From assembly GCA_009701715.1 (NCBI GenBank), contig WLJO01000011.1, positions 1 to 64,000 of the forward strand: a DNA stretch of 64,000 nt, given 5' to 3'. Below are positions 1-64,000 of this stretch, piece after piece. Within the stretch, counting starts at the first letter, position 1; each line of letters begins with the position of its first letter. Source of the stretch: Actinomycetota bacterium. Lineage in GTDB: Bacteria; Actinomycetota; Acidimicrobiia; Acidimicrobiales; Ilumatobacteraceae. Position numbers and translations under genes: made by a program. The notes under the pieces are model-generated. The model ran no database searches and was not told the DNA's origin. It saw only the letters and a program-made list of their open reading frames with translations.

Positions 1-409
1 ATTGCACACGCTCCTCGACCAGCACGGCGCGCTGGGTCTCGAGGAACTTTGCGTCGAAGTCCTTCGAGGGGGTCACGGTCACACCGGGCTTGGGGATGAT
101 CGGCTTTGGTCCCAAGTAGACGGGAGCCATCACCTTTTTCACGACCCGCTTCAGCGGGGGCAGTTTCGGCGACGGCGCCGGGGGGCTCACGACCTGCTCC
201 GCGACCTTGGCGGTGGGGGCCGGCTTCGCAGCGACCTTTGCTGCGGGCGCTGTGGCAGCCGGGGCCTTCTTGGCAGGAGCAGCCTTCTTCGCAGCAGGTG
301 CCGCCTTCTTGGCAGGAGCAGCCTTCTTCGTCGGTACGGCCTTCTTCACGGCAGCCTTTTTGGCCGGAACGGCCTTCTTGGCCGGAGTGGCCTTCTTCGC
401 AGTCGCCAT
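1..409 (-). CDS. DksA/TraR-type zinc-finger protein, N-terminal part (cut by window edge)
   Basis: Only the first 136 codons are present; the rest lies beyond position 1. The protein opens with about 70 residues of Lys/Ala/Pro repeats (AAPAKKAAPAAKKAAP type). A short conserved stretch follows, ending in DFDAKFLETQRAVLVEERV, which resembles the start of the coiled-coil region of actinobacterial TraR/DksA-like proteins. The ATG at 409 has a GGAGG 11 bases upstream. It lies just downstream of ileS, where such genes often sit in actinobacteria. The zinc finger itself is not visible, so the call rests on the N-terminus and context. A histone-H1-like basic protein is the alternative. Confidence 0.55.
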   Translation of the reverse strand, partial: MATAKKATPAKKAVPAKKAAVKKAVPTKKAAPAKKAAPAAKKAAPAKKAPAATAPAAKVAAKPAPTAKVAEQVVSPPAPSPKLPPLKRVVKKVMAPVYLGPKPIIPKPGVTVTPSKDFDAKFLETQRAVLVEERVQ

Positions 410-468
410 CTGGTGCTGTGCCTCCTTCGGTGCGGTGCGGCACTTTACCGCCGAAGACCCGAGACCCG

Positions 469-3400
469 TCAGGGACGTTCGACCCGCTGCACCTCGACAA
501 GAGGTGAGTCGGCCGCCGACACGACGCCGATAACCCGCAGGGCGAGGGTCTCGCTGGACACCAGCGCCTCGTGCACGCGCAGGGCCTCGAGCCAATCTGG
601 GCCGGCGCTGATCGTGAGGGCGATCCGATCGCTCACCGCAAGCCCTGCGTCGCGTCGCGCCTGCTGCACTAGACGCACGAGGTCTCGAGCGAGGCCCTCC
701 CGTTCGAGTTCGGGCGTCATCTCGGTATCGAGTACCACCACCCCGGCATTATCCGGCAGTGCGGCGCACACGCCGTCACCAGCCGGCACGAGTCGCTGCT
801 CGAACTCACCCGGGAACAGCTCGACGCCGCCGGCGATCACCTTGTCGCCGACCAGCGACCAGTCCCCCGCCTTGACCGCCTTGATCACTTGTTGGGTGTC
901 CGCGCCGAGCCTCGGACCAAGCGCCTTCGGTAGGACGTTGAGGTCAAACGACGCGTGGGCCGCGACATCGGTGGTGAGGACCAGCTCCTTTACGTTCACC
1001 TCGTCGCGAACGATGTCAAGGTGTGGCCGGATGAGTTCCACGCTGTGATGCCGGGCAACGAGCGCGGATGCGAGGGGCTGGCGAACCCGGAGTCCGTGGG
1101 CCTTGCGAATCGACAGGATCGTCGAGCAGATCTCCCGCGCCTGTTGCATACCCGTCATCAGGTCCACATCGTCCGGGAAGGAATCGGCCGACGGCCACTC
1201 GGTGAGGTGCACACTGCGCTCGCCGGTGAGCGCGCGGTACACGTGCTCGGACGTGAGCGGGAGCAGGGGTGCCGCCACGCGACAGACGGTTGCGAGGGCC
1301 GTGTGCAGGGTGTCGACCGCGTCCTGGTCCCCGGACCAGAAGCGATCACGACTGCGGCGGATGTACCAGTTCGTCAGCGTGTCGAGGAACCCGGCGATGC
1401 TGTGGCATGCGCTGTACAGATCGTACGAATCCATGTGTGCGCTCACGTCTCGCACCATGTGGCCCATCTCCACGAGGAGATAGCGGTCGAGGACATCCGT
1501 CTGGTCAGTTCGCTCGGACCCCGTGAGCCCGGCGGCATTCGCGTAGAGCGACAGGAAGTACCACGAGTTCCAGATCGGGAGGATGACCTGCCGGACGGTC
1601 TCGCGGATTCCTGCCTCGGTAACTGAGAAGTCCGCCCCACGCAGGATCGACGACGACAACAGGTACCAGCGCATCGCGTCGGAGCCGTAGGTGTCAAAGA
1701 TCACCATCGGGTCCGGGTAGTTCCGCAACTGCTTGGACATCTTCTGGCCGTCGTCGCCGAGCACCACACCGTGGCTGACGCATGTCCGGAACGCAGGGCG
1801 GTCGAACAGCGCCGTAGCGAGGACGTGCATCGTGTAGAACCACCCCCGCGTCTGCGCGATGTACTCGACGATGAAGTCGCCCGGGTAATGGCTCTCGAAC
1901 CAGTCACGGTTCTCGAACGGGTAGTGAACCTGCGCGAACGGCATGGACCCGGACTCGAACCAGCAGTCGAGTACCTCGGGCACCCGGCGCATCATCGAGA
2001 GCCCGGTCGGGTCGTCGGGATTCGGCCGGACGAGGTCGTCGACAACGGGTCGGTGCAGATCAGCAACCCTCACCCCGAAGTCCGCTTCGAGCTGCTCGAT
2101 CGAGCCGTAGACGTCGAGACGCGGATAGTCCGGGTTGTCGCTCTTCCAGACGGGGATCGGCGATCCCCAGAAACGGTTGCGGCTGATTGACCAGTCGCGC
2201 GCGTTCGCGATCCACTTGCCGAACGAACCCTCTTTCACGTGCTCGGGCACCCAACGGATCTGCTGGTTCAGCTCGACCATGCGATCGCGGAACTCGGTCA
2301 CCCTGACGAACCAGCTGGAGATCGCCCGGTACACGAGCGGCTCGGCGCATCGCCAGCAATGGGGGTAACTGTGCTGGTACGAGTCGTGCCGGATCACAAC
2401 GCCGGCGTCCTTGAGGTGCCTGATGACCTTGGGGTTCGCCTCGAAGACGTGCTCGCCGACCCACGGCACGATCTCCGCGGTGTAGCGACCCTGACTGTCC
2501 ATCGGGCAGATCGTCGGGATACCCACCGAGTTGCAGACGTTCTGGTCGTCCTCGCCGAAGCCGGGCGCCAGATGCACAACACCCGTGCCGTCCTCGGTCG
2601 ACACGAACTCGGCTGCGACGACTTGGAACGCGTTCGGGGTGTCGGCGAAGAACGGGAACAGGGGCGTATACCCGCGCCCGGCCAGTTCGGAGCCGAGCAC
2701 CGTGCCGACCCGGGTGGCGCCCGCAAGCTCGCGCTCGTAGGAACCGAGGCGGGCCTCGGCGAGGAGGTAGCGCTGGCCATCCTGCTCCATCACGGCGTAC
2801 TCGATGTCGGGGCCCACGGCGAGCGCGAGATTGGACGGAAGGGTCCACGGTGTCGTGGTCCAGGCCAAAATCTTGTCGCCATTGTCGAGGGCGAAGGCCA
2901 CCGTCAGCGCCGGGTCCTGGCGATCCCGGTAGACGTCGTCCATCCGAGTCTCGGTATTCGACAGTGGGGTCTCGCAGCGCCAGCAGTAAGCGAGTACGCG
3001 GAATCCCTCGTACACGAGACCCTTGTCCCACAGGGTCTTGAACGCCCACATGACGCTCTCCATGTACGGAAGGTCGAGCGTCTTGTAATCGTTGGCGAAG
3101 TCCACCCAGCGGGCCTGGCGCGTGACGTAACGCTCCCACTCGCTCGTGTAGCGCAGCACGCTCGATCGACAGGCCTCGTTGAAACCGGCGATGCCGTACT
3201 CGGTGATCTCCGGGTGACCGCTGATGCCGAGTTCCTTCTCGGTCTGCACCTCGGCCGGCAGGCCATGGCAGTCCCAGCCGAAGCGGCGCTCGACCCGCTG
3301 TCCGCGCATCGTGCGGTAACGCGGGATCGAGTCCTTCACGAACCCTGTGAGCAGGTGACCGTAGTGCGGTAGCCCGTTGGCGAAGGGGGGGCCGTCGTAG

Positions 3401-3531
3401 AAAACAAACTCGTCGTCGAGCGGGCGTTGCTCCACCGAGTCGACAAAGGTTCGGTCGCCTTCCCAGAAGGCGAGAACCTCCGACTCGAGCGCAGGCAGAT
3501 TGGGCTGGGGATCGACGTTCGGGTACACCAT
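469..3531 (-). CDS. ileS: Isoleucyl-tRNA synthetase
   Basis: A cytoplasmic class I aminoacyl-tRNA synthetase that charges tRNA-Ile. The 1020-residue length fits the long form of IleS. The HIGH-type motif appears as HYGH at residues 56-59 within [14 protein letters not shown], and the KMSKS loop as GQKMSKQL near residue 599, with the editing domain between them and an anticodon-binding region after. The extended C-terminus resembles the eukaryote-like IleS subtype, which is often tolerant of mupirocin; that subtype is inferred. A likely -10 (TATGCT) lies about 12 bases before the ATG at 3531, so the gene may have its own promoter in addition to read-through from the divIVA-like gene. Confidence 0.97.
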
Positions 3532-3585
3532 GATGAGCCGCCAAGCATACGGCGGGGGTCTACCCGCAGGCCGTGACCGTTGGTG

Positions 3586-4557
3586 TCAGGACTCGTTGGT
3601 GGGAGTCGTGCCCTTGGGCTGCACGATGCGGATCCGCACCGCCGGGTCCTCGTCCCAATCATCGATGTTCGGGACAGACACCGGTCCGGATGAGGGTCGG
3701 ATCGGGACGACTTCGCCCGTCGGGTGCTCCGAGAACGTCAACGTGAACGGCACCGTGGCAGTGCTGCCTGCGCCGGGCGAGCTCACCGCGGCAGCAGCCA
3801 CCTTCACCGCCTCCTGGGCAAGGATCGGGGCGGCAGCGGCGACCGGTGAGAGCACCAAGCGTGATTGCGTGCGGAGCGAATCCCCCGCCGACGAGATCGC
3901 CGGTGCGTGCCCCGAGCCGAAGGGCCCTGTGGTGTCCTCTGCCACCGAACGCATCAGATCGGAGGCCTCCACGAGGCGCTGGCGCTGCGCGACCGCATAG
4001 GCGTCCATCGCTCGGACGTCGTCGCGGAGGAAGTCCAGCTTCGCGAGTAGGGCGTTGACCTCGCCCATAACGACGGAGCGCTCTGCCTCGCCCGCCCGAC
4101 GCGCTTCGGCACGGGCGTCGGCGAGGAGACGAGCGGTTTCGAGTTCTGCGTCAGACCGCATGCGAAGCACATCGGCCTCGGCAGCCGCACGAACGGCTGC
4201 TGCCTGCTCGGTGGCCTCCGCGATTGTCTGCTCGGCGGTGTGTTGCGCGAGCACGAGCGTGCGCCCGATGATTTCGGCGTCGTCGGCCCGGATGACCACT
4301 GTGCTCGACGTCAGGGCTGGCTGGTGAGGCGTGTGATCGACCCCGTGGGTGACAGTGGAACCGGTTCCCGACTGGTCGGCCTGGGCTGCCCGATTGGCGA
4401 CTGCCTTGGCCCGCTGCTCCATGAGCGAGGCGTACTGGATGGCACTGTCTAGTGCCGCAGCGACATCCTGCTGGAATGCCTGCACCTGAGCTGGGTCAAA
4501 ACCCTTGCGTACGACGCGGAACGATGCACTCTCAATCTGGTCAGGGGTGAGGTCCAT
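3586..4557 (-). CDS. DivIVA-domain coiled-coil protein (Wag31-like)
   Basis: The N-terminus MDLTPDQIESASFRVVRKG followed by GFDPAQVQAF is the typical DivIVA membrane-curvature domain. An Ala/Glu-rich coiled coil follows (roughly residues 90-200), then an acidic tail. DivIVA/Wag31 proteins mark negative curvature and organise polar growth in actinobacteria. At 323 residues it is within the family range. Its place after sepF agrees with a division role. The ATG at 4557 is preceded by TAGTAT (4565-4570) with 7 bases between, so the message is probably leaderless and the gene has its own promoter. Whether it is the main polar DivIVA or a secondary paralogue cannot be told from the window. Confidence 0.85.
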   Translation of the reverse strand: MDLTPDQIESASFRVVRKGFDPAQVQAFQQDVAAALDSAIQYASLMEQRAKAVANRAAQADQSGTGSTVTHGVDHTPHQPALTSSTVVIRADDAEIIGRTLVLAQHTAEQTIAEATEQAAAVRAAAEADVLRMRSDAELETARLLADARAEARRAGEAERSVVMGEVNALLAKLDFLRDDVRAMDAYAVAQRQRLVEASDLMRSVAEDTTGPFGSGHAPAISSAGDSLRTQSRLVLSPVAAAAPILAQEAVKVAAAAVSSPGAGSTATVPFTLTFSEHPTGEVVPIRPSSGPVSVPNIDDWDEDPAVRIRIVQPKGTTPTNES

Positions 4558-4564
4558 GAGGGTG

Positions 4565-4570
4565 ATACTA
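4565..4570 (-). promoter_or_regulatory. -10 hexamer of the divIVA-like gene
   Basis: TAGTAT on the minus strand lies 7 bases before the ATG, with a TTACGG element 16 bases further upstream. The spacing puts the transcription start at or next to the start codon. Confidence 0.5.
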
Positions 4571-4635
4571 GGCGCGCCCCGGCGGGCCGTAACGCCTCTG
4601 ATGCTGCAATGTAATGAAAAAGCCGAGCCAGAAAC

Positions 4636-5232
4636 TCAGTCTTGGTAGCCGTCCCGCTGGCCCTGTCCGGAATACGGCTTGAGGAGATACACGCCGGTGG
4701 CAACTTTCTCCATGGAGCCGCTCAGGCCGTAGCACAGGCCGCTTGCGAAATCGATGAGCCGCCGGGAGACCTCGCGATCGGCACCCTCGATGTTCATGAT
4801 GACCGGTTGGCCCTCCTTGAACTTGTCGGCAACTTCCTGGGCCTGGTCGAAACGACGCGGCTTCACGGTGTACGGCTCGCCCGAGGCGCCCTGATGGGTC
4901 CGCACCGTCGAAGACTGGGGCGACGGCCGGTTGGGAAGTCGGACTGTGAGGCCGGATGGGTCCCCTGAATCCATCGGTGCCGGGCGCCGGGGCGGGACCG
5001 GCTCGATGTCACGCGGGCTGACCCTCGTCGACGTGGGGCGCACGTTGGCATCCTCGTCCCAACCGCCTCCGCGGGGGCGGCCACGCTGGGGCTCGGCGTC
5101 CCACTGCTGGGGTGCGGGACGACCCTGCCGACCACCGCGCTGCGGCTCGGCTTGCTGTTGCATGTCGTAGTCGTCGTACGGATCCTCGGGTCCGAGACCC
5201 AGATAATCCATAGCCCTCTTCCAGAGCGTCAT
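4636..5232 (-). CDS. sepF: Cell division protein SepF
   Basis: SepF anchors FtsZ filaments to the membrane, which matters here because no ftsA is seen in the cluster. The start MTLWKRAMDYLGLG is the amphipathic membrane-targeting helix. A Pro/Arg/Gln-rich linker covers about residues 25-110. The C-terminal SepF core begins at VKPRRFDQAQEVADKFK and includes VIMNIEGADREVSRRLIDF and the GLCYGLSGSMEKV dimer/polymer region. Length is 198 residues. A strong GGAGG lies 6 bases before the ATG, and a TAGCCT -10-like element is about 20 bases further upstream, so a local promoter with a short leader is likely. Confidence 0.95.
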   Translation of the reverse strand: MTLWKRAMDYLGLGPEDPYDDYDMQQQAEPQRGGRQGRPAPQQWDAEPQRGRPRGGGWDEDANVRPTSTRVSPRDIEPVPPRRPAPMDSGDPSGLTVRLPNRPSPQSSTVRTHQGASGEPYTVKPRRFDQAQEVADKFKEGQPVIMNIEGADREVSRRLIDFASGLCYGLSGSMEKVATGVYLLKPYSGQGQRDGYQD

Positions 5233-5291
5233 AGTGTCCTCCAGCCCGGAAGGCTAACCCACGCGACCGCGCCGTGCGCGGAGCCGGGCGG

Positions 5292-5951
5292 TCAGTGTGA
5301 CGAGCGGGGCCCGAACAGTGCGCTGCCGATCCGTACCAATGTTGCGCCCTCGGCTACTGCGATCTCGAGGTCTGCGCTCATACCCATAGAGCACTCCCGC
5401 AGGCCGAGACGATCAGCGAGGGCTCGCGTGGTGGCGAAGGCCGCCCTCGTCCGGGCGGCATCACCGTCGGTCGGTCCCATCGCCATGAGCCCCTCGACTA
5501 CAACGCCCGCAGCGAAGGCAGACCCCACCAGCGCGGCTACATCGCCCGGCAGGCAACCGAACTTGGTGTCCTCCCCGGTCGCGTTCACCTGGACGAAAAC
5601 CCGAGCACCGACCGCCCTGCCTGCAACCTCATCGACGAGCGAGGCGCGGTCGATGGTCTGCCAAACGTCGACCACCGGGGCAAGGCTGCGCACCTTGTTG
5701 GACTGCAGATGTCCGATGAAGTGCGTCGAGAACTCCAGCCCGTCCGCCCGCGCCCTGAGCACCTTGGGGACCGCTTCCTGGGCGTAGTTCTCGCCGACCA
5801 TGGTGATCCCGGCCGCGACCGCAGCGGCTATTGCCTCGACGCCAAAGCCCTTCGTGACCGCGACGATCCCGACATCCCCACCGCCGGCACGCAGGATTCG
5901 CTCCCGGATGTGCTGCACCCGTTCGGCAACGTCAGCGAAGGACGTTGACAC
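5292..5951 (-). CDS. YggS-family pyridoxal-phosphate homeostasis protein
   Basis: A single-domain alanine-racemase-fold protein that binds PLP and keeps vitamin B6 pools balanced; it has no established catalytic activity. The PLP lysine is in GIVAVTKGF near residue 33. MVGENYAQEAVPK and THFIGHLQSNKVR are family hallmarks, and SMGMSADLEIAV and VRIGSALFGPR close the barrel. The GTG start at 5951 is 20 bases after the ftsZ stop. The gene sits between ftsZ and sepF, as is common in Gram-positive dcw clusters. Length (219 residues) is normal. Confidence 0.93.
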   Translation of the reverse strand: MSTSFADVAERVQHIRERILRAGGGDVGIVAVTKGFGVEAIAAAVAAGITMVGENYAQEAVPKVLRARADGLEFSTHFIGHLQSNKVRSLAPVVDVWQTIDRASLVDEVAGRAVGARVFVQVNATGEDTKFGCLPGDVAALVGSAFAAGVVVEGLMAMGPTDGDAARTRAAFATTRALADRLGLRECSMGMSADLEIAVAEGATLVRIGSALFGPRSSH

Positions 5952-5971
5952 GGTCGGCGGGGCCGGCGGTG

Positions 5972-7072
5972 CTACTTGAGGAAGGACGGGACGTCGAAGT
6001 CGTCGTCGCCGTCGTCCAGCGGGTCCCGCTGGGGCTCGTCGCCGAAGAGTTCCTTGATGGAGGTTGGCGCCCTCGATCCCGAGTCGACCGACTTGAGCGA
6101 CGGCGTCTTGGCGGTGCCTGAGTCCCAGCGGTCGAATCCGGCAGCGATCACCGTGACCTTCACCTCGTCGCCCATCTCGTCGTCGATGACCGTGCCAAAA
6201 ATGATGTTCGCATCCGGGTGGGCGACGCCCTGGATGATCTCGGCCGCCGAGTTCATCTCGAACAAGCCGAGGTCGCTCGGTCCGGTGATGTTGAGCAGGA
6301 TGCCCCGTGCCCCGTCGATGGTGCTCTCGAGTAGCGGGCTGCTGATCGCCGCCTTGGCTGCGGCGGTGGCGCGGTTGTCGCCGCTGGCCTGACCGATGCC
6401 CATCAGCGCCGTCCCGGCATTCGACAGGATCATCTTCACGTCGGCGAAGTCGGTGTTGATCAGGCCAGGTGTGGTGATGAGATTGGTGATGCCCGAGACA
6501 CCCTGGAACAGGACCTCGTCGGCCATCTTGAATGCGTTGAGAACGCTGGTCTTGTCGTTCGACACCGTGAGCAGGCGGTCGTTAGGGATGACGATGATGG
6601 TGTCAACCTTCTCGCGCAGTTTCTGGATGCCGGTCTCTGCCTGGACAGCACGGCGCCGGCCCTCGAACGCGAACGGACGTGTGACCACACCGATGGTGAG
6701 CGCACCCAGACTGCGGGCAATCTCGGAGATGACCGGAGCCGCTCCGGTACCGGTGCCCCCGCCCTCACCCGCGGTGATGAACACCATGTCGGCGCCCTTG
6801 ATGACTTCCTCGATCTCGTCCCGGTGCGCCTCTGCAGCAGCGCGCCCGACCTCGGGATCGCTTCCGGCCCCGAGTCCTCGGGTGAGGTCTCGGCCGACGT
6901 CGAGCTTGACGTCGGCATCGCTCATCAACAGCGCCTGCGCGTCGGTGTTCACCGCGACGAACTCGACGCCCTTCAGGCCGGCGTCGATCATTCGGTTGAT
7001 GGCGTTCACGCCACCGCCACCGACGCCGACCACCTTGATAACGGCGAGATAGTTCTGGGGTGATCCGGCCAT
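5972..7072 (-). CDS. ftsZ: Cell division GTPase FtsZ
   Basis: Tubulin-like GTPase that forms the cytokinetic ring. The tubulin signature GGGTGTGA is at residues 104-111, [15 protein letters not shown] is the N-terminal nucleotide loop, and [10 protein letters not shown] carries the T7 catalytic acids. The C-terminal peptide [10 protein letters not shown] is the binding site for SepF and other partners. An ATG at 7114 would add 14 residues, but the ATG at 7072 is preferred because GGAGG stands 8 bases before it and [16 protein letters not shown] matches known N-termini. This gives 366 residues. A 113-base gap separates it from ftsQ. Confidence 0.97.
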
Positions 7073-7185
7073 CAGGCGTTCCTCCGCACATTGGTCATTT
7101 GCGTATTCTCCCACGAATCATCTGCTGGGGGGTGTCTTTCGATTCGAGAACGGGCAGGTTAGGGCCCACGCCCGGCGATCGGTCG
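7073..7185 (-). promoter_or_regulatory. ftsQ-ftsZ intergenic leader, possible ftsZ promoter
   Basis: This is the only sizeable gap between rsmH and ftsZ. On the minus strand it contains a TANNNT hexamer (TAACCT) in its upstream half and the ftsZ ribosome-binding site GGAGG at its end. A separate ftsZ promoter here would be usual for actinobacteria. No clear -35 was found, so the call is tentative. Confidence 0.3.
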
Positions 7186-8280
7186 TCACGACTCTGACGT
7201 CGTGATGAGATCGGCCCTGCACGCAGTGATCCGACCGGGTGGCGCCTGTTTCGGGTTCACCTTGGTGTTGAGAAACGCCGTGAGGGAGACCACCTGGAGC
7301 ACATCGAGGTCCCGCGCTGCGCAAAGATCCACCAACGTGTCGCCCCGCTTGCTGATCCGGATGGTCATCGAGACGTTGTACTGCTGATCCACCTCGAACA
7401 CCTTGACGATCGCCCTGAGCGCCGGGGGTAGTGCCGTGATGAGCTGTGCGACCCTGGCGTACTCCGCCGAGCTCTCTCCCGCCTTGAGCGCCGGGCCCAG
7501 GCCGTAGATCGGCATGTAGTCCACCGGACGACCTTCGAGCACGTCGATGACGCGACCCTCGGGGTCGATCGGCCTCCACAGATTGTCCTCACCGAGGAAT
7601 GCCGCTACCGGGGTGCGCTCCGCGATCTGAATGGTCACCGTGTGGGGGAACTGCATCTGGACCGTCGCGTACTTCACCCACGGGAGCGCCAAGAGGCGGC
7701 GCTTCACACTGTTGAGGTCCGCTGTGAGAATCGGCTTGTTGCGGATGCTTGCGGTAATCCCGGAGACGGACTCCTGGTCCGAGTACACGAGACCCGAGAC
7801 CTTGATGTTGCTGATCGCGAACAGCGGTGTCGCCAGCACACCGATCGTCGCGAGCGAGATCATCACGAAGACACCGGCCACTGCGGACCACAGGATCCGG
7901 CGGCGGCCCGCTTGTTGACGCACTGCAAGGCGACGTGCCTTCAGGCGGGGGTGCACCCTCGGGCCGCGGGGGTCGTCGGGCGACCGTGATGACTGCGCTG
8001 TGTAGCTCGGGTCCGGGAGGTCGTCCTCGTCGGAGCCACCGATCACGACGGTGCGCGGGCCCCCTCCGGCAGACGGTGGGTCAGCGAGGGTCACGGTGGT
8101 GTCACCATCGGGCAGCGCCATCGCGGTCGTGGTCCGATTGGCGTCCGGACGGTTGTCATCAGGAAGCGGGATGAGTAGGGGGTCGATGATCGGCCCCGTC
8201 CCGGGAGCCAGGTCCAACGATGGCTCGCCGATGACGATCGTCCGGCGCTTCGGCGGTTGGGAGCCGTCGGCCTCGCTCAT
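7186..8280 (-). CDS. ftsQ: Cell division protein FtsQ (POTRA domain)
   Basis: Bitopic membrane protein of the FtsQBL divisome hub. It has a long Pro/Asp-rich cytoplasmic N-terminus (about 125 residues, longer than usual). One membrane helix follows around residues 133-155 (SAVAGVFVMISLATIGVLAT), then a POTRA domain (ISNIKVSGLVYSDQESV to VTIQIAERTPVAAF) and an FtsQ-type beta domain. The ATG overlaps the murB stop (ATGA), so translation is coupled. The N-terminal extension is probably disordered, and its function is unknown. Confidence 0.9.
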   Translation of the reverse strand: MSEADGSQPPKRRTIVIGEPSLDLAPGTGPIIDPLLIPLPDDNRPDANRTTTAMALPDGDTTVTLADPPSAGGGPRTVVIGGSDEDDLPDPSYTAQSSRSPDDPRGPRVHPRLKARRLAVRQQAGRRRILWSAVAGVFVMISLATIGVLATPLFAISNIKVSGLVYSDQESVSGITASIRNKPILTADLNSVKRRLLALPWVKYATVQMQFPHTVTIQIAERTPVAAFLGEDNLWRPIDPEGRVIDVLEGRPVDYMPIYGLGPALKAGESSAEYARVAQLITALPPALRAIVKVFEVDQQYNVSMTIRISKRGDTLVDLCAARDLDVLQVVSLTAFLNTKVNPKQAPPGRITACRADLITTSES

Positions 8281-9212
8281 CGTTCCGCTCCGTCGAAACC
8301 CACGAGGCGGATCTCGCTGCGCAGGCGAATTCCGCGCTCGGACCAGACGCGCTCGGAGATCATCTCGATCAGGGCGTGGACATCGGCGGCTGTTCCACCC
8401 TCGGTGGCCTGGATGAAGTTTGCGTGCTTGTCAGAGACGAACGCCGTGCCGATCCTCGCCCCGCGCAGGCCAAGTTCGTCGATGACCTGCCCCGCGGCAA
8501 GCGCTCCTGGAGAAGGGTTTACGAACACCGAACCTGCATTCTGGCCGCCCGGTTGATGCTCGCGGCGCCATCTCACGATCTCGGTGATCTCGCGCTCGCT
8601 CGACGCGACGTCCCCGGGCGCGAGCCGGAACGTTGCACTGAGCACGATCTCGTGATCCCCTAGGTCGGAGCCGCGGAACCGCAGGCCGAGCGAGTGCGCA
8701 CCCTTACGGCACCGTTGGCCAAGCCGCAGGTCGAAGACATCGACGTCGACGAGGGACGCAGCAGTGTCAGACCCGTGCCCGCCAGCGTTCATGCGAACCC
8801 CACCCCCCACCGAGCCGGGGACACCCACAGCCCACTCGAGACCGGTCAGTCCCGCTGCCGCAGACCGCCGTGCGAGTACCGGCAGCAGGGCGAAGCCACC
8901 GGCGACCACGTCGAGGCCGGTAATCCCGATCTCAGTGGCGGCCTCCCCGAACGTGACGGCGATGCCGTTGAACCCCGAGTCGGCGACGAGCAGGTTCGAC
9001 CCACGGCCGATCACGAGTACGGGGAGGCCCGTCGCCAGGTGTGCCGTGGCCACCTGCTCGAGATCCGTCAACGACCCGATCCGCACGAAGAGACGCGCGG
9101 CGCCGCCCACCCGGTACGTGGTGAGCGGTGCGAGCGGCACCTCTCGCTCCGCGAGCGAACCGAGGAGTGCAGCCGCGTGCTCGACCGCGCCGCCCGGCGT
9201 CGTGTCGATCAC
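8277..9212 (-). CDS. murB: UDP-N-acetylenolpyruvoylglucosamine reductase MurB
   Basis: Cytoplasmic FAD enzyme that reduces enolpyruvyl-UDP-GlcNAc to UDP-MurNAc with NADPH. APLTTYRVGGAARLF opens the FAD domain, LPVLVIGRGSNLLVAD is the FAD-pyrophosphate motif, and the catalytic serine region appears as NAGSVFVNP near residue 228. The C-terminus contains SDKHANFIQATEGGTAADV, typical of MurB. Start is GTG at 9212 overlapping the murC stop (GTGA). Length is 311 residues. Confidence 0.95.
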   Translation of the reverse strand: MIDTTPGGAVEHAAALLGSLAEREVPLAPLTTYRVGGAARLFVRIGSLTDLEQVATAHLATGLPVLVIGRGSNLLVADSGFNGIAVTFGEAATEIGITGLDVVAGGFALLPVLARRSAAAGLTGLEWAVGVPGSVGGGVRMNAGGHGSDTAASLVDVDVFDLRLGQRCRKGAHSLGLRFRGSDLGDHEIVLSATFRLAPGDVASSEREITEIVRWRREHQPGGQNAGSVFVNPSPGALAAGQVIDELGLRGARIGTAFVSDKHANFIQATEGGTAADVHALIEMISERVWSERGIRLRSEIRLVGFDGAER

Positions 9213-10630
9213 GTTGCGAACCGTTCCGCGTCAAGTTCGGCCCGTCGCGCGAGCACCTCGGAGGGAAGGCCGGCAACGTCGCCGCACCCCATCGACACGC
9301 AGACATCCCCGGAGCGGACTTCCCGGGCGAGAAACTCGACGAGGTCGTGGCGTCGTGGCAGCCACACCACGCGCTGGTGCGGGTGCGCATCCAGAATCGC
9401 GTTGACCACGAGCTTTCCCGTGACACCGGGGATCGGGGCGTCCCCCGAGGGGTAGATCTCCGTGATAACCGTGACATCGGCAGCAACGAAGGCGTCCCGG
9501 TACTCGGGCGACAGCAGCGCCATCCTGCGGTAGCGGTTCGGCTGAAACACCGCCACGACACGCGAGAAACCGTCGCCGCTTGACCGCAACGCGTCGAGCG
9601 CTGCAGCAATCTCGTTCGGGATGTGCCCGTAGTCGTCGACGAAGGTCGCCCCGCCGTGCGATCCACGGAAGTCGAGCCGACGGGCCACACCACCGAACCG
9701 CTCGAGGGACTGCGCGATCACCCCGAAGGCGACACCGAGCTCGGTGGCCATCGCGACGACGGCGGTCGCGTTGCGAACATTGTGCATCCCACGCAGGGGC
9801 AGATTGACCTCGCCGAGCGTCTCGCCACGACGGACCACGACGAATCGCCAGGTGCCCGCAGACGACTCCGCATCGACAATCCGGTAGTCAGCATCCGGCG
9901 CGGTTCCATAGGTAACGACGTCTCGGACGGCCGCCAGTCGGCGACAGACTTCGTCGTCGGCGCAGAGCACCTTGGGCCCGTCGACCTGGTCCAGATACTG
10001 CTCGAATCCGGCCACGATCGCGTCGAAGGAGCCGTAGTTCTCCAGATGGTCGACATCGACGTTCGTCAGGATGGTGGCGGCAAGGGGTAGCTGCAGATGG
10101 GTGAAGTCACTCTCGTCCGCCTCCACGACGGACCATTCGCTTCCGGTCCACTGCGCACCCGTCCCGATGTCGGTGACGTCGCCGCCGATCACGAAGCTCG
10201 GCCGCAGACCGGCGGCCGCCATCACCAGCATCATCATCGACGACGTCGTGGTCTTGCCGTGTGTTCCGGCAACGCCGACCGCACGTGTCATCGCACAGAT
10301 CGAGGCCAGCATGCCCGCGCGGTGCAAGGTGACGATCCCCTTCTCCCGGGAGGCGACGAGCTCGATATTTCGCTCGGGGATCGCCGTCGAGTACGTGACG
10401 GCATCGCAGCCGTCAACGTGATGACGGCTGTGCCCGATGTGAACCTCCACGCCGGCGCTACGGAGGCGGTTGAGCACCGGGACCTCGCGCAGGTCGCTGC
10501 CCGAGACGGTGTGACCCATCTCCGCGAGCACGAGAGCGAGCGCGCTCATTCCGGGACCGCCTACCCCGATGACGTGGTACCGGCCGGGGCGCGACAGGTC
10601 AAGCGGTACTACAGGGCGGCCGTCAGCCAC
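9209..10630 (-). CDS. murC: UDP-N-acetylmuramate--L-alanine ligase MurC
   Basis: ATP-dependent ligase that adds L-Ala to UDP-MurNAc. The Rossmann motif YHVIGVGGPGMSALAL, the P-loop VGVAGTHGKTTTSSM and the central-domain VVEADESDFT are present, and the end of the protein has the Mur ligase C-domain. The GTG at 10630 is preferred: it overlaps the murG stop by 8 bases and has GAGG 9 bases upstream. This gives 473 residues. An in-frame start at 10699 would extend the protein 23 residues into murG without similarity. It is the only ATP-dependent Mur ligase gene in the cluster besides murE. Confidence 0.95.
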   Translation of the reverse strand: MADGRPVVPLDLSRPGRYHVIGVGGPGMSALALVLAEMGHTVSGSDLREVPVLNRLRSAGVEVHIGHSRHHVDGCDAVTYSTAIPERNIELVASREKGIVTLHRAGMLASICAMTRAVGVAGTHGKTTTSSMMMLVMAAAGLRPSFVIGGDVTDIGTGAQWTGSEWSVVEADESDFTHLQLPLAATILTNVDVDHLENYGSFDAIVAGFEQYLDQVDGPKVLCADDEVCRRLAAVRDVVTYGTAPDADYRIVDAESSAGTWRFVVVRRGETLGEVNLPLRGMHNVRNATAVVAMATELGVAFGVIAQSLERFGGVARRLDFRGSHGGATFVDDYGHIPNEIAAALDALRSSGDGFSRVVAVFQPNRYRRMALLSPEYRDAFVAADVTVITEIYPSGDAPIPGVTGKLVVNAILDAHPHQRVVWLPRRHDLVEFLAREVRSGDVCVSMGCGDVAGLPSEVLARRAELDAERFAT

Positions 10631-11744
10631 GGCCCACGGCCTCGATGAGACGGGCAAGCGCCTTGCTGCGGTGCTTGCCCCCCGCCTCCCGGGCTGCATC
10701 GGCGAGCGCTACACAGGCAGCGTCATTGCCGCGGAGGCGATCGACCTCGGTCGCGAATCGCTCCGGCGTCAGCTGAGCCTCGGTGACCAGCACGGCGCCG
10801 CCCTGGTCAGAGAGCCAACGGACGTTCTCCGTCTGGTGGTCTTCCGCCGCACCGGCCCACGGCACAAGGATCGACGGGATTCCGACGGCCGCAACCTCGC
10901 AGACCGTGCTCGCCCCTCCCCTGCCGACCAGCAGGTCTGCGGCGGCATACACCGCCGGCATTCTCGACTCGAACCCAATCACGTCATACAGAATGCCCGC
11001 TGAGCCGTCCCGCCTGGGTGGCATCCCCGCAACAAATCGCTCGCCACAGAGGTGCCGAACAGCAAGATCAAGCCGGCCAGCATGGGTCTCGACGTACTCG
11101 ACGACCGCCGAATTCAGGATCCCCGAACCCAGCGATCCACCCATCACGACGATGAGGAACCGGTCCTCGGGGATGCCGAGCTCGGCACGGGCGCCGGACC
11201 GGTCTCGTGCGCGGTCGACCTCCACCACCGCCCGGCGGAGTGGCGCACCGGTGTACACGGCGTGCGGGAGCGGGGAGTCGGGGAAGGCGACGGCACAGGC
11301 TGCTGCGCGCCCTGCGGCGAGCCTGCTCGCACGACCGGGCCGCTTGTCGTAGCTGACCACCACGACCGGGAGATCGAGCTTGCGCGCCGCCAGCACTGCA
11401 GGGAGGCTCGCATAGCCACCCACCGACACGACGACAGCGGGAGCGAGTTTGCCGAGCAGGCGAATCGCCTCCCGGCGGGCGCGGTGCAGCCGAACGAGGA
11501 ACGAGACGTTGCTGACGATGCCCCTCCAGCCGAACGACCGCTGGAAGCCGATCACGTCGAAGAAGCTGTACGGAAACCCGGATGGCGGGAGGAGATCGAC
11601 CTCAACCCCGCGTGAGGTTCCCATGAAGTGGATCTCGTCGGCCGCATGGCCGAGCGCGACGAGGCCCTCGGCTACGGCGAGCGCCGGGAGCACGTGCCCG
11701 GCGGTGCCGCCACCGGCCACTACGGCGAAGACCCGATCGCTCAT
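10623..11744 (-). CDS. murG: UDP-GlcNAc:undecaprenyl-PP-MurNAc-pentapeptide GlcNAc-transferase MurG
   Basis: Membrane-associated GT28 transferase that converts lipid I to lipid II. The N-terminal glycine loop is VVAGGGTAGHVLPALAVAE. VIVVMGGSLGSGILN is the linker and G-loop 2. LLVGRGGASTVCEVAAVGIPSIL holds the UDP-GlcNAc site. Length is 373 residues. The ATG overlaps the ftsW stop (ATGA), matching the usual ftsW-murG-murC order. Confidence 0.96.
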   Translation of the reverse strand: MSDRVFAVVAGGGTAGHVLPALAVAEGLVALGHAADEIHFMGTSRGVEVDLLPPSGFPYSFFDVIGFQRSFGWRGIVSNVSFLVRLHRARREAIRLLGKLAPAVVVSVGGYASLPAVLAARKLDLPVVVVSYDKRPGRASRLAAGRAAACAVAFPDSPLPHAVYTGAPLRRAVVEVDRARDRSGARAELGIPEDRFLIVVMGGSLGSGILNSAVVEYVETHAGRLDLAVRHLCGERFVAGMPPRRDGSAGILYDVIGFESRMPAVYAAADLLVGRGGASTVCEVAAVGIPSILVPWAGAAEDHQTENVRWLSDQGGAVLVTEAQLTPERFATEVDRLRGNDAACVALADAAREAGGKHRSKALARLIEAVGRG

Positions 11745-12934
11745 CGACCGTTACGGGCCACGTTCAGCAGCAGGCCACCCGCTGCCATCATCGACAGCAA
11801 CGAGGAACCGCCGTACGACAGGAAGGGAAGCGTCAGCCCGGTCACCGGCATGAGGCCAACCACCCCACCGACATTGATGACGGTCTGGATCCCGATCCAA
11901 CAGACGACCCCCCCGGCGACGAGCGAGCCGAAGCGGTCCTTGCACGCGAGCGCTACCAGCGTGCCTGCCCAGATGAGCGCAACATAGGCACCGAGGATGG
12001 CGAACACGCCGATGAAGCCGAGTTCCTCGGCGAGGACCGCGAAGATGAAGTCGGAGTGGGCGAGGGGGACGTATCCCCACTTGCCCGATCCGGCACCCAC
12101 GCCACGACCGGTCAGACCCCCGTTAGAGATGCTGAGGATCGACTGCCAGGTTTGGTACCCGTCGCCCTCCCGACTGTTCATCAGGTCGAGGAATGACGTC
12201 CAGCGCTGACGGCGGTAGGGAGTGCTCAGTGCGAACGCCACCGCTGTGCCGCTCAACCCCGCCGAGACCCCGAACATCGGCAGCAGCGGTGCGCCGGCGA
12301 GGAAGAGCACCGACAGCCCAATCGAGCCGAGCACGATCGCCGAGCCGAGGTCGTTCTGGGCAACCATCATGAACGCGGCGAGCCCGATCACGGTGAGGCA
12401 CGGGAGCATCACCTGCTTGAGCTCGCCCATCCTGCTGCCACGTCGGGTGATGACGTCTGCCACCACGAGCAGCACCGCGAGCTTCAGGAACTCCGACGGC
12501 TGGAAGACGAGGGGGCCGATGCCCACCCACGCGCGCGCACCCCGCACGGACACACCGATTCCCGGCACGAACGGCACGAGCATGAGGCCCATCGACAGCA
12601 ACCAGAAGCTGCGACAGAACATCCGGATGCGGCGCAGTGGCATGCGAAGCGCGACCCACATCACGAATAGCCCGGCGACGGCCCAGATCACCTGACGCTG
12701 AAAGTATCTCCACGGCGAGTTCCCGGCCTGGAACTGTGTGACAGAGGACGACGAGAGCACCATGACCAGGCCGAGTGGCACGAGGATCGCCATCACGATC
12801 GCGATCACGTAGTACGAGACCGGAAGCGGGCCCGTGTGCACCACCTCGCGACCTGCAGGGTGCCGTCGCCGTGATGCCAGCTCCGCCCGCCGAAGCTGCC
12901 GGGGGGAATCGAGTCCCGAGGTGGTGGAGCTCAT
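11741..12934 (-). CDS. ftsW: SEDS peptidoglycan glycosyltransferase FtsW
   Basis: Polytopic membrane glycan polymerase that works with FtsI at the septum. About ten hydrophobic segments are visible after a roughly 45-residue Arg-rich cytoplasmic N-terminus. SEDS signatures include ARAWVGIGPLVFQPSEFLKLA (residues around the essential Asp/Glu region) and GLMPVTGLTLPFLSYGGSS near the C-terminus. The ATG at 12934 is 6 bases after the mraY stop; murD would normally stand in this interval but is absent. Length is 397 residues. Confidence 0.95.
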   Translation of the reverse strand: MSSTTSGLDSPRQLRRAELASRRRHPAGREVVHTGPLPVSYYVIAIVMAILVPLGLVMVLSSSSVTQFQAGNSPWRYFQRQVIWAVAGLFVMWVALRMPLRRIRMFCRSFWLLSMGLMLVPFVPGIGVSVRGARAWVGIGPLVFQPSEFLKLAVLLVVADVITRRGSRMGELKQVMLPCLTVIGLAAFMMVAQNDLGSAIVLGSIGLSVLFLAGAPLLPMFGVSAGLSGTAVAFALSTPYRRQRWTSFLDLMNSREGDGYQTWQSILSISNGGLTGRGVGAGSGKWGYVPLAHSDFIFAVLAEELGFIGVFAILGAYVALIWAGTLVALACKDRFGSLVAGGVVCWIGIQTVINVGGVVGLMPVTGLTLPFLSYGGSSLLSMMAAGGLLLNVARNGR

Positions 12935-12940
12935 ACCTTG

Positions 12941-14014
12941 CTATCTCTGCACGTGGACGAAGTCGGCGATGAAGAGGGCGAGTGCTGCGGCAACGCACAG
13001 TCCGGAGATGATCCAGAACCTGATGATCACCGTCGTCTCGGGCCAACCGGACAGCTCGAAGTGGTGATGGATCGGCGACATCCTGAAGAGGCGCTTCTTG
13101 CGCCCGCTCGCACGGAAATAGCCCATCTGGATGGCAACCGATCCGATCTCCATCACGTTGAGGCCGCAGATCAGCACCAGGAGCAGGTGCGTGTCGGTGG
13201 TGATCGCCAGCATGGAGAGAGCCGCTCCGATACCGAGCGCGCCCACGTCGCCCATGAAGATGCGCGCAGGGGCTGCGTTCCACCAGAGGAAGCCGATGCA
13301 GGCCCCAGCGAAAGCAGCACCCACAACCGCAAGGTCGAGGGGGTTCACCACGCCTTCCCGCACACCAGCCTTGAACGCGTAGATCTGTGGGTTCCGGAAC
13401 GCCCAGTACGCGATGATCGTGAACGCGGCGAACCCGAGCACGGCAGACCCGCCGGCAAGCCCGTCCAGACCGTCGGTCACGTTGACCGCGTTGGTGGTCG
13501 CGAAAATGATGAACCCGGTCCACAGCACCCAAATCACGAGGTGCAGTTGCCAGCCAGGGTTGTCGTGGCGGGTGAACGACAGGGTTCGCGACACGTTGGT
13601 GGTGAGCGCGAGCAACAGGGCGAGTCCCATGCTGATCGCAAGGGTGATGTAGCCCTTGACCTTCCAGAACACACCGCGGTTGCGGCCCTTGCGCACCTTT
13701 GCGATGTCGTCCGCGAGTCCGAGGAGGGCCATGACGACGACGGCCAGCAGCATGATCATCGCCTGGTCCGAGAACACCACTCCGCGCCGGATGTGGGTGA
13801 CGATGTACCCCACGATCGCCGAGAGCACGATGGCGATGCCGCCCATCGTCGGCGTGCCGTGTTTATGCGAGTGTTCGGCGACAACCGCGTTGTTCTCGTC
13901 CTTTGTCAGGATCGGCTGACCCTTGCCGAGGTTCTTGAAGAAACGGATGAGGAATCGGGTCGACAACAGCGAGGCGAGGAGGGACACGGCGCCCGAGAGG
14001 AAGATCGCGATCAT
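12941..14014 (-). CDS. mraY: Phospho-N-acetylmuramoyl-pentapeptide transferase MraY
   Basis: Integral membrane enzyme that moves phospho-MurNAc-pentapeptide from UDP to undecaprenyl phosphate, giving lipid I. Motifs: KHGTPTMGGIAIV near residue 51, LGLADDIAKV with the Asp pair, TNAVNVTDGLDGLAGG, and MGDVGALGIGAALS followed by SPIHHHFELSGWPET. There are about ten membrane segments and 357 residues. The ATG overlaps the murE stop (ATGA), with no murF between the two genes. Confidence 0.97.
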   Translation of the reverse strand: MIAIFLSGAVSLLASLLSTRFLIRFFKNLGKGQPILTKDENNAVVAEHSHKHGTPTMGGIAIVLSAIVGYIVTHIRRGVVFSDQAMIMLLAVVVMALLGLADDIAKVRKGRNRGVFWKVKGYITLAISMGLALLLALTTNVSRTLSFTRHDNPGWQLHLVIWVLWTGFIIFATTNAVNVTDGLDGLAGGSAVLGFAAFTIIAYWAFRNPQIYAFKAGVREGVVNPLDLAVVGAAFAGACIGFLWWNAAPARIFMGDVGALGIGAALSMLAITTDTHLLLVLICGLNVMEIGSVAIQMGYFRASGRKKRLFRMSPIHHHFELSGWPETTVIIRFWIISGLCVAAALALFIADFVHVQR

Positions 14015-15447
14015 CGCAGGTTCCCCAGGATCCGTCGTGCCACAACTCGATCGTCGAACTCGATCACCTGATCACCAATCGTCTGGGTGGTTTCGTGGCC
14101 CTTGCCCGCAAGCACCACAACGTCACCGGGATGCGCGAGCCTAAAGGACGCCTCGATCGCGACTGCGCGATCCGACTCAACCACCATGTTTGCGAGGCAT
14201 TCCAGAGGGAAACCGGCCACGATCCCAGAGATAATGCCCTGCGGGTCCTCGCTGCGCGGGTTGTCCGAGGTGACGATGACGAGGTCCGCAAGGTCGGCAG
14301 CCACTGCTCCCATGAGCGGGCGCTTGAACCGGTCCCGGTCCCCACCGCAGCCGAACACCACGATCACCCGATTCCCGAGGGCCGCACGGCGAGCCGAACG
14401 GAGAACGGCCGCCAGTGCGTCCGGGGTGTGGGCGTAGTCCACCACGACGTGGAAGGGCTGACCGGACCGGATCGGCTCAAACCTCCCCGGCACCGGCGTT
14501 GCACCCGCGAGACCGTTGACGATGTCGTCGAGTGAGATGCCGAGTTCGTTCGCCGCAGTAGCGGCGGCGATCGAGTTGGAGATGTTGAACTCGCCACCGA
14601 TCGGGAGGTCGATCACTCTGCCGCGCCACCCGAAGCGAAGATGGTCCGCCATCACCTCGACGTGATCAGTATCGGCCAGCGAATACGCGACAAGGGGTAC
14701 GGCAGCACTCGCGAGGACCCTCTGCCCCGCCGGGTCATCCGCATTGATCACCCCGAGATCCGTCAGGCCGGGCGTGAAGAGGCTCGCCTTGGCGCGGAAG
14801 TATGTCTCTTCGTCCCCGTGGAGGTCGAGATGATCACGACCCAGATTGGTGAAGATCGACACGGCGAACCTCGTGCCGTCCACCCGGTGCTGCACAAGCG
14901 CGTGCGAGGAAACCTCGACAGCAACAGTCGTCACTCCGCTGTCCGCGAGGTCCGAGAGCGTCCGCTGGAGGTCCGGCGCCTCGGGTGTCGTGAGATCTCC
15001 CGTGAGCGTGCCGATCGTCGACGACGGCCGGCCGGCATGACGGAAGATCTCGCCGACGAGGTGCGCAGTTGTCGTCTTGCCGTTGGTACCGGTGATGCCG
15101 ATGACGTTCAGCCGGTGCGAGGGGTATCCGTAGACCGAACAGGCCAGCATCGCCATGGCCATCCTTACGTCGTCCACGACCACCTGGGGAACCGGGACAT
15201 CGAGGGCGTGGTCTACCACGAGGACGGAGGCACCGGCCGCAATCGCCGACAGCGCGTGATCGTGGCCGTCCACACGCTCGCCCCGGAGACAACAAAAGAT
15301 CGAATGCGCCCCCACGAGTCGCGAGTCGTGCGTGATCCCCGACACCACCGCACCATCGCTGCCGAGCAGGCGCCATCCGGGTACAGACGGGCACCGGGCA
15401 AGCACCGACCCGAGGGTGGACTCCCGATGGGGGGTCGTGGCCGTCAT
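14011..15447 (-). CDS. murE: UDP-MurNAc-tripeptide synthetase MurE (meso-DAP type)
   Basis: ATP-dependent ligase adding the third stem-peptide residue. The P-loop is GITGTNGKTTTAHLVG, the carbamylated-lysine region is in YFRAKASLF, and TSDNPRSEDP is the amino-acid selectivity motif. DNPR is the form known for meso-diaminopimelate, so an A1-gamma type wall is predicted. The ATG at 15447 overlaps the ftsI stop (ATGA) and gives 478 residues; an open frame continues upstream but only as an antiphase reading of ftsI. Confidence 0.96.
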   Translation of the reverse strand: MTATTPHRESTLGSVLARCPSVPGWRLLGSDGAVVSGITHDSRLVGAHSIFCCLRGERVDGHDHALSAIAAGASVLVVDHALDVPVPQVVVDDVRMAMAMLACSVYGYPSHRLNVIGITGTNGKTTTAHLVGEIFRHAGRPSSTIGTLTGDLTTPEAPDLQRTLSDLADSGVTTVAVEVSSHALVQHRVDGTRFAVSIFTNLGRDHLDLHGDEETYFRAKASLFTPGLTDLGVINADDPAGQRVLASAAVPLVAYSLADTDHVEVMADHLRFGWRGRVIDLPIGGEFNISNSIAAATAANELGISLDDIVNGLAGATPVPGRFEPIRSGQPFHVVVDYAHTPDALAAVLRSARRAALGNRVIVVFGCGGDRDRFKRPLMGAVAADLADLVIVTSDNPRSEDPQGIISGIVAGFPLECLANMVVESDRAVAIEASFRLAHPGDVVVLAGKGHETTQTIGDQVIEFDDRVVARRILGNLR

Positions 15448-17315
15448 TTGTTGCTCGACGTCCTCGACGGGCACCCCGAGGCATTCGTGGGCGCCTGGAT
15501 CCCGAGGTTCACGATTGCGGCCCGCGCGATCCTGTTGAAGACCGGAGCGGCGGTGTTCGCACCGAAATGGGCCGCACCGGGGGGCGGCTCGTCGATCGAG
15601 ACGAGGACCGTGATCTTCGGGTCCTCCGCCGGGAGGAACCCGACGAACGATGCGTAATAGGCACGCCTTCCCTGCTCGTCGAAGTAGGTCCCATTTCTCT
15701 GCGCCTTGTACCCCGTACCGGTCTTGCCGGCGATCGTGTACCCCTTGATCCCGGCCCATCCCTTCGCGGTACCGGAGCACACCACGTCCCGCATGAGGAA
15801 ATTCATCTGCGAGGCAACGCTGGCAGACACCACACGTCGGGATGCCGACGGCATCGTGTCGCCCTGCTTGCCGAGGGGGGACACGATCGACGCCACGAGT
15901 TTCGGCGCCACGTACACGCCCCCGTTCGCGATCACGTTGACGGCGCTGATCAATTGGATCGCGGTAGCGGCAACTCCCTGCCCGTAGGCCACAGTGACGT
16001 TCTCCGTGCCGCGCCACTTGGCGTTCGGTCGCAGGATCCCGCGGGCCTCCCCGGGGAAGTCCAGTGCTGTCGGTTCGCCGAGGCCGAAGGCCCTCATGTA
16101 GGACTCCTGCTTATCGGGCCCGATGGTCTCGGACACGAAGATCGTTCCGATGTTTGATGACTTCGCGAGGATCTCGTGAACAGTGAGGGATTGGGTGGGG
16201 TGCACCTCGGCGTCATGCAACCATTCGTCCCAGTACTTCTTTCGGAAGGGCACGAGGAAGCTTGTCTGGGCGGTGACCTTCTTTTCGTTGAGGGCTGCGG
16301 CGATGGTGATCACCTTGGCCACTGAGCCGGGCTCGTAGGAGTCCACCGCCGCATAGTTGCCTGCCCCCACCCGGACCACATCGGTCTCGGGGTCACGACG
16401 CACCGAGGCCATGGCGAGGATCTCGCCGGTTCGCGAGTCCATCACGATCGCAGATGCTCCTCGCGCCCCGAGCTCGTTCACCTTCGCCATCAGTGCCTGC
16501 TCGGTCTGGTACTGCAGCGCGAGGTCGATCGTTAGCCGTACGTCGTTGCCGGGCACCGCTGCGATCAGGGCCTTGCGGCTCGACGGGATCGAACGACCCT
16601 TGGTTCCCTTGATCTGGCGCAACTGCCCGTCGACACCGGTCAGGAGCCGGTCGTACTGCTTCTCCAAACCTGCGCTGCCGTGACCATCGACGTCCGCCAG
16701 CCCGATCACACCTCGGCCGACCTCCGCGTTGGGGAGATAGCGACGCGTCTCGTCGATACTGCCGATGCCCGGGAGCTTCAGGTTCTCGACCACCAGAGCC
16801 GTCTCTGTCTCCACCTCACGCGCTACATACACAAAGCTCGTGCTCGGCACCGAGAGCTGAGCGAGCAACGCTTTCTGGCGTTTAGCGCTGAACCCGAGCA
16901 CCCGTGCGAGGGCCACCACGGTCCGACCCGGGTCGACGATGGCCCGCGGATCCGCGTAGATCGACTTCGAGGCCACCGACATCGCCAGAGGACGACCGCT
17001 GCGGTCAAGGATCTGCCCACGCGGCGCCGGCAGGGTCTCGTTCTTCGCCCGCTGACGGACGGTGTAGGCCTGATAGGCCTTTGCCTGCGTCGTCTGCAGC
17101 ATCCCGACGCGCACGAGGATGCCGGCGAAACAGAGGGCAATCGCTACCAGGACGAACACCATCCGCTTGCGGAGGGCCCCAACCCGGAACTCGTGTGCAT
17201 CGCGGCGGTCCTCACTCCGGCGACGCAGCAGCCGGGGGGCGCCCCCCGATGGACCGGTGCCGGACGTTACGTCACCGAGTGTGGGCCGCTGACGCGTTCC
17301 CTCGGTCATTGTCAT
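15444..17315 (-). CDS. ftsI: Septal peptidoglycan transpeptidase FtsI (class B PBP)
   Basis: Class B penicillin-binding protein that cross-links septal peptidoglycan. A cytoplasmic tail of about 50 residues leads into one membrane helix (KRMVFVLVAIALCFAGILV). The PBP dimerisation domain follows (LPAPRGQILDRSGRPLA). The transpeptidase motifs are SVAK (in YEPGSVAKVI), SSN (AKSSNIGT) and KTG (AGKTGTGYKAQ). Length is 623 residues. The ATG overlaps the ftsL-like stop (ATGA). Confidence 0.96.
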   Translation of the reverse strand: MTMTEGTRQRPTLGDVTSGTGPSGGAPRLLRRRSEDRRDAHEFRVGALRKRMVFVLVAIALCFAGILVRVGMLQTTQAKAYQAYTVRQRAKNETLPAPRGQILDRSGRPLAMSVASKSIYADPRAIVDPGRTVVALARVLGFSAKRQKALLAQLSVPSTSFVYVAREVETETALVVENLKLPGIGSIDETRRYLPNAEVGRGVIGLADVDGHGSAGLEKQYDRLLTGVDGQLRQIKGTKGRSIPSSRKALIAAVPGNDVRLTIDLALQYQTEQALMAKVNELGARGASAIVMDSRTGEILAMASVRRDPETDVVRVGAGNYAAVDSYEPGSVAKVITIAAALNEKKVTAQTSFLVPFRKKYWDEWLHDAEVHPTQSLTVHEILAKSSNIGTIFVSETIGPDKQESYMRAFGLGEPTALDFPGEARGILRPNAKWRGTENVTVAYGQGVAATAIQLISAVNVIANGGVYVAPKLVASIVSPLGKQGDTMPSASRRVVSASVASQMNFLMRDVVCSGTAKGWAGIKGYTIAGKTGTGYKAQRNGTYFDEQGRRAYYASFVGFLPAEDPKITVLVSIDEPPPGAAHFGANTAAPVFNRIARAAIVNLGIQAPTNASGCPSRTSSNK

Positions 17316-17971
17316 GGTCTCGCACCGGATTCGTCCAACGGCATTGCCGCGGACGCTGCGAGCACCTCCGTGTACGTCTGTGCGTCCACAGTCACGAAAC
17401 CAACCGCATCGGCAGCGCTCATCTTCATGGTCGCTGCCTCCCTGCCGAGATGCACCGGCGAGCGCAGTTCCGCCCGTTCGCGCTCGAGGGACTGGTGGAG
17501 TTCCCGGGCCTTGTCGACCTTGACCTGCAGTTGGTCTAGCTTGACCTGTTCTTCCGCCATCCGGGTCTGGAAGGTGGTGACACCCAGCATGGCAAGGAAC
17601 ACCACCACGAGGGCAGGAGCGAGAATCGATGCGATCCGTCGCCGCTGGGGCACCGATCGCAGGTTGGTTCGGGAGGCCTGACGCTGCTCACTCCGGGCGA
17701 CCGCGCCGGATTCGGCCCGCGGTCGGAAGACCTGCACCTGGGAGAGCGCGGCGAGATCTGCTGGAAGCGGCCGGCTCGTCGCCCGGCGCTCGAGGGTGCT
17801 CGGTGCTGCCAGGTGGACGACCCGGCGTCGGAGCTGCGGCTGGCGGATTGCGGGGGACGCGCCGCGCTGCGTCTGCGGTCGCGTCTCAGGGCGAGTGTGA
17901 GCGCTGGTGTTCGCACGCCGGGGGGCGATGTCCGAACGGCGCTCGAGTCGCTGGGCGGCTGCAGCGCTCAC
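17312..17971 (-). CDS. FtsL-like bitopic coiled-coil division protein
   Basis: Identified by position between rsmH and ftsI and by topology; the sequence itself is poorly conserved, as is normal for FtsL. A long basic, Arg/Pro-rich cytoplasmic region of about 110 residues precedes a single membrane helix (SILAPALVVVFLAMLGVTTF) and an external coiled coil (EEQVKLDQLQVKVDKAREL). The final 50 residues are a membrane-distal tail. The GTG start at 17971 overlaps the rsmH stop (GTGA) and the stop overlaps the ftsI start. The N-terminal extension is long for FtsL, like those in other actinobacteria. Confidence 0.75.
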   Translation of the reverse strand: MSAAAAQRLERRSDIAPRRANTSAHTRPETRPQTQRGASPAIRQPQLRRRVVHLAAPSTLERRATSRPLPADLAALSQVQVFRPRAESGAVARSEQRQASRTNLRSVPQRRRIASILAPALVVVFLAMLGVTTFQTRMAEEQVKLDQLQVKVDKARELHQSLERERAELRSPVHLGREAATMKMSAADAVGFVTVDAQTYTEVLAASAAMPLDESGARP

Positions 17972-18918
17972 TGCGCCACCCCAGTGACAGCAACCTTCTC
18001 GACGACACGCAGGATCGCCGATGACGCTCGTGGATTGCGATCCCGCTCGCCTGCCGACGGCACGCGCTTAGCCGGTCGCATGATTCGCACGGTCGGGGAG
18101 GCACCGCATCCACAGGGCAGCCCTGTGGGACAGGCGCATCCGCCTGTTGCTGCTTCACGAAACGCGTGCTTGACGATCCGGTCCTCACCCGAGTGGTATG
18201 AGAGCACGCCAACCCTGCCGCCCACCGACAGCGCGTCGATCGCCTGCCCGAGTGCATCCGGAAGGATCTCGAGTTCCTGATTCACCTCGATGCGGATCGC
18301 CTGGAACGTGCGCTTCGCGGGATGACCTCCCGTCCGTCGGGCCGGAGCGGGAATCGCGTCCCGCACGATCTCGGCCAACTGGGCGGTCGTGCGCACTGGG
18401 CGACTCGCAACGATCGCGTTCGCGATTCGGTAGGCAAAGCGCTCGTCACCGAACTCGCGGAGTACGCGGGTCAGTTCGTCGACGCCGTAGCCGTTCACGA
18501 CATCCGTGGCGCTGGGACCGGTCGAGGCATCCATTCGCATGTCGAGCGGGCCGTCAAAGCGATAGGAGAACCCACGGTCGCCCTCGTCGAACTGGTGGGA
18601 CGAGACGCCGAGGTCGAACAGCACACCGGACACCGAGGAGATCGCGAGTGCAGCCATGACGTCGTGGAGGGAGTCGAAACGTGCGTGGCGGGTGACCACC
18701 CGCTCTTCAAACGGGGCAAGGACTGTCGTCGCTGCGGCAAGTGCCTCTTGATCGCGGTCCAGGCCGAGAAGTCGGCAGTCAGGTCGCCGCTCAAGCAGGC
18801 CACGGGCGTGTCCGCCGCCGCCGAGCGTCATGTCAACCAGCCATCCGGCGGGCACTCCGTCGAAGACCTCGATGATCTCGGCAAGCATGACCGGCTCGTG
18901 CCGGAAGCCGCCCGTCAT
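17968..18918 (-). CDS. rsmH: 16S rRNA (cytosine-1402-N4)-methyltransferase RsmH (MraW)
   Basis: SAM-dependent methyltransferase acting on C1402 of 16S rRNA. FRHEPVMLAEIIEVF is the canonical N-terminus, LVDMTLGGGGHARGLLER is the SAM-binding motif, and LFDLGVSSHQFDEGDRGFSY and KRTFQAIRIEVNQELE are RsmH signatures. The C-terminal part has LSYHSGEDRIVKHAFRE, where the family usually has LSFHSLEDR. Length is 316 residues. It is separated from mraZ by 204 bases that hold a long inverted repeat. Confidence 0.96.
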   Translation of the reverse strand: MTGGFRHEPVMLAEIIEVFDGVPAGWLVDMTLGGGGHARGLLERRPDCRLLGLDRDQEALAAATTVLAPFEERVVTRHARFDSLHDVMAALAISSVSGVLFDLGVSSHQFDEGDRGFSYRFDGPLDMRMDASTGPSATDVVNGYGVDELTRVLREFGDERFAYRIANAIVASRPVRTTAQLAEIVRDAIPAPARRTGGHPAKRTFQAIRIEVNQELEILPDALGQAIDALSVGGRVGVLSYHSGEDRIVKHAFREAATGGCACPTGLPCGCGASPTVRIMRPAKRVPSAGERDRNPRASSAILRVVEKVAVTGVAQ

Positions 18919-18956
18919 CGAACGGACCGTGTTGGGACGCCGTACGGATCCTGCGG

Positions 18957-19083
18957 GTTCCGCTCACGGGCAGCTCCCCGACCAGCAGTGCTGCCGGGAT
19001 TTCTCCCCGGAACAAGCGAGATGGAAGCGGGCGGAGTTGGGGCTAACCATCTTGCTGGTCGGGAAGCTGCCGATGAGCGGAAC
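18957..19083 (-). repeat. 31-bp imperfect inverted repeat between mraZ and rsmH
   Basis: The arms are 18957-18987 and 19053-19083. They match at 28 of 31 positions when one is reverse-complemented (mismatches at arm positions 11, 12 and 20), with a 65-base loop that contains a smaller CCGGG/CCCGG-type hairpin. The element lies wholly within the mraZ-rsmH leader and would form a very stable RNA stem. There is no T-run after it, so it does not look like a simple terminator. Attenuation, processing or a protein-binding role are possible. Confidence 0.8.
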
Positions 19084-19122
19084 GTCATAGGGGTCACGTC
19101 TGTCTCGTTCCTCACACTCCTC

Positions 19123-19545
19123 TCAACTCGACGTGCCCTTGATCAGGGCACTCCCGTGTTCGATCTGCTGCGAGTACTGGACGGGGTTCCAGATCTCGAC
19201 CCGGTCAAACGAACCGGCAACGATCACGGCGGCCTTGGGCTCGATGCCCGAGAATTCCCGCAGTTCCTGGGTGATGAGGAAGCGACCCTGAGCGTCGAGG
19301 GCCACCTCGGCGGTGTCGCCGGAGAGTGCTCGCTGCTGCGACTTGCTCATCTCCCCCCGTTTCACCTTGTCGAGCAGCTCGGCAACCATCTCGTCGAACC
19401 CCTCCTCGGTCATCACATCGATACATCCGTCCTGGCCTCTAGCAAGGAAGCACCGGGGCTCAAAGCGCGCACGGAACGCTGACGGCAGCGCCAGTCGACC
19501 CTTGTCGTCGACTTGGCGCTCGTAGCGACCTACGAAGCGCTGCAT
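19123..19545 (-). CDS. mraZ: Transcriptional regulator MraZ
   Basis: First gene of the dcw cluster; a ring-forming DNA-binding protein with two tandem SpoVT-AbrB domains. Domain 1 is FVGRYERQVDDKGRLALPSA and domain 2 is EVALDAQGRFLITQELREF. RFLITQ and RLALPSAFR contain the DxxGR DNA-contact motifs. Length is 140 residues (family about 140-155). AAGGAG lies 12 bases before the ATG. MraZ in other bacteria represses its own operon through TGGG-type direct repeats, and such repeats are present directly upstream. Confidence 0.95.
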   Translation of the reverse strand: MQRFVGRYERQVDDKGRLALPSAFRARFEPRCFLARGQDGCIDVMTEEGFDEMVAELLDKVKRGEMSKSQQRALSGDTAEVALDAQGRFLITQELREFSGIEPKAAVIVAGSFDRVEIWNPVQYSQQIEHGSALIKGTSS

Positions 19546-19592
19546 GGGTTCCCGGCATCTCCTTGTGTGAGCGGTGAATCACGGCGACCCGT

Positions 19593-19636
19593 TCTCCACG
19601 TGTCCCCATTATTCCCCACTCACCCCCCTCCGTCAA
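19593..19636 (-). promoter_or_regulatory. mraZ promoter overlapped by MraZ boxes
   Basis: On the minus strand, TTGACG (19631-19636) and AATAAT (19608-19613) are separated by 17 bases, close to a perfect housekeeping promoter. Three direct repeats, TGGGGA (19613-19618), TGGGGA (19603-19608) and TGGAGA (19593-19598), recur every 10 bp and straddle the -10 element. This matches the TGGGN-N5 spacing of known MraZ operators, so occupancy would block RNA polymerase. Confidence 0.8.
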
Positions 19637-19760
19637 GCCTTCTCCCCCACATTTCACCACCGACGGTCAGAATCTTTCGACACTGCGCGCGCGGAGCGCG
19701 CGAAAGTGCGGCAAATCGTCGGAGGAACGCCGAAAAGCACCACCTTGAGCGGTCAAACAA

Positions 19761-19820
19761 CGGTGGGGGACGTTGGGGACGCCCCATACACAGCGCGACG
19801 TTCCCCCACTGGCCCCCACC
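19761..19820. promoter_or_regulatory. Second cluster of 10-bp-spaced TGGGG boxes
   Basis: Two TGGGG pentamers on the plus strand (19764-19768, 19774-19778) and two on the minus strand (19804-19808, 19814-19818) are each spaced exactly 10 bp and face each other across about 25 bases. They lie between the 3' end of the Cfa-like gene and the mraZ promoter. The spacing equals that of the promoter boxes, suggesting an additional MraZ-binding array. The rest of the 307-base interval 19546-19852 shows no gene. Confidence 0.45.
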
Positions 19821-19852
19821 TGCTGGGCTAAGAACTCCGCCGTCGGCGGCCG

Positions 19853-21097
19853 TCAGGAGCCGCGAGTCAGCTGGATCTGCGCGACGTCGAGGTAGCTGCT
19901 GGCGAACCCGGCCTCGCAGTACGCCAGGTAGAACTCCCACATCCGACGGAAAATTCCGTCGAACCGTTCGCTCTCCACCCGGGGCCAGTTCGCTAGGAAG
20001 TTCTGGCGCCAGATTCGCAGCGTCCGCGCGTAGTCCGATCCAAAGGTGTCGAGACGGGACACTCTCAGTGACGTCCCGGCGTGGCAGGTGTCCTCGATCG
20101 CCCGAACCGACGGGATGATCCCACCGGGGAACACATACTTGTGGATCCACGAATACGCCTGCATCGTGGCGAGCAGCCGTTCGTGGGAGATCGTGATTGC
20201 CTGCAGGCCGACAGTGCCACCGGGACGCAACAGTCGGTCCATGGTGGCGAAGTACTGCGGCCAGTACTTGACGCCCACTGCCTCGATCATCTCGACACTC
20301 ACGATCGCGTCGAACGAACCCTGTACGAGGCGGTAATCGAGGAGACGAATATCCACACGGTCAGCGACACCCGCCTCGCGAACCCGGTCGGCTGCCAGTC
20401 CCTGCTGCTCAGAAGACAGCGTCAGGGTGGTTACTCGAGCACCCCGCTGGGCCGCCTGGATCGCCAACTGCCCCCAGCCGGTACCGATCTCGAGAAGTTC
20501 GGTGCCCGCACGGACACCGGCCAGATCGAGCACCGCCCCAATCTTTCGGCGCTGGGCCCCGGCGAGATCGTCGCCGTCGGCAAACAGCGCGGACGAGTAC
20601 GTCATTGTCTCGTCGAGGAACGTGGCGAACATGTCGTTGGAGAGGTCGTAGTGACGGCCGATGTTGCGCCTCGCCTGCTCCACCGTGTTTTCCTCGTCCG
20701 GTGGCTGGCGCTGTTCGGCAAGGCGTCGGAGCCTCTGGAGCGGCCGGGGAACGAGATCTGCCATGTTTGCCGCGAACGGCGTCAGCAGGTCCGCGAGGTC
20801 CGTACCGGGGGCAGGTGCCCACTCCCCCGCCATGTAGGACTCGCCGAACCCGATCTTGGCATCCGTTCCGAGGCGGGAGAAGAACGCATCCGGCCGGTGG
20901 ATCACGAGGACAGGCGAGTCCGGTCCACCACCGCCCATGACCTCCCCGTCAGCGACGTGGACACGCACTGCCAGTCGATTCGCGGCGCTGCGCATGATCC
21001 GGCGCGCGATCGATGCCCGGAGCCTCGATAGGGGGGCGTCGAACACACCCGGCCAGCGGTCACCTGCGAACCCATCGAGGTCGGTCATGTCGCTCAT
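19853..21097 (-). CDS. Cfa-like SAM-dependent fatty-acid methyltransferase
   Basis: Member of the cyclopropane-fatty-acyl-phospholipid synthase family (Cfa/Cmas), 414 residues, probably acting on unsaturated acyl chains of membrane phospholipids. An N-terminal lipid-binding domain is followed by NIGRHYDLSNDMF, the SAM loop LEIGTGWG (residues 202-209) and VEMIEAVG. E272 matches the E. coli Cfa catalytic Glu239. The bicarbonate ligands appear altered: TYSSALF replaces YSC (Cys139), and GLQAITIS replaces the LHTI His266. The ATG overlaps the DUF1365 stop (ATGA). The trio with DUF1365 and an FAD oxidoreductase suggests a variant fatty-acid modification rather than plain cyclopropanation. Confidence 0.88.
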   Translation of the reverse strand: MSDMTDLDGFAGDRWPGVFDAPLSRLRASIARRIMRSAANRLAVRVHVADGEVMGGGGPDSPVLVIHRPDAFFSRLGTDAKIGFGESYMAGEWAPAPGTDLADLLTPFAANMADLVPRPLQRLRRLAEQRQPPDEENTVEQARRNIGRHYDLSNDMFATFLDETMTYSSALFADGDDLAGAQRRKIGAVLDLAGVRAGTELLEIGTGWGQLAIQAAQRGARVTTLTLSSEQQGLAADRVREAGVADRVDIRLLDYRLVQGSFDAIVSVEMIEAVGVKYWPQYFATMDRLLRPGGTVGLQAITISHERLLATMQAYSWIHKYVFPGGIIPSVRAIEDTCHAGTSLRVSRLDTFGSDYARTLRIWRQNFLANWPRVESERFDGIFRRMWEFYLAYCEAGFASSYLDVAQIQLTRGS

Positions 21098-21855
21098 GCC
21101 ACACCGTCCTGGTGTACGTGCGGAAGTCTCTTCACGACGGGAAGACGACGCGCCCAGAGCCACAATCCGTGCAGCCTGATCGCAAGCGTCACGCGCTGGG
21201 GCATGAGCGGGTACCGAATCAACGTACACGCGAGCGACGAAGCCGTGGCTGCCGTGCCGGTGCCAACGAAGGCTGCGACGAACGGACTGCGGCCGGGTCG
21301 GTGGAGCGTGATCGCCGTGCGCACGGTCCCACCGGTAAGGGCGAGTTGCATGGCATAGCGGCCCGACACGTCGTTGAACGGTGACACGTAGAACTCCTTG
21401 TCCACCTCGGCCCTCCCGTTGCCTCCCGGACGAACGAGGTAGGCATGCCGCTCCCCGTAGGTGTTGTGTACTTCCGCGATCGCGCAGAGCAAATTGCCGT
21501 CCGGGGCGAAACACCAGAACACGGACAGCGGGTCGAAGACATGGCCAAGCACGCGAGAGTTCGCGAGCATCACCATGCGGCCTGCACGGGCGTCAATCCC
21601 CCGTTGCGCAAGAAACCGCTCGACATTCGTGCGGATGTCAGCCGACGCCCCCGGCAGGGTGCCGCCAAGGTGATCGCTGGCGTCGAACGAGCAGGCGAGA
21701 TGTCGCCAACCCCGCGGCGCGGGCACGTCGTCGAGGTCGACGAGCCACTGGTACACGCGGTTCCGGAAGGCATGCCGAACCGGATCGGCACGTCGGTGCA
21801 CGAGTGTTCCTCGGACGATGGCCGGCAGCACCGGAAGGTCGTCGACTGTGTTCAC
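21094..21855 (-). CDS. DUF1365 family protein
   Basis: A 253-residue protein of unknown biochemical role that is often encoded with Cfa-like methyltransferases and FAD-dependent oxidoreductases. Typical features are the opening IVRGTLVHRRADPVRHAFR, RVLGHVFDPLSVFWCF, EVHNTYGERHAYLV and KEFYVSPFNDVSGRYAM. The GTG at 21855 overlaps the upstream stop (GTGA), and its own stop overlaps the Cfa-like start, so the three proteins are made together. No signal peptide is evident. A role in lipid modification is inferred only from context. Confidence 0.88.
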   Translation of the reverse strand: MNTVDDLPVLPAIVRGTLVHRRADPVRHAFRNRVYQWLVDLDDVPAPRGWRHLACSFDASDHLGGTLPGASADIRTNVERFLAQRGIDARAGRMVMLANSRVLGHVFDPLSVFWCFAPDGNLLCAIAEVHNTYGERHAYLVRPGGNGRAEVDKEFYVSPFNDVSGRYAMQLALTGGTVRTAITLHRPGRSPFVAAFVGTGTAATASSLACTLIRYPLMPQRVTLAIRLHGLWLWARRLPVVKRLPHVHQDGVA

Positions 21856-23135
21856 CAGGTCACCCCGAAGTGTTGAGCCGCCTCGACTCCCGAGCGACAC
21901 CCGTCCTCGTGGAACCCCCACCCGTGGTACGCGCCGGCGAACACCGTTCGATGAGTGGCGAGCGAACCCAGACGAGCCTGCGCTGCCACCGATTCGAGGT
22001 CGTAGACCGGGTGTTCGTACTGCATCACTGCAAGCACCCGATCCGGTGCGATCCGGTCGCGGGCGTTGAGGGTGACGAGATACTCGCGTTCGGTCTCCAG
22101 GCCCTGGAGCCGGTTCATCCAGTAAGTGACCACCGGTTGCTCGCGCTGCGCATCCGTACCCGGAGTCCGGTAGTTCCATGCGGCCCGCGCCCGGCGCGAG
22201 GCCGGCAGGAGTCGCGCATCGGTGTGCAGGACCACCTCACTCGCCGAGTACCGGAACGCACCGAGCACCTCCCGCTCAGCGACGGTAGCGTCGGCGAGCA
22301 GCGCTAGCGCCTCCTTCGGGTGGGTGGCCACGACGACCCCGTCAAAATTCTCGACCCCACCGTCCGAGGTCGTCAGCACGACCGCGCCATGATCGCGGCG
22401 CACCGCCGTTACCCCTCGTGCCACTCTGACGTCTGGCAACCTCGACGCAATCGCATCGACATAGGTCCTCGCCCCGCCCACGACCGTGTACCAACTCGGC
22501 GATCCGGAGACGGCGAGCATCCCGTGGTTCGCGAGGAACTGGAAGAGATACCTCGCTGGATAGTTGAGCGCTGTGGAAGCACCCATCGACCAGACACACG
22601 AGACCACAGGCACTGCGAAGAGATCGATGAACCGCGTCGAAAAACGCTGCTCCGCGAGGAAATCCCCGTACGTCGTCTGCTCGGAGTCATCAGTCCGCTC
22701 GAGGAGCTTCCTCGCCGAGCGGTGGAACCGACGAACCTCGCCGAGCAGGCCGAGGAACGAGGGGTCCAGCGCACGGCGGGGCTGGGCGAAGACACCCTTT
22801 GCCCCGCGACCGCCGGCGTACTCGAGCCCCGAAGCCGCGTCCGAGATGCTCATGCTCATCTCGGTGGCGTGCCGCTCGACCCCGAGTTCCGCGAAGAGCC
22901 TGCGCAACAGCGGGTAGGTGTCGTCGTTGTGCACGATGAAACCGCTGTCAACGGCAACCGTCACGCCGGATGGATCGGCGATCGAGTGGGTGTGAACGTG
23001 GCCCCCAAGGCGGGTATCACGCTCGAAGAGCGTGACCGCGAAACGTCGTGACAGAAGGTACGCAGCGGTCATCCCCGAGACGCCGGAGCCGATGACGGCG
23101 ATACGCCCGCCGCCCGTCTGCTCACCCGGATTCAT
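21852..23135 (-). CDS. FAD-dependent amine-oxidase-like oxidoreductase
   Basis: A 427-residue NAD(P)/FAD-binding protein of the protoporphyrinogen/amine-oxidase fold. The dinucleotide motif IAVIGSGVSGMTAAYLLSR is at residues 12-30, followed by LFERDTRLGGHVHT. The C-terminal FAD motif is VFAGAYHGWGFHEDG. Homologues stand next to DUF1365 and Cfa-like genes and are proposed to be desaturases or oxidases of modified fatty acids; the substrate here is not shown. The ATG overlaps the stop of the lipoate-ligase-like gene (ATGA), so it is the first gene of a tightly coupled trio. Confidence 0.85.
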   Translation of the reverse strand: MNPGEQTGGGRIAVIGSGVSGMTAAYLLSRRFAVTLFERDTRLGGHVHTHSIADPSGVTVAVDSGFIVHNDDTYPLLRRLFAELGVERHATEMSMSISDAASGLEYAGGRGAKGVFAQPRRALDPSFLGLLGEVRRFHRSARKLLERTDDSEQTTYGDFLAEQRFSTRFIDLFAVPVVSCVWSMGASTALNYPARYLFQFLANHGMLAVSGSPSWYTVVGGARTYVDAIASRLPDVRVARGVTAVRRDHGAVVLTTSDGGVENFDGVVVATHPKEALALLADATVAEREVLGAFRYSASEVVLHTDARLLPASRRARAAWNYRTPGTDAQREQPVVTYWMNRLQGLETEREYLVTLNARDRIAPDRVLAVMQYEHPVYDLESVAAQARLGSLATHRTVFAGAYHGWGFHEDGCRSGVEAAQHFGVTW

Positions 23136-23767
23136 TGCTTCCCCAATGAGCGCACGAGTGCATCGAGATCGAGTTCCGCTACGCCCACCACGTCCTCGAG
23201 ATCGGCGGCTGATGGGCCGCCCGGGGCCAGCAGGCCGGCCAACAGCACCGGATCCCAACGGCGGTACAGCGCGCACTGGTACCGGATGAGGTCCCGTGTG
23301 CGGCGCTGGCTGAGACCGAGCACCTTTGCCCCACCGCGGGTTACCTCACCCGGACCGAGACCGGCGAAACACACCGTGGCGGACCAAGCGGAGGAGATCA
23401 TCGGCCCACGGTGAACGGTGAGCGTCTCATCACCGAGTGCACGCTCAACTGCCTCACCAACCCACCAAGCGGCCCGCGACACGTCATCGTCCCACTGCGG
23501 ATGGCTGCGGGGAATGATGATGTCGAACCAAGTGACGTCCCCCGGTACGAGCAACACGGCCCCGCCACCGCTGTGACGGCGCACCACGTCCACGCCGCCC
23601 TGGCGACAGGACTCGTGGTCGACGACACTGTCGGACTGGGTGGACCCAAGGATCAATGCGGGTCGTGTGAGTTCGAACCACCAGAGCGAGGGAACCACGG
23701 GTGAAGGGAGGTCACGGTCGTGTAGTTCGGCTGCGATTCCGCGCACTGATTCCACGACGCATTCCAC
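23132..23767 (-). CDS. Lipoate/biotin protein ligase-like protein (LplA family)
   Basis: A 211-residue BPL/LPL catalytic domain. VVRRHSGGGAVLLVPGD is the RRxSGGGxV substrate-binding motif, and GGAKVLGLSQRR contains the conserved lysine. It could attach lipoate to E2 or GCV-H proteins. It lacks the LplA accessory C-domain, as single-domain ligases and transferases do. The start is GTG at 23767, without a clear ribosome-binding site. It overlaps the FAD oxidoreductase start (ATGA), so it is co-translated with the lipid-modification trio, although the functional link is unclear. Confidence 0.75.
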   Translation of the reverse strand: MECVVESVRGIAAELHDRDLPSPVVPSLWWFELTRPALILGSTQSDSVVDHESCRQGGVDVVRRHSGGGAVLLVPGDVTWFDIIIPRSHPQWDDDVSRAAWWVGEAVERALGDETLTVHRGPMISSAWSATVCFAGLGPGEVTRGGAKVLGLSQRRTRDLIRYQCALYRRWDPVLLAGLLAPGGPSAADLEDVVGVAELDLDALVRSLGKQ

Positions 23768-23797
23768 CCGAGAAGTCTGCCAAGGAAATGCGCGAAG

Positions 23798-24295
23798 TCA
23801 GGAGGCTCGTGCCAGATATGGCAACCACGCGTCCGGCACCCGGCCGACCGTGGCGTCGATCCACGCACCGTCCCGCGGTACGCGCGGCATCGACGCGAGC
23901 CTCATACCCGCCTCGTCCGGCGTGCGATCGCGTTTACGCAGGTTGCAGGGCCGACAGGCTGCGGCGACGTTGTCCCATGCGTGTCGTCCGCCACGCGAAC
24001 GCGGCATGACGTGATCGATCGAGTCGGCGAACCCGCCGCAGTACTGACACCGATACTGGTCACGGATGAACACGGCCCGCCGGGAGAGCGCTGTACGGCG
24101 CACGAAGGGCACTCGCACCACGTAACGGAGGCGGATGACCGTCGGCACGAGGAACGACAGTGCGGCCGAACGGATGAGTTCTCCCTCCTCGTGAACGACC
24201 TCGGCCTTGCCGGCGAGGACGAGACAGAGAGCACGTCGTGCGGGCACAACCGAAAGCGGCTCGTAGGTGGCGTTGAGGACGAGCGCGCTCCCCAT
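23798..24295 (-). CDS. HNH endonuclease-family protein
   Basis: A 165-residue protein of the stand-alone actinobacterial HNH type. The N-terminus GSALVLNATYEPLSVVPARRA is conserved in this group. RDQYRCQYCGGFADSIDHVMPRSRGG and CRPCNLRKRDRTPDEAGM form the HNH zinc-finger nuclease fold with two CxxC pairs. Such proteins are widespread outside mobile elements and their role is unknown. No intron, phage or restriction genes are nearby. The ATG is at 24295, 46 bases after the stop of the small gene upstream. Confidence 0.88.
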   Translation of the reverse strand: MGSALVLNATYEPLSVVPARRALCLVLAGKAEVVHEEGELIRSAALSFLVPTVIRLRYVVRVPFVRRTALSRRAVFIRDQYRCQYCGGFADSIDHVMPRSRGGRHAWDNVAAACRPCNLRKRDRTPDEAGMRLASMPRVPRDGAWIDATVGRVPDAWLPYLARAS

Positions 24296-24341
24296 GATCA
24301 GCGGGTCCCCGGCCCCGGGGACAGGAGCTTGCGCTCGGGTC

Positions 24342-24623
24342 TCACGCCGGTGTTACCCCGAGACGTTCGATCTGGCGGCACCATGTCAGGTAGTCGATCA
24401 CATCGATCGGCTTCGGGCGGTGCAGTCCATCGCCGTACTGCGTCTCCATGCGAAAGCGCAGGTAGTCCGTACCGGGAAGCGGCAGGAACGGCGGGCGCCG
24501 CCACCAGCCCCTACGGGCGAGCCGTCCGGTCTGCCTCGCCGCTGTGGGCCACAGGCCCGGCCGCGAGCACACGGCTGCCGCCACCCCCAGCCACGCGATC
24601 GGCGCAGGGCGGCGTCGTGTCAT
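24342..24623 (-). CDS. Small conserved protein of unknown function, partner of acyl-CoA dehydrogenase
   Basis: A 93-residue protein starting MTRRRPAPIAWLGVAAAV. It has a short Arg/Trp-rich middle and a C-terminal block PLPGTDYLRFRMETQYGDG, then DVIDYLTWCRQ. The ATG at 24623 overlaps the acyl-CoA dehydrogenase stop (ATGA), so it is certainly translated from that message. I recognise the LRFRxETxYG...DVxxYLxWCR pattern as a recurrent small actinobacterial protein but know no function. No signal peptide or membrane helix is obvious. Confidence 0.7.
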   Translation of the reverse strand: MTRRRPAPIAWLGVAAAVCSRPGLWPTAARQTGRLARRGWWRRPPFLPLPGTDYLRFRMETQYGDGLHRPKPIDVIDYLTWCRQIERLGVTPA

Positions 24624-25834
24624 CTCGGCTCTTTCGGCAGCCCGAGCACCATCTCGCCAAGGATATTGCGCTGGACCTGAGACGTGCCGGCATAGATCGT
24701 TCCAGCACGGGCGTTCAAGAAAGTATTGGCCCACGAACCCGAAGAGTTCGGGGCGCTCCCGTCATCAGTCTGGAACGAGCTCAGGGGGGTCCTTCCGTTC
24801 GGGACCAGCGCGTCGGCGCCCATGATGTCCATCGCGAGTTCGGTGACCACGCGGTGATACTCGCTCCAGTAGAGCTTGAAGATCGAGCCGTCCGGGCCGG
24901 GGTGGTGGCCCTTCAGGAAGCCGGTGAGCGTGCGCCACCCGAGCAACTGCATGATCTTCACCTTGGAGTAGCAAAATGCAAGCCGCTGGCGGATCCGGGG
25001 GTCATCGGCGACACCGCGTTCCCTCGCCATCGCGGCGAGACGGTCGTACTCGGCCATAAAGCGCAGCGGCATGGTGGCGGCTGCCTCGCCACGCTCGAAG
25101 CCGAGCAGCGTCATCGCGACAGCCCAGCCGTTGTTGGTACCACCGACGACGTTCTCCTTCGGCGCAACAGCGTCGGTGAAAAAGGTCTCGTTGAACTCAG
25201 AGTCACCGGACATCATCTTGATCGGGCGCACGTCCACACCGGGTTGGCGCATGTCGACCAACAGGAACGAGATTCCCTTGTGGCGCGGGGCGTCGGTGTC
25301 GGTGCGGCACAGCACAAAGATGTGATCCGCCGACTGTCCTGCGGAGGTCCAGATCTTCTGGCCGTTGATGATCCACTGGTCGCCGTCGAGCACCGCTCGG
25401 GTACCGAGGTTTGCGAGGTCTGACCCGGCGTTGGGCTCGGAGTAGCCCTGGCACCAGAGGTCCGACCCGGAGAGGATCCGAGGGATGTAGTGCTTCTTCT
25501 GCTCCTCCGTCCCCCAGCGCAACAGCGTGTTGCCCAGCATCCCGATGCTGAACGCGTCGTTGCTCCCACCGGCTGGCACACCTGCTCGCACGAACTCTTC
25601 GGCGACCACGACCTGCTCGAGCGGCGAGAGCCCTCCACCGCCGTACTCCTTGGGCCAACCAGTGGCGAGATAACCGGCTTCATACAGCACCTTCCGCCAG
25701 TCCTTCGTGAAGGTCTCGGCTGCCGCATGATCCAACTGCCCAATGCCCTTCCAGTTCTGCGGAAGCTTCTCCGCGAGAAAAGCGCGGACCGTGTCACGGT
25801 ACGACTCAGCTTCTGCGGGGTACTTGGGCTGCAT
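24620..25834 (-). CDS. Acyl-CoA dehydrogenase family protein
   Basis: A 404-residue FAD flavoenzyme that oxidises acyl-CoA at C2-C3. QGYSEPNAGSDLANLGTRA and INGQKIWTSAGQSADHIFV are the two FAD/substrate-binding signatures, and AGTIYAGTSQVQRNILGE is the C-terminal motif. It resembles the acyl-CoA dehydrogenases used on sterol side chains or branched acyl groups in actinobacteria; the substrate is not determinable. The ATG at 25834 lies 7 bases after a TAGCGT -10 element, so the message is probably leaderless. The gene is divergent from moxR. Confidence 0.93.
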   Translation of the reverse strand: MQPKYPAEAESYRDTVRAFLAEKLPQNWKGIGQLDHAAAETFTKDWRKVLYEAGYLATGWPKEYGGGGLSPLEQVVVAEEFVRAGVPAGGSNDAFSIGMLGNTLLRWGTEEQKKHYIPRILSGSDLWCQGYSEPNAGSDLANLGTRAVLDGDQWIINGQKIWTSAGQSADHIFVLCRTDTDAPRHKGISFLLVDMRQPGVDVRPIKMMSGDSEFNETFFTDAVAPKENVVGGTNNGWAVAMTLLGFERGEAAATMPLRFMAEYDRLAAMARERGVADDPRIRQRLAFCYSKVKIMQLLGWRTLTGFLKGHHPGPDGSIFKLYWSEYHRVVTELAMDIMGADALVPNGRTPLSSFQTDDGSAPNSSGSWANTFLNARAGTIYAGTSQVQRNILGEMVLGLPKEPR

Positions 25835-25841
25835 GACCGCG

Positions 25842-25872
25842 ACGCTAGCGAGTGTTCCCGGGCCATTAGCGT
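25842..25872. promoter_or_regulatory. Divergent, mutually overlapping promoters of acyl-CoA dehydrogenase and moxR
   Basis: TAGCGT occurs on the minus strand at 25842-25847 (7 bases before the acd ATG) and on the plus strand at 25867-25872 (8 bases before the moxR GTG). The two hexamers form an inverted repeat with a 19-base spacer. At normal 17-base spacing, the -35 of each promoter would fall on the -10 of the other, so the two could not be occupied together. Confidence 0.5.
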
Positions 25873-25880
25873 GCTCTCTT

Positions 25881-26879
25881 GTGACGATTACCCCCGATTC
25901 GTTCTCCTCCCCCGGGTCCGCGGCATCCAATCCGTCGTCCCGACGGTTCGCCGACCTCTTCGAGGCACTCACCGCCAATATGGCCCGGGTGATCCGCGGC
26001 AAGCAGGAGGCCATCGATCTCACGGCAATCTGCCTCCTCGCCGAGGGACACCTGCTGATCGAGGACGTACCCGGGGTGGGCAAGACCAGCCTTGCAAAGG
26101 CCCTGTCCGCCTCGGTCGAGTGCCAGTGGCGACGCGTCCAGTTCACGCCGGACCTCCTGCCGACCGATCTGCTCGGCGTGAACATCTGGTTGAAGGCCAA
26201 AGAAGTGTTCGAGTTCCAACCCGGTCCCGTGTTCGGCAACGTGTTGCTGGCCGACGAGATCAACCGTGCATCGCCCAAGGTCCAATCCGCCCTGCTTGAG
26301 GTCATGGAGGAGCGCCAGGTCACCATTGACGGCAAGACCTATCCACTTCCCGCCCCGTTCATGGTGATTGCTACCCAGAACCCCGTCGAGCAGGAGGGCA
26401 CCTACCGCCTCCCGGAAAGCCAGTTGGACCGCTTCCTGCTCCGGATTTCGCTGGGGTACCCGGGTCGCGAGGCCGAGGTGGCGATCCTGGATACACACGG
26501 GCAGGGCAACGTGGTCCATGAACTCCGCCCTGTGCTGACCACCAACGACGTGCTCGGGATGATCGAGGCGGTCAAGACGGTGCATCTCGCCCCGGCACTC
26601 AAGCACTACCTCGTCGCCATCGCGGAGGCCTCCCGGCGCCATCCGAGCCTCGCACTCGGGCTGTCACCACGCGCCACTCTGCAGCTCGCACGGGCCGCCC
26701 GGTCACGCGCCGCTGCGTCTGGGCGCGACTACGCAACGCCCGACGACGTCAAGGCAATGGCACCGTATGTTCTCCCCCATCGCCTAATGCTGCGCCACGA
26801 GGCGTCCGCTGCGGGCCAGACCCGCGAGCACGTCACCGCAGACGTGCTCGCCACGGTTCCGGTGCCCACGGCCCGGTGA
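25881..26879 (+). CDS. MoxR-family AAA+ ATPase
   Basis: A 332-residue AAA+ chaperone-like ATPase that typically helps mature proteins handled by neighbouring DUF58/VWA proteins. Walker A is LIEDVPGVGKTSLAKAL, Walker B is NVLLADEINRASPKVQ, sensor 1 is MVIATQNPVEQEGTYRLPE, and LDRFLLRISLGYP is also family-typical. The GTG at 25881 is chosen because of the TAGCGT element 8 bases upstream; the longer open frame runs antisense into acd. It heads an operon with DUF58 and transglutaminase genes, a common actinobacterial set. Confidence 0.92.
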   Translation: MTITPDSFSSPGSAASNPSSRRFADLFEALTANMARVIRGKQEAIDLTAICLLAEGHLLIEDVPGVGKTSLAKALSASVECQWRRVQFTPDLLPTDLLGVNIWLKAKEVFEFQPGPVFGNVLLADEINRASPKVQSALLEVMEERQVTIDGKTYPLPAPFMVIATQNPVEQEGTYRLPESQLDRFLLRISLGYPGREAEVAILDTHGQGNVVHELRPVLTTNDVLGMIEAVKTVHLAPALKHYLVAIAEASRRHPSLALGLSPRATLQLARAARSRAAASGRDYATPDDVKAMAPYVLPHRLMLRHEASAAGQTREHVTADVLATVPVPTAR

Positions 26880-26919
26880 TGCGCCACACTCCGCACCCGA
26901 CTGACCCGGTGCTCCCATC

Positions 26920-28107
26920 ATGATCACCCGCTATGGATTCTCGCTCGCTGTCTGCGGATTGCTCTCCGCCGCACTCGGGCGCGTGTTCGGCGTCATCGAG
27001 CTCTACGTCATTGCGGCAGGTCTGGTGAGCCTCACGGTCCTCAGCACGCTCGTGGTACTGCTCTCACGCAACCGCCTCCTGGTGGTGCGGACCGTGAACC
27101 CGAGCCGGGTGTTCGTCGACGAGTCGGCCAAGGTCGACCTGCGCGTGCACAACGCGGGCTGGCGGACCTCACCGGTCCTGCGCCTCACGGACCCGGTGGC
27201 GGGCACCATCGGGGCAACGCTCAGCGTGTCCCCCCTCCGACCTCGCCGGGACGCACACGCGTCGTACCGGTTGCCGTCCGAGCGCCGCGGACACGTCCAG
27301 ATCGGCCCAATGAACGCCGAGCGCAGGGATCCGTTCGGCCTCGCAGTGCGGCGATCCACCATCGCCGGGACGGCAGAGGTTCTGGTGTACCCGAGGTGGC
27401 AGGTGCTTGACTTCCCCGACCGCTGGAGCGGGCCGGGGCCGCTCTCCCAACTCATGCGGCAACGCATGATGGCGCGCAGCAGCGACGAGTTCCACTCCCT
27501 GCGCAACTATGCACCGGGGGACGACCTGCGACGGGTCCACTGGAAGCACTCGGCGCGCAGCGAGGACCTGAAGATCAAGCAGACAGACCCGACAGCTATC
27601 CAACGGGTAGCAGTCCTCCTCGACGTGGATGCATCGCACTACGACCCGGCCTCGTTCGAGGAGGCCGTGAGCGCCGCAGCGAGTGTTGCCCTCAGCGCAG
27701 ACCGGGCCGGGTTCCGGGTGCACGCGTCCACCACCGCTGTCGGTGCCGCTGCATCGGAGGATCTCGAGGAGTACCTGGAGACCCTCGCGCTGGCGAACCC
27801 CGGCACCAGCCGACCCGCCACCCAAGCAGTCGCCGACGTCTCGAGGTGGCTCGAGGGAGGCATGGTTGTGGTGATCTCCGGCCGCTCCCAGCCCGAGGCG
27901 CTCGCCGCCATGCGCAACGCTGCCCCGGGGGCTGACACCGGGATCCTCGTGCTCTGTGCCCCCGGCAGTTCGGCCCAGGTCGGAAACGGCACGACCCGCG
28001 GGGGGTTCCTCATGGACGGCTCCACGCCGGCCGCGCTCCTCCGGTCGTGGCAGCGCCTCACCGGTATCGCCAGCGGATCGGCCACCAAGCCGACGGGCGC
28101 GCTGTAA
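26920..28107 (+). CDS. DUF58 domain protein
   Basis: A 395-residue protein with two N-terminal membrane helices (residues about 7-50). A beta-rich region and the DUF58 block follow: DEFHSLRNYAPGDDLRRVHWKHSARSED, in which GDDxRxVHWK is the signature, leading into a VWA-like fold (RVAVLLDVDASHYD). DUF58 proteins partner MoxR ATPases. Its stop overlaps the start of the transglutaminase gene by one base (TAATG). The function is likely envelope-related but unproven. Confidence 0.9.
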   Translation: MITRYGFSLAVCGLLSAALGRVFGVIELYVIAAGLVSLTVLSTLVVLLSRNRLLVVRTVNPSRVFVDESAKVDLRVHNAGWRTSPVLRLTDPVAGTIGATLSVSPLRPRRDAHASYRLPSERRGHVQIGPMNAERRDPFGLAVRRSTIAGTAEVLVYPRWQVLDFPDRWSGPGPLSQLMRQRMMARSSDEFHSLRNYAPGDDLRRVHWKHSARSEDLKIKQTDPTAIQRVAVLLDVDASHYDPASFEEAVSAAASVALSADRAGFRVHASTTAVGAAASEDLEEYLETLALANPGTSRPATQAVADVSRWLEGGMVVVISGRSQPEALAAMRNAAPGADTGILVLCAPGSSAQVGNGTTRGGFLMDGSTPAALLRSWQRLTGIASGSATKPTGAL

Positions 28108-30428
28108 TGCTGACCTTCCGCACGGGACGACTGGCAGCACTACCCACACTGCTGCTCGCCGTTCTCTCGACCGTCACGGTGGTCGGCTTCCGGCGTGTCT
28201 TCGATGGCTGGAACTTCCTGCCCTTCCTCATCGCGCTCAGCCTTACGGTGCATGCCGTGGCTGCAGCGAGCCGAGTGTTCCGGCTGCACATCCTGATTGC
28301 CACACCGCTCGCGCTGATCGCCAGCATGTCGGTGATCGCGGTGAGGATGTTCCCTGCATCGGTCCGTTTCGGTTTCCTCCCTACGGGAGACACCTTCCGA
28401 CTCGCTTCCACCGAGCTCGTCGCCTCGTGGCAGGAGTTCTCGTCGTCGGTTGCGCCGGTGCCCGCCCGCGGCGGCTACCTGCTCGTTGCGGCGCTGGCCG
28501 TCGCCGTGATGGCCTTCACGTCCGACACCTTCGCGATGCGCGCGTTCGGGCGGGTCGAGGCCGTGATCCCCGCTGCTGTCGTCTTCGTCTTCGTCTCCGT
28601 CCTCGGTGAGACGGGACAGCGCCCGGGGCGCCTATGGATCACCGCCGTCTGGCTCTTCGTTGCCTGCATCTCGGTCGCGCTGTTGCGTGACGACCACGGC
28701 GAGATGACCAGCACACGGCTCGGCAGCGGTCACGTCGTCCGAGCACTGCGCGTCGGTCTCGCCGCCGCCCTGCTCTCGGTCAGCGCCGTCGGCGTTGCAT
28801 CGCTCGTTGCCCCGCACCTCCCCGGTGCTACCTCCGTCGGGATCATCCACCCCCAGGACAGTTCCGAGAACGACGCCGTGGCTGCCGTCAGCCCGATGGT
28901 GGACATCCGTGGGCGTCTCACCGGTAACAACAACCGGATCATGTTCCGCGTTAAGGCGAACCGCCCGTACTACTGGCACCTGACCTCGCTCCCCGACTTC
29001 GACGGGAAGGTTTGGCAGTCGAACGAGAGCTTTGTGTCCACGAATGGCAAGCTGCGGACCAAACCGCGCGGACAGACGCTCAAGCAGACCGTCACTATCG
29101 TGCAGATGGGCGAGGGCTGGGTTCCCGCGGCCTTTGAGGCCGTCGCCATCTCCGGCAAGGAATCCTTCGTGTACAACCCGGAGACGGCAACTGTTCGCCT
29201 CGCCGGGGACACGAACCTCGTTGCCGGACTCACCTACACGGTCTCGTCGGTCACCGGCTCGTACACCGCCAAGCAGCTCGGATCAGCGTCGGCGCGTCGC
29301 CCGCCCGACGAGCGTTACGTCTCGCTTCCCGACAGCTTCCCCGAGGACCTTCGTGCCACTGCCGAGAGCGTTGTCGAGGGAACGAACTCGCCGTACGCGA
29401 GGGTGCGTGCCCTCCAGGACTGGTTCCGAGACAACTTCGTCTATGACCTCGATGTCCGGTACAGCGGCGGCACCAAGGGCATGAAGGAGTTCATCACGGC
29501 GAGGCGCGGATTCTGCGAACAATTCGCCAGTACGTTCGCCGCCTTCGCCCGGTCGCTCGGTATCCCTGCCCGTGTCGCCGTCGGGTTCACCCCCGGGGTC
29601 ATCGAGAACGGTGAGTACGTCGTTCGGGCACGGAATGCCCACGCCTGGCCCGAGGTGTGGTTCGACCGCATCGGCTGGGTCTCATTCGAGCCCACGCCCG
29701 GGCGGGGTGCGCCCGGCAACGATGCCTATACCGGGGTCGCGCCCGCTCAGGACGAGACCGTCGAGCCTGAAACGTCGGACTCCGCGCCCTCGTCGGCCTC
29801 GACACCCACCACCGCGGCCCCCTCGAGCGGGTCAGACCCCAGCACTACCGAGCCGGTCGGTGGGGCAACCGGACCCGACGGTGAATCAGGCCCTCAGACC
29901 GCTGACACCTCGGTAACGGATACCACGCCATCCAGCGGGGAGAGCGGGACCGGATCGGCACTCCGTTGGCTCGTGCTGCTCGCGGTTCTGCTCGCCCTCG
30001 GCGGTGCCGGTTACCTGTGGGTCCGCGTCCTACCGAACCTGCTGCGCGATCGTCGTCGCCGCCTCACAGGAAGTGCCCCCGCGGATCGCGTCCTGCACGC
30101 CTGGCAGGACGTAACCGTCCTCATGGGACTGCTCGGTGTGGCGAGACGGGCCGACGAGACCCCCCTTGAGCATGTAGTACGGACCCGAACCTCGGTAACT
30201 ACCTTCGGTGTCGACCACGTCGATCTCGAACTACTCGCAACCGCAGCGACCCGAGCGCTCTACGCACGCGAGACCATCGATGCCGTCATAGTCTCGGAGT
30301 GCATCGCCGTGGCACAGCGGACCGGGCTAGCGGTGCTCGCAACCTCACCCCGGAGTGTTCGGTGGAGGCTGCGCCTCGACCCGCGACTGGCATCGAGGCT
30401 TGCCCAATCGGATCAGTCCTCGGACTGA
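28107..30428 (+). CDS. Membrane-anchored transglutaminase-like protein (TgpA type)
   Basis: A 773-residue protein with about six N-terminal membrane helices (DUF3488-like), an external transglutaminase core, a Ser/Thr/Pro-rich linker, one more membrane helix (LRWLVLLAVLLALGGAGYLWV) and a cytoplasmic DUF4129-like tail. The catalytic Cys is in ARRGFCEQFASTFAAFARS and the His in RARNAHAWPEVWF, with the acidic third residue in the following strand. The start at 28107 shares a base with the DUF58 stop. Such MoxR-DUF58-transglutaminase operons are widespread; the crosslinked or cleaved substrate is unknown. Confidence 0.9.
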   Translation: MLTFRTGRLAALPTLLLAVLSTVTVVGFRRVFDGWNFLPFLIALSLTVHAVAAASRVFRLHILIATPLALIASMSVIAVRMFPASVRFGFLPTGDTFRLASTELVASWQEFSSSVAPVPARGGYLLVAALAVAVMAFTSDTFAMRAFGRVEAVIPAAVVFVFVSVLGETGQRPGRLWITAVWLFVACISVALLRDDHGEMTSTRLGSGHVVRALRVGLAAALLSVSAVGVASLVAPHLPGATSVGIIHPQDSSENDAVAAVSPMVDIRGRLTGNNNRIMFRVKANRPYYWHLTSLPDFDGKVWQSNESFVSTNGKLRTKPRGQTLKQTVTIVQMGEGWVPAAFEAVAISGKESFVYNPETATVRLAGDTNLVAGLTYTVSSVTGSYTAKQLGSASARRPPDERYVSLPDSFPEDLRATAESVVEGTNSPYARVRALQDWFRDNFVYDLDVRYSGGTKGMKEFITARRGFCEQFASTFAAFARSLGIPARVAVGFTPGVIENGEYVVRARNAHAWPEVWFDRIGWVSFEPTPGRGAPGNDAYTGVAPAQDETVEPETSDSAPSSASTPTTAAPSSGSDPSTTEPVGGATGPDGESGPQTADTSVTDTTPSSGESGTGSALRWLVLLAVLLALGGAGYLWVRVLPNLLRDRRRRLTGSAPADRVLHAWQDVTVLMGLLGVARRADETPLEHVVRTRTSVTTFGVDHVDLELLATAATRALYARETIDAVIVSECIAVAQRTGLAVLATSPRSVRWRLRLDPRLASRLAQSDQSSD

Positions 30429-30760
30429 GGGTGCGCAGCGGTCCTGCGGGCATTAACTGAGGTTCGGACACCATTCAGCCCGGCGCGGCCAACCTTGCGG
30501 AGCGAGTCCTCAATCACGAACGCACATCCGAGCATCAGCACGAAACACGCGAACGACGCCAGAAAGTGGACCTGCAGCGTGAGGACCAGACCGACGAGCG
30601 ATGCAACGAGCCCGACAACGGCCCAGCGCGCCCGGCGCAGTGCAGGGCGATACAGCCCCGGCGCACTGACCTTCTCCGCAAATGCGGGATCATGCTCGTA
30701 GAACTGTTCCTCGATCTGCCTGAGGATTCGTTGTTCGTCTTCAGAGAGCGGCACCGACAT
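30413..30760 (-). CDS. DUF3040 small membrane protein
   Basis: A 115-residue actinobacterial protein. The N-terminus MSVPLSEDEQRILRQIEEQF is the DUF3040 hallmark. Two membrane helices follow (AVVGLVASLVGLVLTL and LASFACFVLMLGCAFVI) and a basic tail. The ATG at 30760 is used because the SEDEQRIL block always begins these proteins. It converges with the transglutaminase gene and the two reading frames overlap by 16 bases. Function unknown; members are small inner-membrane proteins. Confidence 0.88.
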   Translation of the reverse strand: MSVPLSEDEQRILRQIEEQFYEHDPAFAEKVSAPGLYRPALRRARWAVVGLVASLVGLVLTLQVHFLASFACFVLMLGCAFVIEDSLRKVGRAGLNGVRTSVNARRTAAHPQSED

Positions 30761-30832
30761 CACCTTCTCGTCCGGATGGACATCCAGTCCTTTCGAATTG
30801 TCGCATGAAACCGCACCGCGCACAACGCGGGG

Positions 30833-32122
30833 TCAGGGGGAACCCCCGGAGGCGTCCTCAACGGGCCCCCATTGCTGTTCCCCGCCCCGAACGGGGCGCA
30901 CGGCACCCCCGCGCATCGCGCTCGCCGGCCCGATCGCTGCTTGCCCGAAGCGCCCCCTGATGTCGTCGAGTGCCGAACTTGCCGAGTTCCAGGCCGCCGG
31001 AGACACGACATCCGCCTCCTCGAACAGCGTGAGTTGCTCGGTCGGTACCCCCAACCCGGATCCGCTCACCCCCACCAAACGAACACCCTGACCGGCGTCG
31101 ATGGTGTCGAGGAGCGGCGCAACCGCGGCGGTGATCGCCGGCGCCGAGAACACCGCCGACGGCAAGGTGACCGACCGGGACACCGTCTCGAAGGTCGAGA
31201 AGCGGATCTTGAGCGTGATCGTTCGAGCGCCGAGACCCTGACGACGGAGCCGAGAGGCGACACCGTCGCTGAGCCGGACGATCTCGCGCCACACATCAGA
31301 GCGCTCGTAGAGGTCCGAGGCAAAGGTTTCCTCATGGCCAACGCTCTTCACCGCACGGTCCGGCTCCACACGACGGACGTCCTCGCCCCGGGCCAGCTGG
31401 GCGAGATGGCGCCCGTTCGCCCGTCCGAGCGCGCCGACGATCACGTCCTCGCCCAGAGCCGCCAGGTCTCCCACCGTCGCCACGCCGAGGCGCTGGAGCT
31501 TGCTGAGCGTGGACGGGCCTACGCCCCAGAGCGCCTCGACGGGGAGCGGGTGCAGGAACTCGAGTTCGCGTCCGGGCTCGACTTCGAACACACCCACCCC
31601 CGGGCGGATGCCATCGGGCCCCACCTTGGGCTTGGCCGACTCCGAGCCCAGCTTTGCGAGGAACTTGTTTGGGGCAACCCCCACCGAACAGGTCAGACCG
31701 ACCCGCTCGAGCACCCGCGCCCGCACCTCGTGGCCGATCACGACGCCATCGCCCAGGAGGCGTCGGGCACCGGTGACATCGAGGAACCCTTCGTCGAGGG
31801 AGATCCCCTCGACGAGGGGGCTGAACTCCCGGAACACGTCGAACACCTCGCGCGAGACCTCGGCATAGCGTTCATGATCGCCCGGAAGAAACACGGCATG
31901 CGGACAGAGGCGCCGCGCCACCGACGAGGGCATCGCGCTGTACACCCCGAACCGACGGGCCTCATAGGACGCAGCAGCCACCACCCCGCGTCCGCCCGTA
32001 CCGCCGACCACCACGGGTTGCCCACGCAGTTCCGGATGGCGCAGCAGTTCGACGGACACGTAGAACGCGTCCATGTCGACGTGCAGGATGCAGCGCTGCA
32101 CCGGATGGTCGGATGCCGTCAC
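30833..32122 (-). CDS. dinB: DNA polymerase IV (Y family, DinB)
   Basis: Error-prone translesion polymerase. HVDMDAFYVSVE holds the first metal-binding Asp, and ISLDEGFLDVTG holds the catalytic Asp-Glu pair (usually DEA, here DEG). TCSVGVAPNKFLAKLGSE and GVGPSTLSKLQRLG are palm and thumb signatures, and the little-finger domain follows. QLTLF near the C-terminus is a beta-clamp-binding motif. The GTG at 32122 gives 429 residues; another GTG at 32101 would start VQRCILHV and is also plausible. It follows the Nudix gene by 10 bases, a pairing that suits nucleotide-pool and damage tolerance. No SOS box was recognised. Confidence 0.93.
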   Translation of the reverse strand: MTASDHPVQRCILHVDMDAFYVSVELLRHPELRGQPVVVGGTGGRGVVAAASYEARRFGVYSAMPSSVARRLCPHAVFLPGDHERYAEVSREVFDVFREFSPLVEGISLDEGFLDVTGARRLLGDGVVIGHEVRARVLERVGLTCSVGVAPNKFLAKLGSESAKPKVGPDGIRPGVGVFEVEPGRELEFLHPLPVEALWGVGPSTLSKLQRLGVATVGDLAALGEDVIVGALGRANGRHLAQLARGEDVRRVEPDRAVKSVGHEETFASDLYERSDVWREIVRLSDGVASRLRRQGLGARTITLKIRFSTFETVSRSVTLPSAVFSAPAITAAVAPLLDTIDAGQGVRLVGVSGSGLGVPTEQLTLFEEADVVSPAAWNSASSALDDIRGRFGQAAIGPASAMRGGAVRPVRGGEQQWGPVEDASGGSP

Positions 32123-32132
32123 GACGGGACCG

Positions 32133-32627
32133 TCAGCCCGGAAGGCGGTGGATCTCGGACGTCGCTCGGTGGTTGCCCTGCACCGAATAGCGGAACACCC
32201 GTCGCTCGGACCACGGGTCATCGAGCCATTCCTCAATCGGGTCCCGAACCCAGGGCGCAACGGTGCTGAGCAGTTCGCGGCACTCGACCGGATCCACATA
32301 GCGTGCCTCTTCGACGATGCCGTCTGGGTCGTCGATCGCCAGCTCGCCGCTGACCCGAGTGGCACGCCATGCCTCGACACGCATGCGCCAGCCCAGACCA
32401 GGAGCCTCGACATGAACCTCGTAGAGCGGGCCGTCCCACGCGTGAACGGCGAGGCCCGTCTCTTCGCGAACCTCCCGGGTGAGCCCATGGAGTATTGATG
32501 GGTCCTCCGGGTCGATGACACCGCCCGGCGGGGTCCAGTCCAGTGACCCGTTCACCCTGCGGTTCGCTACGAGCAGCAGCGAACCCGGCTGTTGGATGAG
32601 CGCACCCCCGACCAGCCATTCCCTCAC
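32133..32627 (-). CDS. Nudix hydrolase
   Basis: A 164-residue Nudix-fold protein that would hydrolyse a nucleoside diphosphate linked to another group. The Nudix box is GGVIDPEDPSILHGLT then REVREETGL. It has nine rather than seven residues between the first Glu and the REUXEE block, a two-residue insertion. The start is GTG at 32627, with CAGACT 6 bases upstream as a likely -10 (leaderless). It precedes dinB by 10 bases. MutT-like sanitation of damaged nucleotides is possible but not shown. Confidence 0.88.
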   Translation of the reverse strand: MREWLVGGALIQQPGSLLLVANRRVNGSLDWTPPGGVIDPEDPSILHGLTREVREETGLAVHAWDGPLYEVHVEAPGLGWRMRVEAWRATRVSGELAIDDPDGIVEEARYVDPVECRELLSTVAPWVRDPIEEWLDDPWSERRVFRYSVQGNHRATSEIHRLPG

Positions 32628-32727
32628 TCACGCAGTCTGACACATCCGAACTCCCGTTCGACATCGCCCACCGGGCACCGCGATGCCCGAGCGGAGAACT
32701 GGTCGGGTGGTCGCGTACAGTTGCCAC

Positions 32728-32985
32728 GTGGCCGGTCCCCTCTCCGCACTTCCCTCGAGGGTCGCCCGCGCCCTGGCGTTCGTCGCCATCATCGTGGGCG
32801 GCTTCGCCGGCGGTCTGATCGGGTGGGCGCTGGTCGACGTGCAGTGCACCGGCGAGTGCGACACATCGCGTGCACTCGGTGCCAGCATCGGGGCGGTCGT
32901 ATCCGCAATCGGTACGGCAGTGGTCTCGATCCTCGTACTGCGAGCCATGGGCGAGTGGCACGAGATCCAGGACCGCGAGCAGTGA
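32728..32985 (+). CDS. Small two-helix membrane protein
   Basis: An 85-residue protein beginning VAGPLSALPSRVARALAF, with two hydrophobic helices (AFVAIIVGGFAGGLIGWAL and GASIGAVVSAIGTAVVSILVL) separated by a loop with two Cys (QCTGEC). The GTG at 32728 is preferred to an in-frame ATG at 32683 because TACAGT stands 6 bases before it, the leaderless arrangement seen elsewhere in this window. Its stop overlaps the start of the phosphatase gene (GTGA). I do not recognise the family. Confidence 0.6.
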   Translation: MAGPLSALPSRVARALAFVAIIVGGFAGGLIGWALVDVQCTGECDTSRALGASIGAVVSAIGTAVVSILVLRAMGEWHEIQDREQ

Positions 32986-33818
32986 CTCGGGTCACCGACA
33001 ACCCCGACCACCTCCTCTCCCTGGCGCTCGGCATCGCTGTTGAGGCAGCAGCACTGATCACCGACGGACGGCGCAGGGGCCTGAGCGAGGTGTCCACCAA
33101 GTCTTCGGCGACCGACATGGTGACCGAATACGACCGCTTGAGCGAGCAGTTGATCGTCCGTCGGATCCTCGAGGCCCGACCGGATGACGGCATCGTTGGC
33201 GAGGAGGGCGCCCAAACCGTCGGATCGAGCGGGATCGACTGGGTCGTCGACCCGATCGACGGCACGACCAACTTCCTCTACGGACTTGCCGGGTATGCCG
33301 TCTCGATCGGCGTCCGCGACCCCGACGGCGGACTGATCGGCGTGGTGGCCGTGCCCACCTCTGCCGAGGTGTTCACGGCCCGTCGAGGGGGAGGGGCGTT
33401 CTGCAACGGCCGCCTGGTGCGCTGTTCGGACACTGTGGACGTCGGCAAGGCGCTCGTGGCCACCGGCTTTTCCTACGACCCCGCCCGACGTCGGCGGCAG
33501 GGTGCGCGGATTGCTGCGCTGATCGACAGCATCCGGGATATCCGGCGCTTCGGGGCCGCAGCAGCGGACCTCTGCTACGCAGCCTCGGGGAGAGTGGACG
33601 CCTACTTCGAGGAGTTCCTCAACCCCTGGGACCTCGCCGCGGGCGAGGTGATCGCTCGGGAGTCCGGCTGTCTCGTCTCCTCGATCAGCGGTGGCCCCGT
33701 ACGGCCCGCTTCGGTGCTCGTTGCGACCCCCGGAGTGTTCGGTCCGCTCCGAGACCTCATCGCCTCGGTCGACGCCAGTCTCGACGGGCGTGCCACCCGA
33801 CCGCGGCCGACCGCTTAG
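32982..33818 (+). CDS. Inositol monophosphatase-family phosphatase
   Basis: A 278-residue Mg-dependent, Li-sensitive-type phosphatase. The metal ligands are in GIVGEEGAQ, WVVDPIDGTTNFLYG and LNPWDLAAGEVIARESG, the three classic motifs. In actinobacteria such enzymes act on inositol-1-phosphate, histidinol-phosphate or fructose-1,6-bisphosphate; the substrate cannot be fixed here. The GTG overlaps the previous stop (GTGA). The gene ends 9 bases before the response-regulator start, but that gene has its own promoter. Confidence 0.9.
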   Translation: MTRVTDNPDHLLSLALGIAVEAAALITDGRRRGLSEVSTKSSATDMVTEYDRLSEQLIVRRILEARPDDGIVGEEGAQTVGSSGIDWVVDPIDGTTNFLYGLAGYAVSIGVRDPDGGLIGVVAVPTSAEVFTARRGGGAFCNGRLVRCSDTVDVGKALVATGFSYDPARRRRQGARIAALIDSIRDIRRFGAAAADLCYAASGRVDAYFEEFLNPWDLAAGEVIARESGCLVSSISGGPVRPASVLVATPGVFGPLRDLIASVDASLDGRATRPRPTA

Positions 33819-33821
33819 GAT
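33816..33821 (+). promoter_or_regulatory. -10 hexamer of the MtrA-like gene (leaderless)
   Basis: TAGGAT ends 6 bases before the GTG start of the response regulator. The position puts the transcription start at the start codon. No ribosome-binding site is present. Confidence 0.5.
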
Positions 33822-33827
33822 GGGATC

Positions 33828-34508
33828 GTGGGGACCCGTATCCTGACCGTTGAGGACGACGAACGAATTCGAGCCGCAGTCAAACTCGCGCTCGAGGACG
33901 AGGGTTGGCTGGTCGACGAGGCCGCAGACGGCGAAAGCGCCATCGAGATCTTCAACCGCCATCCGAGCGACGTCGTGCTCATCGACATCATGCTGCCCGG
34001 GATCGACGGGTTCGAACTGTGCAGGACCATCCGCCGCAATAGCGACGTGCCGATCGTGATGGTGACCGCCCGGGCCGACACGCACGACGTTGTCGCCGGC
34101 CTCGAGGCAGGGGCGGACGACTACCTCACCAAGCCGTTCGCTCCGAAGGAACTCAGTGCCCGAATTCGGGCCCTCCTGAGGCGTGTCCGACCCGTGAGCC
34201 CGGCGCATGCACGGCTGTTGTTCGGCGATCTCGAGATCGTTCCCGACGAGGGCAAGGTGAACCTGGGGGGCACCGAGGTGCACCTCACGAAGACCGAGTT
34301 CCGCCTGCTCTGCGAGCTTGCCCAGAACCCCGGACGGGTGTTCTCACGCGAGGAACTCCTCGACAAGGTCTGGGGCTACGACTACTTCGGAGACGGCCGC
34401 CTCGTCGATGTGCACGTACGCCGGCTGCGCACGAAGGTGGAGGGGGATCCCGCCAACCCGCGTCACGTCGTCACGGTGCGGGGTCTCGGCTACCGACTGC
34501 AGTCGTGA
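33828..34508 (+). CDS. OmpR/PhoB-family response regulator (MtrA-like)
   Basis: A 226-residue two-domain regulator. The receiver contains TVEDDERIR (acidic pocket), the phospho-acceptor D53 in LIDIMLPG, VTA in VMVTARAD, and YLTKPFAP with the conserved Lys. The winged-helix DNA-binding domain carries LTKTEFRLLCELAQNPGRVF and RRLRTKVEGDP. The order regulator-kinase-GerMN lipoprotein matches mtrA-mtrB-lpqB of actinobacteria, which controls cell-wall hydrolases and osmotic balance. MtrA identity is therefore inferred from context plus family. Confidence 0.9.
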   Translation: MGTRILTVEDDERIRAAVKLALEDEGWLVDEAADGESAIEIFNRHPSDVVLIDIMLPGIDGFELCRTIRRNSDVPIVMVTARADTHDVVAGLEAGADDYLTKPFAPKELSARIRALLRRVRPVSPAHARLLFGDLEIVPDEGKVNLGGTEVHLTKTEFRLLCELAQNPGRVFSREELLDKVWGYDYFGDGRLVDVHVRRLRTKVEGDPANPRHVVTVRGLGYRLQS

Positions 34509-34515
34509 GCAAGCG

Positions 34516-36012
34516 GTGAGCGACGTCACCGAACCTGCGTCCCCCGCACCCGGGAACGAGCCCCGGTGGCCACGGGTGCTGGACCGGGCGAGTGGGCTCC
34601 TCGAGCGGATTCGACACCGGCGCATCTCGCTGCGCACGAGGATCTTGCTGTCGTTCGCGCTCGGCGGCCTCGCGCTCTCGGCCTTTCTGGCCGCCACGAC
34701 CTACAGCTTCACCAAGAGTCGCCTTGTTCGCCAGCGCGACCAGTCGGCGCTGACCGACGCCTACAAGAACGCCAGCCTCGTCACCGGTGACCTTCGCTCG
34801 AACCCGACCGACCCCATTGAACTCCTCTCCCGCCTGCAGACCCTCGGGGTCGAGCGCCCGGTGCTCTACTACCGCGGGAACTGGTACGCAGGACGGGCCG
34901 ACTTCGGCCCGAATGCCCTGCCAGAGGCCCTGAAGTCTCGGATCAACGCCGACGGACGCCCGGCACGCATGGTGACCCGTGTCCGCGATGAACCGGTGAT
35001 CGCGGTCGGCATTCCGCTCGAGAAGGTGGACGCGAGCTATTTCGAGTTCTCCAGCCTCGAGGAACTGCAGGCCACTCTCAGCAGCGTCGGCCGCGCGCTG
35101 ATCGGGGCTGGTGTCATCACGACCTCGCTCGGACTGTTGCTGGGTGCACTGGCCGCCCGCCGCGCGGTCCGGCCGCTCGCGGACGCGGCGCAGGCCGCCC
35201 AGTCGATCGCCGGAGGCCGCCTGGACACGCGCCTCGATCCGGGAGGCGATCCGGACCTTCGGGGGCTCGCCAACTCGTTCAACAACATGGCATCAGCGCT
35301 CCAGCAGCGCGTGGAGCGCGACGCACGGTTTGCATCCGACGTCAGCCACGAGCTCCGGTCCCCGCTCATGACACTGGCTGCCTCCGTGGAGGTGCTGCAG
35401 GCACGGCGCGACGACATGCCTGAACGTGCACAGACAGCGCTGGATCTGCTCGTCGGCGACGTCACCCGCTTTCAGGGCCTGGTGGAGGACCTCCTCGAGA
35501 TCAGCCGATTCGACGCCGGCGCCATTCACCTCAACCTCGACGAGCTGCTCGTCGGCGAATTCGTGCGCCAGGCAGTCAGCGTCAGCAGCGCGCGGGACAC
35601 ACCCGTAGTAGTCACCGAGCGCGGGGAGCAGATGCTCATACGCGGAGACCGCCGTCGGCTCGCCCGCGTGGTTGCCAACCTCATCGACAACGCACGTCTG
35701 CACGGTTCGGGCGTGGTCGCGATCTCGGTGGGCGAGGCGCAGGAGCCCGAGCCGATCAGCAACGTGTGGATCGCTGTCGAGGACGAGGGAACGGGCGTGC
35801 CGGAGGACGAACGTTCGTTGGTCTTCGAGCGTTTCGCGCGCGGCGGGGCCGCAGGCAGGCGCGCCACGAGCGAGGGCGCCGGCCTCGGTCTCGCGCTCGT
35901 CGCCGAGCACGTGCGGCTGCACGGCGGCAAGGTGTGGGTGGAGGACCGACTCGATCGCGAACCCGGTGCACGCTTCGTCATCGAGTTGCCCGCCGAGGAG
36001 GTAGCCGAATGA
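34516..36012 (+). CDS. Sensor histidine kinase (MtrB-like)
   Basis: A 498-residue membrane kinase with helices around residues 45-65 (ILLSFALGGLALSAFLAATT) and 200-220 (ALIGAGVITTSLGLLLGALA), flanking an extracytoplasmic sensor of about 130 residues. A HAMP linker (RPLADAAQAAQSIAGG), an H-box (ASDVSHELRSPLMTL), an N-box (VVANLIDNARLHG) and G-boxes (VEDEGTGVPEDE, GAGLGLALVAEH) follow. The GTG at 34516 is 7 bases after the regulator stop. It phosphorylates the regulator upstream. The sensed signal is unknown. Confidence 0.92.
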   Translation: MSDVTEPASPAPGNEPRWPRVLDRASGLLERIRHRRISLRTRILLSFALGGLALSAFLAATTYSFTKSRLVRQRDQSALTDAYKNASLVTGDLRSNPTDPIELLSRLQTLGVERPVLYYRGNWYAGRADFGPNALPEALKSRINADGRPARMVTRVRDEPVIAVGIPLEKVDASYFEFSSLEELQATLSSVGRALIGAGVITTSLGLLLGALAARRAVRPLADAAQAAQSIAGGRLDTRLDPGGDPDLRGLANSFNNMASALQQRVERDARFASDVSHELRSPLMTLAASVEVLQARRDDMPERAQTALDLLVGDVTRFQGLVEDLLEISRFDAGAIHLNLDELLVGEFVRQAVSVSSARDTPVVVTERGEQMLIRGDRRRLARVVANLIDNARLHGSGVVAISVGEAQEPEPISNVWIAVEDEGTGVPEDERSLVFERFARGGAAGRRATSEGAGLGLALVAEHVRLHGGKVWVEDRLDREPGARFVIELPAEEVAE

Positions 36013-36623
36013 TGCGCCGGCTGCTCACCCTCGCGCTCGCGGCCCTCGTCATCTCGTCGTGCGCGCTGAGCACGGACCGTGAGCCCCGCGACATCCTCAA
36101 CGACGAGGAGCCCACGCTCGTCAACACCACGGCGGCCGCCACCCCACAGCCGGGCACCGGCTCCACGGTCTACTTCCTCGGGCCCTCCAGCTCATCGTCC
36201 CAGTCCCCGCTCGTCGCCGTGGGGCGCCAGGCGAAGACTGACCCGTCCGCACTGCTCAGGATCCTGTTCGAGGGCCCAACAGCCGAGGAGCAGGCCTCAC
36301 TCGGCGTCCGGACCGCCATTCCCGCCGGGAGCATGTTGCTGTCCACCGAACCGAGCCCTCAGGGCACCCTCACGATCGACCTGAGCGGCGAATTCCTCTC
36401 GAACGCCGGGGACGTGCTGCTCGACGCTGTCGCACAGGTGGTGTTCACCGCCTCGCAGCTACCCGGAGTCCGACGTGTGCGGCTCCTCGTCGACGGGGAA
36501 CCGCAGGACTGGCCAACCAGCTCGGGCACCACCACAAGGGACCCGCTCTCCGTGTACGACTTCTTCGATCGGCTTCCACCCATCACTCGGGCCGTCTCCG
36601 GGCCGACGACAACCGGGCCCTGA
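36009..36623 (+). CDS. GerMN-domain lipoprotein (short LpqB-like)
   Basis: A 204-residue secreted lipoprotein. The signal peptide MMRRLLTLALAALVISSC ends in a lipobox (ISSC), followed by a Thr/Pro linker and one GerMN domain (TVYFLGPSS to VRRVRLLVDGEP). Actinobacterial LpqB has GerMN plus a beta-propeller and modulates MtrB. This protein has the GerMN part only, so it is a shortened counterpart. The start overlaps the kinase stop (ATGATG), which ties it to the two-component system. Confidence 0.85.
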   Translation: MMRRLLTLALAALVISSCALSTDREPRDILNDEEPTLVNTTAAATPQPGTGSTVYFLGPSSSSSQSPLVAVGRQAKTDPSALLRILFEGPTAEEQASLGVRTAIPAGSMLLSTEPSPQGTLTIDLSGEFLSNAGDVLLDAVAQVVFTASQLPGVRRVRLLVDGEPQDWPTSSGTTTRDPLSVYDFFDRLPPITRAVSGPTTTGP

Positions 36624-36647
36624 GCCGCTCTGGGTAGCCTCCATCGC

Positions 36648-37682
36648 ATGCGCGTCGGGGTACTCACCGGTGGAGGGGACTGCCCGGGACTCAACGCTGT
36701 GATCCGTGCCATCGTCCGCAAGGCCGAGACGGTGCACGGCGACGAGGTCATCGGCTTCCTCGACGCGTGGGACGGCGTGCGGGACCGCCGCACGATGCAA
36801 CTCGACGTGCATGCCATGCGCGGATCCCTGCCGCGCGGGGGAACCATCCTCGGGACCCGTCGGGGCAGCCCGTACGACTGGGAGGAAGGCCCCCAGCACG
36901 CAAAGGAGATCCTCGAGGACTTCGGCATCGAGGGCCTCGTCGTCATCGGCGGGAACGGTTCGCTCACCGTTGCCGGCAAGCTCCACCAGCAGTGTGGCCT
37001 CCCGATCGTGGGGGTTCCCAAGACGATCGACAACGACATCGAGGGCACCGACGTCACATTCGGGTTTCACACCGCCGTCCAGATCGCCACCGATGCCATC
37101 GACCGGCTGCACACGACCGCGGAGAGCCATGACCGTGTCATCCTCGTCGAGGTAATGGGGCGTCACGCCGGGTGGATTGCCACCTATGCCGGCCTCGCCG
37201 GCGGGGCAGCTGCAATCCTCATACCCGAGCGCCCGTTCGACCTCGACGCAGTCTGCAACCTCATCCAGGCTCGCCACGAACGCGGGCGATATGCGTCGAT
37301 CATCGTCGTGGCGGAGGGAGCCGAGCCGCTGGCCGGAACCGAGGAGCGCGCCTCCAAGGAACTCGATCGTTTCGGCCACGTGAAGTTCAGCGGCATCGCC
37401 CAGCGCATCGCGCCCGAGGTGGAGGCAAAGACCGGCTTCGAGACGCGCGTCGTACAGATCGGTCACGTGCAACGCGGTGGGACGCCGACCGCCTACGACC
37501 GGGTGCTGGCCACCCGCTTCGGGATAGCGGCGATTGATGCCGTGCACGACGGCGCGTTCGGCGACATGGTCGTTCTGCGCGGAACCGAGATCCGGCGCGC
37601 CCCGCTCACTGTGGCCGGCTCCCGCACCAGAACCGTCGATCCCGCGCTCTTCGACGACGTGGCATCAGTGTTCTTCGGGTAG
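36648..37682 (+). CDS. pfkA: 6-phosphofructokinase (group III type)
   Basis: A 344-residue PfkA-family enzyme that phosphorylates fructose-6-phosphate. GVLTGGGDCPGLNAVIRA is the nucleotide/phosphate loop, GVPKTIDNDIEGTD is the catalytic motif, and EVMGRHAGWIATYAGL and GHVQRGGTPTAYDRVLA bind substrate. The Lys in PKTIDND is seen both in PPi-dependent and in some actinobacterial ATP-dependent enzymes, so the phosphoryl donor is undecided. VIGGNGSLTVA has Asn where E. coli PfkA has the Mg-binding Asp103. TAGCCT lies 7 bases before the ATG (leaderless). Confidence 0.93.
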   Translation: MRVGVLTGGGDCPGLNAVIRAIVRKAETVHGDEVIGFLDAWDGVRDRRTMQLDVHAMRGSLPRGGTILGTRRGSPYDWEEGPQHAKEILEDFGIEGLVVIGGNGSLTVAGKLHQQCGLPIVGVPKTIDNDIEGTDVTFGFHTAVQIATDAIDRLHTTAESHDRVILVEVMGRHAGWIATYAGLAGGAAAILIPERPFDLDAVCNLIQARHERGRYASIIVVAEGAEPLAGTEERASKELDRFGHVKFSGIAQRIAPEVEAKTGFETRVVQIGHVQRGGTPTAYDRVLATRFGIAAIDAVHDGAFGDMVVLRGTEIRRAPLTVAGSRTRTVDPALFDDVASVFFG

Positions 37683-37716
37683 GGATTCGCCCCGGCTCCG
37701 TGCTAGGAACGGTGTC

Positions 37717-38109
37717 GTGCCCTGGGACTCAAGCCGCCGTGTGCCGTGGAAGCGGCTCCTCACCTTCGAGTTGATGTACGCAGGCCTCTTCGCCGCGTTC
37801 ATCCTCCTCTTCCAGCGCAAGCAGGTGACCGGCTCGATCACTGCACTTGTCGTTGCCGTGCTGGCAACGACGCTCGCCATCTCGGTGCTCTGGAAGTTCG
37901 GATGGAACCCCGCGTTCTTGAAGAGCAGGTCCGAGCTCCAGCAGATCCGGACAGCGCGAATCAACGAGCGCCAGGCTGCCCGAGCGGCACGGTCTGGCCG
38001 ACCCCTCCCCACGTCCACCCCGGATCGCTACCGACCCGCGCCGACGAAGCGCACGTCGACCGGCGCAACCAACCGGCCGCGTCGCACCCGGGACAACCGG
38101 AAGCGCTGA
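37717..38109 (+). CDS. Two-helix membrane protein of unknown function
   Basis: A 130-residue protein with hydrophobic segments at about residues 16-32 (LMYAGLFAAFILLF) and 40-62 (SITALVVAVLATTLAISVLW), then a strongly basic, Arg/Thr/Pro-rich C-terminal tail. The GTG at 37717 is preceded by TAGGAA with 7 bases between, matching the leaderless pattern. It ends 4 bases before glpK, so the two are probably co-transcribed. Family not recognised. Confidence 0.6.
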   Translation: MPWDSSRRVPWKRLLTFELMYAGLFAAFILLFQRKQVTGSITALVVAVLATTLAISVLWKFGWNPAFLKSRSELQQIRTARINERQAARAARSGRPLPTSTPDRYRPAPTKRTSTGATNRPRRTRDNRKR

Positions 38110-38113
38110 CACC

Positions 38114-39589
38114 ATGGCCGTGGTGGTGGCCATCGACGCCGGCACCACCGGTGTGCGTTCCCGGGCAGTGTTCCCCGACGGCAGACCGCCCGTCAGTGCC
38201 TACCGGGAGTTCGGGCAGCACTTCCCACAACCGGGTTGGGTGGAGCACGACGCCGCAGAGATCTGGCAGGCAGTCCGGGAGACCCTCAACGATGTCATCG
38301 AGGCTGTAGGCGCGGGCTCCATCGCTGCGATCGGCATCACGAACCAGCGAGAGACCGTGGTGGCGTGGGACCGGCGAACCGGCGAACCGCTGTGCCGCGC
38401 CATCGTGTGGCAGGACCGGCGAACCGCTGCCCGGTGCGAGCAACTGACCGATCTGGGTCTGCTGCCGGTGGTGCGCGAGCGAACGGGTCTCGTTCTCGAC
38501 CCGTACTTCTCCGCCACGAAGATGGAGTGGATGCTCCGTCACGACGGGGTGGCCGCTACGGAAGGCCTTGCGCTCGGGACCGTGGATTCCTGGATCCTCT
38601 GGAACCTCACGGCGGGGGAGGTTTTCGCCACCGATCCGTCGAACGCGTCGCGGACGATGTTGTTCGACATCACCCAACTGCGATGGGACGAGGAACTGTG
38701 CGACATCTTCGGCGTACCGACCTCTGCGCTCGCCGAGGTTCGCCCCTCGAGCGGTCGCTTCGGTCTCACCGATGCACGCAGTGGTGTGCCCGCCGGTATC
38801 CCGATCTCGGGAATAGCGGGCGACCAGCAGGCCGCTCTCTTCGGACAGGCCTGCTTACACCCCGGCATGGCAAAGAACACCTACGGCACGGGCAGCTTCG
38901 TCCTCATGAACGTCGGGAGCAACTGCCCACCACCGAGCGAGGGGATGCTGACCACCGTGGCGTGGACGCTCTCCAACGGCTCGACTGCTTACGCGCTCGA
39001 GGGAGCCATCTTCGTCACCGGCGCAGCGGTGCAATGGTTGCGTGACGGGCTCGGCCTCATCGGGTCGGCTTCTGAGATCGGCCCGCTCGCGGCCTCGGTA
39101 CCGGACACCAACGGGGCATACGTCGTACCGGCACTCACCGGTCTTGGCAGCCCCTGGTGGGACCCGTATGCAAGGGGCACCGTCGTGGGGATCAGCCGCG
39201 GCGTCACCCGGGCACACCTTGCGCGCGCAGTCGTGGAGTCGATGGCATACCAGACGCGCGATGCCGTCGAGGCGATGTCCCGCGCAGCAGACACACCGCT
39301 CAGCGCGCTCCGCGTCGACGGCGGCGCAGCCGTGATGGATTTGCTGCTCCAGCTACAGGCGGACCAACTCGGGGTCCCGGTCCAGCGGCCGGTGGACAGC
39401 GAGACAACAGCGCTCGGAGCTGCATTCCTCGCCGGTCTCGCCGAGGGCGTCTGGCCATCGCTCGCGAGCGTCGAGGCACAGTGGTCCCTCGACGCCGAGT
39501 TCACCCCGACCGCGGAGAGAACCTTCCCCGACATGTTCCACAGCGAGTGGGTGCGGGCGGTAGAGCGGTCCCGCAACTGGGCTGGCTAG
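38114..39589 (+). CDS. glpK: Glycerol kinase
   Basis: FGGY-family kinase that makes sn-glycerol-3-phosphate from glycerol and ATP. Glycerol contacts known from E. coli GlpK are kept: NQRET (R79, E80), DPYFSATK (Tyr), and the catalytic Asp in SGIAGDQQAALFGQ. VVAIDAGTTGVRSR is the phosphate-1 loop, KNTYGTGSFVLMN is phosphate-2, and the adenosine region has RVDGGAAVMDLLLQLQAD. Length is 491 residues. It converges with the ACT-domain gene, sharing overlapping stop codons in CTAG. Confidence 0.95.
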   Translation: MAVVVAIDAGTTGVRSRAVFPDGRPPVSAYREFGQHFPQPGWVEHDAAEIWQAVRETLNDVIEAVGAGSIAAIGITNQRETVVAWDRRTGEPLCRAIVWQDRRTAARCEQLTDLGLLPVVRERTGLVLDPYFSATKMEWMLRHDGVAATEGLALGTVDSWILWNLTAGEVFATDPSNASRTMLFDITQLRWDEELCDIFGVPTSALAEVRPSSGRFGLTDARSGVPAGIPISGIAGDQQAALFGQACLHPGMAKNTYGTGSFVLMNVGSNCPPPSEGMLTTVAWTLSNGSTAYALEGAIFVTGAAVQWLRDGLGLIGSASEIGPLAASVPDTNGAYVVPALTGLGSPWWDPYARGTVVGISRGVTRAHLARAVVESMAYQTRDAVEAMSRAADTPLSALRVDGGAAVMDLLLQLQADQLGVPVQRPVDSETTALGAAFLAGLAEGVWPSLASVEAQWSLDAEFTPTAERTFPDMFHSEWVRAVERSRNWAG

Positions 39590-40218
39590 AGCTCGATCGC
39601 GTCCACAATCCTGCCGAGCAACGCAACCTGGCGGTGCTCCCGTGCCCGGAGAGCGGGCTTCGAGCGGCCCATCCCGAGCAGCACCCGGTGCATGGGAAGT
39701 TCCGCCCAGGTCAGTTCGGTGGGGGTGGCTGCCTGCTGGGAGCCGGCAGGCAGGTGCCTGCTGCCCTCAGCGAATGCAATCAGCCACGCTGGCGCCGGGG
39801 CGCGTTCCCCGAGGGACACAACCGCTGTCCTGCCGTCGAGGTCCACGAGGCTTACCCATTCGGCAGTGAACAGGTCCCGCACGCCACCGCACAGCAGACT
39901 CATGCGATCCGCCGGGACCGACTCGATGACCCGCGCCACGAGCTCGAGCACAGCGGTTCCCGGCTCGGGCAACGACCCGTGCAAGTGGTGTATTTCCTCC
40001 ACCGCGGCATCATCGACCTGACCGATCTCGGTGACGAGCAGGCCCACCAAGTCTGAGGACGGGAGCGTCACCACGAGCTCGTCGATCGCCTTGCCGGCGC
40101 CGCGTTCGAGAATGTCGATACCGACAACGTCGCCGCCGACGGATCCGATGCGACTCGCCACCTGACCGAGGGCTCCGGGCCGGTCAGGGACCCACACGCG
40201 CACCACGTAGGTCTCCAT
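39586..40218 (-). CDS. ACT-domain protein of unknown function
   Basis: A 210-residue protein. The N-terminal ACT domain (TYVVRVWVPDRPGALGQVASR, then GGDVVGIDILERG) is a ligand-binding regulatory fold, often for amino acids. The rest (about residues 75-210) looks like a GAF-type sensor fold by pattern only. The ATG at 40218 has TAGCCT 7 bases upstream, so it is leaderless and has its own promoter divergent from the pyrophosphatase gene. The ligand is unknown. Confidence 0.75.
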   Translation of the reverse strand: METYVVRVWVPDRPGALGQVASRIGSVGGDVVGIDILERGAGKAIDELVVTLPSSDLVGLLVTEIGQVDDAAVEEIHHLHGSLPEPGTAVLELVARVIESVPADRMSLLCGGVRDLFTAEWVSLVDLDGRTAVVSLGERAPAPAWLIAFAEGSRHLPAGSQQAATPTELTWAELPMHRVLLGMGRSKPALRAREHRQVALLGRIVDAIEL

Positions 40219-40294
40219 GATCGGGAGGCTATCCAGCGAACCTCGGGCACGTTGGCGAACCCGGTGCACGGGATTGATGTGCGAGGATCTTCCC

Positions 40295-40807
40295 ATGGTG
40301 AAAGAACCCCGAGACGGCTGCATTCACGTGGTGATCGAGATCCCGCGCGGGAGCAGGAACAAGTACGAGATCGACCATGACAGTGGGCGTATTTTCCTCG
40401 ATCGTCGGCTGTTCACCGCCACCACGTACCCCGCCGATTACGGCTTCATCCCGGACACGCTCGGCGGTGACGGCGATCCGCTCGACGCGCTGGTGCTCCT
40501 TGAGGACCCGGTGTACCCCGGCGTATGGGTCGATGCGCGACCGGTCTGCGTGCTGTACATGAGCGATGAAGCAGGCGATGACGCGAAGGTCATCTGCGTA
40601 CCGCCGGCCGAACCGCGTTGGCAGGACGTTCACGACCTTGAGGACCTCACCCCGCAGCTGGTGGCAGAGATCCAGCACTTCTTCGAGGTGTATAAGGCAC
40701 TCGAGCCCGGCAAGGCCTCCTCGACTGCAGGGATCGCCGGCAGGGAAGCCGCCTGGAAAGAGATCCGGGCGGCGCGCGAGAACTACGCGGCCAACCATCC
40801 TCACTGA
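40295..40807 (+). CDS. ppa: Inorganic pyrophosphatase (family I)
   Basis: A 170-residue cytoplasmic enzyme that hydrolyses PPi to 2 Pi. VVIEIPRGSRNKYEID is the substrate-binding start, and YPADYGFIPDTLGGDGDPLDALVL contains the D-G-D-P-L-D metal-binding signature. The KVICVPP region and the FFEVYKALEPGK tail are family-typical. The ATG at 40295 is chosen; a GTG follows immediately. GAGGAT 6 bases upstream could serve either as ribosome-binding site or as -10. Confidence 0.96.
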   Translation: MVKEPRDGCIHVVIEIPRGSRNKYEIDHDSGRIFLDRRLFTATTYPADYGFIPDTLGGDGDPLDALVLLEDPVYPGVWVDARPVCVLYMSDEAGDDAKVICVPPAEPRWQDVHDLEDLTPQLVAEIQHFFEVYKALEPGKASSTAGIAGREAAWKEIRAARENYAANHPH

Positions 40808-40826
40808 GCACGGAGCCCGCTGCAGC

Positions 40827-41750
40827 TCAGGTGTGGGCCGGCAGGAGTGCGGCGCCAATCGCCCCCGCGTACTCGCCCAACTGGGCAAACGTCAGTGTCG
40901 GGTGCGGACGCCTGTCCGGGGCGTAGAGCAGCGCCGAGAACCACCTCGTGATCGAGCCCACGTAGAGCTCGGGGGTCGCTGCAATGCCCCCACCGAGCAC
41001 GAACATTGCCGGATCGAGTGAGTTGGCGAGGTTCACGAGGCCGAGGGCCACCCAGCGTCCGAATCGATCGACCGCCTCGAGCGCGTCGGAGTCGCCCTCT
41101 CGGGTGGCCTGCTGCACGTGCTCGCCGCGGATTGCTGCGGCACTGCCGCCAGCGAGGTCCAGAATCCGCGCCCCCCGGCCCTCCGCAACGAGGTCCCGCC
41201 CGAGCTGGGCGAGCCCGGAGCCTGCTGCGTAGCGCTCCCAGCAGCCCCGCCTACCGCAGGGGCACTCCAACCCCTCGGGGTCAATCACCATGTGACCGAA
41301 CTCTCCCGCAAAGCCGTTCGTGCCACGCCAGAGGTGTCCGCCAGCAACGATCCCCCCGCCGATCCCCGTACCAAGCGTGACGACCACGAGATCCTCGACA
41401 CCGCGTCCAGCGCCAACCTGCCACTCGGCGAGTGCCGCACACGTCGCATCGTTGTCGACGGACACCTCACGACCGAGCGCACCGGCCAGTTCTCGACGAA
41501 CGTCGAGGTCGTGCACCCCCGTGAGGTGCGGGGACGAGCGCACAATCCCGTCGCGGGTGATGAGCCCCGGCATCCCGATACCGAGCGAATCCCACGGACC
41601 GAGGTCACCCGCAACAGCAACGAGAGCATCGATCAGCGCAGGTGCACCATTGGGCGTAGGCCTCCGGACCTCGGAGATGACTGATCCGGATTCGTCGACA
41701 ATCACGCCGAGAAACTTTGTGCCGCCGACATCGATGCCGGCGCGCCTCAC
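40827..41750 (-). CDS. ROK-family sugar kinase (glucokinase-like)
   Basis: A 307-residue ROK protein. AGIDVGGTKFLGVIVDE is the ATP phosphate-1 loop, GIGMPGLI is conserved, VDNDATCAALAEWQVGAGRG is the sugar-binding region with the catalytic Asp, and VTLGTGIGGGIVAGG is phosphate-2. The zinc motif is CPCGRRGCWE. There is no DNA-binding domain, so it is an enzyme rather than a repressor; glucose is the likeliest substrate in actinobacteria. The GTG overlaps the SRPBCC stop (GTGA), making it the last gene of a seven-gene operon. Confidence 0.9.
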   Translation of the reverse strand: MRRAGIDVGGTKFLGVIVDESGSVISEVRRPTPNGAPALIDALVAVAGDLGPWDSLGIGMPGLITRDGIVRSSPHLTGVHDLDVRRELAGALGREVSVDNDATCAALAEWQVGAGRGVEDLVVVTLGTGIGGGIVAGGHLWRGTNGFAGEFGHMVIDPEGLECPCGRRGCWERYAAGSGLAQLGRDLVAEGRGARILDLAGGSAAAIRGEHVQQATREGDSDALEAVDRFGRWVALGLVNLANSLDPAMFVLGGGIAATPELYVGSITRWFSALLYAPDRRPHPTLTFAQLGEYAGAIGAALLPAHT

Positions 41751-42184
41751 GTCGCTTCGATCCGGGCCTTGAGATCCTTGACGCTGTTGACGATGCGAAC
41801 CTCGGCCCGACGCTTCACGAACCCGGGAAGAGGCACGATGAGCTCGATCGACAGCGTGTAGGTGACCTCGGTGGAGCCAGCGGCTGCGGGAACGAACGTG
41901 TACGCACCGTCGATCGAGCGCATGATGTCGCCCTTCACCATCTGCCAGGACATCTCGCGGGGGGCCTGGGAATAGTCGTAGCGCAGTGTGTAGTGCGTGC
42001 TGCGGCCGAGCGCGGACGTGCGGAACTCCACCTCGGTCGCCCTGCCCTGATCGTCGCGCAAGAGCACGGCGGCTTCCTTGACGTCGTGCGCCCAGTCTGG
42101 ATAGTGCTCGAAGTCTGACGCCACTGCGAAGCATTTCTCCGGGGGCGCAGCGACGGTGACGCTCTGCGAGGCGTGATCAGCCAT
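41747..42184 (-). CDS. SRPBCC (START-like) family protein
   Basis: A 145-residue helix-grip protein beginning MADHASQSVTVAAPPEKCFAVASDFEHYPDWAHDV, which is typical of polyketide-cyclase/Coq10-like START domains that bind hydrophobic ligands. The C-terminus VPLPGFVKRRAEVRIVNSVKDLKARIEA is the long lid helix of the actinobacterial subgroup. The ATG at 42184 is favoured; an ATG at 42193 is possible. It is translationally linked to the ROK kinase (GTGA) and overlaps the upstream membrane-protein gene by 8 bases. The ligand is unknown; lipid transfer is a reasonable guess given the glycosyltransferase nearby. Confidence 0.85.
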   Translation of the reverse strand: MADHASQSVTVAAPPEKCFAVASDFEHYPDWAHDVKEAAVLLRDDQGRATEVEFRTSALGRSTHYTLRYDYSQAPREMSWQMVKGDIMRSIDGAYTFVPAAAGSTEVTYTLSIELIVPLPGFVKRRAEVRIVNSVKDLKARIEAT

Positions 42185-42812
42185 GACGATCATTCTGCTT
42201 CATGGCGTCCGCCGCGTCGTGGCTTTCCATCACTTTCTTCGGGCGGGTCGCGTCGGACCATCCCGCGGGGGTCGTACCCGGGGAGCCTGCCCGCCGTCGC
42301 CGGGTGGGCCGCGAGGCGAGGATCCGCGGACCGAACGTGCCGTAGCGGGACACCCACACGCCGCTCAGGCCCATCCCGTACAGCGGGACCACGATGATCA
42401 CCGCAGCCCAGTTGAACTGCTGGGGCTCCGTCTGAGAGAAGCCGACCGACGTCACGGCGACCGCCACGACCACCTGTGCGTACAACGACCACTGGAGCCG
42501 CCGCTTCACACCCGGCGGAGCAACCGTGCCGGCGACTACATACAACTGAGACACCGAGATCTCGTGCTCCCGGCTCCTGCCGACCGCATGGAAGTAGGAC
42601 CAGACGAAGGCGATCACCCCGACCGACGCCGCAACCGATGAAACCGGAACGAGCAACGATTTGGCGAGCGCCTCCGAGACGAGACCCAGTGCACCCGCCG
42701 CCGCAATGAGCACGGTGCCGATGACGTCCGCGCTGACAACCGCTCCCCCGGCGGGTTCGTGTTCCGCCGTCGTCTCACTCGCTGCGGGGCCGTCATCGTC
42801 CATCCCGACCAT
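42177..42812 (-). CDS. Four-helix membrane protein of unknown function
   Basis: A 211-residue protein with an acidic N-terminus (MVGMDDDGPAASETTAEHEP). Four hydrophobic segments follow (VIGTVLIAAAGALGLV; LLVPVSSVAASVGVIAFVWSY; LYAQVVVAVAVTSVGF; FNWAAVIIVVPLYGMGLSGVW), then a basic tail. The start may be ATG 42812 or ATG 42803. It lies 25 bases after the glycosyltransferase gene and overlaps the SRPBCC start. I do not recognise the family; co-transcription suggests an envelope role. Confidence 0.65.
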   Translation of the reverse strand: MVGMDDDGPAASETTAEHEPAGGAVVSADVIGTVLIAAAGALGLVSEALAKSLLVPVSSVAASVGVIAFVWSYFHAVGRSREHEISVSQLYVVAGTVAPPGVKRRLQWSLYAQVVVAVAVTSVGFSQTEPQQFNWAAVIIVVPLYGMGLSGVWVSRYGTFGPRILASRPTRRRRAGSPGTTPAGWSDATRPKKVMESHDAADAMKQNDRHG

Positions 42813-42837
42813 GATGCCAGCAAGTCCGACCGGCACC

Positions 42838-43959
42838 TCAGGAATAGGCGCCGAGCGATTCCCCGAGCCGACGCGCAAGAACCTCGTAGGAGAACTCGCG
42901 GACCGCACGCTCACGCGCTGCAACACCCATGCGCGCCCGAAGATCCGGGTCCCCGAGGAGGCGGGCGATCGCCGCCTCGGTCTGCGCCACATCGTTCGGA
43001 GGGTCAATCACGATGCCGGTCTCGCCGTCCTCGACGGCTTCGTGGGCACCACCCGATCGACCGGCAACCTGCGGCACACCGACGGCGGCGGACTCCACAA
43101 AGACGATGCCGAATCCCTCCTGCTCAAGACCGCCCCAACGGTTTCGACAGATCATGGCGAACACGTCCGCACACGCGTACAGGGCGGGTAGGTCGTCATG
43201 GGGAACCCTCCCGAGGAACCGCACAGGTGCACCCACCTCGGCGGCAAGCCGCTCGAGCCGTTCCCGATCCCTGCCGCCGCCCGCAAGAGCGAGCGTGATG
43301 CCCTCGAAGCGGCCCGCCAGTCCCGCCGTGGCACGGATGACGGTGTCAAACCCCTTGCGCGGCACAAGTCTGCTCAGCCCGAGCACCACTGGCGACCCGG
43401 TCGGCAACCCGAATCGTTCCCTGGTGAACATGCGCTCGGCCTCCGACATCGGCTGGAAGCGCTCCACGTCCACCCCCGGCGGGACGATCGTGATCGGGAG
43501 CGCGCACCCGGCAGCATGCTCGGCCTCCGCAGCCGGGTAGCCGCCCGCTGCGATGATGTGGCGCGCCCCACGCAGGACCCGCCCGAGCAACTGTTTCGAA
43601 CCGGGGATGCGGCCCGGGAATGTCACTTCGGCACCGTGCAGCACGAGGTCGTACGGCAGGTCGAGGAACGGGCCGACAGCACCGAGCGGCAGGGCGGGAT
43701 CCAGCACGACGACGTCGGCACCGAAGCGCTCCGCAAGGCAATTGATCCGCCTCACTGTCACAGGATGCGGGAGCAGCCACGGCTCCCTGACGCGGTGTAT
43801 CTCGAACGGCTGCGACGCATCCCATTCCTCGGTGCCCTCATACGGGGTCGTGAGTACTGCAAATCGTTCGGGCGGAAGCCGTCGCCACCATTCCCAGAGC
43901 AACGATTGGATGCCGCCGATCTTCGGAGGGAAGTCATTCGTGACCAGTAGGTGCTTCAT
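42838..43959 (-). CDS. Glycosyltransferase family 4 (PimB-like)
   Basis: A 373-residue GT-B transferase. The N-terminus HLLVTNDFPPKIGGIQSLLW is the acceptor-side motif of the PimB/PimC group. The C-domain has IVPPGVDVERFQP, LGLSRLVPRKGFDTVI (nucleotide-sugar site) and GLEQEGFGIVFVESAAVGVP with the E-x7-E motif. Similar proteins mannosylate phosphatidylinositol in mycobacteria; here it may glycosylate a membrane lipid. The ATG overlaps the queG stop (ATGA). Confidence 0.9.
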   Translation of the reverse strand: MKHLLVTNDFPPKIGGIQSLLWEWWRRLPPERFAVLTTPYEGTEEWDASQPFEIHRVREPWLLPHPVTVRRINCLAERFGADVVVLDPALPLGAVGPFLDLPYDLVLHGAEVTFPGRIPGSKQLLGRVLRGARHIIAAGGYPAAEAEHAAGCALPITIVPPGVDVERFQPMSEAERMFTRERFGLPTGSPVVLGLSRLVPRKGFDTVIRATAGLAGRFEGITLALAGGGRDRERLERLAAEVGAPVRFLGRVPHDDLPALYACADVFAMICRNRWGGLEQEGFGIVFVESAAVGVPQVAGRSGGAHEAVEDGETGIVIDPPNDVAQTEAAIARLLGDPDLRARMGVAARERAVREFSYEVLARRLGESLGAYS

Positions 43960-45035
43960 GGCGCCATCAACTCTGCCCGCACCGAGGGGTCCGAGTCGGT
44001 ATCCGGCAGGAGGTCGTCGCGCCCGAGGCGGCGGGCGGCCCACACGGCGTGCGCGCGGAGCACCGGGTTCGGGTGCTGGAGATACCGCACCAGCGATACC
44101 TCAACGGCGGCATCCTGCCCGTCCCCGGTATTGCCGAGGATCACCAGGGCATTCCGGCGAACCCAGACCGGATCCCGACCGTGCAGGTACCAGCGCCCGT
44201 GACGCTCGAGAATCGTGGCGTCGTCGAGGTCGAGCAGTTCGAGCACCGGCACCCAGGCGACGAGTTCGGGGGCGGCGACACCCTCCGGCGCGGGGTCGCT
44301 GCGGCGGTTGATCGGGCACACGTCCTGACAGTCGTCACAGCCGTAGATCCGGTCCCCGAGCGCCTCCCGGAACTCCATCGGGAAGATGCCCGGCTTCTGC
44401 ACGAGCCACGCAAGGCAGCGCCGGGCGTCGATGACACCAGGTGCCACGATTGCCCCCGTCGGGCACCCGTCGATGCAGCGGTGGCAGGTGCCACAACCGT
44501 CCTCGACCGGGGCCGGTGACGGGGGCAGCACTGCGTCGGTGATGACACAGCCGAGCACGAACCAACTGCCGCGTCCGGGAACGAGCAGATTGGCGTTCTT
44601 GCCGAACCAGCCAATGCCTGCGCGGTGGGCAACCTCCCGGTCGACGACCGTGTTGTCGTCCGCGTACGCGACGGCGCGGTGGCCCGCCGCCCGCAGGTGT
44701 TTCGCGACTGCGCGGAGTCCATCGCGCAGCGGCGCATAGTGATCGGTCCAGGCATAACGCGCAACACGAGCAGAGAGTGCTGACGGCACCATCGGATCTG
44801 GCCGCTGGTACGAGCGGGCCGCCACGATGACCGACCGCGCACCCTGTACCGCTGCGAAGGGGTCGGTGGAGCGCTCGGGATTGCGGTACGTGAAGCCCAT
44901 GTCGTCGGAGAGGCCGGCGGATTTCCGCGCAAACAGTTCCCTCCGGGCCCGCTCGAGCACCTGAGCCTCGGCGATGCCGAACTCCTCGAGTCCGCTGTCC
45001 AGCGCGATCCGGCGGAGTTCGTCGACGAGCGCCAT
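43956..45035 (-). CDS. queG: Epoxyqueuosine reductase QueG
   Basis: Cobalamin and Fe-S enzyme that performs the last step of queuosine synthesis in tRNA. DUF1730 forms the N-terminal half (GWFGKNANLLVPGRGSWFVLG). Two [4Fe-4S] motifs follow, CGTCHRCIDGCP and CDDCQDVCP, and the C-terminal HEAT-like repeats end in RYLQHPNPVLRAHAVWAARR. Length is 359 residues. The ATG at 45035 is one base after the NYN-gene stop. No other queuosine genes are in the window. Confidence 0.94.
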   Translation of the reverse strand: MALVDELRRIALDSGLEEFGIAEAQVLERARRELFARKSAGLSDDMGFTYRNPERSTDPFAAVQGARSVIVAARSYQRPDPMVPSALSARVARYAWTDHYAPLRDGLRAVAKHLRAAGHRAVAYADDNTVVDREVAHRAGIGWFGKNANLLVPGRGSWFVLGCVITDAVLPPSPAPVEDGCGTCHRCIDGCPTGAIVAPGVIDARRCLAWLVQKPGIFPMEFREALGDRIYGCDDCQDVCPINRRSDPAPEGVAAPELVAWVPVLELLDLDDATILERHGRWYLHGRDPVWVRRNALVILGNTGDGQDAAVEVSLVRYLQHPNPVLRAHAVWAARRLGRDDLLPDTDSDPSVRAELMAP

Positions 45036-45036
45036 G

Positions 45037-46371
45037 TCAGCGGATGGCGACGAGGAACGGGGCGGAGCCCACCGTGTTCGCACCGAGTAGACGGACCGAT
45101 GCAACGAGTTCCCGGTCGGAGGACACCACCACGATCGGCTGCTCGTCCGGGAGCGCTGAGACGATGTCGCGGATCGTGTCGTCCGCAATCACCCCGGCCT
45201 CGGAGAACTGCACGTTGACGAGTCGGCGGGCGGTGGTCCACCCGACCACCTCTGCACCGTCGAACACCACCCTGATCCGGGTACCCGCCCGCCGGACCAG
45301 GTTCTCGAGCGCCTCGAGGAGCCGGTCACGCTGCATGGCCAACTCGACGTCCGGCCAGCCGGTCTTGGCAACGTTGTACCCGTCCACAATCACGATGACG
45401 TTCGGCACCCCCGCGAGGAAGCGGACGACCTCGGCGTCGTCGCCGTAGCGACCGCCGGGGATCGGCACGGGAACCCGTTGAGCGCGCCGCGCCGGCCGCT
45501 GGCGCGTGCCTCGCTCTGCCTCGCGAGCAGTCAGCTCGGAGATCGCTGAGTTGACGAGCATTGTTGCGGCCGACAGTTCCTTGACCGCGTCCCGCAGTGC
45601 CTCAGTGGCGACGGGAAGTGCCGGATCGACCCGCTGGGCCGCGCGAGGAACGTGCTGCCCGATTGCCTCGGCCTCGACACGGGCGCGGAGGGCCTCCTCG
45701 AGGCGCAGTGCGAGCCGCTCGTTCTCGGCCTCGAGGTGCTGGCGACTGGCCGCTTCCCCACCAGCAGCGAGGCGCTGATTGCTCGTCTCGTCGTGCGCTG
45801 CCTCGGCCTGCTGCTTGGCGCGACGCGTCTCGCTGCGTGCCTCCTCGAGCTGGCGCTCCACGGCTGCGCGGGCACGCTCGGCGAGATCTGAGCGCTGCTC
45901 GGCCGCGGTGTGCCTCGAGCGCTCGGACACGAGTGCTGCCTGCGCGTCCGCGAGCTCTGCGCGCAACCGCTCCACGTGCTTGTCGGCAGCCTCGAGACGT
46001 TTCGATGCCGAGCGTTCCTCGATGGCGAGTCGATCGACGCGCTTCTGCTCAGCCTCAGCCGCAAGGACTTTTGCGATCTCGTCCTCCCAGCCCTCCGGTC
46101 GGCCGAGCCAGAGGATGGCAACCGCGTCGGCGCCCTCACCGTCCTCGCGCTCCTGCCCCGCAACCAGTCCTTGATGGAGTGCCTCGCGGAACGCCTCGTC
46201 CTCCTCGATCACCCGGCGGACGGCGGCGAGGCCGGCGCGGTTCAACCGCTTGAACTTCAGCAGCGGCTGCAGCGGGCGCGGAACGGCCTCCCGCATCTTG
46301 AGCCGCCCCATCTCCTGCGCTGCTGCCAGGGCGAACTCCAGCACATCTCGCAGCTGTTCATCGGCGATCAC
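45037..46371 (-). CDS. NYN-domain (PIN-like) ribonuclease-type protein with coiled coil
   Basis: A 444-residue protein. An all-alpha N-terminal region (about 1-100) leads into a long Ala/Glu/Arg coiled coil (100-240) and a C-terminal NYN domain. The NYN motifs are VIVIVDGYNVAKTGWPD, RIRVVFDGAEVVG, IADDTIRDIV and IVVVSSDRELVASV, which keep the acidic metal-binding residues of PIN-like nucleases. A role in RNA cleavage is inferred from the fold. The ATG overlaps the trpD stop (ATGA). Confidence 0.88.
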   Translation of the reverse strand: MIADEQLRDVLEFALAAAQEMGRLKMREAVPRPLQPLLKFKRLNRAGLAAVRRVIEEDEAFREALHQGLVAGQEREDGEGADAVAILWLGRPEGWEDEIAKVLAAEAEQKRVDRLAIEERSASKRLEAADKHVERLRAELADAQAALVSERSRHTAAEQRSDLAERARAAVERQLEEARSETRRAKQQAEAAHDETSNQRLAAGGEAASRQHLEAENERLALRLEEALRARVEAEAIGQHVPRAAQRVDPALPVATEALRDAVKELSAATMLVNSAISELTAREAERGTRQRPARRAQRVPVPIPGGRYGDDAEVVRFLAGVPNVIVIVDGYNVAKTGWPDVELAMQRDRLLEALENLVRRAGTRIRVVFDGAEVVGWTTARRLVNVQFSEAGVIADDTIRDIVSALPDEQPIVVVSSDRELVASVRLLGANTVGSAPFLVAIR

Positions 46372-47420
46372 CGCGCGGCGACCTCCTGCGATTCGCGTAC
46401 CAGCGCCTCGAGTGCCGCCGCCGCTCCGCCACTGTCGATCGCCCGACCCGCGGCCGCGATGCCCTCGGCGAGATCTGCCGACTGCCCCGCAACCACGAGC
46501 GCCGCGCCGGCGTTGAGCACCACGATGTCCCGGTGGGCCCCGAGTTCGCCGCCGAGTACGCGGCGCGCCGCAAGTGCGTTGACCGCCGGCTCGCCGCCCA
46601 CGAGATCAGCGGCAGTGGCAGCACGCAGCCCGTAGGCAGTCGGGTCCACCCCGAAGTGGCGGATCTCGCCGTTGACCAGTTCGATCACCTCGGATGGGCC
46701 GGTCGTCGTGAGCTCGTCCATTCCGCTGCCGTGGACGACCCAGGCAGAAATCGAGCCGTGTTCCCTGAGCGTGGCGATCATCCGCTCGGCGACCAACGGG
46801 TTGGCCACACCGATCACGTTACGGCGGACGCGCGCCGGGTTCGCCATCGGGCCGAGAAGGTTGAACACCGTCGGGACCCCGAGCTCGCGCCGCACCGGTC
46901 CAGCGAAGCGGAATGCCGGGTGGTACGCGGATGCGAGACAGAACCCGATACCTGCCCGCTCGACACAGCGAACTACACCCTCGGGCGCCAGATCGATGGC
47001 GACTCCGAGTGCCTCGAGCACATCGGCCGAACCACACTTGGACGACGACGCCCGATTGCCGTGCTTGCAGACCGGGACGCCGGCCCCGGCAACCACGATC
47101 GCGCAGATCGTCGACACGTTGATCGAATGGCTCTGGTCCCCGCCGGTCCCGACGATGTCGATCACGCGGTCCCGAAGCGAGTCGGGCAGGCTCACGGCCG
47201 TGGCGGCGTCCAGCACGGCGTCGAGGAGCCCGGACATCTCTGCGCCGGTTTCCCCCTTGGCCCGCAACGCAATGATGAACCCGGCGATCTGTGCGGGCGT
47301 GGACTCGCCAGCCAGGATCGTCGCCATTGCGGCCCGGGCCTGATCAGCCGTGAGGTCCGAACCCTCGAGGAGCCGGTTGAGGATCGAGGGCCAACCACCG
47401 GATTCGGAGAGCGAAGTCAT
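46368..47420 (-). CDS. trpD: Anthranilate phosphoribosyltransferase
   Basis: A 350-residue enzyme joining anthranilate and PRPP in tryptophan synthesis. DIVGTGGDQSHSINVST binds PRPP, CKHGNRASSSKCGSADVLEALG binds pyrophosphate and anthranilate, and FNLLGPMANPARVRRNVIGV is the hinge region. VVHGSGMDELTTTGPSEV and a late Asp-Glu pair complete the family picture. The ATG at 47420 has TAGATC 7 bases upstream, so it is likely the leaderless first gene of the operon trpD-NYN-queG-GT4-membrane-SRPBCC-ROK. No other trp genes are present here. Confidence 0.95.
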   Translation of the reverse strand: MTSLSESGGWPSILNRLLEGSDLTADQARAAMATILAGESTPAQIAGFIIALRAKGETGAEMSGLLDAVLDAATAVSLPDSLRDRVIDIVGTGGDQSHSINVSTICAIVVAGAGVPVCKHGNRASSSKCGSADVLEALGVAIDLAPEGVVRCVERAGIGFCLASAYHPAFRFAGPVRRELGVPTVFNLLGPMANPARVRRNVIGVANPLVAERMIATLREHGSISAWVVHGSGMDELTTTGPSEVIELVNGEIRHFGVDPTAYGLRAATAADLVGGEPAVNALAARRVLGGELGAHRDIVVLNAGAALVVAGQSADLAEGIAAAGRAIDSGGAAAALEALVRESQEVAAR

Positions 47421-47449
47421 GCCGAATGATCTAGCAGGTGAATCGTCGT

Positions 47450-47698
47450 CTACGGCGCGCTGTGCCCCTGGCGGACCAACCGGCGGCGCTCGCGCTCGGT
47501 GCAACCGCCCCAGACACCCTGCTTCTCGCGGGACTGCAACGCGAAGGTGAGGCAGGCCCGACGCACGTCGCACCCCGAGCAGACGCCCTTGGCCACGTCG
47601 GCGTCCTCGTCCGTCTCGGGATAGAACACCGCGGCGTCAAGGCCCCGACACGCACCCAGACCTCGCCAATGCACTCCCTGAACTGCAGTAATCGTCAC
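47450..47698 (-). CDS. WhiB-family Fe-S transcription factor
   Basis: An 82-residue WhiB-like protein with four cluster-binding cysteines (C17, C40, C43, C49 in ACRG, VCSGC and RRAC). The G(V/I)WGG turn GVWGGCTERERR and a basic C-terminus are present, with an extra Cys after the turn. WhiB proteins bind sigma factor A and respond to redox or NO. The GTG at 47698 has GAGG 6 bases upstream; an ATG at 47734 would add 12 residues. It stands alone between trpD and DUF3501. Which Wbl subgroup it belongs to is unclear. Confidence 0.9.
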   Translation of the reverse strand: MTITAVQGVHWRGLGACRGLDAAVFYPETDEDADVAKGVCSGCDVRRACLTFALQSREKQGVWGGCTERERRRLVRQGHSAP

Positions 47699-47833
47699 CC
47701 CGAACCTCGCCCCCGTGAGCCCCAGGGCCGACATTAGGACCGGGTTCGGATCTTGGCTAGGGGGCCTGGGAGGAAATGTTCCCGCGCCCTCGGCAGCAGT
47801 CCGCTCGCAGGCGCCGGCCGGGTGCCCCCCGGA

Positions 47834-48424
47834 TCAGGCCGCGAGATCGTTCGCTAGCTCCCCAACAGTTTCGTCGGCCAGCTCCACTTCCTCCAGATAC
47901 GACGGATGGTCGCAGACCAACGTCATCGGCCCGCGCCGTGCAGCGGCCACCTGGTCCGGGGTGAAGTCGAACGTCACGTAGTGCACCGCGGCAGTTGCAT
48001 CATCACGGGTCAGTTGCTCCTCGTGCTGGGCCTCGGGCTTGCAGCGCACCTCAGACCCGTCCGCGAGCCGGAGCAGGAACGACCGCTCGATTCCGACCAG
48101 CCGGGGCAGCCACTCGCGCATCTGGTCGTCCGATGTCAGCTCCACGAAGAGCGTCGCACAGAGGTGGCCCGGGTCCGGGATGAGCGGGTTGTAGATGTCG
48201 AGTTCGGTCTGGATCGCCTGATCGGTGAGCAGTTTCTCCACCCGGGCCATCTCCTGGATCTGCAGCCGGACCGTGTCGCGGTTCTCGAACATCAGCGTGA
48301 TCACCGTGCCCACGTGTACGCGCCGGCGCCGCTTGACCTCGATGACCCGCGAGCGGAAGTCCGCCCGCTCACGCTCGTAGGCACGCATGTCCGCAATGTC
48401 GTCGATAGTCAGCTTCCGGCTCAT
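47834..48424 (-). CDS. DUF3501 family protein
   Basis: A 196-residue protein beginning [20 protein letters not shown], the usual DUF3501 N-terminus. FENRDTVRLQIQEMARVEKL and a C-terminal VTFDFTPDQ block are also typical. DUF3501 genes are commonly linked to rubrerythrin and CCG-domain Fe-S oxidoreductase genes, exactly as here. The ATG overlaps the Fe-S gene stop (ATGA). The biochemical role is unknown; it is probably part of a peroxide or redox module. Confidence 0.88.
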   Translation of the reverse strand: MSRKLTIDDIADMRAYERERADFRSRVIEVKRRRRVHVGTVITLMFENRDTVRLQIQEMARVEKLLTDQAIQTELDIYNPLIPDPGHLCATLFVELTSDDQMREWLPRLVGIERSFLLRLADGSEVRCKPEAQHEEQLTRDDATAAVHYVTFDFTPDQVAAARRGPMTLVCDHPSYLEEVELADETVGELANDLAA

Positions 48425-49728
48425 CGCTGCTCCTCGGCAATTCCATAGGCACGGGCCAACATCTGGATGGGGTGCAGCGGCTTGGTGCCGGTCTGCTCGG
48501 TGATTGCGGTGTTCGCGAGATGGCAATCACCCGTCACGAGGTCGCCCCCGGCGCGTTCAAGCTCGTCTGCGAGCTTCTTCGAGATCGGAATCGACAAGTC
48601 CGCGTTCTCGCCGCGCAATCCCCACATCCCGTCGATGCCCGAGCACTGCTGCACGAGCTTCACCTTCGCTCCTGTGAGCTTCATCAGGTCCCGCGACTTG
48701 AACCCGATGTTCTGCGCCCGGAGGTGACAGGGCACGTGATACGTCACCGTCTCGGGAACCAGGCCGTTGAACTCCGTGTTGAGCTGCTTGCCCTCTTCGC
48801 GATGCACCCTCATCAGGTACTCGGAAGAGTCGAAGGTGTGCGCTGCCACGAGCCGGGCGTCGTCGTTGGCGACGTAGTCGGGGTAGTCCTTCTTGAGGAT
48901 GTAGCCACAGGTCGGCTGCGGCACGACAATGTCGTTGCCCTTGCGCACTTCGTCGGCGAGCACCTTCACATTCTTCGCAGCGATCTTCGTGAACTGCTCC
49001 ACATCACCGGCATGCAGCCAGGGTGCACCGCAGCAACCGGTGTCGGCGAGATTGCACTCGATGCCGTTGCGCTCATAAACCTTTACGAGGTCGTGACCAA
49101 TCTGGGGTTCCTGATACTCGATGAGGCAGGTGGGGAACACGGCCACACGGCCCTGCCGGCGCTCGAGCCGAATCCGGGCTCGCTTGCGGAACCAGGTGGA
49201 GAAACGCTGCTTGGCGTACGGCGGGAGGAGCCGCACGCTCGACACCCCGGCCGTCAGCTCGATTGCCTTGCGGATCACCGAACCGGGCTTGGCGCCGATG
49301 ACCTTGTTGACGACCGGAGCGGCGACGGAACTCACCGTGCCGATGAGGTCGGTGTGGCCCATGAACTCGTTGGTCATGCGGTCGCGCAGACTCACCTGCT
49401 TGTTCTCGTGACGCATCGCATCAACGCGCAACATAAGCCTCGGGAAGTCCAGTTCCCACTCGCTGAGGCCCGGGATGTACGGGCAGTTCACGTAGCAGAG
49501 CTTGCACTGGAAGCACTCGGAGACCACCTGGTCCTGTTGGGCCGGGGTGAGCCGGCCGGCGTCCTGGTCTTCGTGCTGGTCGATCATGTCGAACAGCGTC
49601 GGGAACGATGTACAGAACTTGAAGCACAGTCGACATCCGTGACAGAGATCGAACACCCGGGTCATCTCGTCCCGGACATCTTTTTCGTCGGTGTACTTCG
49701 GATGGTGCGGGTCGTAGGTAATGGTCAT
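48421..49728 (-). CDS. CCG-domain Fe-S oxidoreductase (GlpC/HdrD-like)
   Basis: A 435-residue cytoplasmic redox protein. Two [4Fe-4S] ferredoxin motifs are at C29/C32/C35/C39 ([12 protein letters not shown]) and C72/C75/C78/C82 ([12 protein letters not shown]). Two cysteine-rich CCG-type domains follow, with DTGCCGAPW in the first. In the second, [11 protein letters not shown] replaces CCG with CSG. It resembles the electron-transfer subunit GlpC or HdrD. With rubrerythrin and DUF3501 it may supply electrons for peroxide reduction. The ATG at 49728 is chosen because [12 protein letters not shown] starts the conserved region. Confidence 0.88.
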
Positions 49729-49770
49729 CGCTCTTCGATTCGACTGGGGAGGCGGCCGATACAGGGTCGG

Positions 49771-49806
49771 AAAAGTACTGACGGGTGGCCCTGAGTGGGC
49801 CACCCG
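49771..49806 (-). terminator. Intrinsic terminator after rubrerythrin
   Basis: On the minus strand a perfect 10-bp stem (CGGGTGGCCC with its complement, arms 49797-49806 and 49782-49791, 5-base loop) is followed by CAGTACTTTT. It lies 13 bases after the rubrerythrin stop, between rubrerythrin and the Fe-S protein gene, and should end or attenuate the rubrerythrin message. Confidence 0.8.
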
Positions 49807-49818
49807 CCAGAAGGTTGG

Positions 49819-50232
49819 TCAGAGTGCCTTGAGGCCCTGATCGAAGCGGCCGGCGTGGCTCTTCTCCGCACGGGCGAGCGTCTCGAACCAGTCGGCGATC
49901 TCCGTGAGGCCCTCATCACGAGCGGTCTTTGCGAAGCCCGGGTACATCTGGGTGTACTCGTAGGTCTCGCCCTCGATCGACGCCTTGAAGTTGTCCTCCG
50001 TGTCGCCGATCGGCAGCCCGGTTGCCGGGTCGCCAACCTGAGCGAGGTAGTCGAGGTGACCGTGCGCATGGCCGGTCTCGCCCTCGGCTACCGACCGGAA
50101 CAGGGCGGCGGCATCGGGGAGGCCCTCGATGTCGGCCTTCTGTGCGAACCACAGGTACCGGCGGTTGGCCTGACTCTCGCCGGCGAAGGCGTGCTGCAGA
50201 TTCTCGTGGGTCTTTGTTCCCTTGAGGCTCAT
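49819..50232 (-). CDS. Rubrerythrin (diiron domain only)
   Basis: A 137-residue ferritin-like protein that reduces hydrogen peroxide. Diiron ligands are visible as E19 in [10 protein letters not shown], the [10 protein letters not shown] block (ExxH) and [11 protein letters not shown] (E123, H126). The usual C-terminal rubredoxin domain is missing: the protein ends in FDQGLKAL, so electrons must come from a separate partner, possibly the adjacent Fe-S protein. AAGGAG lies 7 bases before the ATG at 50232. The gene follows a PerR-like repressor in the same direction. Confidence 0.93.
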
Positions 50233-50305
50233 GGTGTTGCTCCTTGTTGGTTGGGATGTCCTGGTCGACCGATTCGGTCTGCCCAGATCTGTTGCGGGGT
50301 ACCGC

Positions 50306-50737
50306 TCAAGAACGCTGTGCAGCGTCTGCGCATTCCGAGCAGTGCCCGCGAAAGATGACATGAGGTGCGTCGAGTACAAATCCCTGCGGCCCTCCGTCGG
50401 GGGTCAATTGCCGGGCACCCGAAACGTGGACGTCGCGAACGGCACCGCAATCGACGCAGACGAGGTGGTGGTGATCGCCAACGTTCGGGTCGAAACGTGA
50501 CGCTCCGGTACCGAGGTCCAGTTGGTTCAGTTCGCCCATCTCTGCAAGGTCGTTCAGCGTCTGGTACACCGTGCGCAGGGAGATACCGGGCATCTGCGCC
50601 TCGGCAGCGGCAAAGAGGATCTCCGCCGACGGATGGGCGGTGTTCCCGTCGAGCAGGCGGAAGATCAACTGGCGCTGTGGAGTGACCTTCAGACCACGGC
50701 CGCGGAAGGCAGCAGTGAGCTCGGTCGGTGATCGCAC
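50306..50737 (-). CDS. Fur-family repressor, PerR-like
   Basis: A 143-residue winged-helix metalloregulator. The DNA-binding helix is [13 protein letters not shown]. The structural zinc pairs are C94/C97 and C133/C136. Regulatory-site residues are H35, D83 and H89-H91. D102, in AVRDV, is Asp as in PerR rather than Glu as in Fur, suggesting peroxide sensing through iron. It directly precedes rubrerythrin, its likely target. The GTG at 50737 has TAGTCT 7 bases upstream (leaderless). Confidence 0.87.
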
Positions 50738-50744
50738 GGAACCA

Positions 50745-50791
50745 AGACTAGGGAGCCAATCGCAATTTGCAACCACTGTAGATTGGCAATC
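50745..50791 (-). promoter_or_regulatory. Promoter and probable operator of the PerR-like gene
   Basis: On the minus strand, TTGCAA (50767-50772) and TAGTCT (50745-50750) are separated by 16 bases. The -35 lies in an AT-rich island of dyads unusual for this GC-rich DNA: GCAATTTGC (50762-50770), ATTGGCAAT (50782-50790), and CCAATC/GATTGG (50756-50761, 50781-50786). These overlapping dyads are good candidates for an autoregulatory Fur/PerR box. Confidence 0.55.
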
Positions 50792-50852
50792 GGTGAAGAA
50801 CTGCAAGCAATGATGTTTCCACCGGGGTTGGGACCGCAGAGGTCCGCGAGAG

Positions 50853-51275
50853 ATGCTGGGCACGGGTATGAACATCTCCGAACGCTTCGACCTTCGGGCC
50901 CTCTGGAACGGCGCCACCACTGCAGCGATGATCGCCGTCCCGGTTCAGGTCATCGCTCGTCTGGCCGTCGACGAGGATCGCCAGTCCGGCTGGAGCGTGC
51001 TCCTCACACTGCTGATCCTCGGCGCACTCGTCCTCGGTGCAGGTGTTGCAGCGTGGCACCAGCAGCGCAGCACGCCGCTCAGCCACGGCGTGCTGACATC
51101 GTCCGGTGTGTTCATCACCGTTCAGATCGTCTTCAGCGTCATCAAGGTGATCCAGGGCGACAGCATCTCGTGGGGTCGCATCGTGGTCAGCCTCGGGCTC
51201 TCCCTCGTTGCCGGCATCTGCGGCGGCATGCTCGGTTCCATCATGCTGCGGCGCGGCACGGTCCCCCGACGGTGA
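50853..51275 (+). CDS. Small four-helix membrane protein
   Basis: A 140-residue protein (135 if the ATG at 50868 is used) with four hydrophobic segments: ATTAAMIAVPVQVIARL, WSVLLTLLILGALVLGAGVAA, LTSSGVFITVQIVFSVI and VVSLGLSLVAGICGGMLGSIML. Its stop overlaps the start of the second FGGY kinase (GTGA), so the two are co-translated. Family not recognised. It is transcribed divergently from the PerR-like gene. Confidence 0.6.
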   Translation: MLGTGMNISERFDLRALWNGATTAAMIAVPVQVIARLAVDEDRQSGWSVLLTLLILGALVLGAGVAAWHQQRSTPLSHGVLTSSGVFITVQIVFSVIKVIQGDSISWGRIVVSLGLSLVAGICGGMLGSIMLRRGTVPRR

Positions 51276-52744
51276 AGGCCTTGCACGGGCGCGTTCTCGT
51301 CATCGATGTCGGCACCACAGGTACCCGTGCAGCCATCGTCACCCGGGATTCCCGGGTGAAGCACGTCGCTCACCGCACGACCCGGCCCGACACCCCGTTC
51401 CCCGGACTCGTCGAGTTCGACGCAGCAGCGCTCGCTGCGGTCAGCCTCGAGCTGGCGCGGACTGTGCTCGAACAGGCCGGACCGGTCGATGCCCTCGGCA
51501 TCACCTGCCAGCGAGCCTCCACCGTGCTCTGGGATCGCTCGACAGGCCTCCCGGTCGGGCCCGCAGTCGGCTGGCAGGACCTGCGCACCCTCGGCGAGTG
51601 CATCAACGCGCGGGCCCAGCACGGACTCGTGCTGGCACCCAACCAGTCGGCCACCAAACTTGCCTGGCTGCTCGACGCCCACGACCCCGACCGCAACCGT
51701 GACCTCTGTTTCGGCACCGTCGACTCCTGGCTCGTCTGGAACCTGACCGAGGGGCACCATCACGTCACCGATCACACCAATGCTGCAATCACTGGGCTCG
51801 TGGAGATTGACGGCAGCGACTGGTCCGATCACGCCCTCGCTGCGCTCGGCATCCCGCGCTCCGTGCTGCCGCGCATCGTCGATTCCTCCGGACCGATCGC
51901 TGCCGCCACGGCGCTCCCGGGCGCACCCTTGATCGCCGGCATCGCGGGGGACCAACAGGCGTCACTGATCGGACAGAGCTGCGTCCGCGCCGGACTCGCC
52001 AAGTGCACGTTTGGGACCGGCGCCATGCTCGACATGGTCACCGGGCAGACCGGACCGACTGCCGCCGGGAGAACTCCCCGCGGCACCTTCCCGATCGTCG
52101 CCCGTTCACGAGACCGAGTCATCACGTGGGGCATCGAGGCAATCATGCTGACTGCCGGCTCCAGCGTGGACTGGCTCGTCGAAGACCTTGGCCTCATCCC
52201 CTCGGCCACCGCCTCCCACGAGATCGCCGCCTCCGTTCCCGACACGGGTGACGTGTACTTCGTGCCGGCGTTGATCGGCCTCGGCACTCCGCATTGGGAC
52301 TACGGGGCGCGGGGCACGCTCATCGGCGCTACCCGGGGAACAACCCGGGCCCACGTGGTCCGGGCGGTGCTCGAGGGGGTGGCTCATCGTGGTGCCGACC
52401 TCGTCGATGCCGCCGAGGCCGAAACCGGGCTGGTCATCGACTCCCTGAGAATCGACGGCGGAATGTCGGCGAACCCCACCTTCGTGCAGGCGCTTGCCAA
52501 CAGCACGGGCAAAAACATCGAGGTAGCGCCGTACACAGAGTGCACGACCCTCGGCGCCGGGTACCTGGCTGGCCTCGCCGTTGGCCTGTGGTCCGGGCCC
52601 GACGCAGTCGAGGGATCGTGGTGCCCCAGCAGAACGGTCGAGCCGACCGGAACTGCCGACCGGACGCCCACACGCGCCCGCTGGACCGAGGCCGTCGAAC
52701 GATCTTCGCGTTGGATACCGGCTTTGTCCGCTCTGGACTTCTAA
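51272..52744 (+). CDS. FGGY-family carbohydrate kinase, glycerol-kinase-like paralogue
   Basis: A 490-residue kinase of the glycerol-kinase fold: VLVIDVGTTGTRAAIVTRD, GIAGDQQASLIGQ (catalytic Asp), FGTGAMLDMV and RIDGGMSANPTFVQALA. Residues that contact glycerol in GlpK are changed: NQRET is CQRAS (Glu to Ala82) and DPYFSATK is APNQSATK (Tyr to Asn), though the Arg and the Trp-Gln-Asp motif stay. A substrate other than glycerol is therefore likely. The GTG overlaps the membrane-protein stop (GTGA). The true glpK is at 38114. Confidence 0.88.
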   Translation: MKALHGRVLVIDVGTTGTRAAIVTRDSRVKHVAHRTTRPDTPFPGLVEFDAAALAAVSLELARTVLEQAGPVDALGITCQRASTVLWDRSTGLPVGPAVGWQDLRTLGECINARAQHGLVLAPNQSATKLAWLLDAHDPDRNRDLCFGTVDSWLVWNLTEGHHHVTDHTNAAITGLVEIDGSDWSDHALAALGIPRSVLPRIVDSSGPIAAATALPGAPLIAGIAGDQQASLIGQSCVRAGLAKCTFGTGAMLDMVTGQTGPTAAGRTPRGTFPIVARSRDRVITWGIEAIMLTAGSSVDWLVEDLGLIPSATASHEIAASVPDTGDVYFVPALIGLGTPHWDYGARGTLIGATRGTTRAHVVRAVLEGVAHRGADLVDAAEAETGLVIDSLRIDGGMSANPTFVQALANSTGKNIEVAPYTECTTLGAGYLAGLAVGLWSGPDAVEGSWCPSRTVEPTGTADRTPTRARWTEAVERSSRWIPALSALDF

Positions 52745-52810
52745 AGTTGCATGGCTGTCGCCCGGCCGGGAAGGCTGGTGCGACGGTTCCGAGAAAGGAC
52801 ACCTCCCTCA

Positions 52811-53620
52811 GTGGACACCCCGGACACGATCCAACAGGCCGACAGTGGCCGCACGAGCCGACGCGGCATCCTCGCCGCCCTCGGTCTCGGCGGCGCTGCC
52901 ACCGCACTCATCACGTCGGCTCGGCCTGCCCAAGCGCAGACCACCGATACCACCATCGCGCTGACGGAGCCGACGCCGTACGGGACGCCGAGCACCGAAC
53001 CCATGTTGGTGACGGCTGCACCGACGGACACCAGGCCGTACGACACGACGACGTACGACACGTCCCCGGAGCCCCGGGTGCTGGCAGCAGGTGGCGAGTC
53101 CACGCCGCCCCCGAAGAAGATCCAGCCGGAGGACCTTCCCCTGCTGGGCGCTGCCAAGGTGCTCGAGCTCACCGCGGCGCAGGCGTCCGAGACGGTCATC
53201 GCCCGTCTCGACTCGCTTGGGGTCGACGAGGCCACGGCCGCCCTGCTGCGTGCGATCGGTACTCATCACCGGGCGTACGCCGAGGCGATCAGTGCCGCGT
53301 TCGGCCCCGGGTCTCCCGCAACGCCGAATCCCGCTCTGCTCACGCTGCTTGGTGGTCCAGTGTTCGCCGAGGGCACGAGTGCCGAGGTACTCAAGGCGAT
53401 GCAGGAAGTCGAGCACCACTGCTCTGATACCCATACGACTCTTCTCGGGTCGCTCATCTCCACCGACGCCGCAGCGCTCGTCGCCTCCATCGTCGTCATC
53501 GAGGCACGGCACGCTGCCGTGCTCGGAATGCTCCTCGGACAGCCGTACGGCGCCGACGAGCTCGCCATCGAGGACAGCGCCGATGCGCTGCTCCTCGAGC
53601 AGATCGTGGGAGGCAAGTGA
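52811..53620 (+). CDS. Tat-exported ferritin-like domain protein (first of pair)
   Basis: A 269-residue exported protein. A twin-arginine signal (SRRGILAALGLGGAATALI) ends near AQAQ, followed by a Thr/Pro-rich linker and a helical ferritin-like domain. That domain contains GTHHRAYAEAISAAFG, VEHHCSDTHTTLLGSL and VIEARHAAVLGMLLG. The acid/His pattern could bind two metals. The GTG at 52811 puts the RR at a normal distance; an ATG at 52751 would lengthen the leader. Its stop overlaps the next gene (GTGA). Function unknown; iron storage or redox chemistry outside the membrane is possible. Confidence 0.78.
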   Translation: MDTPDTIQQADSGRTSRRGILAALGLGGAATALITSARPAQAQTTDTTIALTEPTPYGTPSTEPMLVTAAPTDTRPYDTTTYDTSPEPRVLAAGGESTPPPKKIQPEDLPLLGAAKVLELTAAQASETVIARLDSLGVDEATAALLRAIGTHHRAYAEAISAAFGPGSPATPNPALLTLLGGPVFAEGTSAEVLKAMQEVEHHCSDTHTTLLGSLISTDAAALVASIVVIEARHAAVLGMLLGQPYGADELAIEDSADALLLEQIVGGK

Positions 53621-54639
53621 CCGAGATGGAACTCAACCGTGACGAACTCCGCCGCCAGGTCCGCGACCTCGACGCGGCACAGCGCGAGACCGAAGCAGAC
53701 CAGCGGCTGCTCACCACTGCGATTGTCGAAGACGTGCCCGAGGGACAGCGTGGTCTGTTCTTCATGCCCAACCTCGACCGGCGCAACTTCCTGAAGGTCG
53801 GCGGCATTTCCGTAGCTGCGGCAACGCTGCTCGCTGCGTGTCGGGAGGCCAAGCCCAAGTCGCAGTTGCCGGTTTCCGGCGAGAACCCCGGGTACTCCGC
53901 GATCTCCAACAAGCCGGTCAACGACATCGTGCTGCTGCGCACCGCGGCGTCGTTCGAGTACTCGGTGATCGACGCGTATCGCCGGGTCCTTGAGAGCAAT
54001 TTCATCGCAGACCCGGTGCTGCTCGACCTCTTCAAGCTGTTCTCCGACCATCATGCAGCCCACGCTGCAGCAATGGGTGACGCGACCAAGGCCCTCGGCG
54101 GCACGGCGTGCACCGGCCTCAACCCGAAGATCACGTCGTACGTCATCGACCCGCTCCTCGAGCGCATCGCTGCCTCCGGACCCGATCAGGCCGAGGACGT
54201 CAAGGCACTCGCCTTCTCGCTCGAGTCGCTGGCTGCTGCCACGTATCAGGGCGTGATCCCGGTGCTCACCACACCAGCGCTGCGCGCTGCAGCAATCTCC
54301 GTTGGGTCGATCGAGGCCAGGCACGCAGCCGTGCTCGGCTTCATCATCAACCCGACGTCGCTCGTGCCGTCGGCAGCCAAGCCCGCTGCTGCTGCGGGGC
54401 CGACGGAGACCACCACCACGGTGGATGCGGGCCTGCCCACCACCGTCCCGATCGCTACCACCACGACGGTCATGGCTGCATCGGTGGCCAACAGCATCTA
54501 CGCCGTTCCGTCGACGTTCGGTTCCCTCGCCCCCATCCCGCTTACGGTGGGACCGGCAAACGAGAACGGTGTGCGGATCACGACAAACCTCGAGACCCCG
54601 AGCCTCAACTCGTTCCTGTACGAAGACGAGGCGTGCTGA
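53617..54639 (+). CDS. Tat-exported ferritin-like lipoprotein (second of pair)
   Basis: A 340-residue protein. After about 50 residues a Tat signal DRRNFLKVGGISVAAATLLAAC ends in a lipobox (LAAC). A ferritin-like domain then carries FEYSVIDAYRRVLESN, FSDHHAAHAAAMGDATKAL and SIEARHAAVLGFIINP, matching the final helix of the upstream protein (IEARHAAVLG). A Thr-rich linker and a C-terminal tail follow. GTG start at 53617 (GTGA overlap). The pair probably arose by duplication and may act together at the cell surface. Confidence 0.78.
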   Translation: MTEMELNRDELRRQVRDLDAAQRETEADQRLLTTAIVEDVPEGQRGLFFMPNLDRRNFLKVGGISVAAATLLAACREAKPKSQLPVSGENPGYSAISNKPVNDIVLLRTAASFEYSVIDAYRRVLESNFIADPVLLDLFKLFSDHHAAHAAAMGDATKALGGTACTGLNPKITSYVIDPLLERIAASGPDQAEDVKALAFSLESLAAATYQGVIPVLTTPALRAAAISVGSIEARHAAVLGFIINPTSLVPSAAKPAAAAGPTETTTTVDAGLPTTVPIATTTTVMAASVANSIYAVPSTFGSLAPIPLTVGPANENGVRITTNLETPSLNSFLYEDEAC

Positions 54640-56135
54640 GCACGGTGCTCTCCCAGGTCGGTCGCCACGCCGACCGAGTGTTGATCAGTGACCGTGCCGG
54701 TGAGTACACCGGCACGGATCTACTTGCGGCCGGTAGAGACATCGCGTCCCGATGCGGTGCAGGTGAGCGCGGGCAGGGGGAACGGATCGCGCTCCTCGGG
54801 TCCCCGGGTTTGGCGTACGTGGCCGGGCTCCTGGGCATCTGGATGCGTGGGGCGATGGCGATCCCGCTGTGCCCGGAGCATCCAGCCGCCGAGATCGCGT
54901 ACGTGCTCGACGACGCGGATGTCTCGGTGGTACTCGTGGACCCGCGCCTCGCACACCTGCTCCCACCCACGTCTGCCACCGTCGTGTCGCTGCCCACCTG
55001 TGCGGCCGAGGTGCAGACCGCAGCCCAGTTCGGGCAGTTCGAGCCGTTCGAGTCGGACGGATCCGTCCCAGCACTCATGCTCTACACGAGCGGTACAACC
55101 GGCCGGCCCAAGGGCGTCGTGCACTCGCACACAACGGTGAGCGCACAGGTCAACTGTCTCGTCGAGGCCTGGGAGTGGGATTCAAGCGACCGCATTGCTC
55201 ACTTCCTGCCGTTGCACCATGTGCACGGCCTCGTTAACCAACTCCTCTGCCCGCTCTGGGTGGGCGCCCGCTGCGACATGTTCGCGAGGTTCGATGCGCC
55301 GACAATCCTCGATGCGCTCGCCACGACGCCCTACACGATTTTCATGGCAGTTCCCACGATCTACTCCAAGGCCATTGCAGCGTGGGAAGCGGCGGACGAG
55401 CAGACCCGGTCGCGCTGGTCGGCCGGATGCGAACGACTTCGCGTCATGATCTCGGGGTCCGCGGCGCTTGCCGTCCCCGTGCTCGAGCGCTGGCGTGCGA
55501 TCTCCGGTCACACGCTGCTCGAGCGCTACGGCATGACCGAGATCGGGATCGCGCTCACCAACCCGCTGATCGGCGAGCGCCGGCCCGGCTTCGTCGGGGG
55601 TCCGCTACCCGGCATGTTCGTCCGGGTGGTCGACGATGCCAAGGTGCTCGAGGGCGACGGGGTAACCGGTGAGTTGCAGGTGCGCGGGGCGAACGTTTTC
55701 ACGGAGTACTGGCGCAGACCGGAGGAGACCGCTGCCTGCTTCACCGCCGACGGCTGGTTCCTGACCGGGGACCAGGTGACGGTCGAGGCTGGCTGTTTCC
55801 GGATCACTGGGCGGCTGTCGACCGACATCATCAAGAGCGGCGGCTACAAGATCTCGGCCCTCGAGATCGAGGGTGTGCTACTCGCCCACCCGGCCATCGC
55901 CGACTGCTCCGTCGTCGGGGTTCCCGACGACACCTGGGGCGAACGAGTAGCCGCGGCCGTAGTCCTGCGGACCGGCGAATCGGTTGACCTCGAGGCACTG
56001 CGCGGCTGGGCCCGGTCCGAACTGGCCCCCTACAAGCTTCCAACACTGCTCGAGATAGTGGAGGCACTCCCCCGCAACGTCATGGGCAAGGTGCTCAAAC
56101 CGACGGTCCGGACCATCTTCAACCCGGCCGGATGA
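54633..56135 (+). CDS. Acyl-CoA synthetase, malonyl-CoA synthetase (MatB/ACSF3)-like
   Basis: A 500-residue ANL-superfamily ligase. The AMP-binding motif is LMLYTSGTTGRPKGVVHSH. LPLHHVHGLVNQLLCPLWVGA and LLERYGMTEIGIALTNPL are close to the ACSF3/MatB pattern. GRLSTDIIKSGGYKISALEIE is the hinge, and PRNVMGKVLKP contains the C-terminal catalytic Lys. Malonate or a methyl-branched dicarboxylate is the likely substrate; this is a family inference. The GTG at 54633 overlaps the ferritin-like stop (GTGCTGA); a GTG at 54645 is an alternative. Confidence 0.85.
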   Translation: MLSTVLSQVGRHADRVLISDRAGEYTGTDLLAAGRDIASRCGAGERGQGERIALLGSPGLAYVAGLLGIWMRGAMAIPLCPEHPAAEIAYVLDDADVSVVLVDPRLAHLLPPTSATVVSLPTCAAEVQTAAQFGQFEPFESDGSVPALMLYTSGTTGRPKGVVHSHTTVSAQVNCLVEAWEWDSSDRIAHFLPLHHVHGLVNQLLCPLWVGARCDMFARFDAPTILDALATTPYTIFMAVPTIYSKAIAAWEAADEQTRSRWSAGCERLRVMISGSAALAVPVLERWRAISGHTLLERYGMTEIGIALTNPLIGERRPGFVGGPLPGMFVRVVDDAKVLEGDGVTGELQVRGANVFTEYWRRPEETAACFTADGWFLTGDQVTVEAGCFRITGRLSTDIIKSGGYKISALEIEGVLLAHPAIADCSVVGVPDDTWGERVAAAVVLRTGESVDLEALRGWARSELAPYKLPTLLEIVEALPRNVMGKVLKPTVRTIFNPAG

Positions 56136-56150
56136 GCGGTCCGACACACG

Positions 56151-56156
56151 TAGACT
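56151..56156 (+). promoter_or_regulatory. -10 element of the RNase P RNA gene
   Basis: TAGACT ends 6 bases before the predicted RNA 5' end at 56163. The -35 region is not well conserved. Confidence 0.6.
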
Positions 56157-56162
56157 GCCAAT

Positions 56163-56536
<374 letters not shown>

Positions 56537-56563
56537 GTTTCGAACTGCGAGAAGAATCCATCG

Positions 56564-56633
56564 TGTGTTAGATTTGTCACATCCGCGGCGTGGGGACGTC
56601 CGGAGTTCACACACCATGTTCTGGGGGGAAGTA
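56564..56633 (+). promoter_or_regulatory. Promoter and leader of the Baeyer-Villiger monooxygenase gene
   Basis: An extended -10, TGTTAGATT (TAGATT at 56569-56574), begins a leader that contains a short stem with a GGGG loop (GGCGT, 56587-56591; ACGTC, 56596-56600) and ends in GGGGGGAAGTA before the ATG. The layout recalls, less exactly, the leaders of the three binding-protein genes downstream. Confidence 0.45.
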
Positions 56634-58250
56634 ATGACACAGACCAAGACCCATACGGCAAAGCTTGACGTCGTCGTTGTCGGCGCCGGTTTTGCGGGGA
56701 TGTACCTGCTCCACCGCCTCCGCGGGCTCGGATTCAACGCCCGTGTGTTCGACGCTGCCAGCGGCGTCGGTGGCACGTGGTACTGGAACCGCTACCCCGG
56801 CGCACGGTGCGACGTTCGCAGCCTCGACTACTCGTTCTCCTTCGACAAGGAACTCGAGCAGGAATGGGAGTGGACCGAAAAGTTCGCCACGCAGCCCGAG
56901 ATCCTTCGCTACGCGAACCATGTTGCGGACCGGTACAACTTGTGGCCCGACATGCAGTTCAACACCCGCATCGAAGGCCAGACCTTCGATGACGCCACCG
57001 AGCGCTGGACGGTTACCACGTCGGCTGGCGACGTCATCGACGCCCAGCACGTCGTGCTCGCCGTCGGCACCCTCTCGGCGCCGAAGTTGCCCGAGATCAA
57101 GGGCATCGACTCGTTCAAGGGCGCCTGGTTCCAGACGCAGAAGTTCCCGAAGGAAGGCGTGAACTTCCTCGGAAAGCGCGTCGCCGTCATCGGAACCGGC
57201 TCGTCGGCCATTCAGTCAATCCCGGAGATCGCGAAGACCTGCAAGCAGCTCACCATCTTCCAGCGCACGCCGAACTTCTCGTTCCCGGCCGGCAACCGTC
57301 CGCTCGCCCGCGACGAGGTCGACGACATGAAGAAGGTGTACCCGGCCTACCGCCAGACCGCCCGCCAGTCCTTCTTCGGCCAGCCGGCCGAGGAGCCGAC
57401 CCAGTCGGCGCTCGAGGTGTCTGCTGAGGAGCGCAACGCTCGCTACCAAAAGGGCTGGGATGCTGGTCAGCTCGTCGGCATCCTCGGTGCGTTCACCGAC
57501 ATCCTGTTCGACAAGGACGCCAACGACACGGTTGCGGAGTTCGTCCGCGCCAAGATCCGCGAGATCGTGAAGGACCCGGTAACGGCCGAGGCACTCTGCC
57601 CGTACAACCACCCCGTCGGCACCAAGCGTCCCTGTCTCGACACCGGCTACTACAACGTGTTCAACATGCCGCACGTGCGTCTCGTCGACCTGAAGAAGAC
57701 CGACATCACCGAGATCACCGCGACCGGCATCAAGACCACTGCGGAGAGCATGGACTTCGACGTCATCATCTACGCCACCGGCTTCGACGCCATGACCGGT
57801 TCGATCCTCAAGATCGACGTCACCGGCCGCAACGGCCTGAAGCTCGGCGATGTGTGGAAGGACGGCCCGAGCACGTACCTCGGCCTCGGCGTCCACGGCT
57901 TCCCGAACATGTTCACGGTCACCGGCCCGCAGAGCCCGTCCGTGCTGTCCAACATGATGGTCTCCATCGAGCAGCACGTTGACTGGATCACCGACTGCAT
58001 CACGGCACTGCGCGACAAGGGCTTCAAGTCCATCGAGGCAACCGACAAGGCGCAGAAGGACTGGGTGGAGCACACCTACGAGATCGGCCAGACAACGCTG
58101 TACCCGCTGGCGGACTCGTGGTACATGGGCGCCAACGTGCCCGGCAAGCCGCGTGTGTTCCTGCCGTACATCGGTGGCGTCGGCCCGTACCGCGAGAAGT
58201 GCGACGAGGTCGCCAAGAACAACTACGAGGGGTTCGCACTCGCCAAGTGA
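56634..58250 (+). CDS. Baeyer-Villiger monooxygenase-like flavoprotein
   Basis: A 538-residue FAD/NADPH class B monooxygenase of the cyclohexanone/cyclopentanone monooxygenase group; such enzymes insert oxygen next to a ketone. The FAD motif is GAGFAG (17-22), GGTWYWNRYPGARCD is typical, and the NADPH motif is VIGTGSSAIQ (from 185). The class fingerprint FxGxxxHxxxWP reads FKGAWFQTQKFP (161-172), with Gln at the His position and Phe at the Trp position. The strong GGGGGGAA ribosome-binding site and the esterase 27 bases downstream suggest a ketone-to-ester-to-alcohol pathway. Confidence 0.88.
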   Translation: MTQTKTHTAKLDVVVVGAGFAGMYLLHRLRGLGFNARVFDAASGVGGTWYWNRYPGARCDVRSLDYSFSFDKELEQEWEWTEKFATQPEILRYANHVADRYNLWPDMQFNTRIEGQTFDDATERWTVTTSAGDVIDAQHVVLAVGTLSAPKLPEIKGIDSFKGAWFQTQKFPKEGVNFLGKRVAVIGTGSSAIQSIPEIAKTCKQLTIFQRTPNFSFPAGNRPLARDEVDDMKKVYPAYRQTARQSFFGQPAEEPTQSALEVSAEERNARYQKGWDAGQLVGILGAFTDILFDKDANDTVAEFVRAKIREIVKDPVTAEALCPYNHPVGTKRPCLDTGYYNVFNMPHVRLVDLKKTDITEITATGIKTTAESMDFDVIIYATGFDAMTGSILKIDVTGRNGLKLGDVWKDGPSTYLGLGVHGFPNMFTVTGPQSPSVLSNMMVSIEQHVDWITDCITALRDKGFKSIEATDKAQKDWVEHTYEIGQTTLYPLADSWYMGANVPGKPRVFLPYIGGVGPYREKCDEVAKNNYEGFALAK

Positions 58251-58277
58251 GGCGACGCGAACGACTAGGAGACTCTC

Positions 58278-59213
58278 ATGGCACTTGATCCCATCGCAGC
58301 TGGACTGCTTGAGCAGATGGCCGCAGCCGGCGGCCCTGCTATCAACGAACTCGACCCGCCCGCGGCCCGGGAACTGGCACAGGGCTTCGTGCCCCTCGCC
58401 GGTGAGCCCGAGGAAGTGGACGAGTCGAAGGACATCATCATCCCCGGCCCTGGCGGAGGAATTCCCGCCACGGTCACGACACCCAAGGGTGCCGGCAAGG
58501 GCCCGCTCGGCTGCCTGCTCTACTACCACGGTGGTGGTTGGGTAATCGGCGACCGCGCGAGCCTCAACCCGAGCGTCACGCGGCTCGCCAACGCAGCGGG
58601 TTGCAAGGTCGTGTCGATCGACTACCGCCTTGCACCGGAGCACAAGTTCCCGGCTCCGCTGGACGACTGCTATGCAGCGCTCGAGTGGGTTGCCGCGAAC
58701 GGTGCTTCGCACGGCATCGACCCGAGCAAGCTTGCTGTCGGAGGTGACAGTGCGGGCGGCAACCTCGCCGCCGCAGTCGCACTGCGTGCCCGCGACGAGA
58801 AGGGCCCCGGCATCAAGTTCCAGGTTCTCGTCTACCCGGTTACGCACCACGACTTCGGCACGGTTTCCTACCGGGACAACGCCGACGGCTACCTGCTCAC
58901 CCGCACGATGATGGACTGGTTCTGGAACCAATACGTCCGCGACGAGAACGACAGCAAGAACCCGTACGTCAGCCCCCTGCTCGCCAAGGACCTTTCCGGT
59001 CTGCCGGCCGCGGTGGTCTACACGGCCGAGTTCGATCCGCTGCGCGACGAGGGCGAGGCATATGCCAAGCGCCTGAAGGAGGCCGGCGTGTCCGTGTCGC
59101 AAAAACGGTTCGACGGACAGATCCACGCCTTCTTCCAGATGGGTGGGGTGTTCCCCGCTGCAGCAGATGCCATTAGCGATGCCGCCGCTCACCTCAAGAA
59201 GGCGTTTGCCTGA
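58278..59213 (+). CDS. Alpha/beta-hydrolase carboxylesterase (HSL family)
   Basis: A 311-residue esterase of the hormone-sensitive-lipase group. The oxyanion-hole motif is YYHGGGWVIGD, the nucleophile is in GGDSAGGNLAAA, the acid is in TAEFDPLRDEG and the His is in FDGQIHAFFQM. AGGAG lies 6 bases before the ATG. It is co-transcribed with the monooxygenase, as in known pathways where the ester product of Baeyer-Villiger oxidation is hydrolysed. No signal peptide, so it acts inside the cell. A terminator follows. Confidence 0.93.
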   Translation: MALDPIAAGLLEQMAAAGGPAINELDPPAARELAQGFVPLAGEPEEVDESKDIIIPGPGGGIPATVTTPKGAGKGPLGCLLYYHGGGWVIGDRASLNPSVTRLANAAGCKVVSIDYRLAPEHKFPAPLDDCYAALEWVAANGASHGIDPSKLAVGGDSAGGNLAAAVALRARDEKGPGIKFQVLVYPVTHHDFGTVSYRDNADGYLLTRTMMDWFWNQYVRDENDSKNPYVSPLLAKDLSGLPAAVVYTAEFDPLRDEGEAYAKRLKEAGVSVSQKRFDGQIHAFFQMGGVFPAAADAISDAAAHLKKAFA

Positions 59214-59269
59214 CCGCTCGCGCGGTCGAATCAGCAACACATTCAGAGTCATCCCCTCTGAGGGTTCGG

Positions 59270-59307
59270 GAGGGCGCACGGCGATCCGTGCGCCCTCTTC
59301 GCTTTTT
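59270..59307 (+). terminator. Intrinsic terminator after the esterase gene
   Basis: Perfect 12-bp stem (GAGGGCGCACGG, 59270-59281, with its complement at 59286-59297), loop CGAT, then TTCGCTTTTT. It ends the monooxygenase-esterase transcript and is duplicated at 60839. Confidence 0.92.
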
Positions 59308-59328
59308 CCCAGTTCACGGAGAGCCCCC

Positions 59329-59432
59329 GTGACATCAGTCACAGAATGCGTGCTACGTTCCCGCTGTCGCCGGCGCTCGCCGAGCGACCCCGTTGGGGAA
59401 CGGGAACACTAAATTTTGGGGGTACGTCAGTC
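59329..59432 (+). promoter_or_regulatory. Promoter, operator-like palindrome and leader hairpin of binding-protein gene 1
   Basis: The palindrome GTGAC-ATCA-GTCAC (59329-59342) overlaps a TGACAT -35-like element. An extended -10 TGCTACGTT (TACGTT 59354-59359) follows at 18-base spacing. The leader has a perfect 6-bp stem with a GGGG loop (CCCGTT 59389-59394, AACGGG 59399-59404), then AACACT and a GGGGG stretch before the ATG at 59433. The same architecture occurs at the next two genes. Confidence 0.6.
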
Positions 59433-60785
59433 ATGTTCATCCGACAGCACTCTGCGCCGTCCGGGCGCCGCAAAAAACTCACGACAGCAATCGCAGTACT
59501 GGCCACGGCGGCACTGGTAGCCGCCGCCTGCGGCGACAAGAAACAAGACGCAGCGACCACCACCGCTGCAGCAGCACCGGAAACGACTGCAGCGTCCACT
59601 GAGACAACTGCTGCTCCAACCGAGACAACTGCTGCCCCGACTGAAACCACTGGAGTGGTTCCGCCCACGGGTGAACCGATCAACGTGTGGGTCCTCACAA
59701 CTGTGGACTCGTCGTTCCTTTCGTACCCGAACATCAAGGCAGCCGGCGACATTTACGAGAGTTACATCAATGACCGCGGCGGTATCGCTGGTCGTCCACT
59801 GAAGGTCACGTTCTGTGACGGCAAGACCGATCCGAACGAGGACGCAGCCTGCGCCCGCAAGGCCGTCGCCGACAAGGCCGTCGCGCTCGTCGGTGGCTTC
59901 GACATCGACATGAGCCTGGCCATCGGTGTGCTCGAAGAAGGCAACACCGCATGGTTCGGCGCCTGCTGCCCCATCGTGGCCAAGGAGTACACGAGCCCGA
60001 TCTCGTTCAACCTCGGTTCAGCTTTCGACTTCAATATCGGCTCGGCGTACAAGCTCAATGCCGACGGCTGCAAGAACATCTCGATGGTTTACCTCGAGGC
60101 CAATGCCGACTTTGCCATCAGCCAGACCAAAATTGGTATGGAGAAGGTCGGCTACGCCGGGAAAGTCGAGTATTACGTGATCCCGTCCGGGACAACCGAC
60201 TACTCGTCGGTCGCCGCGAAAGCCACCGATGGGGACGTGGACTGTCTGTACGGTGGATTCTCGGATATCGCCTGGCTCGGATTTATCCCAGCAATGGAGG
60301 CACTCGGCGTCAAGCCTCGCCTCTACGGGGTTCAGGGTAATTTCAACGTCAAGGTGGCCGAAGCGTTCCCGGAGGCAACCGAGAACGGCGTGGTGATCAA
60401 CGCCTACCCGAACATCGCCGCCAAGGCGTGGACGCCCTACCGTGATGCGCTCGAACAGTACAACGCTCCCGATCTGGACTGGAACTCACTTGCGGGTCTC
60501 GGCACCTGGGCGGCCTTCGAGGCCTTCCGCAAGATTGTCGAACAAATGGCTGCCGACGGCATCACCGACATCAATCACAGCAGCTTCATCGATGCGGCGA
60601 ACAAGACGAGCAACCTGAAGATGGACAACATGATCGGTGACATTGACTTCACGAAGCCGTGGGCCGGAGCGGGTGGCACATTCCCGCGCGTCTTCAACCA
60701 CTCCATCTCGTTCGACAGCATGAGCGGCGGCAAGCTGACACCGCAGGACGACAAGACCTACGACATGATTTCTTACTGGTCCTGA
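59433..60785 (+). CDS. Branched-chain-type ABC substrate-binding lipoprotein 1
   Basis: A 450-residue type I periplasmic-binding protein (LivJ-like). The signal peptide ends with lipobox VAAAC near residue 34, then a Thr/Ala/Glu/Pro linker of ETTAAPT repeats, then the binding domain. The domain has YPNIKAAGDIYESYINDRGG, VTFCDGKTDPNEDAACARKA, VALVGGFDIDMSLA, and DLDWNSLAGLGTWAAFEAF. FCDGKTDPNEDAACARK replaces the usual DD..DP..A motif of the family. No permease or ATPase genes follow within the window. The ligand is unknown. Confidence 0.88.
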   Translation: MFIRQHSAPSGRRKKLTTAIAVLATAALVAAACGDKKQDAATTTAAAAPETTAASTETTAAPTETTAAPTETTGVVPPTGEPINVWVLTTVDSSFLSYPNIKAAGDIYESYINDRGGIAGRPLKVTFCDGKTDPNEDAACARKAVADKAVALVGGFDIDMSLAIGVLEEGNTAWFGACCPIVAKEYTSPISFNLGSAFDFNIGSAYKLNADGCKNISMVYLEANADFAISQTKIGMEKVGYAGKVEYYVIPSGTTDYSSVAAKATDGDVDCLYGGFSDIAWLGFIPAMEALGVKPRLYGVQGNFNVKVAEAFPEATENGVVINAYPNIAAKAWTPYRDALEQYNAPDLDWNSLAGLGTWAAFEAFRKIVEQMAADGITDINHSSFIDAANKTSNLKMDNMIGDIDFTKPWAGAGGTFPRVFNHSISFDSMSGGKLTPQDDKTYDMISYWS

Positions 60786-60838
60786 TCCCCGGGATGAGTT
60801 GACCAACGGGGTTCACTGGCCAATCGGCCGACAATCGG

Positions 60839-60876
60839 GAGGGCGCACGGCGATCCGTGCGCCCTCTTCGCTTTTT
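60839..60876 (+). terminator. Intrinsic terminator after binding-protein gene 1
   Basis: Sequence-identical copy of the terminator at 59270: a 12-bp stem with CGAT loop followed by TTCGCTTTTT. Each of the first two binding-protein genes is thus isolated from upstream transcription. Confidence 0.92.
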
Positions 60877-60897
60877 CCCAGTTCACGGGGACCACCC

Positions 60898-61001
60898 GTG
60901 ACATCAGTCACATTTGTCGTGCTATGGTGCCGCTGTCGCCGGTGTTCGCCGAGCGACCCCGTTGGGGAACGGGAACACTGCAATTTGGGGGTACGTCAGT
61001 C
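60898..61001 (+). promoter_or_regulatory. Promoter, operator-like palindrome and leader hairpin of binding-protein gene 2
   Basis: GTGAC-ATCA-GTCAC is at 60898-60911, and the extended -10 is TGCTATGGT (TATGGT 60923-60928). The GGGG-loop stem CCCGTT/AACGGG is at 60958-60973, then AACACT and GGGGG before the ATG at 61002. The -10 differs from that of gene 1 (TACGTT), so strengths may differ. Confidence 0.6.
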
Positions 61002-62351
61002 ATGTTCATCCGACAGCACTCTGCGCCGTCCGGGCGCCGCAAAAAGCTCACGACAGCAATCGCAGTACTGGCCACGGCGGCGTTGGTTGCCGCCGCCTGT
61101 GGCGACAAGAAAGAAGAAGCGACACCAACAACTGTGACAACGGAAACGACTGCGGCGTCCACTGAGACGACTGCTGCTCCTACCGAGACAACTGCTGCCC
61201 CGACAGAGACCACTGGAGTGGTTCCGCCCACCGGTGAGCCGATCAACGTCTGGGTCGTCACGACCGTCGATTCCTCCATTGCCTCGTATCCGAACATCCA
61301 GGCAGCCGGCGATATCTACGAGAGCTACATCAACGACCGCGGCGGTATCGCTGGTCGTCCGCTGAAGGTCACCTTCTGTGACGGCAAGACCGACCCGAAC
61401 GAGGACGCAGCCTGCGCCCGAAAGGCGGTTTCCGACGGAGCGGTCGCCCTCGTCGGTGGCTTCGACATCGACATGAGTCTCGCCATCAGTGTGCTCGAGG
61501 AGGCCAAGACCGCATGGTTCGGTGCCTGCTGCCCGTCGGTAGCCAAGGAGTTCTCCAGCGCCATCGCGTTCAACATGGGTTCCACGTTCTCGTTCAATCC
61601 CGGGGCAGCATCGAAGATGACCCAGGACGGTTGCACCAATTCCGCATTCCTCGTTGGCGATACGGCATCCGGCGACTATTTCATCAGCCAGGCCAAGGCT
61701 GCTCTTCCAAAGGTCGGCTACACCGGCAAGGCGAGTTACCTGAAGGTACCGATCGGCACCACCGACTATTCCTCGATCGCCGCGAAAGCCACCGAGGGCG
61801 GTGTGGACTGTGTCCACGGGTTCCTCGGCGACATTGCGTGGCTTGGTCTCATCCCGGCGATGGAGGCAATCGGGGTCAAGCCCCGCCTCTACGGTCCGCA
61901 GGGCAACCTGAACGTCAAGGTGGCCGAGGCCTTCCCCGAGTTCACCGAGGGCGCCATCGTGATCAACGCCTATCCGAACATCGCGGCCGATGCTTGGACG
62001 GACTACCGGGCGGCCCTCGAGCAGTACAAGGCGCCGGATCTCGACTGGAACTCGCTTGCGGGTCTCGGTACCTGGGCCGCCTTCGAAGGCTTCCGCCTCA
62101 TCGTCGAGAAAATGGTTGCTGACGGCATCACCGACATCAACCACGAGACCTTCCTCGCGGCAGCCAACACCACCACGGCGTTGGACACCAAGGGCATGGT
62201 CGGCGTCATCGACTTCACCAAGCCCTGGACCGGGGAGGGCGGTGCATTCCCCCGCATCTTCAACCGGTCGGTCTCGTACGACTGCGTTTCGGGCGGCAAG
62301 CTGACGCCCTGCGACAACAAGACCTACGACATGACGCAATACCACGCGTAA
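61002..62351 (+). CDS. Branched-chain-type ABC substrate-binding lipoprotein 2
   Basis: A 449-residue paralogue of the preceding protein. The first 37 residues are nearly the same, including lipobox VAAAC. The C-terminal half (DLDWNSLAGLGTWAAFEGF, then IVEKMVADGITDINHETF) is closer to protein 3 than to protein 1. The central ligand-facing region (FSFNPGAASKMTQDGCTNS) differs from protein 1 (FDFNIGSAYKLNADGCKNI), suggesting different ligands or affinities. It has its own promoter and is followed by a GC-rich hairpin. Confidence 0.88.
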   Translation: MFIRQHSAPSGRRKKLTTAIAVLATAALVAAACGDKKEEATPTTVTTETTAASTETTAAPTETTAAPTETTGVVPPTGEPINVWVVTTVDSSIASYPNIQAAGDIYESYINDRGGIAGRPLKVTFCDGKTDPNEDAACARKAVSDGAVALVGGFDIDMSLAISVLEEAKTAWFGACCPSVAKEFSSAIAFNMGSTFSFNPGAASKMTQDGCTNSAFLVGDTASGDYFISQAKAALPKVGYTGKASYLKVPIGTTDYSSIAAKATEGGVDCVHGFLGDIAWLGLIPAMEAIGVKPRLYGPQGNLNVKVAEAFPEFTEGAIVINAYPNIAADAWTDYRAALEQYKAPDLDWNSLAGLGTWAAFEGFRLIVEKMVADGITDINHETFLAAANTTTALDTKGMVGVIDFTKPWTGEGGAFPRIFNRSVSYDCVSGGKLTPCDNKTYDMTQYHA

Positions 62352-62389
62352 ACACCAAGGACGAATCCGTCCGACAGAGTTGAGCCCTA

Positions 62390-62423
62390 GGGGCCCCGTA
62401 CCGCAACAGCGGTGCGGGGCCCC
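62390..62423 (+). terminator. GC-rich hairpin after binding-protein gene 2
   Basis: GGGGCCCCGTACCGC pairs with GCGGTGCGGGGCCCC around the loop AACA (one mismatch). It is very stable but lacks a T-run (followed by GGTTCATT), so termination would depend on stability alone or on Rho. Confidence 0.6.
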
Positions 62424-62446
62424 GGTTCATTACCCGGGAGTAACTG

Positions 62447-62553
62447 CTGTGCCTTCTGGCACAGGGTCGAATCTGTGTTAGTTTCCTGTTGCTGTTCTCA
62501 CCTGAGACGGCCCCTTTGGGGAAAGGGATTATCAACACTGGGGGTTAAGACCG
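62447..62553 (+). promoter_or_regulatory. Promoter, operator-like palindrome and leader hairpin of binding-protein gene 3
   Basis: The palindrome CTGTGCC-TTCT-GGCACAG (62447-62464) stands where genes 1 and 2 have GTGAC-ATCA-GTCAC. The extended -10 is TGTTAGTTT (TAGTTT 62479-62484). The leader stem CCCTTT (62512-62517) / AAAGGG (62522-62527) again has a GGGG loop, with one base pair changed on both sides relative to genes 1 and 2. AACACTGGGGG follows, then the ATG at 62554. Confidence 0.6.
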
Positions 62554-63906
62554 ATGGGTCTTCATCGTTCCTCTGCGGCGTACAAGCGTCGCAGGACACT
62601 CGGATCAGCAGTCGCACTTGTGGCTGTTGGGTCGATTTTCTTGGCAGCGTGTGGTTCCAAGGAAGAAGAAGCAACAACAACTACGGCGGCAACGGAAACG
62701 ACTGCAGCGTCCACTGAGACGACTGCTGCTCCTACCGAGACAACTGCTGCCCCGACTGAGACAACCGGAGTGGTTCCGCCCACGGGCGAGCCGCTCAACG
62801 TTTGGATCGACTCCACCGTCGACTCATCCGTGCAGTCCTACCCGAACATCAAGGCTGCCGGCGAGATCTACGAGAAGTACATCAACGACAACGGCGGTAT
62901 CGCTGGTCGTCCGCTGAAGGTCACCTTCTGTGACGGCAAGACCGACCCGAACGAGGACGCAGCCTGCGCCCGCAAGGGTGTCGCTGACGGCGCCATTGCG
63001 TTCGTCGGTGGCTACGACACTGACGTGTCGCTGCTCATCGGCGTGCTCGAGGAGGCCAAGACCGCATGGTTCGGCGCCTGCTGCCCCGTGGTGGCCAAGG
63101 AATTCGCGAGCCCGATTGCGTTCAACATGGGCTCAGTGTTCTCCTTCAACCCCGGTGCCGCCGCAAAGATGGTCGCCGACGGTTGCATGAACTCGACCTA
63201 CATCGTTGGTGACAACGCCACAGGCGAGTACTTCAAGAGCCAGGCGAAGACCGCTCTCGAGAAGCTCAAGTACACGGGCAAGGCCAACTACGTCACCCTG
63301 CCGCTCGCGACCACCGACTACTCCTCGATTGCCGCCAAGGCCACCGAGGGCGACGTCGACTGCATCCACGGCTTCATGGGCGACATCCAGTGGCTCGGAC
63401 TCATCCCGGCCATGGAGGCGCTCGGCGAGAAGCCCCGCCTCTACGGCCCGCAGGGCAACCTGAACGGCAAAGTTGCGGAGGCCTTCCCGGAGTCCACCGA
63501 GGGTGCTGTGATCATCGGCACCTACCCGAACATCGAAAACGCTGTTTGGGAGGGCTACCGCGCCGCACTCGTGAAGTACGAAGCACCGGACCTCGACTGG
63601 AACTCGCTTGCGGGTCTCGGTACCTGGGCCGCCTTCGAAGGCTTCCGCCTCATCGTTGAGAAGATGGTTGCTGACGGCATCACCGACATCAACCACGAGA
63701 CCTTCCTCGCGGCATCCAGCGCCACCTCGGCGTTGGACACCAAGGGCATGGTCGGCGTCATCGACTTCACGAAGCAGTGGGACGGAGAGGGTGGGGCCTT
63801 CCCCCGAATCTTCAACCGCAACGTGTTCTACGACTGCGTTTCGGGCGGCAAGCTGTCGCCCTGTGCAGAGCCGGGCCCGTTCGACGCCTCGCCGTATCAC
63901 GCCTGA
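62554..63906 (+). CDS. Branched-chain-type ABC substrate-binding lipoprotein 3
   Basis: A 450-residue paralogue with a different signal peptide (MGLHRSSAAYKRRRTLGSAV, lipobox LAAC near residue 33) but the same Thr/Ala/Glu/Pro linker and binding domain (FCDGKTDPNEDAACARKG, FVGGYDTDVSLLIGVLEEAK, WFGACCPVVAKEF). DNA of the last third is almost the same as in gene 2, which suggests recombination. The conserved CC in GACCP and a late Cys (YDCVSGGKLSPC) could form disulfides outside the membrane. The ligand is unknown. Confidence 0.88.
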   Translation: MGLHRSSAAYKRRRTLGSAVALVAVGSIFLAACGSKEEEATTTTAATETTAASTETTAAPTETTAAPTETTGVVPPTGEPLNVWIDSTVDSSVQSYPNIKAAGEIYEKYINDNGGIAGRPLKVTFCDGKTDPNEDAACARKGVADGAIAFVGGYDTDVSLLIGVLEEAKTAWFGACCPVVAKEFASPIAFNMGSVFSFNPGAAAKMVADGCMNSTYIVGDNATGEYFKSQAKTALEKLKYTGKANYVTLPLATTDYSSIAAKATEGDVDCIHGFMGDIQWLGLIPAMEALGEKPRLYGPQGNLNGKVAEAFPESTEGAVIIGTYPNIENAVWEGYRAALVKYEAPDLDWNSLAGLGTWAAFEGFRLIVEKMVADGITDINHETFLAASSATSALDTKGMVGVIDFTKQWDGEGGAFPRIFNRNVFYDCVSGGKLSPCAEPGPFDASPYHA

Positions 63907-63953
63907 TCCTCTGGATCAGTCGAAATCGGCCTGATCCGTCAGGTATCACTTAT

Positions 63954-63987
63954 GAGGTCCCGCGTCGCTCCGGCGGCGCGGGACCTC
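63954..63987 (+). terminator. Hairpin after binding-protein gene 3
   Basis: An 11-bp perfect stem (GAGGTCCCGCG, 63954-63964, with its complement 63977-63987) and 12-base loop lies 47 bases after the stop. Two small hairpins (TGATCC/GGATCA at 63904-63918; CCTGA/TCAGG at 63930-63943) precede it. The T-run is poor. Nothing else is seen up to the window end. Confidence 0.65.
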
Positions 63988-64000
63988 CGCAAAACTCTTG

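Follow-up and report, generated by a model that had tools for sequence, protein, structure and literature searches.

GGGG-loop hairpins in leaders of monooxygenase and binding-protein genes of Ilumatobacteraceae: candidate docking sites for a 6C/B11-type small RNA

The locus and its leaders

The window, by which we mean the whole stretch of 64,000 nucleotides that was analysed, carries a flavin monooxygenase gene, a hydrolase gene and three tandem binding-protein genes. These genes and the parts of their leaders are listed here (+, forward strand; the palindromes have no strand).

56569-56574, +, probable -10 of the monooxygenase gene, TGT-TAGATT (by eye)
56582-56604, +, monooxygenase leader hairpin TCCG-c-GGCGT[GGGG]ACGTC-CGGA, loop 56592-56595 (supported by the congener and orthologs)
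56623-56628, +, second G-tract of the monooxygenase leader, GGGGGG, Shine-Dalgarno-like
56634-58250, +, flavin-binding (Baeyer-Villiger-like) monooxygenase (Pfam Pyr_redox_3 / FMO-like; NCBIfam PtlE-like below cut-off)
58278-59213, +, hormone-sensitive-lipase-type hydrolase (Pfam Abhydrolase_3; NCBIfam LipP1 above cut-off)
59329-59342, no strand, palindrome GTGACATCAGTCAC upstream of the gene 1 -10, with CRP-like spacing; a counterpart in gene 2 and a diverged one in gene 3
59354-59359, +, probable extended -10 of gene 1, TGC-TACGTT (by eye)
59366-59388, +, upstream helix P1 of leader 1, GTCGCCGGCGCTCGCCGAGCGAC (predicted fold)
59389-59404, +, GGGG-loop hairpin of leader 1, CCCGTT[GGGG]AACGGG, loop 59395-59398
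59418-59422, +, GGGGG run of gene 1, Shine-Dalgarno-like; nearly all orthologs retain a GGGGG(A) upstream
59433-60785, +, binding-protein gene 1, Peripla_BP_6 lipoprotein (Pfam)
60898-60911, no strand, palindrome GTGACATCAGTCAC upstream of gene 2
60935-60957, +, upstream helix P1 of leader 2 (predicted fold)
60958-60973, +, GGGG-loop hairpin of leader 2
60987-60991, +, GGGGG run of gene 2, Shine-Dalgarno-like
61002-62351, +, binding-protein gene 2 (Pfam)
62448-62463, no strand, palindrome TGTGCCTTCTGGCACA upstream of gene 3; the congener has TGTGCCTTTCGGCACA
62479-62484, +, probable extended -10 of gene 3, TGT-TAGTTT (by eye)
62496-62507, +, upstream helix P1 of leader 3, TCTC ACCT GAGA; congener CCTC..GAGG (predicted fold)
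62512-62527, +, GGGG-loop hairpin of leader 3, CCCTTT[GGGG]AAAGGG, loop 62518-62521; identical in the congener
62540-62544, +, GGGGG run of gene 3, Shine-Dalgarno-like
62554-63906, +, binding-protein gene 3 (Pfam)

The first-pass annotation of this DNA placed a stem-loop before each of the three binding-protein genes, and exact matches confirm it, with CCCGTTGGGGAACGGG at 59389-59404 and 60958-60973 and CCCTTTGGGGAAAGGG at 62512-62527. When the window and the whole 2.8 Mb genome were searched, perfect matches to CCCNTTGGGGAANGGG occurred only in these three leaders; the remaining genome matches, considered as further sites, were imperfect and chance-like. A weaker version had been suspected before the monooxygenase gene. 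This fourth hairpin is real (GGCGT-GGGG-ACGTC, 56587-56600) and has a counterpart in the congener (GGGACGT-GGGG-ACGTTCC). In the leaders the GGGG loop starts at -36 to -42 and the GGGGG lies at -12 to -16; before the ATGs at 59433, 61002 and 62554 the GGGGG is found at a distance of 9-10 bases. All four leaders and the congener have a probable -10 of the form TGnTAnnnT, as judged by eye. The outer pair of helix P1 in leader 3 is T-A and becomes C-G in the congener.

The one pair that differs between the three leaders had been read as evidence of selection on RNA structure. However, leaders 1 and 2 lie inside a 286-nt tandem duplication and are 92% identical, so that the window holds only two independent leaders and the internal case for covariation, resting on a single changed pair, is thin. 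A scan of the single leaders against shuffled sequences gave modest values (p = 0.010, 0.045 and 0.130). AACACT and GGGGG, said to follow each hairpin, are indeed present in all three leaders, AACACT directly after the hairpin in genes 1 and 2 and six bases later in gene 3. Conservation beyond the genus is seen for the GGGG loop and for GGGGG at the ribosome-binding site, but not for AACACT, which is a feature of the genus only; the GGGGG is for the most part a variant Shine-Dalgarno sequence. Used as a regulon tag, AACACT..GGGGG gave two extra genome matches, neither of them with a similar leader. An intrinsic terminator or attenuator was rejected, as the hairpins are directly followed by AACACT.. 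or ATTATC.. instead of a U run. The leaders match no cis-regulatory element in Rfam, and the sole Rfam match in the window is RNase P RNA.

The hairpin in orthologous leaders

The case for selection on RNA structure, thin within the window, is made strong by orthologous leaders in other genera, where homologous leaders with paired changes were found. Among monooxygenase orthologs, the discovery pair being left out, 14 of 43 G-runs located 5' of the ribosome-binding site lie at the apex of a stem, against 2.1 expected from flank shuffles, and the corresponding number for C-runs is 0 of 10. Among the binding-protein orthologs, counted without those of the window and the congener, 7 of 13 upstream G-runs are apical, against 0.67 expected from flank shuffles. 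The stems are unrelated from one genus to another while GGGG is kept (GGCGTATC, CGGTCC, GACGGCT, CGACGC, CCGGCGA, GCCTTC and CTCGT). In 13 curated examples two-sided changes are seen at all six pairs, pairing is 95%, and covariation is 1.18 compared to 0.32 after shuffling. Stems which vary this freely fit a hairpin in the RNA, whereas a DNA operator would have conserved half-sites. In these comparisons selection for a hairpin at the RNA level, its loop held at GGGG, is supported far more strongly than by the one changed pair in the window.

It was considered whether the element could be a generic feature of leaders, since an initial count showed an excess of GGGG tetraloops (10 versus 1.2). 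This excess came from the discovery cluster and from regions that had been selected. Once loops of 4-6 nt were allowed and the flanks shuffled, ordinary leaders showed no excess of apical G-runs (11 versus 8.8 expected), and the generic idea was therefore dropped. Coding DNA windows show none either (9 versus 7.9 expected), and the element thus belongs to particular genes. The tie to binding-protein genes that had been proposed is not specific, as the conservation of the element is highest in front of flavin monooxygenase genes. In several orthologs, of the monooxygenase and of the binding proteins alike, the leader has a plain hairpin or lacks one. The hairpin, its covariation and its link to particular gene families can be read from the sequences themselves.

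MAFFT could not align the divergent leaders, and the seeds of the leader covariance models R1 and R2 were anchored by hand with linkers trimmed or padded, which makes these models crude. Genome searches with them gave few matches per genome at E-values near chance, and the matches serve as leads only. Gene classes beyond the monooxygenases and binding proteins for this reason rest on individual cases, namely single instances before an ABM protein, a P450-like protein, an SDR and an acyl-CoA ligase.

A candidate partner RNA

A small RNA (sRNA) of three hairpins, usually with loops of C4-C6, was found with covariance model R3 in 23 of 25 Ilumatobacteraceae genomes and in 0 of 15 other families of Acidimicrobiales. 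The copy in the genome of the window is located at contig C15:9194-9272 (E 3.9e-8) and has the loops CCCC, CCCCC and CCCC. This copy escaped a linker search of the genus that tolerated one mismatch and was later picked up by the covariance model. No copy turned up in either congener assembly, G001 (81% complete) or G002 (85% complete); G001 does have the leaders. The last hairpin has a long GC-rich stem and ends in CTTT or TTTCCCG. Searches with a C-run pattern gave many unrelated matches in GC-rich coding DNA, and only those with the linker GGTTGAGA are the sRNA. The gene and its conservation are evident from the genomes compared.

The nearest known RNA is 6C/B11 (RF01066) of mycobacteria and other Actinomycetota, which like the family sRNA is a small intergenic RNA with C-rich hairpin loops (PMC12395582, PMC10470900, PMC2764107). 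In both, the last C-loop lies inside the terminator. An Rv3661-like HAD gene adjoins most family loci and also six true 6C loci; none was seen beside the copy on C15. The differences are several: the family sRNA has three C-loop hairpins and 6C two, it has a conserved linker CAGGTTGAGAGGCC unlike 6C, its HAD gene lies downstream on the same strand, whereas that of 6C is divergent, and the HAD protein has an extra acyltransferase domain. Furthermore, the gene upstream of the family sRNA codes for a LysR regulator, unlike in 6C loci. The best family members score 39, 32 and 32 bits against the 6C model, below its gathering score of 47 bits, and in the reverse comparison R3 scores 25 bits (E about 1e-3) on three true 6C loci. 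The copy on C15 and seven others gave no Rfam match at E<=1. The C-loop RNA thus appears to be a previously unlisted family that is not in Rfam.

A model for docking of the sRNA

The first-pass annotation regarded the G-rich loop and the G-rich translation start as a possible regulatory site, and the family-wide C-loop sRNA is now a candidate for its partner. On balance we favour a model in which a 6C/B11-type sRNA docks at two points, the GGGG hairpin and the GGGGG of the ribosome-binding site. The hairpin would be a cis-acting element of the mRNA whose loop places four G's some 21-40 nt upstream of the start codon; a second run, GGGGG, lies within the ribosome-binding site. The most likely trans-acting partner would be the 6C/B11-type sRNA from contig C15 with its C4-C5 runs in three hairpin loops. 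One C-loop would dock on the GGGG loop in a loop-loop contact and another would pair with the GGGGG; the monooxygenase, the binding proteins and perhaps a permease would therefore come under common translational control, most likely repression. That both RNAs are produced, that they pair, the sign of the control and its trigger are what we infer.

The model has precedents. B11 represses through C-loops that pair with G-tracts in the 5' UTRs of its targets, close to their ribosome-binding sites, e.g. pks5 at -41/-40 (PMC12395582, PMC10470900). The leaders in the window have such G-tracts near the ribosome-binding site; in the family leaders the G-tract stands in a covarying hairpin loop, a description we did not find for B11 targets. 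The C-rich loop of GsrN pairs with a G-tract in the Caulobacter katG leader, as shown with compensatory mutants (PMC5869019). This resembles the pair proposed here, a C-rich sRNA loop on a G-tract of an mRNA leader, but GsrN activates katG, belongs to a different phylum, and binds its targets through one C-rich loop located 5'-terminally.

When 723 sampled leaders of the genome were ranked for two-site pairing with its own sRNA, using predicted accessibility, leader 1 came 1st, the monooxygenase leader 2nd, leader 2 3rd and leader 3 15th, a ranking which is partly circular because many accessible G-runs give any leader a good score. The GGGG loop offers only four strong pairs. The bases flanking the loop match the sRNA in some genera (UUCCCCCAA versus UUGGGGAA), in the genome of the window only in part.

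A wider version, to which we give somewhat less than even credence, is a regulon common to the Ilumatobacteraceae. In this a new three-loop 6C-like sRNA might read dedicated GGGG-tetraloop hairpins by loop-loop contact, together with the GGGGG ribosome-binding site, and so control genes for oxygenases and substrate uptake; the docking hairpin would then represent a new class of sRNA target, in which selection acts on the loop rather than on the stem sequence. Acidimicrobiia are an abundant and mostly uncultured group, and RNA-based control in them is essentially undescribed in the literature searched. If true, the model would add a conserved sRNA family missing from Rfam together with its target element, extend 6C-type control beyond mycobacteria and their relatives, and reveal an unrecognised RNA-controlled set of catabolic and transport genes in a little-studied actinobacterial family. 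It would also mean that a loop can be conserved in evolution while its supporting stem is freely rewritten, and that the little-understood 6C mechanism becomes testable by comparative genomics, sRNA and target loops being traceable through many genera.

Alternative models

The hairpin could act alone, the 5' stem protecting the mRNA or keeping the ribosome-binding site open and GGGG serving as a standby site for the CCUCC end of 16S rRNA. Its position, downstream of the probable start site and upstream of the ribosome-binding site, agrees with this, several orthologous leaders have a stem with another loop (e.g. GTCGC-ATAAG-GCGAC), and hairpins with a TTCG loop are also over-represented in leaders (6 versus 0.57). 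However, a stem needed purely for stability has no need of an identical loop, yet this is shared by at least six lineages whose stems are unrelated, and GGGG apexes cluster in two gene families, with no enrichment in leaders generally; we regard this model as rather unlikely. It is quite improbable that the loop and the GGGGG serve as two contacts of a CsrA-like protein, a translational regulator that binds G's. Paired motifs of this kind are the usual CsrA layout, and CsrA/RsmA sites share with the leaders a G-rich loop and a G-rich ribosome-binding site, but the leader loop is GGGG with no consistent GGA, and no CsrA gene (PF02599) was found in three genomes of the genus, in searches whose positive controls worked.

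An inverted repeat near the transcription start might also be a DNA operator just downstream of the promoter, and palindromes do occur upstream of the -10. This we consider very improbable, as the half-sites vary freely, the GGGG spacer is fixed and the G-run is always on the coding strand, the reverse of what is seen in an operator. Hardly credible is coincidence combined with gene duplication, i.e. that the three leaders were copied from one ancestor and the pattern in the relatives arose by chance. The recent duplication of leaders 1 and 2 and the weak p-values of the single leaders speak for it; against it, the two ortholog sets outside the discovery exceed the flank-shuffle expectation about 6- and 10-fold.

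Leader hairpins in the window

The first-pass annotation reported GGGG-loop hairpins in the 5' leaders of three tandem binding-protein genes, and all three lie exactly where it placed them. The elements considered here are:

56168-56535, class A RNase P RNA (185 bits), immediately 5' of the promoter and leader of the monooxygenase gene, with ~34 nt between its 3' end and the probable -10
56587-56600, hairpin of the monooxygenase leader, GGCGT-GGGG-ACGTC
59266-59551 and 60835-61120, tandem repeat of 286 nt, 92% identical, containing leaders 1 and 2
59329-59342, 60898-60911 and 62448-62463, palindromes GTGACATCAGTCAC and TGTGCCTTCTGGCACA
59389-59404, 60958-60973 and 62512-62527, hairpins of leaders 1, 2 and 3

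Each gene encodes a Peripla_BP_6 lipoprotein; 5' of the three lie genes for a flavin monooxygenase and for a hydrolase of the LipP1 type. Perfect matches to CCCNTTGGGGAANGGG occur in this genome only in the three leader hairpins, and the predicted folds of all three leaders have a second helix immediately 5' of the hairpin. In genes 1 and 2 the repeat takes in the terminator, promoter and leader as well as the signal peptide, and represents a recent duplication. The compensatory change which had been put forward as a sign of selection is indeed seen, but because of this duplication it compares just two independent leaders. In the same-genus assembly G001 the hairpin of leader 3 is unchanged, and the monooxygenase leader reads GGGACGT-GGGG-ACGTTCC against GGCGT-GGGG-ACGTC in the window.

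The palindromes (congener version TGTGCCTTTCGGCACA) have the TGTG-N8-CACA spacing of CRP/GlxR-type sites, and in each of the three genes they overlap the region where the -35 is expected; a transcriptional regulator may act additionally at these promoters.

Conservation of the hairpin in orthologs

The window's own assembly belongs to Acidimicrobiales, and protein search brought up relatives in Ilumatobacteraceae and in further assemblies of this order, Desertimonas flava among them. Two sets of ortholog leaders were taken without selecting for hairpins. In the binding-protein set (29 leaders, window and congener excluded) G-runs of at least 4 upstream of the ribosome-binding site were counted, and with a stem score of at least 5 as criterion 7 of 13 were found at a stem apex, against 0.67 expected from shuffling 12 nt on each side. 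The monooxygenase set (64 leaders, window gene and congener ortholog excluded) gave 14 of 43 against 2.14 expected, while C-runs were at an apex in 0 of 10 cases. These 14 come from about six lineages, whose stems (GGCG(C/T)ATC, CGGTCC, GACGGCT, CGACGC, CCGGCGA and CGCAC) are unrelated, and all their loops end 23-35 nt 5' of the start codon. The same test gave 11 against 8.8 expected in 1180 ordinary leaders from four genomes and 9 against 7.9 in 1290 coding windows; selection on the structure thus acts in particular genes, and it is no general leader feature. Raw counts treat related genomes as independent, which they are not, so the number of lineages (about six monooxygenase and about six binding-protein lineages) is the fairer measure. 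In 13 curated hairpins all six pairs show two-sided changes; these examples were picked for having the hairpin, so it is the ortholog tests which carry the weight.

The hairpins combine a variable stem with a fixed loop, always carry the G's on the coding strand, are followed by no U-run and match no Rfam family, all of which is consistent with an RNA hairpin recognised through its loop. The GGGGG 5' of the start codon, near-universal in the binding-protein orthologs, can be read as a variant of GGAGG in which one pair is G-U. In two monooxygenase leaders of genus g11 (L215, L234) the ribosome-binding G-run itself lies in a small hairpin loop, GGAAC-TGGGG-GGTTC, and here docking site and ribosome-binding site would coincide.

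A C-loop sRNA gene in the family

With a C-rich partner suggested by the conserved G-loop, 6C RNA (RF01066) was searched for. No genome of the family scored above the cut-off; sub-threshold matches in three (G003, G028, G030) were compact RNAs with C-rich hairpin loops and a common linker, (C)AGGTTGAGAGGCC. Hairpins 2 and 3 were built into a covariance model (R3; five seeds, slightly edited to hold register), which at E <= 0.05 matched 23 of the 25 family genomes, in most of them far below that value, and none of the 15 other families of the order that were tested. G011 gave a marginal match, and G014 a weak second one that seems unrelated. R3 did not find the sRNA in the congeners G001 and G002 (81% and 85% complete). 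The sRNA region of eight family loci has no Rfam match at E <= 1. The copy in the window's own genome is at C15:9194-9272 (hairpins 2-3), with loops CCCC, CCCCC and CCCC. Most family copies have a divergent LysR gene on one side and, downstream, a HAD gene; at the own locus (L343, C15:7694-10772) the divergent LysR gene adjoins as in relatives, but no downstream HAD gene is seen, unlike in most family genomes.

Against three true 6C loci R3 reaches ~25 bits (E ~1e-3). Six true 6C loci lie beside a HAD gene, as do most family sRNA loci, and a 33-residue stretch in the HAD motif region is 48% identical; B11 is located between Rv3660c and Rv3661. A common origin of the family sRNA and 6C is plausible. 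In the open-licence papers searched neither such an sRNA in this family nor GGGG-hairpin targets are described.

Predicted pairing and proposed control

Pairing with the own sRNA was given a simple score, the energy of the hybrid together with the cost of opening both RNAs, added up over two contacts that do not overlap. Among 723 sampled own leaders, leader 1 ranked 1st, the monooxygenase leader 2nd, leader 2 3rd, the downstream LivH-type permease leader 14th and leader 3 15th. Any leader in which two G-runs are accessible does well by this score, so the ranking shows that sRNA and leaders are compatible for the predicted two-site pairing, rather than that they interact.

The leaders are best read as sites where a 6C-type sRNA would dock at two points. 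Sequence comparison itself establishes the hairpin, its covariation, its gene specificity and the conserved sRNA gene; transcription of both RNAs, their pairing, and the sign and trigger of control are what we infer, and repression seems likelier than activation. Both the docking and the preferred sign draw on precedents. B11 of Mycobacterium marinum has three stem-loops, two of them C-rich, and its terminator C-loop pairs with G-tracts near target ribosome-binding sites; for its target pks5, positions -41/-40 hold the G's that were tested (PMC12395582). Repression of eccB4 in M. abscessus acts through a G6 tract, and either loop alone is enough for it (PMC10470900). GsrN of Caulobacter also places a C-loop on a G-tract, but the effect is activation (PMC5869019).

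GGGG hairpins before other genes

Covariance-model hits with E-values near chance, and a leader survey, gave further cases which are leads only. Leaders combining a GGGG apex with a G-rich ribosome-binding site precede the gene for an ABM-domain protein in both the own genome and G001, and single cases precede genes for an SDR, an acyl-CoA ligase, a molybdopterin oxidoreductase and a beta-lactamase-fold esterase. Another such leader precedes the gene for a protein reading as a P450, the tested part of which has no Pfam match. On contig 41 of G020 two adjoining paralogs (L095 and L275, ~158.9 and ~155.4 kb) each have a leader of this kind, with different stems; their tested N-terminal part has no Pfam match, and the tandem-paralog layout is that of the window genes. 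TTCG tetraloop hairpins were commoner than expected in the sampled own-genome 5' leaders, 6 being observed against 0.57 expected.
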